DNA from: Acidobacteriaceae bacterium
GTDB taxonomy: Bacteria > Acidobacteriota > Terriglobia > Terriglobales > Acidobacteriaceae
Assembly: GCA_027365415.1 (NCBI GenBank)
Contig: DAHXNK010000017.1
Span: forward strand, 1-34,453
Direction of reading: 5' to 3'
Length of the DNA: 34,453 nt
Shown: in pieces, positions 1 through 34,453 of the stretch
Layout of the letters: every line of letters begins with the position of its first letter
How positions within the stretch are numbered: position 1 is the first letter of the stretch
Translations under genes and position numbers: made by a program
Notes under the pieces: model-generated
Databases searched by the model: none
Told to the model about the DNA's origin: nothing
What the model saw: the letters and a program-made list of their open reading frames with translations, nothing else

Positions 1-217
1 CTTGTGTTTCAGTTGTCTTGCCAAAGGCACAGCTGAGTAGCGAAGTTCGGTTGTGATAACCGCTGAATGCATATAAGCGGGAAGCACACCCCAAGATGAT
101 ATCTCCCAACCCAAAAGGGAAATGAAGGGCCCAGAGAGACCATCTGGTTGATAGGTTGGAGGTGGAAGCGCAGCAATGCGTGTAGCTTACCAATACTAAT
201 CGCCCGTTCGGCTTGTT
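1..217 (+). rRNA. rrl: 23S ribosomal RNA, 3' end (partial)
   Basis: The window opens inside the 3'-terminal domain of 23S rRNA. Conserved blocks are visible: GATAACCGCTGAATGCAT, AAGCGGGAAGC, and GTAGCTTACCAATACTAATCG near the 3' end. The gene is truncated by the window edge. The 3' end is placed near position 217 by similarity to known 23S termini and is approximate. A 5S gene follows after about 130 bases, the usual bacterial rRNA operon order. Confidence 0.95.
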
Positions 218-345
218 CATAAAATTAACTCTGCGCAGAATTTTGCTGGTACAGAAACATCTGCATGTAGTATCAGAGGACTCAACGAACAAGACCTTGT
301 ACTTTACAACGAAAAAAATCTATCCTGTTGTGAAACATCATAAGT

Positions 346-463
<118 letters not shown>

Positions 464-473
464 TTATTTCGAG

Positions 474-503
474 AAAAGAGCCGCCCTTCGGGGTGGCTCT
501 TTT
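474..503 (+). terminator. Rho-independent terminator of the rRNA operon
   Basis: A 9-bp perfect stem, AAAAGAGCC (474-482) with GGCTCTTTT (495-503), closes on a GC-rich loop containing TTCG. The T-rich 3' arm ends the stem. It lies 10 nt after 5S rRNA, as expected for the operon terminator. Confidence 0.9.
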
Positions 504-611
504 CGTTTGTGCGGGTTACACATCTAAAATTTATAACCACAGCAGTGTGCTTCTATAAAAGGATGCACCGCGCCTGGACATGTGTATGCTTTCTCGTCTA
601 CCGTACTTGCA

Positions 612-2564
612 ATGCGGATACTGAGCCTTTTGATCAAAAATCTACGGTGCGTCAAAAAAGCTACAGTCACGTTAGATAATTACACATGCCTTGTAGGCCC
701 CAATGGCGCCGGCAAATCTACTGTTCTATACGCCCTCAATATCTTTTTTCGACACATTGAAAATTCGCCAACCGACGTAGTATTTCTCTCAGCGGAAGAT
801 TTTCATTTACACAATACTGGTGAGCCGATCGAAATTGCTGTCACGTTTACCGACCTTAGCCAAGCCGCCGAGGAGGACTTCAAGAACTATGTTCGCCAGG
901 GGAAATTAACGATCTCCTCCGTTGCGGAGTTTGATCCGGAATCGAATCGGGCTGAGGTTAAGCAATACGGGCAAAGGTTGGGAATGGAGACATTCAAGCC
1001 ATTCTTCAAAGCTCATGGTGACGGGGCAAGTGCATCCGATCTTAAAAGTATTTTTGAGAGTCTGGAAAATGAAATCCCTGACCTCGCTGCAAAGAAGTCG
1101 AAGAAAACCAAAGACGCAATGGAGGAAACGCTGCGTGGATTTGAGGCAGAAAGACCTGCTGAATGTAAGCTGATCCGAAGTGAAGACCAATTCTATGGCG
1201 TGAGCAAAGGCGCAAACAGGCTTCAAGAATATGTCCAATGGATATTTATTCCGGCGGTTAAAGATGCTGCCGATGAACAATTAGAGACCAAGAACGGAGC
1301 ACTTGGAAAGCTCTTGGCGAGAACCGTCCGCGCCAAAGTAAATTTTTCGGAAGCTGTAGATACATTAGTCGCAGCGACGAGACAGCAGTATCAGAAAATG
1401 CTGGATGATAACAAAGCAGCTTTGGAAGACATTTCGGAAGCCCTGAGAAACCGGCTTACTGAATGGGCACATCCCGATGCCACGCTTAAAGTCGCGTGGC
1501 AACAAGATTCATCAAAGGCGATCAGTGTGAATGAGCCACGCGCTGGCATTATTGCAGGCGAAAGTGGTTTTGAGGGAGAGTTGGTCAGGTTTGGTCATGG
1601 CTTCCAACGTTCTTATCTCCTAGCCTTACTCCAGGAGCTCGCAACGGGTGACGATGAAAATGCTCCGAGGTTGATTCTAGGTTGCGAGGAGCCAGAGTTG
1701 TATCAGCATCCACCACAGGCCAGGCACTTGGCGGGTGTATTTGAAAAGTTGTCACAAGAAAATGCGCAGATTATCGTGACAACGCACAGTCCCCATTTTG
1801 TGACAGGGCAGAACTTTGAGAGCGTCCGGATGGTGAGACGCACTGCTCCCGATAAGCGTGCACCAATTCGTCAGTATTCTTACGCCAAGATTGCTGCTAG
1901 ATTTGCACGGGCAACTGGTGAGACGCTCAAGGCGGAGCCTGCTGCTCTTGCCAAGGTTCACCAAGCTCTGCAACCAGCTTTAAATGAAATGTTCTTTACG
2001 CAGCGCCTCATATTGGTCGAAGGTTTAGAAGATGTTGCCTATATCCATTCATGGCTTATACTGAAGAACTTGTGGGAGTCATATCGTAGAAGTGGATGCT
2101 ATATAGTTCCAGTCAACGGTAAGAGCGAAATGATTCGGCCAGCAATAATCGCGCAGGGACTCCGAATCCCAGTTCTTGCAATAGTTGATGCGGACGGTGA
2201 CAAGGTCGAAGATAAAAATATTCGTACAAGGCACCACAGAGATAATACTGCACTGTTGAGGCTATTCAAGGGCGATGCTACTGATCTGTTTCCGATAACA
2301 ACGCAGTGGTTGGACAATCTAGTTCTATGGCCTTCCGATCTTGCAGACACGGCTAAGCGCGAGTTCATTGAGGCATTAGGGATTCAAGGCAAAGAGCGAT
2401 TTGAGGAGTTGCAGACTTGTGCCCGTGCTGGATGTGGCGATGCTGGAGACCTTGATAAGAATGCCCTTTATATAGGCACTCTGTTATCGCTGCTAGTGGA
2501 TAAAAATGTTACATCCAGGAGCTTGGATATGGTGTGTGAAAAAATCATCAAATTGGGAGCATAA
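612..2564 (+). CDS. OLD-family ATPase/TOPRIM endonuclease (stand-alone, class 1-like)
   Basis: A predicted ATP-dependent DNA endonuclease of the overcoming-lysogenization-defect family, about 650 aa. Seen: Walker A GPNGAGKST (residues 29-37), a Walker B-like GCEEPE with Glu359/Glu360, the switch histidine in TTHSPHF (His392), then a C-terminal TOPRIM domain with LILVEG (Glu470) and AIVDADGD (Asp526, Asp528). OLD nucleases combine an ABC/SMC-type ATPase with a metal-dependent TOPRIM nuclease and often act in phage defence. No UvrD-like helicase follows, so this is not a two-gene Gabija pair. The ATG at 612 is preferred because MRILSLLIKNLRC begins the first strand of the ATPase; a GTG at 582 would add 10 unlikely residues. 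Neither start has a clear ribosome binding site. Base composition is visibly AT-richer than the flanking genes, and the gene sits directly behind the rRNA operon, which suggests acquisition. Confidence 0.9.
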   Translation: MRILSLLIKNLRCVKKATVTLDNYTCLVGPNGAGKSTVLYALNIFFRHIENSPTDVVFLSAEDFHLHNTGEPIEIAVTFTDLSQAAEEDFKNYVRQGKLTISSVAEFDPESNRAEVKQYGQRLGMETFKPFFKAHGDGASASDLKSIFESLENEIPDLAAKKSKKTKDAMEETLRGFEAERPAECKLIRSEDQFYGVSKGANRLQEYVQWIFIPAVKDAADEQLETKNGALGKLLARTVRAKVNFSEAVDTLVAATRQQYQKMLDDNKAALEDISEALRNRLTEWAHPDATLKVAWQQDSSKAISVNEPRAGIIAGESGFEGELVRFGHGFQRSYLLALLQELATGDDENAPRLILGCEEPELYQHPPQARHLAGVFEKLSQENAQIIVTTHSPHFVTGQNFESVRMVRRTAPDKRAPIRQYSYAKIAARFARATGETLKAEPAALAKVHQALQPALNEMFFTQRLILVEGLEDVAYIHSWLILKNLWESYRRSGCYIVPVNGKSEMIRPAIIAQGLRIPVLAIVDADGDKVEDKNIRTRHHRDNTALLRLFKGDATDLFPITTQWLDNLVLWPSDLADTAKREFIEALGIQGKERFEELQTCARAGCGDAGDLDKNALYIGTLLSLLVDKNVTSRSLDMVCEKIIKLGA

Positions 2565-2649
2565 AAAATGGTACGGCCGGTCTTTCTGGGTGTTGTTGGT
2601 GGCCCATTCAAGACTATTTTTCGCTTGAGTGGGAGGCCCCCCAGGAGGA

Positions 2650-2722
2650 GTCATTCTGAGACCTTCGGCTACGCCCGGGGCAGGCTTTCGATCGTTCGTC
2701 CCGGCAGACTCCTCAGAATGAC
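2650..2722. repeat. Intergenic palindromic element with GTCATTCTGAG arms
   Basis: A perfect 11-bp inverted repeat, GTCATTCTGAG (2650-2660) and CTCAGAATGAC (2712-2722), encloses 51 bp of GC-rich sequence that can itself fold. It lies in the 238-bp gap between the OLD gene and the aspartase gene. GTCATTCTGAG-type elements recur between genes in acidobacterial genomes as I recall them, so this is probably one copy of a dispersed palindromic repeat. It has no terminal T-run, so a terminator role is uncertain. Nothing else is recognisable in the gap. Confidence 0.6.
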
Positions 2723-2802
2723 GCCATCTTGGAGTGCGAAAATCCTAGGGAACCCTTTCATGTCGAAAGGTTACTACACTAGCTGTGGTGGGGGTGTGAG
2801 TT

Positions 2803-4227
2803 ATGACAGACATGCGCAAGGAAAAAGATTCACTCGGGTTGGTTGAGGTTCCGGCAGGCGCGTACTACGGCGCGCAGACCGTTCGGGCTGTCGCCAACTA
2901 TCCTATCTCTGGAATGCGCGCGCACCCGCTGCTGATCCGCGCCTTTGGCATGGTCAAGGCCGCAGCCGCCGAAGCGAACAAAGGGCTGCAACTTATCGAA
3001 GCCGACCGCGCCGAGGCCATCCTGCAATCCGCACAGGAGGTCATCGCGGGCAAGTGGGACGCGGAGTTTGTTGTCGATGTCTTTCAGGCGGGAGCAGGTG
3101 TCAGCTTCCACATGAATGTGAATGAAGTCCTCGCCAACCGCGCCAATCAGATCCTCGGCGGTCAGCTTGGCGCGTACGACCGTGTCCATCCCAACGACCA
3201 CGTCAACTACGGTCAATCGACGAATGATGTCTTCCCGACGGGAATGCGTCTGGGCGCGTTGCTCGCGCTGGAAACGCTCTACCCGGTGCTGGACGCGCTG
3301 GCTGCGAGCTTCGAGAGCAAGGGCAAAGAGTTTCACGACATCCTGAAATCTGGCCGCACGCACTTGCAGGATGCCGTGCCGATGCGTCTGGGCCAAGAGT
3401 TTGCCGCCTACGCCGTCGCCATCCGCAAGGCACGCGCCAACATTGCCCATGCTGCGGACGTGCTGCGCGAGCTTGGCCTCGGCGGCTCAGCCGTTGGAAC
3501 GGGAATCAACACGCATCCCGATTATCGCGTGCAGGCCGTCAAAAATCTGGCGCGCATCTCCGGGCAAAAACTCACTCCCGCAGCGGACATGCGCTGGGCG
3601 ATGCAATCGAATGCCTGCATGGGCGAGGTGAGCGCCGCGCTGCGCAGCCTCGCGCTGGAGATTATCCGCATCTCGAATGACCTGCGGCTGCTGGCCTCCG
3701 GGCCAAACACCGGACTCGCAGAAATTTCTCTGCCGAGCTTGCAGCCCGGCTCGTCGATCATGCCGGGCAAGATCAACCCGGTGATGCCGGAGCTGGCGGC
3801 GATGGTTAGCTTTCAAGTCATCGGCAACGACACGGCAGTCGCCTATGCAGTCCAGGCCGGGCAGTTGGAGCTGAACGTGATGATGCCGACGATGTCGCAC
3901 AATGTGATGCAGTCGATTACGATTTTGACGAACATGCTGGGCCAGTTTGCTCACTGCTGCATTCGCGGCATCACGGCCAATGTCAAGCGCTGCGAACTCT
4001 ACGCGCAGAGCACGGTCTCGCTGGCGACAGCGCTGAATCCTTACATTGGCTATGCCAAGGCTGCGGAGATTGTGAAAGAGTCGGTGGCGACGGGGCGCTC
4101 GATCATCAAAATTGCACGAGAAAAAAAGCTGCTGAGCGAGCAGGAGATTGCCGAGATTCTCGATCCGGCGCGCATGACCGAACCGCAACCACCACTGGAT
4201 GCGGCCAGGCGCCGTTTCCGCGACTAA
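2803..4227 (+). CDS. aspA: Aspartate ammonia-lyase (aspartase)
   Basis: A cytoplasmic homotetrameric lyase that reversibly deaminates L-aspartate to fumarate and ammonia. Length is 474 aa, usual for the aspartase/fumarase superfamily. Seen: the N-terminal block KDSLGLVEVPAGAYYGAQT, HPNDHVNYGQSTND, and the superfamily signature GSSIMPGKINP at residues 316-326, where Ser318 corresponds to the catalytic base on the flexible SS loop. The N-terminal 'NYPISG' and 'HPNDHVN' favour aspartase over class II fumarase, which usually has 'PNDDVN'. The start at 2803 follows GGGGGTGTGAG; an in-frame ATG three codons later is possible. It converges on mqnC, and the two stop codons overlap by a few bases. Confidence 0.88.
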   Translation: MTDMRKEKDSLGLVEVPAGAYYGAQTVRAVANYPISGMRAHPLLIRAFGMVKAAAAEANKGLQLIEADRAEAILQSAQEVIAGKWDAEFVVDVFQAGAGVSFHMNVNEVLANRANQILGGQLGAYDRVHPNDHVNYGQSTNDVFPTGMRLGALLALETLYPVLDALAASFESKGKEFHDILKSGRTHLQDAVPMRLGQEFAAYAVAIRKARANIAHAADVLRELGLGGSAVGTGINTHPDYRVQAVKNLARISGQKLTPAADMRWAMQSNACMGEVSAALRSLALEIIRISNDLRLLASGPNTGLAEISLPSLQPGSSIMPGKINPVMPELAAMVSFQVIGNDTAVAYAVQAGQLELNVMMPTMSHNVMQSITILTNMLGQFAHCCIRGITANVKRCELYAQSTVSLATALNPYIGYAKAAEIVKESVATGRSIIKIAREKKLLSEQEIAEILDPARMTEPQPPLDAARRRFRD

Positions 4228-5270
4228 TGCAAAAACATTGTCCGATATAGCGTGTCGCGCTGGACTGGCCGAAAGCCGGCGCCGCGAATGATGTGGCGCA
4301 ACTCCTCCTCCGTGGTGCAGTTGGAGGTGCCCGCCGCCTTGACGACATTTTCTTCCAGCATTACGCTGCCAACATCGTTGCCGCCGAAGCGCAGGCCCAT
4401 TTGCAGCACCTTCAGCCCCTGTGTCACCCAACTGGCCTGCACGTTTTCAATGTTATCCAGGTATAGTCGCGCAGTGGCCAGCACTTTGAGATACTCCACC
4501 GATGTAGCCTCGTCCCATTTGCGCCCGCCGAGCGCCGTATTGCCGGGCTGAAAGCTCCACGGAATGAAGGCCGTAAATCCTCCGGTCTCTTCCTGCAGGC
4601 GGCGCACCTGCTCGAAGTGATTGATGCGCTGGTCGAAGCTCTCGCCCACGCCAAACATCATGGTCGCCGTGGTTCGCATTCCAAGCTGATGCGCGGTGCG
4701 ATGCACATGCAGCCAGTCTTCCGTGCCACATTTGAGGCGGGCAATTTTGCGGCGAACTTCATCATCCAGAATCTCAGCGCCGCCGCCGGGAATGGAGTCC
4801 AATCCAGCATCGCGCAAGCGGACAATGGTGTCGCGGACGGAGAGTTCACTGTACTCGGCAATGGCCAAAATTTCGGATGCAGAAAAACAGTGCAGCCAAA
4901 TCTGCGGAAAGCGCTGCTTGATGCCGCGCAGCAGTCGCTCGAACCAGTCGATCTTCAAATCTGGATGGAGTCCGCCCTGCATCAACACGCCGGTGCCGCC
5001 CATCTCGACGGTCTCGCGAATCTTTTCGTGGATCGTTTCAAAATCGAGGAGGTAGCCCTCAGCGGAGAGCTTGCCTTTTAGCGGGCGATAAAAGGCGCAG
5101 AAGGTGCAATACTCCGTGCAGAAGTTTGTGTAGTTGATGTTGCGGTCGATGATGTAGGTGACTACGCCCTCTGGATGCAGCCTGCGCCGCACCGCGTCGG
5201 CCTCCATGCCTAGGCCAATCAAGTCGTCGGAGGTAAAGGCGTCGAGCGCCTGTTGCCGCGTGATTCCCAT
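4224..5270 (-). CDS. mqnC: Cyclic dehypoxanthine futalosine synthase (radical SAM)
   Basis: A menaquinone-biosynthesis enzyme of the futalosine pathway. It uses S-adenosylmethionine and a [4Fe-4S] cluster to cyclise dehypoxanthine futalosine. The protein is 348 aa. The radical SAM motif CTEYCTFC holds Cys51, Cys55 and Cys58, preceded by the family-typical DRNINYTNFC. MQGGLHPDL and PGGGAEIL further match MqnC. Its presence means the host makes menaquinone by the futalosine route, as many Acidobacteriota do. The ATG at 5270 has no strong ribosome binding site. No other mqn genes lie nearby. The 3' end overlaps the convergent aspartase stop. Confidence 0.93.
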   Translation of the reverse strand: MGITRQQALDAFTSDDLIGLGMEADAVRRRLHPEGVVTYIIDRNINYTNFCTEYCTFCAFYRPLKGKLSAEGYLLDFETIHEKIRETVEMGGTGVLMQGGLHPDLKIDWFERLLRGIKQRFPQIWLHCFSASEILAIAEYSELSVRDTIVRLRDAGLDSIPGGGAEILDDEVRRKIARLKCGTEDWLHVHRTAHQLGMRTTATMMFGVGESFDQRINHFEQVRRLQEETGGFTAFIPWSFQPGNTALGGRKWDEATSVEYLKVLATARLYLDNIENVQASWVTQGLKVLQMGLRFGGNDVGSVMLEENVVKAAGTSNCTTEEELRHIIRGAGFRPVQRDTLYRTMFLH

Positions 5271-5290
5271 GTGTTTAGTGTACGACGGCT

Positions 5291-5307
5291 GCCGCTTGCG
5301 TAGCGGC
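5291..5307 (-). other. Short hairpin between DUF481 gene and mqnC
   Basis: Read on the minus strand, GCCGCT and AGCGGC can pair around the 5-nt loop ACGCA just after the DUF481 stop and just before mqnC. There is no U-tract, so at best it is a weak attenuator or mRNA-processing hairpin. Confidence 0.3.
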
Positions 5308-5315
5308 CCCAGGCT

Positions 5316-6506
5316 CTACGGCAGCGTGTAGGTCAATCCAGTGTTGATCTGCAAAGAGTTGGCTTGAAATCCAACCGGAGGATCGTTCAGGTAGCTGTCG
5401 ATAACCTCCACGGAAAAGGCCAGCTTCTTGAGCACAGGCAGCGCCAGCCCCACGTCCGTATTTGCTGAGTAGTCGTCCATATTATTCCATTCCGGAAGAA
5501 TGGAGGAAATCTCCGTCAGCACGATGCCGCGCGGCAAGGTGTACTTATAGTTATTGGCGAAGGTCGATCCAATTAAATTCTGGCTGGAGCTTGCGGTCTG
5601 GAATTGCTGCTGCGTGTAGGCCATCGTCACGGTTACGTCGAGCGACTGCTTGGGGTTCTTGATGACGCTATATCCAAAGCCTCCGCCGTAGGTCTGCTGT
5701 AGATCGAGGCCCAAAGCAGAGTTGTGGTCGAAAACAGACTGGGCCAGCATATAAAATCGGGCGGAAAAGTATTTGTCCTGCTCCGCGCTCGCGTGGAAAA
5801 TGTTGGTCTTTATCGTCGGCGTATTCGGCTGGGAAATGTGGCCATAGGTGCTGGTGAACGCCAGTTGTGTTCGAGAACCAGCAGGCAGCCAAGCCACGGC
5901 AGGAGTGGAACGGGTTAGCGCAATGGCGCTGTTGTACGTGGTTATATTTTGCGTGGAGGTCACAGTGCTTGCGCCGCCGGTTATAGAGCCAGTCCAGCCC
6001 TGCAGCGGCCCCGGAATCTTCTCTACAGCGTTGTTATAGGTTGTGGCATCCACGATAAAAGCGATTTGGGAGACTGGAATGGTTTGGTCGCCCGTGGGGG
6101 CATGGATCGTCACCTGCTGATGGGTCATGCGGAAGCTGCCCACTGGAACCATCTGGTTGCGATGGTTGTGACGCGCCTTGGCTGCAGTGGTCAGAATCGC
6201 GAAGGGCTGATCGGAGTGCAGCTCCTGAATTTTCCCCCAGGGCACTTGCAGTTTGCCTGCGCCATCGGTCTCAAAGAACACCGTGCCTGCCGTCACTCGT
6301 TCCAATGTGCCAGTGAGCTTGTCTCCATTGGTAAATAGGAGTACATCGGGCTGGATCGTTGCCGCAGGAGTCCTGATTTCGGCTGCCTTCGCGCTGCGAT
6401 TGGCGGCGAGCGCCGACAGCGCCATCGCGATGCAAGCGATGGCAAGGAGGCTGCAACGCCGTGCGCGGAACAAGAGGATCGCGCTGCGAGGGGAGGAAAA
6501 TCTCAT
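5316..6506 (-). CDS. DUF481-type outer-membrane beta-barrel protein
   Basis: A 396-aa predicted outer-membrane protein. It begins with an Arg-rich N-region and a hydrophobic signal peptide (about residues 15-42, ending near SAKAAE). A small globular part follows with FTNGDKLTGTLERV and GKLQVPWGKIQELHS (about 55-100), a soluble module often found ahead of DUF481. The rest is a long series of alternating polar/aromatic strands ending in LTYTLP, consistent with a beta-barrel. DUF481 (YdiY-like) proteins are outer-membrane proteins of unclear function, some salt- or metal-responsive. The start is supported by GGAAGGAG a few bases upstream of ATG 6506. It precedes mqnC in the same direction but is probably unrelated. 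The family name is an inference from the pattern, not a search. Confidence 0.7.
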   Translation of the reverse strand: MRFSSPRSAILLFRARRCSLLAIACIAMALSALAANRSAKAAEIRTPAATIQPDVLLFTNGDKLTGTLERVTAGTVFFETDGAGKLQVPWGKIQELHSDQPFAILTTAAKARHNHRNQMVPVGSFRMTHQQVTIHAPTGDQTIPVSQIAFIVDATTYNNAVEKIPGPLQGWTGSITGGASTVTSTQNITTYNSAIALTRSTPAVAWLPAGSRTQLAFTSTYGHISQPNTPTIKTNIFHASAEQDKYFSARFYMLAQSVFDHNSALGLDLQQTYGGGFGYSVIKNPKQSLDVTVTMAYTQQQFQTASSSQNLIGSTFANNYKYTLPRGIVLTEISSILPEWNNMDDYSANTDVGLALPVLKKLAFSVEVIDSYLNDPPVGFQANSLQINTGLTYTLP

Positions 6507-6627
6507 GCGCTCCTTCCAGATGTAGTGCTCTCAACATGGAGCGTTGGATTGATATAGCCGGATGCTTTATGGTTTCGATGCAGGGTGACGGCGGCGCTTT
6601 GGCTGGCCGGAGTACACGCGGCAGATG
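6507..6627. other. Intergenic region, nothing recognised
   Basis: Together with the short gap at 6829-6886, this is the sequence around a small possible gene between two outer-membrane protein genes. Besides the DUF481 ribosome binding site near 6509-6516, I see no RNA gene, repeat or terminator with a T-run. A promoter for the DUF481 gene presumably lies here but is not obvious. Confidence 0.4.
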
Positions 6628-6630
6628 GTT

Positions 6631-6828
6631 CTATTGCATGGTTGGCGGAGGAATCGGTGGCTGCGGAATATCCGGTTTTGCTGTATTCGGCATTGCGGTA
6701 TTTTGCGCTGTGGGATTCCGTCTGGAGGCAGCCGCGTTCTGTCTGCGGCGTGTATCTTCCGGGCTGGAGATGCCCAGCACGGAAAGCGCCTTGCCCAATT
6801 GACTCAGTATTCGTTTCAAAAATTTCAT
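6631..6828 (-). CDS. Small proline-rich hypothetical peptide
   Basis: A possible 65-aa protein: an amphipathic, basic N-terminal helix (MKFLKRILSQLGKALSVLG) followed by a disordered, Asn/Ala/Pro-rich tail ending in PQPPIPPPTMQ. The ATG at 6828 has GGTGAAGG upstream with good spacing; a GTG three codons earlier is the alternative. A translatable start and plausible composition are the only support, and no family is recognised. It lies between two same-strand outer-membrane protein genes and could be co-transcribed with the upstream one. An overlapping frame (6503-6871) has unnatural composition and was not chosen. Confidence 0.4.
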   Translation of the reverse strand: MKFLKRILSQLGKALSVLGISSPEDTRRRQNAAASRRNPTAQNTAMPNTAKPDIPQPPIPPPTMQ

Positions 6829-6886
6829 CGCCTTCACCCATTGTCGAGTGTACCCCCGACAACCCGCGCATGCCAGAGGGAGCGTC

Positions 6887-7852
6887 TTATTCCGAGGGCG
6901 TGTCTTCCTTTGGTTCTTTGAGAGAGAAGGTCAACGTAAAACCAACCGTGGTGTCTTTCAGGCGGAAACTTCGGTTGTAGTACGAAGAAATATCCCAATG
7001 TCCTTTTGTTGGGATATCGACTGTGGCCGTGATGCCATTATCTTCCGCGCTTCCATTCGACAGTACTTGCGCCACGCCATTCTTTTTGCGAATCACCTGC
7101 GTGTAGATTTTCTGGTTGCCGATGGGAAGCTGCTCATAGGCATCGCCCTCAATATCCAGATGGGAGGCTACGTTATATGCTCCCCCGGCTTGGAAGTAGG
7201 CCAACGTTCCCAGCGTATCGTAGTTGCGGACCACGGTCTGGTTCACCAGATCGCTGCTGTTGCCAATGCCAAGTTGAAGATCGGGAGTGAAACGCCGGAT
7301 ATCCACTTCAAAGTCGTTCAGCAGCATCCAGGTAACCTGCCCCGTACTCAGTCCGTAGACTTTATTGCCTGTGGGCGCGTCAATAGCGGCTGTGAACGTG
7401 TCATCTAGCCAGGCGGGGGCAAACTCCGCATGTCCGGCGAATGTAGTATCGCCAAGCTCTCCAGTCTGGGGCGTCAATCGTCCGTTTACGGGCTGACCTG
7501 CGCGATATCTATACGCCATACGATACAAATAAATGGGAATCGTTACGTCCGCGCTGAAGATGTGATTGAAGCGGTATGAAAGTGTGGGCTGTATAAAACT
7601 TGCCCAACCGAGCTGCGCATCATGCAGACCGCTGAAAGCGACGAAAGCGTTGAAGCCGCGCTGGGGAAGCTCAAACCCATCAAGCGCCATCAAGTCTTCC
7701 GCCGTCATGTCGGAGGAGTTGGTTCCCGCAGGCGATGCGATGGCCGCAGTTGGCGTGGTGTGGGAGGTCTGGCCGAAGAGCGGAAGCACGGATGCTCCCG
7801 CCAGCAACAGAAATACTCCCAGCAAACGTGGAATGCTTAAAGTAAATTTCAC
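6887..7852 (-). CDS. Predicted outer-membrane beta-barrel protein
   Basis: A 321-aa secreted protein of unknown function. The start is placed at GTG 7852 because GGGAG lies 6 nt before it and the product then begins directly with a signal peptide (VKFTLSIPRLLGVFLLLAGASVLPLFGQ); an upstream ATG at 7870 would add six residues ahead of it. The mature part has alternating strands rich in Tyr/Phe/Trp (YRFNHIFSADVTIPIYLY, GAYNVASHLDIEGDAYEQL) and ends in VGFTLTFSL plus a short charged tail. This is typical of transporter- or porin-like barrels. It is divergent from the GH27 alpha-galactosidase across a 233-bp shared upstream region, so a role in taking up sugars released by that enzyme is possible but speculative. 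Confidence 0.65.
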   Translation of the reverse strand: MKFTLSIPRLLGVFLLLAGASVLPLFGQTSHTTPTAAIASPAGTNSSDMTAEDLMALDGFELPQRGFNAFVAFSGLHDAQLGWASFIQPTLSYRFNHIFSADVTIPIYLYRMAYRYRAGQPVNGRLTPQTGELGDTTFAGHAEFAPAWLDDTFTAAIDAPTGNKVYGLSTGQVTWMLLNDFEVDIRRFTPDLQLGIGNSSDLVNQTVVRNYDTLGTLAYFQAGGAYNVASHLDIEGDAYEQLPIGNQKIYTQVIRKKNGVAQVLSNGSAEDNGITATVDIPTKGHWDISSYYNRSFRLKDTTVGFTLTFSLKEPKEDTPSE

Positions 7853-8085
7853 TATTCTCCCTACATGCATTTGCGATGCACGCCTTTGGTCTTCTTGCGC
7901 CGGATAGAGGATGTCTTTCAGCCAAGGCTTTCAGAAAAGAGGGCACTTGGCAAGTTATCGGGCAGGTGGGTATATCTGGAGGAGACTTGCGCGACCGAGG
8001 ATTGCTCGCATACTTCTGGACTAGACACATCGCAAGCGGTAAAGTTGTGGGGTTACAGCAAATTCCTCTCGAGGTCTCCATCCGT

Positions 8086-9279
8086 ATGTACGCTTATCGT
8101 AGAGTTTTCTGGTTGTGCGCGCTTCTGCTCTGCATCTCGCCGTTGCTGGCGCAATCCAGCACGATGGCCGCGACTCCGCCGATGGGCTGGAATAGCTGGA
8201 ATCATTTTGCCGAGAAAGTAACCGATGCGGATGTCCGCGCCGCCGCTGATGCGCTGGTGTCGAGTGGGATGCGCGATGCTGGGTATGTGTATGTTAACAT
8301 CGACGACACTTGGGAGGGCCAACGCGATGCGCAGGGCTTCATCCAGTCGAACAGCAAATTTCCTGACATGAAGGCGCTGGCGGAGTACGTCCACTCTAAA
8401 GGATTGAAGCTGGGAATTTATTCCTCTCCGGGGCCAAAGACCTGCGGGGGGTACGAGGGCAGCTATGGCCACGAAGATCAGGATGCCCAAACCTACGCCC
8501 AATGGGGCGTGGATTATCTGAAATATGATCTGTGCAGCTATGGCAGCATCATGCGCGCGCAGTCGCATGGCGATCCGCAGGTGGCCGCGGCGATGATGCA
8601 GCAGGCTTATGAAAAAATGCACCAGGCGCTACTGAAAACACATCGTCCTATCGTCTACAGCCTGTGCCAATATGGCACGGATGCGCCGTGGAAGTGGGCA
8701 CCCAGCGTGGGCGGCAATCTCTGGCGCACCACGGGAGACATCAATGATACTTGGAGACGCATGACGCTGATTGGCTTCTCCCAAGCCGGACTCGCCAAGT
8801 ATGCTAGCCCCGGACACTGGAATGACCCGGACATGCTGGAGGTCGGCAACGGGCACATGACCGACAATGAATATCGCGTCCACATGAGTCTGTGGGCCAT
8901 GCTGGCCGCGCCATTGATCGCGGGCAACGACCTGAGCAAGATGACCCCGGAAACACGGAGTATTCTACTCAACAAGGAAGTTATCGCTGTCGATCAAGAC
9001 CCACTCGGTAAGCAGGGAGATCGTGTCTCCGCTGTAGGGCCGTTTGAAGTTTGGAGCAAGCCGCTGGCCAATGGAGCAAAAGCCGTCGCGCTCTTCAATC
9101 GCAGCGCATCCGATTACCCATTTGGATCTCCGATGAGCTTTCGCCTGAAAGATGTCGGTTTTTCGCAGCCTGTCCATGCGCGGGACTTGTGGACACATAA
9201 AGACTTGGGTTTGCTGCACGACTCCTATACCGTGGTCGTGCCCAGCCACGGCGTGGTTCTGCTGCGTCTGGAACCATAA
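8086..9279 (+). CDS. Secreted GH27 alpha-galactosidase
   Basis: Hydrolyses terminal alpha-1,6-linked galactose from oligo- and polysaccharides; an alpha-N-acetylgalactosaminidase in the same family is the alternative. From ATG 8086 the product is 397 aa and begins with a signal peptide (MYAYRRVFWLCALLLCISPLLAQ), so it is exported. The open frame extends upstream to 7876, but that extension has no signal-like sequence. Family GH27 hallmarks: TPPMGWNSWNHF at the mature N-terminus, VNIDDTW, the nucleophile Asp148 in YLKYDLC, and the acid/base Asp249 in WNDPDMLEVGN. The C-terminal ~90 residues match the all-beta domain of clan GH-D enzymes. The next gene, an esterase, lies 45 nt downstream on the same strand, suggesting a polysaccharide-degrading pair. 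Confidence 0.93.
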   Translation: MYAYRRVFWLCALLLCISPLLAQSSTMAATPPMGWNSWNHFAEKVTDADVRAAADALVSSGMRDAGYVYVNIDDTWEGQRDAQGFIQSNSKFPDMKALAEYVHSKGLKLGIYSSPGPKTCGGYEGSYGHEDQDAQTYAQWGVDYLKYDLCSYGSIMRAQSHGDPQVAAAMMQQAYEKMHQALLKTHRPIVYSLCQYGTDAPWKWAPSVGGNLWRTTGDINDTWRRMTLIGFSQAGLAKYASPGHWNDPDMLEVGNGHMTDNEYRVHMSLWAMLAAPLIAGNDLSKMTPETRSILLNKEVIAVDQDPLGKQGDRVSAVGPFEVWSKPLANGAKAVALFNRSASDYPFGSPMSFRLKDVGFSQPVHARDLWTHKDLGLLHDSYTVVVPSHGVVLLRLEP

Positions 9280-9323
9280 GCGCGCATCTGTAACAATCAT
9301 TGTTTCCTTTAGGGGAGATTGCA

Positions 9324-10619
9324 ATGCACACGATTCGACGTACCCTTTTCTCAATTATTTTTTTGACGCTGAGTGTATCGGCGGTCTTCTGCCAGGGGCC
9401 GACGCACACAGCCGCCCCCGTCGCAGGCAGGACAGCTTCGCCCACATTTGCCCTGCAAGATGGCGACAGGGTTGTTTTTTACGGCGACAGCATCACCGCG
9501 CAGCGGCTGTATACGAATCAGGTAGAAGATTTTGTGCTGACGCGATATCCCAGCCTGAACGTCACCTTCTTTAACGCAGGCGTGAGCGGAGACATGGTGA
9601 CGGGCGGACGGGCGGGGAAGATGAAAACCCGCGTGGATCGCGACCTGCTACCCGACAGGCCCACAGTGGTTACGATTATGTTGGGCATGAACGATGGCCG
9701 CTACACGACTGCCTCCAAGGACAACTTTGCCGCGTATGCTGCGGGCTATCACAAGCTACTGGAGCGCATCAAGGATAAACTTCCCGGCGCGCGCATCACC
9801 CTGATTGAGCCTTCCCCTTACGATGAGATCAGTCGTCCATCCAAGGTGCCGGGCTATAACGATGTTCTTCTACACTACGGCCAGTTTGTTGCCACAACGG
9901 CCCAACAGCAGGGGATGCAGGTGGTGGACTTCAACCATCCACTGACGCAGGCGCTGCGGGCGGGGATGCTTCTCAACCCATCGTTTACCTCGCTGTTGAT
10001 CCCCGATCACATCCATCCCTCCGAAGCAGGACACTGGATCATGGCAGCGGCCTTGATGCGCGCCTGGGGTGTATCGCCCATTGTGAGCAGTGTTTCGCTG
10101 GATGGCATAAACGCAACCATACAAAACTCCCAAAATACCGATGTGACAGCTTTGAAAAAAACGGCGACGGGTCTGAGGTGGGAGCAGGAGGATCAGGCGC
10201 TGCCGTTGCCCTTGTATCTGAGTGATCCGATGATCCAGTTTCTTCTGAAAATCTCAGACCTGGCGACGCTGGATCAACAAATGCTGCGCGTGCAGCATTT
10301 GCGAGCCACCAGATACACGCTGAGCATTGATGACCGCAAGGTGGCATCCTTCACGCGGCAGGAGCTGGCGAATGGAGTGAATCTTGCCTTGTATGAGACG
10401 CCTATGCTCCATCAGGCGTGGAAGGTGGACGATGACACGGACAACCAGGCTACGCTGGATCGAACGCACTTTCTTCTGATTACGACCAAACAGCAATCTC
10501 CCGATGTGGCCGCAGCCGCAGGGATCGTGCAATCCCTAGAGTATGAAATGGCCGCAGAACAGCATGAGGATGTACAGCCCAAGCCCCATGTTTTTGAGCT
10601 GACCAAGACCAAGAACTAG
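9324..10619 (+). CDS. Secreted SGNH/GDSL-family esterase
   Basis: A predicted carbohydrate deacetylase or lipase-like esterase, 431 aa. The start at 9324 follows AGGGGAGATTGCA and opens a signal peptide (MHTIRRTLFSIIFLTLSVSAVFCQG). SGNH blocks are clear: block I FYGDSIT with nucleophile Ser56, block II Gly in NAGVSGD, block III LGMNDGR with Asn, and block V DHIHPSEAGH with Asp228 and His231. After the ~250-aa catalytic core there is a ~170-aa C-terminal region (from about SIVSSVSLD) of unknown function. Proximity to the GH27 gene suggests removal of acetyl groups from a plant or microbial polysaccharide. Confidence 0.85.
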   Translation: MHTIRRTLFSIIFLTLSVSAVFCQGPTHTAAPVAGRTASPTFALQDGDRVVFYGDSITAQRLYTNQVEDFVLTRYPSLNVTFFNAGVSGDMVTGGRAGKMKTRVDRDLLPDRPTVVTIMLGMNDGRYTTASKDNFAAYAAGYHKLLERIKDKLPGARITLIEPSPYDEISRPSKVPGYNDVLLHYGQFVATTAQQQGMQVVDFNHPLTQALRAGMLLNPSFTSLLIPDHIHPSEAGHWIMAAALMRAWGVSPIVSSVSLDGINATIQNSQNTDVTALKKTATGLRWEQEDQALPLPLYLSDPMIQFLLKISDLATLDQQMLRVQHLRATRYTLSIDDRKVASFTRQELANGVNLALYETPMLHQAWKVDDDTDNQATLDRTHFLLITTKQQSPDVAAAAGIVQSLEYEMAAEQHEDVQPKPHVFELTKTKN

Positions 10620-10630
10620 GGCATGTTTTT

Positions 10631-10648
10631 CTGCTTCTTAAGAAGCAG
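10631..10648. other. Perfect 18-bp palindrome between convergent genes
   Basis: CTGCTTCTTAAGAAGCAG is a perfect 9+9 palindrome lying between the esterase stop and the ABC ATPase. It includes the ATPase stop codon. On neither strand is the stem followed by a T-run (the T5 stretch precedes it on the plus strand), so it is not a classical terminator, although it could stabilise either 3' end. Confidence 0.5.
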
Positions 10649-11351
10649 AGCGCTCGGCGGCAATACGTCCGTGGTGGAGTTCCACCACGCGGTCGGCCAG
10701 CGCAGCCATCTCCGGGTCATGTGTGACCATCACGATGGTACGGCCAGCGCGATGCAGAGCGCGCAAATGTTCCTGCACAATTTGCTGATTAGCAGCATCG
10801 AGATTTCCCGTTGGCTCATCCGCCAGAAGAATCGGCGGCTGATTGATAAGCGCTCGCGCAATGCAGACGCGCTGCTGTTCTCCGCCAGAGAGTTGGCTGG
10901 GCAGATGCTGTGCCCGGTCGGCGAGGCCAACATGTTCGAGGGCGCGAAGCGCCTCTGGCTCGTCCGTCATGCTGTGGAAGTATTGCGCCAGCATGATATT
11001 TTCGACTGCCGTCAGATATGGAATTAAGTGGAATTGCTGGAAGATGAAACCAATTTTTTCTGCGCGAAAACGATCGAGTTCCTGACGGCTAAGCTGGTGG
11101 ACATCGGTTCCGGCAATGCGCATCGTGCCCGCCGTGGGTTGATCGAGGCAACCAAGAATATTGACCAGCGTGGATTTTCCAGAGCCGGATGGCCCCATGA
11201 TAGCAATCCATTCGCCGCGTTGGACGGTGAGCGAAATGGCATTGAGCGCGCGCACAACGCCGGCGCGGCTGGCGTATTCGCGGGTCAGGTCGCGCAATTC
11301 GATTACGGCATCGGGGGGTGTTGCGGATTGCAAAGATGTCTCCAAAATCAT
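10638..11351 (-). CDS. ABC transporter ATP-binding protein (MacB/LolD type)
   Basis: The 237-aa ATPase energising the two FtsX-type permeases encoded just upstream. Walker [10 protein letters not shown] is at residues 53-61, followed by the Q-loop [10 protein letters not shown], signature LSGGEQQR, Walker [13 protein letters not shown] and the H-loop TH in VMVTHDPEM. The LolD/MacB subgroup is indicated by the 'DEPTGNLD' and '[11 protein letters not shown]' blocks. The start ATG 11351 overlaps the TGA of the preceding permease in an ATGA arrangement, so translation is probably coupled; the open frame continues further upstream inside that permease gene but this is shadow sequence. It is the last gene of the FTR1 operon. 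Confidence 0.92.
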
Positions 11352-12472
11352 TCGCCTCGTAATAGCGTAGCTGGTTTCATTGCGCGCAGGATACGCATGG
11401 GCACTCCCCCAGCCAGAATCGCGACCATCAGGTTGAGTAGCAAGACCTGCGGCGCAATCTGCCAGAGCGGAAGAATGGCAGTATGAAAATTCCACTCCCC
11501 GATGAGGAATGCGAGCAGGTTGCCCAGAAAATATCCGACCACTGCGCCAATCAGCGCGAGCAGAATGGCCTCCAGCAGAAACAACAGCGAGACCTGATGC
11601 TGCGTAGAACCAAGCGCCTTCATAATGGCAAAGTCGCGTCGCCGTTCGAGCACAGAAGCCATCAGCGTCGCCAGCACGCAAATCGCAACCGTTAGCGCGA
11701 TGAGTAAAAGCGAGTAGAACATCAGCGCGCGCGTACGATCCACCACGCGACCTTCGCTTTCCACCAGTTGTCGCACCGCGTGGACTTCCACTCCAGGCAG
11801 GGCCAGACGCAGGCGGTCAAGCAGTCGCTGCACCTGCGCCGCGCTGCCCGGAGCCTGAATCTCCAGCGTGGTTGCGGGCACGCTTGTCCATGCGGTGAAG
11901 GCGGCAAGCGGCAGATACACGCGGCTGTCCTCGGCTCCACCAGTATGCACGGTTCCCGCGGCGTGGAGTGGGAGCGCGTGCCCGTTGTAGGTGAGTGAAA
12001 AATTTTCTCCCGGAAGAAAATTTTTCGCGCGCGTGCCGATCAGCGCAGCGGTTGCGGTGGAATCAGCAGAGAGATTTTCTGCATCCGGCCAATGGCTCAC
12101 CTGCCACCAGCGATCCACGGCGCGAACGGCGGAGAAATCCGTTCCAGCAACAACGATGGGCGCTCCGTCCGCAGTTTGCGCGACGGCGTAGGCAAAGGGA
12201 ACGATGCGGCTCTCCGGCCCGGAAATTGCGCGCGCCGTGGAGAGCGTTTCTGGCGGCAGAGCAGCGCCGTCGGGCGCGGTGAGGATGATGTTGGCGCCAA
12301 AAGCGCGGAATTGCTGATGCAATTTTTGATTGAGCGAGGCGTACAGCGTGAGCAGCGCAGTAGCCACCGCTGCGCTTACGATGAGCGAGAACAAAGCCGC
12401 CAGCGAGCGCGTGCGTCGGTGCATCAGTCCGCGACGCAACAGTATCAGTAGCGAGAAGCGTGATCGGCTCAT
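11348..12472 (-). CDS. FtsX/MacB-type ABC permease (second permease of iron operon)
   Basis: A 374-aa integral membrane subunit. Topology is typical of type VII ABC permeases: one N-terminal membrane segment (SLAALFSLIVSAAVATALLTLY), a ~200-residue extracytoplasmic domain, then three C-terminal segments (ALMFYSLLLIALTVAICVLATLM, LLFLLEAILLALIGAVVGYFL, VLLLNLMVAILAGGVPM) with the cytoplasmic coupling motif RRRDFAIMKALGST between the first two. It overlaps both its neighbours by ATGA junctions (start at 12472, stop at 11348). MacB-type permeases do not form a classical import channel and usually use mechanical force on periplasmic partners, so transport of iron itself through this subunit should not be assumed. 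Confidence 0.88.
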   Translation of the reverse strand: MSRSRFSLLILLRRGLMHRRTRSLAALFSLIVSAAVATALLTLYASLNQKLHQQFRAFGANIILTAPDGAALPPETLSTARAISGPESRIVPFAYAVAQTADGAPIVVAGTDFSAVRAVDRWWQVSHWPDAENLSADSTATAALIGTRAKNFLPGENFSLTYNGHALPLHAAGTVHTGGAEDSRVYLPLAAFTAWTSVPATTLEIQAPGSAAQVQRLLDRLRLALPGVEVHAVRQLVESEGRVVDRTRALMFYSLLLIALTVAICVLATLMASVLERRRDFAIMKALGSTQHQVSLLFLLEAILLALIGAVVGYFLGNLLAFLIGEWNFHTAILPLWQIAPQVLLLNLMVAILAGGVPMRILRAMKPATLLRGE

Positions 12473-13773
12473 GTGTCCTCCCGCAGCACAACGGCTGGAT
12501 CCATACGCAGGGTGCGAATCACGGAGGGCGCTCCGCCAGCCAGCGAAACGAAAACCGCCAACCCCAGCGCGGCGGGCAACAGCACAGGATTAAAAGGAAT
12601 CGCGCTCTGAAAAATTTGCTGCCCGATGCGGTTGGCCAGCAGCGAACCCAACAGATAGCCCAGCGTGCCGCTGAGCAGCGCCAGCAGCGTGGTCTCCGCA
12701 AAAAACAAATTCGCCACGGCGGCGCGGGATGCGCCGAGAGCGCGCATCAGACCAATCTCCTGCTGGCGTTCGAGAATGGCTGTGGTCATGGACGCAGCCA
12801 CGGCAAAGGCTGCGGAGAGCAATGCGGCCAGCGCCACCAACCACATCAACCCGGAGATGCGTTGCAGAATGGTGCCTTCACCCTGCGCCACGCGGCGGAT
12901 TTGTTCGGCATGGGCGTAGGGCAGCGCCTCTTGTATTTGATAGGCGATGGAGTTGGCGTAAGGAGAGCAGTACCAGCGATCCCGCAGCTTTGGCGGCAAT
13001 GAGTCGGGATTGCGGCGGGCCAGCGCATCCTCCGGCTTGGTCAACGCGCTGACGTACACGCGGCGAACAGCACCGGGATAGCCGATGATCTGCTGCGCCA
13101 ACGCGAGCGGCAACAGCACCATGCGATCCGTTGCATCACCAGCAGAGACGATGCCCGTGATGCGTATCTGTGCGCCGTTGATGAGGAGCAAATCTCCTAG
13201 CGCGAGATGATCCTGCGCTGCGAGTGTGCTGCCGAGTACGGCTTCATTGGTCGCGTCATTGGTGGGCCAGTTTCCGCGCAGCTTCCACCACGGGTGCATC
13301 GCGGGCGCGCCCATTGTGTAGGTCTCCGCGCTGCTGCCTGCGCCGTAGCGCAGTGTGTGCCGGAACCAGAGGCCAAGCGCGGGAACGAGAGCGGGAGTAG
13401 AAACGGTGCGCGCTGTGGTTTGCGTTGATGTTGCCAGCGTGACGTCGAGCGGCAACTCCGGCGAGATGTCCGTAATGTTGTTGCGCCAGAAAATACCCTT
13501 CAGTTTCGTCAGGTCGGCTTCATGCAGATAGTTGCCCGCCGTTGCCGGACGAATGCTGACGCCGCCCATCTCCACATCCAGCGTGTCCGCTTTGGGAGTG
13601 ACAACAAGGTTGGCTCCATAGGAAGAAAGTTCGCGATTGATCGCGTCTCCAACGCTGGCTCCAATAGCCAGCATGGCCGTTACCGCCGTTGTTCCCAGCA
13701 GGATAGCGAGACCAGCCAGCAGCTTGCGCCGCCGCTGCCGCAGAAAACTTTCCATCAATAAGCGGAAGAACAT
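12469..13773 (-). CDS. FtsX/MacB-type ABC permease (first permease of iron operon)
   Basis: A 434-aa membrane protein with the same architecture as the next gene: N-terminal membrane segment (LLAGLAILLGTTAVTAMLAIGASVG), a large extracytoplasmic domain of about 230 residues with the GANLVVTP block of MacB-like permeases, and three C-terminal segments with the RQQEIGLMRALGAS coupling motif. AGGAGG at 13788-13793 overlaps the FTR1 stop and lies 14 nt before the ATG, slightly long spacing. The pair of unequal permeases plus one ATPase matches the Cj1661-Cj1663 part of the Campylobacter P19 iron locus. Confidence 0.88.
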   Translation of the reverse strand: MFFRLLMESFLRQRRRKLLAGLAILLGTTAVTAMLAIGASVGDAINRELSSYGANLVVTPKADTLDVEMGGVSIRPATAGNYLHEADLTKLKGIFWRNNITDISPELPLDVTLATSTQTTARTVSTPALVPALGLWFRHTLRYGAGSSAETYTMGAPAMHPWWKLRGNWPTNDATNEAVLGSTLAAQDHLALGDLLLINGAQIRITGIVSAGDATDRMVLLPLALAQQIIGYPGAVRRVYVSALTKPEDALARRNPDSLPPKLRDRWYCSPYANSIAYQIQEALPYAHAEQIRRVAQGEGTILQRISGLMWLVALAALLSAAFAVAASMTTAILERQQEIGLMRALGASRAAVANLFFAETTLLALLSGTLGYLLGSLLANRIGQQIFQSAIPFNPVLLPAALGLAVFVSLAGGAPSVIRTLRMDPAVVLREDT

Positions 13774-13791
13774 GGGCGAACCGCGCGCCTC

Positions 13792-15057
13792 CTATTTTGC
13801 GAAGGTAGGCACCAGCGCCTCTAGGTTGTGCGCCGTGACGATGACAAATCCACCGGCGATAGTCGAGGTTAGTGGCACGGGATTACAGCCTCCGGGTTGG
13901 CCGACGGATTGCGCGCTGATCGGCGAAGCGCAGAGCTTGCAGATGATGTTGTCTCCGCTTTTGTAAAAGCCCACCGGCCCGCAGATTTGGCAGGCATCAG
14001 CGACGCTGACAATGTTTCCATCCGGCTTGCGAAAGAGAAGGAAGCGAACATCTGTGCCGTCGACGTTCACCACGTAGCGATGCAATTGATCGTCCTGAAT
14101 CTGCGCGACGGGCACAGTGACCTGCGATCCAACCAGTGTGACGGCTGCTGCGGGCGAGAGCGCGGTGGTGCTCTTGGCATAGATGAATTGCGCCGTCACC
14201 AGAAAGATGAAGACAAAGCTGCATGTGTAGACCGCTGTCATCCAGAGACGCTCACGCCGTGCTAGCCACTCAGCCTTGCGCCGCTCGGCGGGATTGGCGG
14301 CGGCGAGATTCGCTGTGTCCGCGCTCTGCGCCATGCGTTGCCGCGTTTCATAGAGCACCATCAAACCAGCCAGCGCCAGAATGGTGATGAAGAAAAAGAA
14401 ATCATTGCGCACGATGGGGCCGATGAAGCGCATCTCCATTTTGCTCGACGGCAGCACGCCGTTTTCTGACAGTTCATGCAGCCCGGAGATGACCAACTGG
14501 AAGACAACGAAATAAAGAATCACCGTGGTGACGCGGAAAAAGCGCTGCAAGTCGATGCGCACGCTGCCTTTGACAAAAAGGAAGCCGAAGATCACCGCGC
14601 AGGTGACGCCGAGCAGCGTTCCAAAGAAGCTCATCATCTCCGTAGAGTTGAGCGAGACCGCGCCCAGAATCAGCACCGCTTCCACGCCTTCGCGCAGCAC
14701 CATCAAAAAAACAAACAGAAACAAGCCCAGACGGGAGCTATTGCCGGCGAGTGCCCCCAGCTTCTCTTCAATGTGGCTCCGCATCGTCCTTGCCGTGCGC
14801 TGCATGAACCAGATCACACTCAGGACGAAGACGGCGGCGACCAGCATCACCACACCTTCAAAAATGTCCTGATTGAACTGCGTGCGCGCAAGTACAACGG
14901 CCACCAGCAGGCTGCACGCGCAGGCCGCCGCCAGCGCGGCAAGTACCACGCGCTTCAGGTCATTGCGGCCAATTTTGTTCAGATAGGCGAAGACAATGCC
15001 GACGATTAGCGCGGCTTCGACGCCTTCCCGAAGCGTAATGATGAATGCCTGCAACAT
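13792..15057 (-). CDS. FTR1-family iron permease fused to a DUF2318 domain
   Basis: A 421-aa inner-membrane protein predicted to take up ferrous/ferric iron. The N-terminal ~270 residues are FTR1/EfeU-like: seven or so membrane segments and two REGVE motifs (residues 10-14 and 122-126), whose Glu residues bind iron. After a cytoplasmic ERRKAEWLARRER linker and another membrane segment comes a C-terminal DUF2318 domain with Cys356, Cys359, Cys373, Cys376 (CQIC...CKLC) and Cys391, a likely metal or redox site. The start is set at ATG 15057 (MLQAFIITLREG) because the longer frame begins with a TTG at 15135 inside the promoter and would translate through the Fur box. FTR1 homologues oxidise or bind iron with periplasmic partners; here the partner may be the ABC genes downstream. 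P19 is not encoded nearby. Confidence 0.92.
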   Translation of the reverse strand: MLQAFIITLREGVEAALIVGIVFAYLNKIGRNDLKRVVLAALAAACACSLLVAVVLARTQFNQDIFEGVVMLVAAVFVLSVIWFMQRTARTMRSHIEEKLGALAGNSSRLGLFLFVFLMVLREGVEAVLILGAVSLNSTEMMSFFGTLLGVTCAVIFGFLFVKGSVRIDLQRFFRVTTVILYFVVFQLVISGLHELSENGVLPSSKMEMRFIGPIVRNDFFFFITILALAGLMVLYETRQRMAQSADTANLAAANPAERRKAEWLARRERLWMTAVYTCSFVFIFLVTAQFIYAKSTTALSPAAAVTLVGSQVTVPVAQIQDDQLHRYVVNVDGTDVRFLLFRKPDGNIVSVADACQICGPVGFYKSGDNIICKLCASPISAQSVGQPGGCNPVPLTSTIAGGFVIVTAHNLEALVPTFAK

Positions 15058-15075
15058 GGTTAAGCGAGGCTCACT

Positions 15076-15104
15076 ATCTTGAAAATGAAAATCACTTTCA
15101 AGAT
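15076..15104 (-). promoter_or_regulatory. Fur-box-like operator of the FTR1 operon
   Basis: GAAAATGAAAATCACTTTC (15081-15099) matches the 19-bp Fur box GATAATGATAATCATTATC at 15 of 19 positions by hand count. It sits inside a perfect 9-bp inverted repeat, ATCTTGAAA (15076-15084) and TTTCAAGAT (15096-15104). It lies immediately downstream of the -10 hexamer and 19 nt before the FTR1 start codon, an ideal place for repression by Fe2+-Fur. Confidence 0.8.
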
Positions 15105-15106
15105 CA

Positions 15107-15135
15107 ATTGTATATGCGACTGAATTAGTCGTCAA
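15107..15135 (-). promoter_or_regulatory. Sigma70-type promoter of the FTR1 operon
   Basis: On the minus strand, TTGACG (15130-15135) and TACAAT (15107-15112) are separated by exactly 17 nt. Transcription would begin within the Fur-box palindrome that follows, coupling initiation to iron repression. Confidence 0.75.
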
Positions 15136-15213
15136 TTGCTGGGGGCTGCATTGGCGAAGCCTGACATGAAATGGAGAGCTTGGAACAAAAGTGTGGATGC
15201 AGGCGTGGCGCGG

Positions 15214-15699
15214 CTAGGAAGCACTTTCCATGAGGGGCTTCATTTTGATTCTAAGTAGAAGCGCGTTGATCGCAAATATCGCGAATGGAATTGTCAGAAC
15301 AACACATGTCCAAGCTGGCGCGGAGTTCAAAATTTCCAACACCAAGACGATCAACAACGCCAAGCTGACGTTGCAGTCGAAGACATAATAGGTGAAGTGT
15401 GACTCCTTAAAGCTCTCAACCTCGTCCTTGGTTCCCGTGGAGAGAAAATCCCACCGCAAGGGTTGAAACTTGTCCCATAAGTGTTCAAACAAATCGCGGA
15501 TGGCATCGAGAAGCTCGCCCACAAGAAAAGCCGCGACTGCAATGGATAGCAGGGCAATTGTTTCGCCTGTATGGGCCTTGCCCCGGAGGCTCTCCCCCAG
15601 CGGAGATGTACTGGAGATCATGGATCGAACGGTCATGACCACAAGGAAGCCTGGCACCCAATGCGCTATCAGAACATGGGAGTTGAGCGAGAATTTCAT
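15214..15699 (-). CDS. Small integral membrane protein of unknown function
   Basis: 161 aa with three or four predicted membrane segments: about residues 9-31 (VLIAHWVPGFLVVMTV), 47-64 (TIALLSIAVAAFLVGELL), 108-125 (NVSLALLIVLVLEI) and 130-148 (TCVVLTIPFAIFAINALLL). A hydrophilic loop of ~45 residues sits between segments two and three, with DAIRDLFEHLWDK. HWVPG, GELLDAIR and the central YYVFDCN look like conserved points but I recognise no family. The ATG at 15699 lacks a good ribosome binding site. It lies upstream of, and in the same direction as, the Fur-controlled operon but is separated from it by that operon's own promoter. Confidence 0.6.
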   Translation of the reverse strand: MKFSLNSHVLIAHWVPGFLVVMTVRSMISSTSPLGESLRGKAHTGETIALLSIAVAAFLVGELLDAIRDLFEHLWDKFQPLRWDFLSTGTKDEVESFKESHFTYYVFDCNVSLALLIVLVLEILNSAPAWTCVVLTIPFAIFAINALLLRIKMKPLMESAS

Positions 15700-15755
15700 A
15701 GTGCCATCATGGTAGCAGACCCGTGTCTGCCGCTTGCATTTTTCTATTACTTCTA

Positions 15756-16208
15756 CTACTTGGAGAGGAAAATACCTTCACTCGCGATGCAATTGTTTAC
15801 GGGGTTGTAGAACGCGGATCCAGTTCGCTTCCCTTGCGAGGCTTGAAAGTACATCGTGCCGCCTTTTACCTTTTGTGGCAGCCCGGTAAAGCTGGCCTTG
15901 CCGTCGAAGTTGGTTCCAACTTGTAGGTCTAGCTTGTGCGTGCCCATGAATCCGTAGGCGATATGCACATTGATGTTGGCAGCATAAACTGGATGTCCCT
16001 GGCCATCGGTCACAGTGAACTCCACCGAACATGGGCCAGCATCTCCGTCCACGGCGGGAATTTGTTTGGCATCCGCAGCCTGCTGGCTCTGCGTAGTCTG
16101 CTGTGCCTGCATCGACTTGGCGCGCGCCATCAACACGCTGACCACGAACACGGCCCGCACAACGGCAATGCATATCCTTGCTTTCTGTGTGTGCTGGACT
16201 TTTTTCAT
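15756..16208 (-). CDS. Secreted protein with an Ig/carboxypeptidase-regulatory-like domain
   Basis: A small exported protein of unknown role. From ATG 16208 it is 150 aa: a basic N-terminus and signal peptide (MKKVQHTQKARICIAVVRAVFVVSVLMARAKSMQAQ), then about 100 residues with CSVEFTVTDGQGHPVYAANINVHIAYG and NFDGKASFTGLPQKVKGG, the pattern of an all-beta carboxypeptidase-regulatory-like or Big-type fold in which a 'D..G' strand pair recurs. Two cysteines (in GPCSV and NNCIA) may form a disulphide. An in-frame ATG at 16241 would add 11 residues and begins only a few bases from the end of the IS relic, so the transposon may have cut into the original promoter region. Confidence 0.65.
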   Translation of the reverse strand: MKKVQHTQKARICIAVVRAVFVVSVLMARAKSMQAQQTTQSQQAADAKQIPAVDGDAGPCSVEFTVTDGQGHPVYAANINVHIAYGFMGTHKLDLQVGTNFDGKASFTGLPQKVKGGTMYFQASQGKRTGSAFYNPVNNCIASEGIFLSK

Positions 16209-16247
16209 TGCGAGGGAATGCTTCGTTGCTGGTTGCGCCATAAAATA

Positions 16248-16870
16248 TAGGGTCTCAGGAAGTAAAGGCTCTCAGAGTGGGTGATTACGGAAGAAGGATA
16301 ACAGAGTTTTGTAGAGATTGTCTTGGCGGTGGTTGAAGCAGCCCCGGTCTCCTTGAGATGCAGTTAAAGCGTGTTTTTTTGATGCCGTTGAACTTGAGCA
16401 AGCGGCGTTTTGCGAAACTCCAAAAACTTTCAATACTGATGACATGGCGAGGCTTATGAGTGAATTTGTTCTTGCGTGGATTTTCTCGATTTCTTCGTCG
16501 CTCGCTTACGTCCAGTATGCGTCACTCCTCGCTTCTTGAACTCGAAAAAATTTTCTCCCGCCGCTGCCGTCCGGGTAGTGGGAACACGCTCTAAGACATC
16601 ATAGCCACGCCAGCCGTAGGAGTTCAGGATGGATTCTGGACGGGTCTTGCCGCGCATGATGGCTTGCAGCGTGGCTTTGGAGGCACCAGGCGCAAGCTCG
16701 GTTTAGACCTGTTGGCCGCGCTTAGCCGACCCTCGATAACAGATTTTGCAAGTTTCTCTCGATGAAGAATCGTTCATCGAGCATGATAGGGATAGTCCCT
16801 TCGGTTCCCTGTGTCGCAACATCAGCTTCCCTGTTCTTGACCGATTGGACAACAACCTAGTGAGACCCTA
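16248..16870 (-). mobile_element. Decayed IS1595-family (ISXO2-like) insertion sequence relic
   Basis: A ~620-bp element bounded by a perfect 10-bp inverted repeat: TAGGGTCTCA (16248-16257) and TGAGACCCTA (16861-16870). The minus strand between them encodes recognisable but broken pieces of an ISXO2-like transposase. Full IS1595 elements are about 1 kb, so this copy has lost an internal segment, probably the N-terminal DNA-binding part. No 8-bp target duplication is visible next to the repeats, consistent with age. Confidence 0.8.
16272..16790 (-). pseudogene. IS1595-family transposase, frameshifted and truncated
   Basis: Pieces readable on the minus strand in N-to-C order: LDERFF (equivalent to the first catalytic Asp block, IDESYF), SAKRGQQV-stop-TELAPGASKATLQAIMRGKT, SILNSYGWRGYDVLERV (the usual 'YSDGW' Asp is replaced by Tyr), SIESFWSFAKRRLLKFNGIKK (the third acidic block), HLKETG, then in another frame FNHRQDNLYKTLLSFFRNHPL followed by a stop at 16272. 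In-frame stops, at least two frameshifts and a lost catalytic Asp make it inactive. The 67-aa open frame at 16454-16657 is part of this remnant, not a separate gene. Confidence 0.85.
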
Positions 16871-16921
16871 CCTGTAGCCGCAGAGGGATGACTTTTCAAA
16901 TCTCACTCCGGTACAAATCAT

Positions 16922-17533
16922 TTACTGTGCCAGAGATTTGTAATTCACGCTGCGCTGCTCCACGGTCTCCTCGGAGCTTTTATCGCTCGCATCGCTTGGA
17001 TGATGTACCAGCAGCGTGCCGTGCAGCACATAGTACCCTTCATCTTCGCGTGCCTGCCCGGAGCCGCGCACAATGGTTCCGCGAAAGGAGTACCAGATGC
17101 CATGTACCACTTTGGTTTCAAACTGTAAATGGTCGTCATCCACCACGGTGTGATCGAAAAAATATGTCAGCGGGGTGTTGCTGTTGGTCTCCGTATCTCC
17201 CAACCGCGAGATGTATCCACTCAATTTTCCGCGATCAATATCCACCTCAATCGACCCGTTGCGGCGATCAAAGGCATACGCGCCGGAGACATCCTTGGGC
17301 AGCGCCAATGCTTGTGTAGGGGCTTGTGTAGAGGATGGCATTGAGGACGGCACCGCCGCCTGTGCCAGCCCAGCGTTCGGCGCGCGCTGGAGCAGTTCTA
17401 CTGTCTGCGCCATTGCCGAAAACATCGCTCCTCTTCCACTCCAAAGCAAAGCGAACAGCAGCAACGCGATGACAGAGAGCCGCGCTATCCACCTCCGGCT
17501 GTCGCAACGTCTTTGCTGACGAGGGATTGGCAT
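16922..17533 (-). CDS. Membrane-anchored hypothetical protein
   Basis: A protein of about 203 aa (from ATG 17533) of unknown function. An N-terminal hydrophobic segment (WIARLSVIALLLFALLWSGRGAMFSAMAQ) acts as signal peptide or anchor. A Pro/Ser/Thr/Ala linker follows, then a ~110-aa beta-rich domain: DVSGAYAFDRRNGSIEVDIDRGKLSGYISRLGD, TYFFDHTVVDDDHLQFETKVVHGIWYSFRGTI, GYYVLHGTLLVHH. This repeating strand pattern resembles small lipocalin-like or calycin barrels but I cannot assign it. Starts at GTG 17566 or ATG 17560, overlapping the mutY stop, are possible alternatives. It follows mutY in the same direction without a gap, so it is probably co-transcribed. Confidence 0.65.
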   Translation of the reverse strand: MPIPRQQRRCDSRRWIARLSVIALLLFALLWSGRGAMFSAMAQTVELLQRAPNAGLAQAAVPSSMPSSTQAPTQALALPKDVSGAYAFDRRNGSIEVDIDRGKLSGYISRLGDTETNSNTPLTYFFDHTVVDDDHLQFETKVVHGIWYSFRGTIVRGSGQAREDEGYYVLHGTLLVHHPSDASDKSSEETVEQRSVNYKSLAQ

Positions 17534-17543
17534 ACTCTCTTGC

Positions 17544-18710
17544 CTACTTTCCAGGCTCATCTTCACGCGGGTTTCCCTGCGCGTCCAGGGATGGCAAAAA
17601 CGGATCGAGCGCCTCAGGAATCACATGCCCGGTGCGAATGCTCTTTGGCCGAGGCATGATATCCATGCGCATTAGAATCTTCCGGGCCAGGCCAGTCAAG
17701 GGAATTTCCAGAAGTCTTTCTGCATTGGCCCATTGCTGGGTCGGATGCTTCTCCAGCATCTCTTTCGTGGGCAGGATAAATTCATATACGCCCACATAAT
17801 GGTTGGTTTGGGTGATAGCATGGCGCACGCGCAATACCGGCTCCATCTTCTCCACAACGCTTGTATCCACTTCTGGCAGTTCCCACATGTCTGGCATCTG
17901 CGTGGCATCGGAGGGTCGTTGTTGCAGCAGTACCTCTACCTTGCCGCGCTGTTTGGTCTTGCGCCGCACCAACCCGTAGGCAGTCTGGCGGCTACGCATT
18001 TTCGTGCGCGGAATCGCCGGGTGCTCCCCTTGCGTGCGACATATTTCCTGCACCGGGCACTTGTCGCAGCGCGGCCATTGCGGATGACAGACGGTCGCGC
18101 CCAGTTCCATCATGGCTTGATTGAAAGTCCCTGGCTGCTCTTTTGCCAGTAGCTTCTCAGCGGCAGAGCGGATGCGCCCCGGCGTGGGGAGCTTGCCGTC
18201 TCTTGTCGCTCCCAGCACGCGCGTCACCACGCGCTCTACGTTGCCATCGACTACGGCCACGGCTTCCCCGAACGCAATGCTGGCGATGGCCGCCGCCGTG
18301 TAGTGGCCGATACCTGGCAACTGGCGCAGCGCATCTGCCGTTCGCGGCAATGCACCGGCGTGTTCCCGTATCACAAATTGAGCAGCGCGATGCAGCAGGC
18401 GCGCGCGCTTGTAATAGCCCAAGCCACTCCAGTGGGCGAGCACGGCTTCTTCCGGGGCAAGCGCCAGGGATACTAATGTTGGAAAGTCTGCAATAAATAT
18501 GCGATAGCGTTCCACCACGGCAGCTACCCGTGTCTGCTGCAGCATGATCTCCGATATCCAGATGCAATAAGGATCCCGCGTGCGTCGCCAAGGCAGGTCG
18601 CGAGCGTGCAGCGAGTACCACCAAAGCAGAGATCGGCGGAAATCCTGCATCTTCCGATCATGGAAAACCACAGGGGGCATGTGCTGATTGTAGTCGCGCC
18701 AGCCCCTCAT
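17544..18710 (-). CDS. mutY: A/G-specific adenine glycosylase
   Basis: Removes adenine mispaired with 8-oxoguanine in base-excision repair. About 388 aa from ATG 18710, normal for the family. Seen: the catalytic Glu54 in SEIMLQQTRV, the helix-hairpin-helix LPGIGHYTAAAI, Asp155 in VVDGNVERV, and the [4Fe-4S] loop C-X6-C-X2-C-X5-C (Cys208, 215, 218, 224). A C-terminal NUDIX-like domain recognising 8-oxoguanine (from about KVEVLLQQRP to the end) is present. The open frame extends to a TTG at 18734, but that lies in the tail of the upstream terminator; ATG codons at 18680 and 18650 are further alternatives and none has a clear ribosome binding site. Confidence 0.92.
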   Translation of the reverse strand: MRGWRDYNQHMPPVVFHDRKMQDFRRSLLWWYSLHARDLPWRRTRDPYCIWISEIMLQQTRVAAVVERYRIFIADFPTLVSLALAPEEAVLAHWSGLGYYKRARLLHRAAQFVIREHAGALPRTADALRQLPGIGHYTAAAIASIAFGEAVAVVDGNVERVVTRVLGATRDGKLPTPGRIRSAAEKLLAKEQPGTFNQAMMELGATVCHPQWPRCDKCPVQEICRTQGEHPAIPRTKMRSRQTAYGLVRRKTKQRGKVEVLLQQRPSDATQMPDMWELPEVDTSVVEKMEPVLRVRHAITQTNHYVGVYEFILPTKEMLEKHPTQQWANAERLLEIPLTGLARKILMRMDIMPRPKSIRTGHVIPEALDPFLPSLDAQGNPREDEPGK

Positions 18711-18735
18711 TGCATCCAGGATCGGATACGACAAA

Positions 18736-18758
18736 AGGTCGCCTGTTTCGGGCGACCT
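18736..18758 (-). terminator. Rho-independent terminator of the radical SAM gene
   Basis: On the minus strand, AGGTCGCC (18751-18758) pairs perfectly with GGCGACCT (18736-18743) around a 7-nt loop and is followed by TTTTG. It lies 24 nt after the radical SAM stop codon and just ahead of mutY, separating the two transcripts. Confidence 0.8.
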
Positions 18759-18781
18759 CTGCCGGGTATTGCGTACAAGCC

Positions 18782-20887
18782 TTAGTCGATCATCGCCGGT
18801 TCTTCCACTTCTCTCGCGAATTCCGCTTTTGGGGCGGATTGAAGTAGCGCGTCGACAGCCACAAAATTTCCCTGTGGTTTCTCGCCCAATATATGCTCCC
18901 GATAGAGTCGTTCCATTTTCGCATTTTCTGCATCCTGTTTTTTTGTCTTGGCATCGCGCGCCAGCACTTTTTCCTGACGCGCGTTCTTGGCAATGCCCAG
19001 CTTATCCAGCGTGTCGTTTGCTGCGGCATGAACATGCTCTTCGTTCAGCGTCAGAGAGTGTTTCACCTCGCCCAGATTTACCTTGTGACCACCGGCAAAG
19101 ATTTCATGCCGACCATGCTCCTCGTACCACTTGGTCAGCGTGGCCGTCATGTGCATCTTCTCGATGATGTTGCGCCAACCTACCCCGGTGTTGTACGCGC
19201 AAAAGGAAATTTCACCCTCCTGCGTCGCGTATGGAATGATGCATTGCTCGGTGCGGCGGAAATCGTAGTTGAATAGATCCTGAAACCACATGCCCGCGAT
19301 GAACAGAAAATTCCAACGATCCGCGCGGCGTTTCTGGATGTCTTCCATCGTGCGATTCCCCGTGACAGACCCATAATTGCGGCCCGTCACCTCGAAGCTC
19401 TTGTCGAATTTTTCCAGCATGTCTTTAATCCGAAAATGTGTTGGCGCTTTGAATGGATCGTAGTTGCGCAACAATGCCAGCGCCACGCCAAGAACTGACA
19501 GAATCTTTCCGCGCGCCGCATCGTTGATCTTGGCCACATCCTTGGCCAGCCGATCCGCGTTGATGAAGGCTGTTACCGGAACAGCCTCCTTGGTTTCCTT
19601 GTCGATCATCAAGGCCATGCCGATGCCGCAATTGGGATGGCACCCGCAGGCGAGATGGCCCCAATCCTGGTTTGGGCCATGCACCATATCTGCCCAATCC
19701 GAGAAGGTGCTCATAAAGCTGATGGGGAACCAATCGCGTGTTGGTTCGCCTAGGCCTGTCTGATTTTTGACATCGTGCGCCATGTGGCTCAGCGTGTAGC
19801 GCTGCGCTGCGCGGCGTTCGTCCGTGACGGCCTCATCGCGCCCGGTAAAAGAAACGGGCTGAAAGCTCAGAAAGTTAATGGTCTTGGGGTTGTCAATCGC
19901 AAACTGAATAATGCGGCCTACCTGCTCATTGTTGATGCCATTGATGATGGTAGTTACGGGAGCGATTTCCACTCCAGCTTCGTGTAAATTGTGAATGGCC
20001 TGAAGTTTTACATCGAACAGGTTGCCCACCTTGCGATGTGAGTTGGCAGCATTACCGATACCATCAAACTGCAAGTAGGCATAACGCAACCCGGCTTTTG
20101 CAGCGGCACGACAAAATTCCTTGCTCTTGGCAAACTCGATGCCATTGGTCGCTGCCTGTACGGATTCATACCCCAGCTTGCGCGCGTAAGCCACCGCATC
20201 CAGAAAATAAGGCGACAGGGTTGGCTCCCCGCCAGAAAATTGCACAGACATCTGACGTTTGGGCTTGATGGAGATTGCGTTGTCCAGCAGGGTCTTGATC
20301 TCATCCCATGTCAGTTCATGCACAAACCCAACCTGATTGGCATCCATGAAACATGGGTCGCACATCATATTGCAGCGATTGGTCAGGTCAATGGTCAGCA
20401 CCGAGCCACGGCCATGCGTGATGGTTGAGCTGCCATGATTGTGCAGCGTTTCGTCATTGTGGGCGCGAATGTCGCGGCCAGGAAAAACCTCTTCCAGATG
20501 CTTAAAGAATGCTGGATCAATGGACATTACATCTTCAAAATGTCCATGCTTCGGGCAGTCCTTCACCATTAGGATCTTTCCATCGCGTTCGATGATTTGC
20601 GCTTTGATCTCACCCGCTTTTTCATGCAGCAGCATCTCATGCGGTAGCTTGCCGTCAACAATCTGCTGGCGTATCTCCGGGATGCACTTTGGGCACAGCG
20701 AATCGGTTGTGCGCGGCCAGCCGAGTGGCGGCTTTTCCTTCTGATACGACTTCAATAGTGGCTTGTCCGACCACTTGGGGGTAAAGGAGGCATTTGGGCG
20801 GATGCTATTCAGCTTATCGAAGATCACCCAACTGCCACGAGCAGCAAGAGTCACTATTTTTTCAGCGTACTTTATGGTTTTCGGCAT
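18782..20887 (-). CDS. Radical SAM enzyme, tetraether/membrane-spanning lipid synthase-like (Tes/Mss)
   Basis: A 701-aa cytoplasmic radical SAM protein. The radical SAM motif CNMMCDPC holds Cys172, Cys176 and Cys179, followed by the GGEP motif (FSGGEPTL). Features that point to the Tes family are an N-terminal SLCPKC/KDCPKHG pair (Cys65, Cys68, Cys111), a middle ACGCHPNCG cluster (Cys414, 416, 420), and a C-terminal WFQDLFNYDFRRTEQC ... SFCAYNTG block (Cys549, Cys563), matching the family's MHFQD-YNYD-R--RC and PFCAYN pattern. Archaeal Tes joins two isoprenoid chains tail to tail; bacterial homologues are linked to membrane-spanning diabolic acids, and acidobacteria are rich in iso-diabolic acid. 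The start is ATG 20887, nine bases after AGGAGG; an ATG two codons upstream has too-short spacing. The long frame upstream to 21088 is non-coding. The exact substrate is inferred. Confidence 0.78.
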   Translation of the reverse strand: MPKTIKYAEKIVTLAARGSWVIFDKLNSIRPNASFTPKWSDKPLLKSYQKEKPPLGWPRTTDSLCPKCIPEIRQQIVDGKLPHEMLLHEKAGEIKAQIIERDGKILMVKDCPKHGHFEDVMSIDPAFFKHLEEVFPGRDIRAHNDETLHNHGSSTITHGRGSVLTIDLTNRCNMMCDPCFMDANQVGFVHELTWDEIKTLLDNAISIKPKRQMSVQFSGGEPTLSPYFLDAVAYARKLGYESVQAATNGIEFAKSKEFCRAAAKAGLRYAYLQFDGIGNAANSHRKVGNLFDVKLQAIHNLHEAGVEIAPVTTIINGINNEQVGRIIQFAIDNPKTINFLSFQPVSFTGRDEAVTDERRAAQRYTLSHMAHDVKNQTGLGEPTRDWFPISFMSTFSDWADMVHGPNQDWGHLACGCHPNCGIGMALMIDKETKEAVPVTAFINADRLAKDVAKINDAARGKILSVLGVALALLRNYDPFKAPTHFRIKDMLEKFDKSFEVTGRNYGSVTGNRTMEDIQKRRADRWNFLFIAGMWFQDLFNYDFRRTEQCIIPYATQEGEISFCAYNTGVGWRNIIEKMHMTATLTKWYEEHGRHEIFAGGHKVNLGEVKHSLTLNEEHVHAAANDTLDKLGIAKNARQEKVLARDAKTKKQDAENAKMERLYREHILGEKPQGNFVAVDALLQSAPKAEFAREVEEPAMID

Positions 20888-20896
20888 TGTCATCGT

Positions 20897-20902
20897 CCTC
20901 CT
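20897..20902 (-). promoter_or_regulatory. Ribosome binding site deciding the radical SAM start
   Basis: A perfect AGGAGG on the minus strand lies 9 nt before ATG 20887 but only 3 nt before ATG 20893. This favours the shorter product, beginning MPKTIKYAEK. Confidence 0.8.
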
Positions 20903-21570
20903 GAAGTTTGGCAGTCTACTCCACGGTCGTACTGGCACGGGGTGACTGCAGTGAAACGGCGATTCGGCGCAAACCCACGATGAAGAAGCGTCCCGCCTGT
21001 CGCTTAGTAGACATACAAAGACCGGACACCCTTTCTTAAAAGGGGCAGCCAGACTCCTCCTTGAAAAACTCCCATTGTTAAGACGCAAAAAGTCGCATTA
21101 AGTTGCAAATTTTTGCACCAAGTTGCGGAGAACTCAATATGGATAAACAATAGTTTCCGTGTCGCTTGTCACGGGGAATTTCCATAGCTTTGTGCCGCAA
21201 GCAACACCTCTCCCGGAGTAAGCCGAGTTGAAGAGGGGATCTGCGAGATGGGTGTGCGCTCTTAAGAACGGAACAGTGTCATTTTACAGCACGCAGCCGA
21301 AATGCTCAAAGGAACCATTTCGAGAGAAGCGGCCCGTCCAACCACGCATTCTTTTGCCAAATTCTCACAAAAACCCAATAAGATTTCATGCGGGAATTCC
21401 TGCATTTTGTGCTATAAAGAACGTGAGCCATTGCCTCTGGTGTTCGGTGTCACGTCTCTGCGTGACGGGCAACACTTGCTCCTTGCCCCTGTGGAGTTTC
21501 AGTCGGGGTTGGATCGGGAAGTGCTGGGGTACGTTTCGATTCGGCACATTCAAATTTTTAGGATTTTTCC
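20903..21570. other. 668-bp divergent intergenic region
   Basis: The shared upstream region of the Tes-like gene (minus) and the beta-helix gene (plus). It contains the phased repeat array at 21080-21129. Open frames crossing it have no ribosome binding sites and unnatural composition. I recognise no RNA family. A poor near-palindrome (GCGGGAATTCCTGC, 21388-21402) and AT-rich patches around 21355-21415 could belong to the plus-strand promoter, but no convincing -35/-10 pair stands out. Confidence 0.5.
21080..21129. repeat. 10-bp-phased direct repeat array (AAGTYGCANN)5
   Basis: Five consecutive decamers are aligned at exactly 10-bp steps: AAGACGCAAA, AAGTCGCATT, AAGTTGCAAA, TTTTTGCACC and AAGTTGCGGA, starting at 21080, 21090, 21100, 21110 and 21120. 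GC at decamer positions 6-7 is invariant and AAGTNGC is kept in four of five units. One-helical-turn phasing places every unit on the same DNA face, the signature of a cooperative operator or a DNA-bending element. It lies about 195 bp upstream of the Tes-like start. Confidence 0.65.
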
Positions 21571-24500
21571 ATGACGATGTTAACCTTTGTATCGCGCGTT
21601 CTCGCGCTCGTCTCCGTCGCTCGTAGCCGGAGCTTCCCCACGCAAGCCAAAAGAAGGCTTGCACTGGGCACCCTGCTGCTGGCGGTCTTTATGCTGGCGG
21701 CAGCGAGCGCCCACGCCCAGACCACCTACACCGTGACCAACACGAGCAGCAGCGGAAGCGGCTCGCTCGCCGCGGCGGTCGCGTCGGTGAATGCGGATAC
21801 GGGCACGCCCGGCGACACCATTGACTTCGCCAATGGCGTGACGGGCACCATCACGCTGACCAGTACGCTGCCCCTGGATCAAAATGTGACCATCACCGGG
21901 CCGGGAGCGAATCTGCTGACCATCTCCGGCAACAACGCTGTGACTGTGTTCACCATCAGCTCACCGAGCGTGACGGCCAGCATCTCCGGGCTGACCATTG
22001 CCAATGGCAATGGCAACACCCTCGGCGGCGGCGGCATTTATGACAATGGCGGCACGTTGACAGTGAGCAACAGCGCACTTTCCAACAATACGGCTGGCGG
22101 CAGCGGCCTCGGCGGCGGCATTTTCAACAGCGGCGGCATGTTGACAGTGAGCAACAGCACACTCTCCGGCAACACGGCTGGCGGCGGCGGCGGCATTTTC
22201 AACGGCGGCACGCTGAAGGTGAGCAACAGCACCTTCTCCAACAACACGGCTGGCGACGGCGGCGGCATTTATGACAATGGCGGCACGTTGACAGTGAGCA
22301 ACAGCACCTTCAGCGGCAATACCGGTACCAGCGACGGCGGCGGCATGTATGACAATGGCGGCACGTTGACCCTTACCAACAGTATTGTGGCGGGCAACAC
22401 GGAGAACGCTTCAGGACAAGCAGGCAACGACTGCTATGGCTGCGGCACGCAAAGCGGCGCCAACATCATCAGCACCACGGCTACTCCGATTACGGCGGCG
22501 CAACTGCTGCTTGGCCCACTGCAATATAACGGTGGTTCGACGCAGACGATGATGCCGCTAACGGCCAGTCCGGCCCTGAATGCAGGACTCAGCAGCACGC
22601 TGGCCACCGACCAGCGCGGATTTCCCCGTCCCACGGGTAGCGGCGTGGTTAGCGATCTGGGCGCGGTGGAAGTTGGGGCTTTGACCGTAACCACAACGGC
22701 GGACAGCACAGACATCAGCGCCGTGTGCGATGGCAGTGATGTCTGCTCTTTGCGCGATGCGCTGACGCTGGCCAACAGCCAGGGTTCCGGGGACATCGGC
22801 TTTGCCTTCAACGTGACGGGCACTATCACGCTGACCAGTGCGCTGCCGAACATTACTGGCAGCATCAATATCACCGGGCCGGGTGCGAACCTGCTGACCA
22901 TTTCTGGGAACAATAGCACAACCGTTGGAACCGTCTTTACGATCAACTCCGGCGTGACGGCCAACATCAGCGGGCTGACCATCGCCAATGGAAACAGCAT
23001 CAACGGTGGCGGCATTTTCAACAACGGTGGCACGTTGACGGTGAGCAACAGCACACTCTCCGGCAACACCGCGACCTCCGGCGGCGGCGGTGGCATTCTC
23101 GACTGCGGCGGCACGTTGACGGTGAGCAACAGCACACTCTCCGGCAACACCGCGACCTTCGGCGGCGGTATTGACAACCAAGGCACGGTGACAGTGAGCA
23201 ACAGCACACTCTCCAACAATTCGGCTAGCGGCGGCGGCGGCATTTTGAGCGGTGGCACGTTGACGGTGAGCAACAGCACCTTCTCCAACAACACGGCTGG
23301 CTTCGGCGGCGGCATGTATGACAATGGCGGCACGTTGACCCTTACCAACAGTATTGTGGCGGGCAACACGGAGAACGTTTCAGGACAAGCAGGCAACGAC
23401 TGCTATGGCTGCGGCACGCAAAGCGGCGCCAACATCATCAGCACCACGGCTACTCCGATTACGGCAGCGCAATTGATGCTTGGCCCGCTGGCCTACAACG
23501 GAGCGAACCAAGCGGTGCAAACCCTGCTACCTCTACCTGGAAGTCCGGCGATTGAGGCGGGCAATCCCGCGCTGCTGCCTGTCGGCATGACCACGGACGA
23601 GCGCGGCCTGCACCGTACCATCAATGGCAAGCTCGATCTGGGCGCGGTGCAGACGAATTACACTGCCGTGCAGTTCATGCAGCAACCAGCCAATACAGCG
23701 GTCAACACGAGGATGACACCCCCCGTAACGCTGAGCGTAACGGAGAGTGGCGCAGCGGCGCTCAACATTCCTGTTCCGCTCACGCTGACGGGCAACGGCA
23801 CACTGGGCGGCACGACAACGGAGACCACGCTGGCTTCGGTGGGCATCGCCGTGGCTACGGCCAGCTACGGCAATCTGAGCGTGAACACGGCGGGCACGGG
23901 CGACACGCTGGACGTAACCCTGCCCATCGTTCCATCCGGAGGAACCAGAACGCCACTGACGTTGACGGCCACCAGCAGCGCGTTTGACATCTTCCAAACA
24001 GCGCCGACGATCACCTGGTCGCCCACGCCACCCACCAGCGTGGTCTACGGTGCCGCGCCGATCTCGCTGAACGCAACGTTGAACGCGACCGGGCCGACGA
24101 TCAGCTATGTGGTCGATGCCGGACCAGCAACGATCAGCGGCAACAAGCTGACCTTCACCGGAGCAGGCACGGTGATCGTGGAGGCGGTCAGTACGGCCAC
24201 CAATAACTATGCCTCTGGCAACGCTGTTGCCTACATTACGGTTACCCCTGCTACCACGACCACCACGCTGGCTGTATCTCCGACGACGCCGATCACCGCA
24301 GGCAGCAGCGTGACGCTGACGGCGACCGTCAAATCCGGCAGTGCTGCGGTGCCGAGCGGACTGGTGATCTTCTCCAGCGGAACCACTTCGATTGGCGTAG
24401 CTTCATTGAGCGCCAGCGGCGTTGCGATCCTGAACACAACGTTGCTGCCGGTGGGCAGTGACAGCATTACGGCCAGCTTTGTCGCCTCGACCAACGACGT

Positions 24501-25173
24501 GGCCAGCACATCTTCATCTGTGACTGTCACGGTGAGCGCGCCGACAACGCCGCCTACGCCCAGCTACACGATGGCGGCGACCCCGGCCTCGCTGAGCATC
24601 GCGCAGGGGCAGACGGGAACGACCACGTTGACCTTTACGCCGTCGGGCGGCTACAGCGGCAAGTTGACATTAAGCTGCATCGGCCTGCCCCTCAATACGA
24701 GTTGCGCGTTCACGCAGGGCGGCACGGCGAACAACATCGTGACGATGAGCGGTAACAATCAGCCGATCACCGTTGCCCTAGCCGTGCAGACCAACGTGGC
24801 AACGGCGCAGATGCAGGCGCTGCCCAGCTCATTCGGGCCAGGATATTCGCCCGCGAATCCGTCTAGCCCGCTGAGTCCGATCCTGCCAGCGCTGGCCTTC
24901 TGGTGGCCGGGGAGCATGGCCGGATTGTCCGCCTTTGGACGCAAGCGTGGCAGATCGAAGACGCAGCAGCGGATGTTGCAACTCTGCCTGCTGGTGTTGA
25001 TGACGGGAGCGCTGGCAGCAGGGATCTCCGGCTGCGGCGGCTCGGCGGCGAGTACCCCAGCGGCGGCAAGCGTCACGCCTGCAGGCAGTTCAACGACGAC
25101 CGTACTTGCGACTCCGACTCCTAGCAGCGGCCAGTCCATTCAAGGCCTGAGCCTCACCCTCACCATCACCTAG
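21571..25173 (+). CDS. Large secreted beta-helix / Ig-like repeat protein
   Basis: A 1200-aa exported protein. After a basic N-region, a signal peptide (RRLALGTLLLAVFMLAAASAHAQ) ends near residue 50. Two parallel beta-helix (pectate-lyase-like) regions follow, roughly 55-365 and 370-690, built from short repeats of the GGTLTVSNSTLSGNTAGGGGGIFN type. The second opens with CSLRDALTLANSQ, typical of choice-of-anchor/CSLREA proteins. Then come Ig-like domains (about 700-1080) with TTTTLAVSPTTPITAGSSVTLTATV. The C-terminus is unusual: a WWPGSMAGL patch, basic GRKRGRSK, a hydrophobic segment (LCLLVLMTGALAAGISG) and CGGSA plus a Thr/Ser-rich tail, a pattern I associate with acidobacterial surface proteins. 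Function unknown; adhesion or polysaccharide binding is plausible. The start has only a weak AGGA upstream. Confidence 0.85.
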   Translation: MTMLTFVSRVLALVSVARSRSFPTQAKRRLALGTLLLAVFMLAAASAHAQTTYTVTNTSSSGSGSLAAAVASVNADTGTPGDTIDFANGVTGTITLTSTLPLDQNVTITGPGANLLTISGNNAVTVFTISSPSVTASISGLTIANGNGNTLGGGGIYDNGGTLTVSNSALSNNTAGGSGLGGGIFNSGGMLTVSNSTLSGNTAGGGGGIFNGGTLKVSNSTFSNNTAGDGGGIYDNGGTLTVSNSTFSGNTGTSDGGGMYDNGGTLTLTNSIVAGNTENASGQAGNDCYGCGTQSGANIISTTATPITAAQLLLGPLQYNGGSTQTMMPLTASPALNAGLSSTLATDQRGFPRPTGSGVVSDLGAVEVGALTVTTTADSTDISAVCDGSDVCSLRDALTLANSQGSGDIGFAFNVTGTITLTSALPNITGSINITGPGANLLTISGNNSTTVGTVFTINSGVTANISGLTIANGNSINGGGIFNNGGTLTVSNSTLSGNTATSGGGGGILDCGGTLTVSNSTLSGNTATFGGGIDNQGTVTVSNSTLSNNSASGGGGILSGGTLTVSNSTFSNNTAGFGGGMYDNGGTLTLTNSIVAGNTENVSGQAGNDCYGCGTQSGANIISTTATPITAAQLMLGPLAYNGANQAVQTLLPLPGSPAIEAGNPALLPVGMTTDERGLHRTINGKLDLGAVQTNYTAVQFMQQPANTAVNTRMTPPVTLSVTESGAAALNIPVPLTLTGNGTLGGTTTETTLASVGIAVATASYGNLSVNTAGTGDTLDVTLPIVPSGGTRTPLTLTATSSAFDIFQTAPTITWSPTPPTSVVYGAAPISLNATLNATGPTISYVVDAGPATISGNKLTFTGAGTVIVEAVSTATNNYASGNAVAYITVTPATTTTTLAVSPTTPITAGSSVTLTATVKSGSAAVPSGLVIFSSGTTSIGVASLSASGVAILNTTLLPVGSDSITASFVASTNDVASTSSSVTVTVSAPTTPPTPSYTMAATPASLSIAQGQTGTTTLTFTPSGGYSGKLTLSCIGLPLNTSCAFTQGGTANNIVTMSGNNQPITVALAVQTNVATAQMQALPSSFGPGYSPANPSSPLSPILPALAFWWPGSMAGLSAFGRKRGRSKTQQRMLQLCLLVLMTGALAAGISGCGGSAASTPAAASVTPAGSSTTTVLATPTPSSGQSIQGLSLTLTIT
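22335..22496 (+). repeat. Intragenic 162-bp repeat, copy 1
   Basis: Nearly identical to 23304-23465, offset by 969 bp (323 codons). By eye only one base differs (GCTTCAGG versus GTTTCAGG). It encodes the end of the first beta-helix region, starting with GGMYDNGGTLTLTNSIVAGN. Confidence 0.85.
23304..23465 (+). repeat. Intragenic 162-bp repeat, copy 2
   Basis: Second copy of the 22335-22496 repeat, in the same frame and at the equivalent end of the second beta-helix region. The near-identity at third codon positions points to recent duplication or gene conversion within the gene. Confidence 0.85.
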
Positions 25174-25185
25174 AAGGGAGCCAAA

Positions 25186-25217
25186 TCAAGCGGCGGTACA
25201 CATGTGTCGCCGCTTGA
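25186..25217 (+). terminator. Strong stem-loop after the beta-helix gene (terminator-like)
   Basis: TCAAGCGGCG (25186-25195) and CGCCGCTTGA (25208-25217) form a perfect 10-bp stem, and the 12-nt loop contains the palindrome ACACATGTGT. It starts 13 nt after the stop codon. No T-run follows, so it may be a 3'-end-stabilising hairpin rather than an intrinsic terminator. Confidence 0.55.
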
Positions 25218-25361
25218 AGCTTCCGTATCCGGCTGTAACGCGGTTTACCGCTCGCTTGTCGATTCGCCCCGCCTTGCCCGATATTTCTACAGCGCCCCTG
25301 ATATCATTCGCTGGTATCGACAGGAAGAAACGCGCTGGGATCAACAGAGGGAACGAATCGA

Positions 25362-25913
25362 ATGAAAACATCTCCTCCAAAGAAAAGCGGCGGCAACGCA
25401 GATGTGAAGGCTGGACATCCTGCTGCAGGCAGCTTGCAGCGGGAGCTGCGTCAAAACGTGCCTTTTCGCAACATTCGGGCGGAGGCATTTCTGAATCTGC
25501 TGCGCACGGCAGATCAGTTGCAACGAAAGCTGCATCTGGCTCTGAAACCGCATGGTCTGACAGCGACGCAATACAATGCGCTACGTATTTTGCGTGGCGC
25601 GGGAGGCCAGCCGCTCCCCTGCTCAGAGATTGGAGAGCGGCTCATCAGTCAGGATCCGGACATTACGCGATTGCTGGATCGGCTGGAGCGCAATGGGTGG
25701 ATTCTGCGAGAACGCGATCAAAAGGATCGTCGTATCGTGCTCTCGCAGATCACGGCGGAGGGCCGGGCGCAACTGAAGAAATTGGATGGCCTGGTGGAGG
25801 AGTGCGTGGAGCAAATGCTGGCCCACATGAGCGTGGACGAGCTACAGCAGATGATTGCCCGTCTGGAACAGGCACGCAGTCCCCAAAAATCTATGCGCGA
25901 CGGATCGTCGTAA
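25362..25913 (+). CDS. MarR-family transcriptional regulator
   Basis: A 183-aa winged-helix DNA-binding protein. After a ~35-residue basic, Lys/Gly-rich N-terminal extension the MarR fold is clear: LHLALKPHGLTATQYNALRIL, the recognition region CSEIGERLISQDPDITRLLDRLERNGWI, and the wing RERDQKDRRIVLSQITAEGRAQL with the family DxRxxxxxLT-like pattern. MarR proteins are homodimeric repressors often released by phenolic or antibiotic ligands; the target here is unknown. GAGGGAACG upstream of ATG 25362 supports the start. Its 3' end overlaps the convergent response-regulator gene by 23 bp. Confidence 0.88.
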   Translation: MKTSPPKKSGGNADVKAGHPAAGSLQRELRQNVPFRNIRAEAFLNLLRTADQLQRKLHLALKPHGLTATQYNALRILRGAGGQPLPCSEIGERLISQDPDITRLLDRLERNGWILRERDQKDRRIVLSQITAEGRAQLKKLDGLVEECVEQMLAHMSVDELQQMIARLEQARSPQKSMRDGSS

Positions 25914-26670
25914 CGGCGGGCGTCGGCATTGGGTCTGGCCGCGCTGTGGCAACCGTGAGCGCCTGCTGTTTGAGTATCTGATGGTGCAAACAGTACAGCG
26001 CCAACTCTAGGCGATCGGAAACGCCGAGCTTATCGTAGATTTTGCGCAGATAGTTCTTAATAACCTGCTCTGTGGTTCCCAACTGATAGGCAATTTCCTT
26101 GTTGCGTCGCCCTTGGGTTACGCAGGTCATGATCTCCAGTTCTTTGGGAGTCAATCGAGGTTGCAGGCGTGGATTCGTCAATTGATTGGCCTGGGCGCGA
26201 TAGGCCTCAATCACCCAACTGATGGATTGGTTGTCGATCCAGGTTTCGCCCAGCGCAATTTTGCGTACGCAACGCACGAGCAAGTCGGGCGGAATGGAAC
26301 GCGAGATGACTCCGCGCACGCCGCGACGATATAAATCGACGATATTGCTCTCGCTGGTTTCCATCACCTGCACGATCAGCTTTGCATCTGGAGCGCGGCG
26401 CATAATCTCCGGGATGGTCTCGCCCGTGCTGGCGATCAGGCTGCCTTCTAGGAGAACCACATCCGCAGGATAGCGCTCCAGCGCCGCTAGAAGCCCCGCG
26501 CAGTTTTCTGCTTGGGCGATAACGCGAATGTCGTCTTCTACGGCAAATATCTTTCTGATTCCGACACGGTAGATGGCCTGCGTATCCGCCAGAACAACCC
26601 GGATGCCGCCTGCACGGTCGGGGTCTTCGGGAGGAAGAATCTCCTCCGGTTGAAGCTGGAGAGAGCGTTT
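25891..26670 (-). CDS. NarL/LuxR-type response regulator with atypical receiver and no standard start
   Basis: A two-domain regulator of about 259 aa. The receiver starts GIRVVLADTQAIYRVGIRKIFAVEDD and continues to VISRSIPPDLL; the C-terminal LuxR-type helix-turn-helix is RLTPKELEIMTCVTQGRRNKEIAYQLGTTEQVIKNYLRKIYDKLGV. In the receiver, the phospho-acceptor position that normally reads VVLLD is VVLLE, and the conserved Lys near VIS is Arg, so phosphorylation is unlikely. No ATG, GTG or TTG lies in frame ahead of the receiver: the ATG at 26688, with a good GAGG site, runs into TAA at codon 6 (26671-26673), and the first in-frame standard start, GTG 26460, would remove half the receiver. Either this is a pseudogene by nonsense mutation, a non-ATG start is used, or there is a base error. 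It lies directly behind the PilZ gene, six bases from its stop. Confidence 0.7.
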   Translation of the reverse strand, partial: KRSLQLQPEEILPPEDPDRAGGIRVVLADTQAIYRVGIRKIFAVEDDIRVIAQAENCAGLLAALERYPADVVLLEGSLIASTGETIPEIMRRAPDAKLIVQVMETSESNIVDLYRRGVRGVISRSIPPDLLVRCVRKIALGETWIDNQSISWVIEAYRAQANQLTNPRLQPRLTPKELEIMTCVTQGRRNKEIAYQLGTTEQVIKNYLRKIYDKLGVSDRLELALYCLHHQILKQQALTVATARPDPMPTPAVTTIRRA

Positions 26671-26694
26671 TTAAATATCAATGGTCATAGATCC

Positions 26695-27063
26695 TCAAGA
26701 CAACATCCGGTACTGATCGATGACGGCGACGATTTCCGTATCCTTATCGCCTTTGCGATAGCAGCGTATCACACGCCCGGTACAGTGGACGACAACATCT
26801 TTTTCCATGCCAAGCGCTCCTGCTGGCATTTTGAGATCAAATTCAATCGAGGTGCCCTTGGTCAAGCAGCGCTCAAACGAAAACAACATGCCACTGGCGG
26901 AGATGTTAATCGTCTCTGCCAACTCTTCCCCACGATCCGCCCGGATATACACCGGAAGCCGAACTGGGAATCGCACAGCCGTCCGAAGTTCTGTTGGGGA
27001 AGTTTCCCCCGCCGAATCGGATACTTCCTCTCGAACTATTTCCTCTTTACGCTTTTCTGACAT
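26695..27063 (-). CDS. PilZ-domain protein (putative c-di-GMP effector)
   Basis: A 122-aa single-domain PilZ protein. The c-di-GMP-binding motifs are visible: RTAVRFPVRLPV (RxxxR near residues 27-31) and NISASGM ([D/N]xSxxG, near 54-59), followed by the beta-barrel strands IEFDLKMPAG and VVVHCTGRVIRCYRKGD. Such proteins bind the second messenger cyclic di-GMP and act on motility, polysaccharide export or transcription. The response-regulator gene starts six bases after its stop, so the two form an operon that may link c-di-GMP to gene expression. Confidence 0.88.
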   Translation of the reverse strand: MSEKRKEEIVREEVSDSAGETSPTELRTAVRFPVRLPVYIRADRGEELAETINISASGMLFSFERCLTKGTSIEFDLKMPAGALGMEKDVVVHCTGRVIRCYRKGDKDTEIVAVIDQYRMLS

Positions 27064-27283
27064 CGTATCAAAAATCTTTCCTGCAATTTCGTCTCGTCCT
27101 GAACAAAATTTATTGACTACATCTATACCTACAGCGTTACTTTCTTATACCAGAAGGGAAAATATTCCATCTGGGAACTCTCTTCAAATTGCAGGCATAG
27201 TTCACTGGAATAGCCACGGTGAACCGAGTGTACATCCAGATTGCGGAGAACGCTTTGAATTATTTTTTCCTGTTGAGCGTTGC
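27064..27283. other. 220-bp gap between PilZ and methyltransferase genes
   Basis: An AT-rich region upstream of the pilZ gene. It should hold that gene's promoter, and TATAGA or TATAAG on the minus strand could be -10 elements, but no convincing -35 partner was found. No repeat or RNA structure was recognised. Confidence 0.35.
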
Positions 27284-27919
27284 CTATAGACGACAAAAGC
27301 GGCTGTACTGAAAATGCTGCACAGCTTTTGCCGGAGTCTCATGCTCCAGCCGACAACTCTGCTGTAGTTGGAATGCGCTGCCCATTTCCCGCGCAAGTTC
27401 CTCTGGCGAGTAGCGCAGCACGGGCAGGCCGCTGCAACGCTCTGGGCCGTCGGGCGCAAAGGTGGCCAGCACCACCGTGCCGCCGGGAACAACAGCGGAT
27501 GCCAGCCTCTCTCGATAGATTGCGCGCTCCTGGGCGTCGGTAAGAAAGTGGAAGACGGCGCGATCATGCCATGCGTCGTATTGTTCCTCTGGCAGCCAGC
27601 GCGTGATGTCGGCGACAATCCAGCGCACCTTGTTTGCGCGTTCGCCAAGGCGCTTTCGCGAGCGTTCCAGAGCCGCTGCTGCGATGTCGAGCACGGTGAT
27701 ACACGTAAAGCCGCGATCCAGCAATGCTTCCGCCAGATGCGAGGAGCCTCCGCCCGCGTCCAGAATGCGCGCGTCCTTGGCCAGTTCTTCGACGCGCAGC
27801 ATCTTCAGAGACATCTGTGGCAGCAGCTCAAACCAACTGACTTCGCTGTCCTGCTTGGTCGTGTAGACCTGCTCCCAGTGCGTTTGGGCCCCCGGCGTTT
27901 TGATTTTCGGCGCGGTCAT
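27284..27919 (-). CDS. Class I SAM-dependent methyltransferase
   Basis: A 211-aa Rossmann-fold methyltransferase of unknown substrate. Motif I is ARILDAGGGSSHLAEALLDRG, with the acidic residue of motif II in ITVLDIA and VADITRWLPEEQYDAWHDRAVFHFL as post-motif region. The N-terminal THWEQVYTTKQDSEVSWFELLPQ is typical of the TehB/UbiE-like 'VSWY' group. The start is ATG 27919 with GGAG 8 nt upstream; a GTG at 27934 overlapping guaA is less likely. It begins five bases after the guaA stop and is probably co-transcribed with it, though no functional link is evident. Confidence 0.82.
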   Translation of the reverse strand: MTAPKIKTPGAQTHWEQVYTTKQDSEVSWFELLPQMSLKMLRVEELAKDARILDAGGGSSHLAEALLDRGFTCITVLDIAAAALERSRKRLGERANKVRWIVADITRWLPEEQYDAWHDRAVFHFLTDAQERAIYRERLASAVVPGGTVVLATFAPDGPERCSGLPVLRYSPEELAREMGSAFQLQQSCRLEHETPAKAVQHFQYSRFCRL

Positions 27920-27924
27920 CGGCT

Positions 27925-29475
27925 TTACTCCCACTCAATCGTACCCGGCGGCTTGGAGGTAATGTCATACACCACGCGGTTGATGCCTCGCACCTCGTTG
28001 ACAATGCGGCTGGAGATTTTCTTGAGTACCTCATATGGCAGCGGCACCCAGTCGGCGGTCATGCCATCCTCGGAATGCACGGCGCGGATGGCGCAGGTGG
28101 CCGCGTAGGTACGCTGGTCGCCCATCACGCCCACGCTTTGCACCGGAAGTAGCACGGCGAAGGACTGCCATATCTGCTGATAGAGGCCCGCAGCCTTGAT
28201 CTCCTCCACAACAATCTCGTCGGCGGCTTGCAACAGGGTGACGCGCTCCGGCGTCACCTCGCCCAGAATGCGCACGGCCAGCCCAGGGCCGGGAAAGGGC
28301 TGGCGCTGCAGAATGTCTTCCGGCATACCAAGATCGCGGCCAATGCGGCGCACTTCATCTTTGAAGAGATCGCGCAGCGGCTCGATCAGTTTCAGCTTCA
28401 TCATCTCCGGCAGCCCGCCGACATTGTGATGGCTCTTGATGGTCTGCGACGGCCCCTTTACAGATGAGGACTCGATCACGTCGGGATATAACGTTCCCTG
28501 CACCAGCCAGTCCACGGAGCCGGAAAGCTTTGCGATGCGATGCGCCTCATCGTCAAAGACGGCGATGAACTCCTTGCCAATGATCTTGCGCTTGGTCTCT
28601 GGATCGGTCACGCCAGCCAGCAAGGCGAGAAAACGCTCCCGCGCATCGACCGCGACCAGATTCAGCTTCAGCTTGCCGCGCAGGTTGTCCTGCACCTTTT
28701 GAAATTCATTTTTGCGCAGCACTCCATTATCAACAAAAACACAGGTGAGCCGATCGCCCATCGCGCGATGCACCAGCACGGCGGCCACGGAGGAATCCAC
28801 GCCGCCCGACAACGCGCAGATGGCGTGCCCCTTGTCGCCGACCTGCTGGCGAATCTGCTCGACAGTCGTCTGGATGAAGTGCTCTGGCGTCCAATCCGGA
28901 GCGACCTTGCAGATGCGAAAAAGAAAGTTGCGCAGCAGCTCCGTGCCCTGCCGCGTGTGGTGAACCTCAGGATGAAACTGCACGGCCCAGATGCGCCGCG
29001 CCTCATCCATGATGCCCGCCACAGCATTGCTGGTCTTCGCCGTCAGAGAGAAACCCGGCGGCAGCTCCAACGCTTCATCCCCGTGCGACATCCAGACCTG
29101 CTGCATCTGCGCGAGGCCTTCAAGCAGCGACGTTTTGGCGACGATCTCCACCTCAGCATGGCCGTACTCGCGGCGCGCAGCCGAGCGCACCTTGCCGCCC
29201 AGATGGTGCGTGATGAACTGCAATCCATAGCAGATGCCGAGAATGGGCTTGCCCAGCGCGAGTATGCGCGCATCGGTCGGAGGAGCATCGGCATCGTAGA
29301 CCGAGCTTGGCCCACCAGAGAGAATGATGCCGACCGGGTTGGCCTGTTCAATCTGCTGGAGCGAGGCCGTGCAGGGCAGCACAACGGAGTAGACATTCTG
29401 TTCGCGAATGCGCCGCGCAATGAGCTGCGTGTATTGCGAACCAAAATCGAGAATAACAATGGATGGATTGTTCAT
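27925..29475 (-). CDS. guaA: GMP synthase (glutamine-hydrolysing)
   Basis: Converts XMP to GMP using glutamine and ATP, the last step of guanine-nucleotide synthesis. At 516 aa it has the usual length. The class I glutamine amidotransferase domain comes first ([14 protein letters not shown], nucleophile Cys82 in [16 protein letters not shown]), then the ATP-pyrophosphatase domain with P-loop [10 protein letters not shown], and the dimerisation domain ending in the invariant PPGTIEWE. The start codon ATG 29475 lies in a 15-bp tandem duplication. Confidence 0.97.
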
Positions 29476-29488
29476 GGATGGATTGTTC
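29459..29488. repeat. 15-bp tandem duplication at the guaA start codon
   Basis: ATGGATGGATTGTTC occurs twice in a row (29459-29473 and 29474-29488). Read on the minus strand the second copy supplies the guaA start codon and first codons (ATGAACAATCCATCC). The duplicated upstream copy occupies the place where a ribosome binding site would be expected, and none is seen there. Confidence 0.8.
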
Positions 29489-29611
29489 CCAGACCGCTCT
29501 TTCTATGCGGGGTACCGTTTAGTGTAATGCAGGCGGGTTGCAGGCCATGATTTGCCCCACACGTTCCAGGCATGCTAGGTTTGGTCTGTCTATGATTTCG
29601 CAGGTGAAACC

Positions 29612-31102
29612 ATGAATATACCCGACGCCATTTCCGTCAAAGACGCAGCGATAAAAATTGGCGTTTCCGAGCAACGCGCCAGATCGCTTCTCCGATCTGG
29701 CGCGTTGCTCGGGCGACAGATCGGCAAGCTCTGGATCACCACAGATGAGGCCGTCGCCGCCTTTCTTTCGTCGGGCGGAATCAAGGCACAAGAAGACAAG
29801 CCACGCGGCCCCGGAACCATGCCTGACATTAAAGCGCTATCTTTCTTTTCAGGCGCGATGGGACTCGATCAGGGGCTGGAGAAAGCAGGCATCCACGTTC
29901 TACTGGCCTGCGAGATGGACAAGACCTGCCGCCGCACGATTGTGGAGAATCGACCCGACATTGCATTGCTTGGAGATGTCTGGAAATATGACGCTGACGA
30001 AATTCGTGCTGCATCCGGCCTTGGCCTCTCCGCAGAAATTGACGTGATGGTCGGTGGCCCGCCGTGTCAGGCGTTTTCGACTGCGGGTGCTCGTCGAGGC
30101 TTCAAGGACGAACGTGGCAACGCGCTGCTTCGGTATGTTGATTTGATCCTTGATCTACGTCCGAAGTATGCAGTCATCGAGAATGTGCGTGGTCTTTTAT
30201 CGGCTCCACTGAGCCATCGCCCACATGTTGAGCGCAATGGCGGTTGGACTCCCGGTAGAGAGGAGCGACCTGGTGGAGCGCTGATGCACATACTCAAAAA
30301 GCTGCGCGCTGCCGGGTATGGCGTTACCTTCAACCTTTACAATGCAGCCAACTTTGGCGTGCCTCAATCGCGGGAGCGGGTCATTCTTCTCTGCGCTCGT
30401 GATGGAACAAAGTTGCCCCACCTTGTTCCCACGCATTCGCAAGACCCATCTTTCGGCCTGCCCAAGTGGAGAACCCTGCGAGAAGCTCTGGATGGACTTG
30501 ACCCAAAAGCAGGCGACCACGATGCGTTCCCTGAAGGTCGCTTGCGGTTCTACCGGATGCTTGGCCCTGGGCAGTATTGGAAACATTTACCAGCGGAGCT
30601 TCACCGGGAGGCGCTTCGCGGTTCCCTAGATGCGGGTGGTGGAAAGACTGGATTTTTGCGGCGACTCGATTGGGAGAAACCCTCCTGTACGTTGGTTACA
30701 TCGCCATGCATGCCTGCCACGGATATCTGCCATCCGACGGAAGATCGTCCACTTTCCATTCAGGAATATAAACGCATCCAGCAATTCTCAGACGATTGGA
30801 TTGTGTGCGGCTCCATGTCGGATCAATACCGCCAGATCGGCAACGCAGTTCCCGTGGGATTGGGCGAGGCCGTGGGAAAAGCCATCCTCGCTCACATGAA
30901 CGGCAAGGACGAGAGGCCACCCGCCAACTTTCCATTCAGCCGTTACAAAAACACCGATGAAATTTCCTGGGAAGCGCAAACGCGGGCCGTCATGGGCTTG
31001 GACAATTCAACGGGAAAGAGTAAGCAATCACGAAAATCGAGTAATTGGGATACATGGAATGACGAGCAAATGGCGCTCTTTCAATCGCAGATGCCGATTT
31101 GA
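29612..31102 (+). CDS. Orphan C5 DNA cytosine methyltransferase with N-terminal helix-turn-helix
   Basis: A 496-aa DNA (cytosine-5) methyltransferase. The first ~60 residues form a MerR/excisionase-like DNA-binding domain (ISVKDAAIKIGVSEQRARSLLRSGALLGRQIGKLWITTDEAVAAFL). Methyltransferase motifs follow: motif I LSFFSGAMGLDQGLEKAG, motif IV GGPPCQAFS with nucleophile Cys152, motif VI ENVRG with Glu190, motif VIII QSRERVI, and motif X RQIGNAVPVGLGEAVGKAI. The region between motifs VIII and IX is the target-recognition part. AGGTG just upstream supports ATG 29612. No restriction-endonuclease or control gene lies within the window, so it appears to be an orphan. The helix-turn-helix coding region holds a perfect 46-bp hairpin. 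Confidence 0.92.
   Translation: MNIPDAISVKDAAIKIGVSEQRARSLLRSGALLGRQIGKLWITTDEAVAAFLSSGGIKAQEDKPRGPGTMPDIKALSFFSGAMGLDQGLEKAGIHVLLACEMDKTCRRTIVENRPDIALLGDVWKYDADEIRAASGLGLSAEIDVMVGGPPCQAFSTAGARRGFKDERGNALLRYVDLILDLRPKYAVIENVRGLLSAPLSHRPHVERNGGWTPGREERPGGALMHILKKLRAAGYGVTFNLYNAANFGVPQSRERVILLCARDGTKLPHLVPTHSQDPSFGLPKWRTLREALDGLDPKAGDHDAFPEGRLRFYRMLGPGQYWKHLPAELHREALRGSLDAGGGKTGFLRRLDWEKPSCTLVTSPCMPATDICHPTEDRPLSIQEYKRIQQFSDDWIVCGSMSDQYRQIGNAVPVGLGEAVGKAILAHMNGKDERPPANFPFSRYKNTDEISWEAQTRAVMGLDNSTGKSKQSRKSSNWDTWNDEQMALFQSQMPI
29667..29712 (+). repeat. Perfect 20-bp inverted repeat inside the methyltransferase coding sequence
   Basis: CCGAGCAACGCGCCAGATCG (29667-29686) and its exact reverse complement (29693-29712) flank a 6-nt loop, CTTCTC. 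It encodes SEQRARSLLRSGALLGR within the helix-turn-helix domain, beginning about 55 nt after the start codon. The mRNA would form a very stable hairpin; as DNA it is an unusually long palindrome. Confidence 0.95.
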
Positions 31103-31405
31103 AATTTGCTGCTCCTATCACGGTTCATGCTTCGAGTTTGCATCTCGCAAGTTGTGCAGGTAGCTTTCAACAAAGGTACCGGACGGACTTCAGCCCGTTT
31201 TCTTCAAATCAAACTTCAATTATCCCACTACCATAAAGCCGACCAGTGGCCTGTCCAAGGCGGGAGTGCTATCATGAAAATCCTATTGTGAGCCGTCCTC
31301 CTGGGGAGCCTGATCGGGCACCACCGTTGGCGCTTCCTCTGGCGATAGCGGGATGGCTTCTCGTTATAGATGCTGCTGGAGCAGCGGAGAGGAAAAGGCG
31401 CTCCG
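31103..31405. other. 303-bp intergenic region, nothing recognised
   Basis: It lies between the methyltransferase and the Kelch lipoprotein genes. I find no restriction-endonuclease remnant, RNA gene or repeat. A short ORF-like stretch near 31274 (ATGAAAATCCTATTGTGA) has only five codons and no partner. The Kelch gene's ribosome binding site (GAGGAAAAGG) is at its end. Confidence 0.4.
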
Positions 31406-32830
31406 ATGAAAATTCAACAAGTCTACGCTACAGTTCTCCTTGGCGTGCTCGCTTCTCTTCTGAGTGGCGCGAGCATCGGTTGCACGAACGGAATCTATCA
31501 TAGCGGGGACGGGCAATGGCTATGGGTCGGTGGGAGCAACACCGTGGGGACAAACGGCAGTAGTGGCGTCTATGGCGCGTTGGGAGTTCCCGCGTTTGCC
31601 AACCTTCCGCCAACACGCGACTCCTCCATTAGTTGGACAGATCGCGGCGGCAACTTCTGGCTTTTCGGTGGCGAGGAATACTCTGCAAGTGGGCCTGCCA
31701 ATAACTTGAACGATCTGTGGGAGTTGGACGTAGATGCCCAGACTTGGATATGGATGGGTGGTGCCAATACGGCGAATGCAGTCGGGGTCTATGGCACGCA
31801 AGGCACTGCCGCTTCCACAAACGTTCCGGGATCGCGGCATAGTGCCGTCAGTTGGACAGATCGCAGCGGCAACCTCTGGCTTTTTGGAGGAGAGGGGAAT
31901 GCCGCCACCAGCGGGGTGGGCGCACTGAATGATCTATGGAAGTTCAACCTCGCTTCCCAGACTTGGATGTGGGTGAGCGGAGCCAACACCGTGAATGCAT
32001 CCGGTGTCTACGGAACGCAAGGGGTTGCTGCAACCACGAATGTTCCCGGAGCGCGTCAGGCTGCTGTTAGTTGGACGGACGGCAGCGGCAATCTCTGGCT
32101 TTTCGGTGGCAACGGGTATGATTCGACCGGAGCACAGGGATCCCTGAACGATCTATGGGAGTTCAACCCAACCGCCCATGTGTGGATATGGGTGAGTGGG
32201 GCCAACACTGTGGGAGCAAAAGGCGTTTATGGCTCGCAAGGAGTTGCTGCGACCACGAACGTTCCCGGAGCAAGAATCTCCGCTCTCAGTTGGACGGACA
32301 ACAGCGGCAATCTCTGGCTTTTTGGTGGCAACGGGTATGATTCGACCGGAGCGCAGGGATCTCTGAACGATCTGTGGATGTTCAACCCCGCGACCAAGAC
32401 CTGGACTTGGGTAAGTGGAGCCAATATGGTGGGCGCAAAAGGCGTCTATGGCACGCAGGGAGTTGCTGCAACCACAAACATCCCTGGTGCTAGGGCAGGT
32501 GCTGTCCCCTGGATCGACGGCTTTGGCGACCTCTGGCTCTTCGGAGGCACGGGGTACGATTCGACCGGAGCGCAGGGATATCTTGGCGATCTGTGGATGT
32601 TTAACCCTACCACGCAGACCTGGACTTGGGTGAACGGAGTCAATACGGTGGGCGCACCCGGCGTCTACGGAACGCAGGGAGTTCCTGCCACAGCGAATGC
32701 TCCTGGGAACCGAGCAGGCGCTGTTAGTTGGATGGATAACTTTGGCGATCTCTGGATTTTCGGAGGTTTGGCTCGCAGCTCGACAGGAACGCTTTACGAC
32801 CACAACGATCTGTGGGCCTATCAGCCATAG
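31406..32830 (+). CDS. Kelch-repeat beta-propeller lipoprotein
   Basis: A predicted secreted, lipid-anchored beta-propeller of 474 aa. MKIQQVYATVLLGVLASLLSGASIGC is a lipoprotein-type signal with a modest lipobox (SIGC, about residue 26). Six near-identical repeats then follow, beginning with W.WVGGANT at 31517, 31745, 31964, 32183, 32402 and 32621. The last five are spaced exactly 219 bp (73 residues) apart. Each has the Kelch core SWTD.SGNLWLFGG.GYDSTG...LNDLW.FNP, implying a six-bladed propeller. Kelch proteins bind other proteins or sugars; galactose-oxidase-like activity is not suggested. The start ATG 31406 is preceded by GAGGAAAAGGCGCTCCG, and the frame upstream of it lacks a signal peptide. 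The ligand is unknown. Confidence 0.85.
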   Translation: MKIQQVYATVLLGVLASLLSGASIGCTNGIYHSGDGQWLWVGGSNTVGTNGSSGVYGALGVPAFANLPPTRDSSISWTDRGGNFWLFGGEEYSASGPANNLNDLWELDVDAQTWIWMGGANTANAVGVYGTQGTAASTNVPGSRHSAVSWTDRSGNLWLFGGEGNAATSGVGALNDLWKFNLASQTWMWVSGANTVNASGVYGTQGVAATTNVPGARQAAVSWTDGSGNLWLFGGNGYDSTGAQGSLNDLWEFNPTAHVWIWVSGANTVGAKGVYGSQGVAATTNVPGARISALSWTDNSGNLWLFGGNGYDSTGAQGSLNDLWMFNPATKTWTWVSGANMVGAKGVYGTQGVAATTNIPGARAGAVPWIDGFGDLWLFGGTGYDSTGAQGYLGDLWMFNPTTQTWTWVNGVNTVGAPGVYGTQGVPATANAPGNRAGAVSWMDNFGDLWIFGGLARSSTGTLYDHNDLWAYQP

Positions 32831-32860
32831 GCACTGGAGGTATTATGCCGCGCTGCGATC

Positions 32861-32929
32861 CTCCATTCGATCCTCCGAAGATTGCTGTTGCGTAATACAA
32901 TCAGCTTCTTCGGCCTGGATCGAATGGAG
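32861..32929. other. Long composite stem-loop between the Kelch gene and rplK
   Basis: CTCCATTCGATCC (32861-32873) and GGATCGAATGGAG (32917-32929) form a perfect 13-bp outer stem. Inside, CCGAAG (32875-32880) pairs with CTTCGG (32908-32913) and GCTG (32884-32887) with CAGC (32902-32905). It is symmetrical and sits at the convergent 3' ends, so it may serve as a bidirectional terminator or processing site. No U-run is present. Confidence 0.7.
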
Positions 32930-32970
32930 AACCTATGGAAACTTCACACCCATACAAGGAGAGGCTACAA

Positions 32971-33408
32971 CTAGGCAACGACTTCGATGCCCATCGAACG
33001 CGCGGTGCCTTTGATCGACTTGATTGCCGCCTCGACCGAGGCTGCATTCAAGTCTGGCATCTTCTGCTTGGCAATCTCGGCGACTTGTTTCTCTGTCACC
33101 TTGCCAACTTTGTCCTTGTTCGGCGTGCCTGCACCTTTGGTCACACCCGCCGCCTTCTTCAGCAAAATTGCGGCTGGAGGTGTCTTGGTGACGAAAGTAA
33201 AGCTGCGGTCAACGTAGACCGTGATGACGACCGGAATAATCAGGCCCGCCATTTCCTTGTTCTGCGTGCGAGCGTTGAACTGCTTGCAGAACTCCATGAT
33301 GTTGACCTGCGCCTGACCGAGCGCTGGGCCGACCGGAGGTGCCGGAGTCGCTTTGCCAGCTTCAATTTGCAACTTCACGAATGTCTGAACTTTTTTTACT
33401 GGAGGCAT
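32971..33408 (-). CDS. rplK: Large-subunit ribosomal protein uL11
   Basis: The ribosomal stalk-base protein that binds 23S rRNA helices 43/44 and GTPase factors; target of the thiopeptide thiostrepton. 145 aa with the canonical [36 protein letters not shown]-terminus (the proline-rich linker lies between the N- and C-domains) and the C-terminal [14 protein letters not shown]. It is preceded by AGGAAA at ATG 33408 and follows nusG after 67 bases. Ordinarily rplA (L1) follows rplK, but here the next gene is the convergent Kelch lipoprotein, so rplA has been separated or the cluster is broken. Confidence 0.96.
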
Positions 33409-33448
33409 TTTCCTGTTTCCCTTTCAAATGGCTGCCAGCCGTTAACTT

Positions 33449-33463
33449 GCAACGAAACGTTGC
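33449..33463 (-). other. Short hairpin in the nusG-rplK spacer
   Basis: GCAACG (33449-33454) and CGTTGC (33458-33463) form a perfect 6-bp stem with a 3-nt loop, flanked by weaker CCAGC/GCTGG pairing. It may be an RNA-processing or regulatory hairpin ahead of rplK. Confidence 0.35.
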
Positions 33464-33475
33464 TGGCCAGAATCT

Positions 33476-34105
33476 CTATTCTTCGATCTTTTCTACCTTG
33501 CTAAATTCCAATTCCACCGGGGTCGAGCGACCAAAGATCGTCACCATCACCTTCAATGTCTCGCGATCTTCGTTTACGTCATCGACCACGCCATTGAAGT
33601 TGGCAAACGGGCCTTCGGTGATCTTGACCGATTCATTCTTCTCGAACTTAATCTTGTTCCGTGGCTTATCCTTGGAAACATCGCTGCGGAACAGGATGGA
33701 ACTAACCTCTTCTTCGCTCAGCGCCACGGGGCTGTCGCCTGTACCCAGGAATCCCGTCACGCGGGGCGTGTTCTTCACCATGTGCCAGAGTTCGTTATCC
33801 AAATCCATTTCCACCAACACATAGCCGGGCAGAAACACACGCTCGATGGTGTACTTTTTCCCGTTGCGCAACTCGGTCACTGGCTCAGTGGGAATCATCA
33901 CGCGCCCGATGCGCTCCTGCAAGCCAAAGGCCTGCACGCGGCTCTCAATCGACTCCCGCACCTTGCGCTCAAAGCCGGAGTAAGCGTGGATGATGTACCA
34001 CTTGAAACGCTCGTTCGCCGGGGGCGCCAGAGTTTCTGTCGCCTGCTCCACTTCGGGTTTGGTCTCTTCCACTGTCATCCCATTCACCTTTTCCACCCGG
34101 CCCAT
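33476..34105 (-). CDS. nusG: Transcription termination/antitermination factor NusG
   Basis: Binds RNA polymerase through its NGN domain and Rho or ribosomal protein S10 through its KOW domain. The product is 209 aa if started at ATG 34105, which abuts the secE stop. Seen: NGN domain FKWYIIHAYSGFERKVRESIE ... RVFLPGYVLVEMD, then KOW motif ESVKITEGPFANFNGVVDDVN. The ATG at 34078 (MTVEETKPEVEQ) has AAGGTG 6 nt upstream and gives a 200-aa protein; it is the better supported start, since 34105 has no ribosome binding site. The N-terminal ~35 residues are an acidic extension beyond the E. coli protein. Confidence 0.95.
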   Translation of the reverse strand: MGRVEKVNGMTVEETKPEVEQATETLAPPANERFKWYIIHAYSGFERKVRESIESRVQAFGLQERIGRVMIPTEPVTELRNGKKYTIERVFLPGYVLVEMDLDNELWHMVKNTPRVTGFLGTGDSPVALSEEEVSSILFRSDVSKDKPRNKIKFEKNESVKITEGPFANFNGVVDDVNEDRETLKVMVTIFGRSTPVELEFSKVEKIEE

Positions 34106-34375
34106 CTAGCTTGCCAGCCAGTGCAACAGTGTCTGCACGGAGCGCCCAATCACGTTGTCCACCACATAAAAATACGCGGCAAACAGGAAGACCGTGACGA
34201 TCACAACCGTGGTCGTCGTCTCCACCTCTTTACGCGAGGGTGTTACCACCTTGTGCATCTCGCTGCGCACGTCTTTTAGAAACTGCCAAAATTCCAGCGG
34301 TGTCTGCTTCCACGCCGGAACCATGTTCTGTCTGCGTCCGGTATCTTCCCCGACTGTTGCCAGTGCCTTTGCCAT
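34106..34375 (-). CDS. secE: Protein translocase subunit SecE
   Basis: The small essential subunit of the SecYEG protein-translocation channel. The 89-aa protein has a ~40-residue cytoplasmic amphipathic part (LEFWQFLKDVRSEMHKVVTPSRKEV) followed by one membrane segment (TVVIVTVFLFAAYFYVVDNVIG). GAAGGA lies 7-8 nt upstream of ATG 34375. It is immediately followed by nusG with no gap, the conserved secE-nusG-rplK order. The remaining 78 bases of the window upstream carry no recognised gene; the tRNA-Trp often found there is not visible. Confidence 0.94.
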   Translation of the reverse strand: MAKALATVGEDTGRRQNMVPAWKQTPLEFWQFLKDVRSEMHKVVTPSRKEVETTTTVVIVTVFLFAAYFYVVDNVIGRSVQTLLHWLAS

Positions 34376-34453
34376 CTTCGATCCTTCACTGCTGCATACT
34401 CATCTGTCCGCCGCCTGTAGGGGCTGCGGAACGCTATAACGAAAGGGCTGCAA

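Follow-up and report, generated by a model that had tools for sequence, protein, structure and literature searches.

A distant Tes-family radical SAM protein of the Acidobacteriaceae and its candidate role in iso-diabolic acid synthesis

Which enzyme joins two iso-branched fatty acids end to end in acidobacteria? The product of such a reaction, iso-diabolic acid, accounts for 20-40% of total fatty acids in many soil acidobacteria, a range reported for 17 SD1/SD3 cultures (PMC13274423), and it is the backbone of the branched tetraethers (brGDGTs) that serve to reconstruct past temperature and pH. The question is raised by a 34,453-bp stretch of Acidobacteriaceae DNA (GCA_027365415.1, contig DAHXNK010000017.1, positions 1 to 34,453; hereafter the window), which carries a gene for a 701-aa radical SAM protein that a sequence-only reading had taken for a synthase of iso-diabolic acid or of a branched tetraether precursor. 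As set out below, the protein is a distant member of the Tes family, which we call type A, and not a canonical Tes.

The gene and its flanks

The gene is an intact minus-strand frame spanning 18782-20887 of the window, with 701 codons at 18785-20887 and a stop codon reaching to 18782. Because Pfam and NCBIfam models match it and most genomes in the host's family have an orthologue at 74-96% identity, it is not a chance open frame. Upstream the frame remains open as far as a TTG at 21088; we nevertheless place the start at the ATG at 20887, since a Shine-Dalgarno sequence, AGGAGG (20897-20902, minus strand), precedes it by 9 nt and M1, the start common to the relatives, is invariant in 47 aligned proteins.

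The gene had been described as standing alone, with a promoter and a terminator of its own. The first part of this description holds: the gap to the divergent upstream gene measures 683 bp, and past the stop codon, ahead of mutY, there is a terminator-like hairpin, AGGTCGCC-N7-GGCGACCT, followed by a U-run, TTTTG (18736-18758, minus strand), with a folding energy of -22.5 kcal/mol and a z of -2.56. A promoter is another matter, as promoter-like sites upstream of the gene are no more frequent than expected by chance from shuffled sequence. The divergent gene (21571-25173, plus strand) encodes a probable surface protein of 1200 aa, in which beta-helix domains and bacterial Ig-like domains occur. 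Farther away in the window lie mqnC (4224-5270, minus strand), for the cyclic dehypoxanthinyl futalosine synthase of the futalosine route to menaquinone, and a DNA cytosine-5 methyltransferase gene (29612-31102, plus strand) adjoining guaA.

The gene in the window is not surrounded by a lipid-gene operon, and conservation of neighborhood is weak across 124 type-A loci, with no lipid genes among the recurrent neighbors. The mutY cluster lies near type A in 12 of these; a lytic transglycosylase cluster, upstream on the opposite strand, and a cluster of Pfam-less proteins of 280-450 aa, upstream on the same strand, each recur in about 23-25.

Kinship to Tes and the metal-cluster ligands

The protein matches the Pfam Radical_SAM domain (E 7e-19; core domain at residues 168-330 by profile match, 19898-20386, minus strand) and the HMPTM zinc ribbon (E 5e-13). 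Its match to the NCBIfam Tes model NF045702 is strong (E 3e-96, 322.9 bits) and yet falls short of the curated equivalog cut-off of 450 bits, as do the full-length type-A proteins examined, which score near 312-332 bits; at 323 against 450, membership in the Tes equivalog family itself is not upheld. The TrsS model (NF045646) is farther off, with 208 bits against a curated cut-off of 490. Among solved structures, the best relative by sequence is Methanocaldococcus jannaschii Tes (7tol; E 7e-62), at 31% identity over 528 alignment columns, which places this protein within the 28-33% seen for type A as opposed to the 38-44% of the canonical acidobacterial homologues, here called type B. In a phylogenetic tree with some long branches, and hence unsure deep joins, every one of the 50 type-A rows falls into a single group (support 100) to which neither M. 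jannaschii Tes nor any TrsS-like or type-B protein belongs.

The fold leads to the same relative. A structure model built from 47 sequences (mean pLDDT 62.9, pTM 0.69) returns 7tom/7tol as its top Foldseek match (E 9e-24), and alignment of this low-confidence model with 7tom by VIA-align 2 gives a Z of 19.9 with 442 residues aligned at an rmsd of 4.1; the next-best match, MoaA, has a Z of 15.0 over 242 residues. Thus Tes, as the sequence-only reading had proposed, is the closest characterized relative by both measures, and in the predicted model (pLDDT 62.9) its fold is recovered over the whole length. Outside that fold lie an N-terminal extension (residues 1-57, 20717-20887, minus strand), absent from M. 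jannaschii Tes, and a C-terminal one (residues 590-701, 18785-19120, minus strand). The former contains a confidently predicted helix at residues 3-27, which we considered as an amphipathic membrane anchor and set aside, as it is only weakly amphipathic with an unremarkable hydrophobic moment.

All the cysteine groups claimed for the protein are present (SLCPKC, CPKHG, CX3CX2C, ACGCHPNCG and the WFQD-FNYD-C-FCAYN block). To assign them, the Tes ligands (PMC9433317) were mapped onto an alignment that comprised type-A (82), type-B (14) and TrsS-like (5) proteins. The radical SAM motif C172/C176/C179 (20351-20374, minus strand) is invariant in the 82. The rubredoxin-like CxxC...CxxH site (C65, C68, C111 and H114, for Tes C9, C12, C33 and H36; 20546-20695, minus strand) retains its three cysteines in every type-A protein and its histidine in 81. 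Likewise invariant are the residues corresponding to the C-terminal auxiliary cluster: C420, the equivalent of Tes C338, within CGCHPNC (19628-19648, minus strand), together with C549, C563 and M533, the counterpart of the labile Met439 of Tes (19199-19291, minus strand), the cysteine trio being assigned as Tes ligands from the alignment. Type A has in addition two invariant cysteines of its own in the CGCHPNC motif, C414 and C416.

The N-terminal auxiliary [4Fe-4S] cluster presents a different picture. In Tes it is bound by C73, C77, C80 and a histidine (PMC9433317), and these cysteines are kept in all 14 type-B and all 5 TrsS-like proteins, whereas none of the three positions holds a cysteine in any of the 82 type-A proteins; in its place stand an invariant H151 and S154 (20426-20437, minus strand). 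Since these ligands are missing, the three Fe-S clusters anticipated for the protein are unlikely, and two clusters plus a mononuclear site are to be expected from the alignment.

Could such a protein be a radical SAM enzyme with no lipid role, for example a pterin methylase or a maturase? An earlier annotation of Tes itself was as a pterin methylase (PMC9433317), the name of PF23545 goes back to it, and MoaA, viperin and LipA also appear in the Foldseek list. The matches to these three, however, span the TIM-barrel core and little more, Tes alone covering residues 55-588; the Tes-specific C-terminal cluster with its methionine is conserved, and neither precursor peptide genes nor pterin genes were seen alongside type A. 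We accordingly regard a non-lipid function as very improbable.

Distribution, gene linkage and the likely product

Type A is near-universal in the host's acidobacterial family, a Tes-family gene (E 1e-60 or better) being found in 162 of 171 near-complete genomes. It is the only such gene in the host, whose genome (2.09 Mb, 90% complete) has kept it at a size of only 2.1 Mb. More divergent forms (50-71% identity) are spread over the phylum, many members of which have none. A second subgroup, A2 (50-59% identity; L104-L109, L100-L103), accompanies the main form in several genomes from other families, and three near-complete family members (G018, G310 and G314) yielded no full-length Tes-family gene.

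Canonical type B is a much rarer gene: of 180 family genomes, only 18 have one that exceeds the cut-off. Sixteen of the 18 also have type A, and in 11 of these, from seven genera (G021, G032, G122, G163, G296, G317, G332, G334, G353, G360 and G374; loci L060-L063), type A lies 0.6-11 kb upstream of the canonical gene on the same strand; the remaining five have them on separate contigs. This linkage ties type A by position to the tetraether enzyme, and we found no mention of it in the literature consulted.

What type A makes is suggested by a cultured strain. Edaphobacter modestus DSM 18101 has one Tes-family gene, of type A, and iso-diabolic acid constitutes 30.4% of its fatty acids, with glycerol ethers not detected (PMC11354219). 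Chemically, omega-omega coupling of iso-C15:0 yields iso-diabolic acid, the isopropyl-ended chains being linked through the same bond that Tes makes at phytanyl ends (PMC8941075, PMC13274423), and among the lipids that Tes binds is an ester-linked phospholipid of bacteria (PMC9433317). On the model of M. jannaschii Tes, then, type A probably couples two iso-C15:0 acyl chains at their terminal methyl carbons, within intact phospholipids, to give iso-diabolic acid. SAM would be cleaved at the radical SAM cluster (C172/C176/C179), and the resulting 5'-deoxyadenosyl radical would abstract hydrogen at the omega position of one chain; the omega carbon would be carried by a sulfur atom in the C-terminal [4Fe-4S] cluster (C420, C549 and C563, with M533 swinging), where a second radical would couple to it. 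With no N-terminal auxiliary cluster expected, electrons would enter through the rubredoxin-like site alone. Weighing against this assignment are the identity to Tes of about 31%, the missed NCBIfam cut-off, the apparent absence of one of the three Tes Fe-S clusters and the lack of a lipid-gene operon around the gene in the window.

A different enzyme, either of the Mss type or the MoaA-like protein L025, might instead make iso-diabolic acid, leaving type A to some other C-C or C-H modification of lipids, such as a methylation-like reaction or cross-chain coupling. Thermotoga maritima is a producer of diabolic acids and, as a control, gave no Tes-family match at E 1e-20, so that bacteria must also have some other route to diabolic acids. 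Eleven of the host's 14 radical SAM proteins belong to families whose role is known (MoaA, MiaB, RimO, HpnJ, HpnH, BioB, HemW, MqnC, LipA, RlmN and QueE, the last below its cut-off), and those left unassigned are type A, a TIGR04053 protein, which showed no close counterpart among the loci compared from two isolates (E. modestus being covered in part), and L025 (G000:C76:1766-2803). This last, a conserved small protein, is found in the host and in most genomes tried, and stays a rival because E. modestus and Granulicella rosea share it; its counterpart in G068 (C2:181759-182676) lies 260 bp upstream of type A. On the other hand, L025 is missing from two genomes with type A, G167 and G250, and occurs in G018, where no full-length type A was found; its profile matches cover the radical SAM part only, with nothing Tes-like beyond, and it bears no resemblance to lipid enzymes. 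That another enzyme is responsible seems to us unlikely, and we continue to prefer type A as the iso-diabolic acid synthase.

The second product offered by the sequence-only reading, a branched tetraether precursor, fares less well than the first. E. aggregans, which has one Tes homologue at 32% identity (PMC8941075), forms some brGDGT under low oxygen, and this homologue is probably type A, judging from the 28-33% identity of type A to Tes as against 38-44% for type B. No DUF2229 (PlsA/Ger-type) ester-to-ether reductase was found, however, in the host (90% complete), its 99%-complete sister, E. modestus, G. rosea or G032, although G163 and G296 have one; the search for an ether route was confined to DUF2229. 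E. modestus, moreover, showed iso-diabolic acid with no glycerol ethers detected. Formation of brGDGT or of a diether-coupled form by type A in the host is therefore quite improbable, and given the absence of DUF2229 we predict an ester-linked iso-diabolic acid there. Tetraesters have been reported in another acidobacterium, Koribacter versatilis (PMC13274423).

A broader proposal can be put forward more tentatively, as one that may well prove wrong. Type A would be a dedicated ester-lipid iso-diabolic acid synthase of the Acidobacteriota, working with a pair of Fe-S clusters plus a rubredoxin-like site, and a linked partner of canonical Tes in tetraether-capable relatives; because of that linkage, the A/B pair would separate tetraester from tetraether producers. 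Proxy work would gain from a gene marker that tells these two kinds of producer, ester and ether, apart, and the question lends itself to direct testing, with one conserved gene per genome, culturable strains, a defined difference in cofactors and lipids as the readout.

Relation to prior work and known systems

The sequence-only reading had the enzyme as one that has been sought in the Acidobacteriota, which is dated. Zeng et al. (2022; PMC8941075) listed 456 bacterial Tes homologues, with those of Solibacter and Koribacter at 40-42% identity besides the one in E. aggregans, and proposed a role in brGDGT synthesis, as was also done for S. usitatus (PMC10087280); according to PMC11868695, the function of bacterial Tes is untested. 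In the same year Mss was reported in bacteria by Sahonero-Canavesi et al., as cited in PMC13274423. The idea of a Tes-like synthase in acidobacteria is, in light of the first two proposals, not new. Since Zeng et al. had already listed the acidobacterial homologues, what is new here lies in the variant set of cofactors, the linkage between the A and B genes and the match of gene to lipid; the 2022 Mss study aside, we did not find the type-A subfamily, its missing cluster, the linkage or a same-strain gene/lipid match described in the literature consulted.

Compared with archaeal Tes (GDGT-MAS; MJ0619, PDB 7TOL, 7TOM), type A has in common the radical SAM core, the rubredoxin-like site, the C-terminal cluster with its labile methionine (Met439 in Tes) and the overall fold. 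It differs in its 31% identity, the lack of the N-terminal auxiliary cluster, the two extra invariant cysteines and extensions of about 57 aa at the N-terminus and 110 aa at the C-terminus, and its expected substrate would be an ester-linked iso-acyl chain and not archaeol. The type-B acidobacterial Tes, such as that of G032, belongs to the same superfamily and is found in some relatives, usually just downstream of type A; it is closer to Tes (38-44%), scores above the cut-off (586 bits in G032), has all the Tes cluster ligands and is absent from the host. The TrsS radical SAM (seleno)proteins share with type A a Tes-like N-terminal half (NF045646) and show the reverse pattern of loss, keeping the N-terminal cluster and lacking the three cysteines of the C-terminal one. 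For the bacterial membrane-spanning lipid synthase Mss, finally, the modeled catalytic architecture is said, in a passage of PMC13274423, to match that of Tes.
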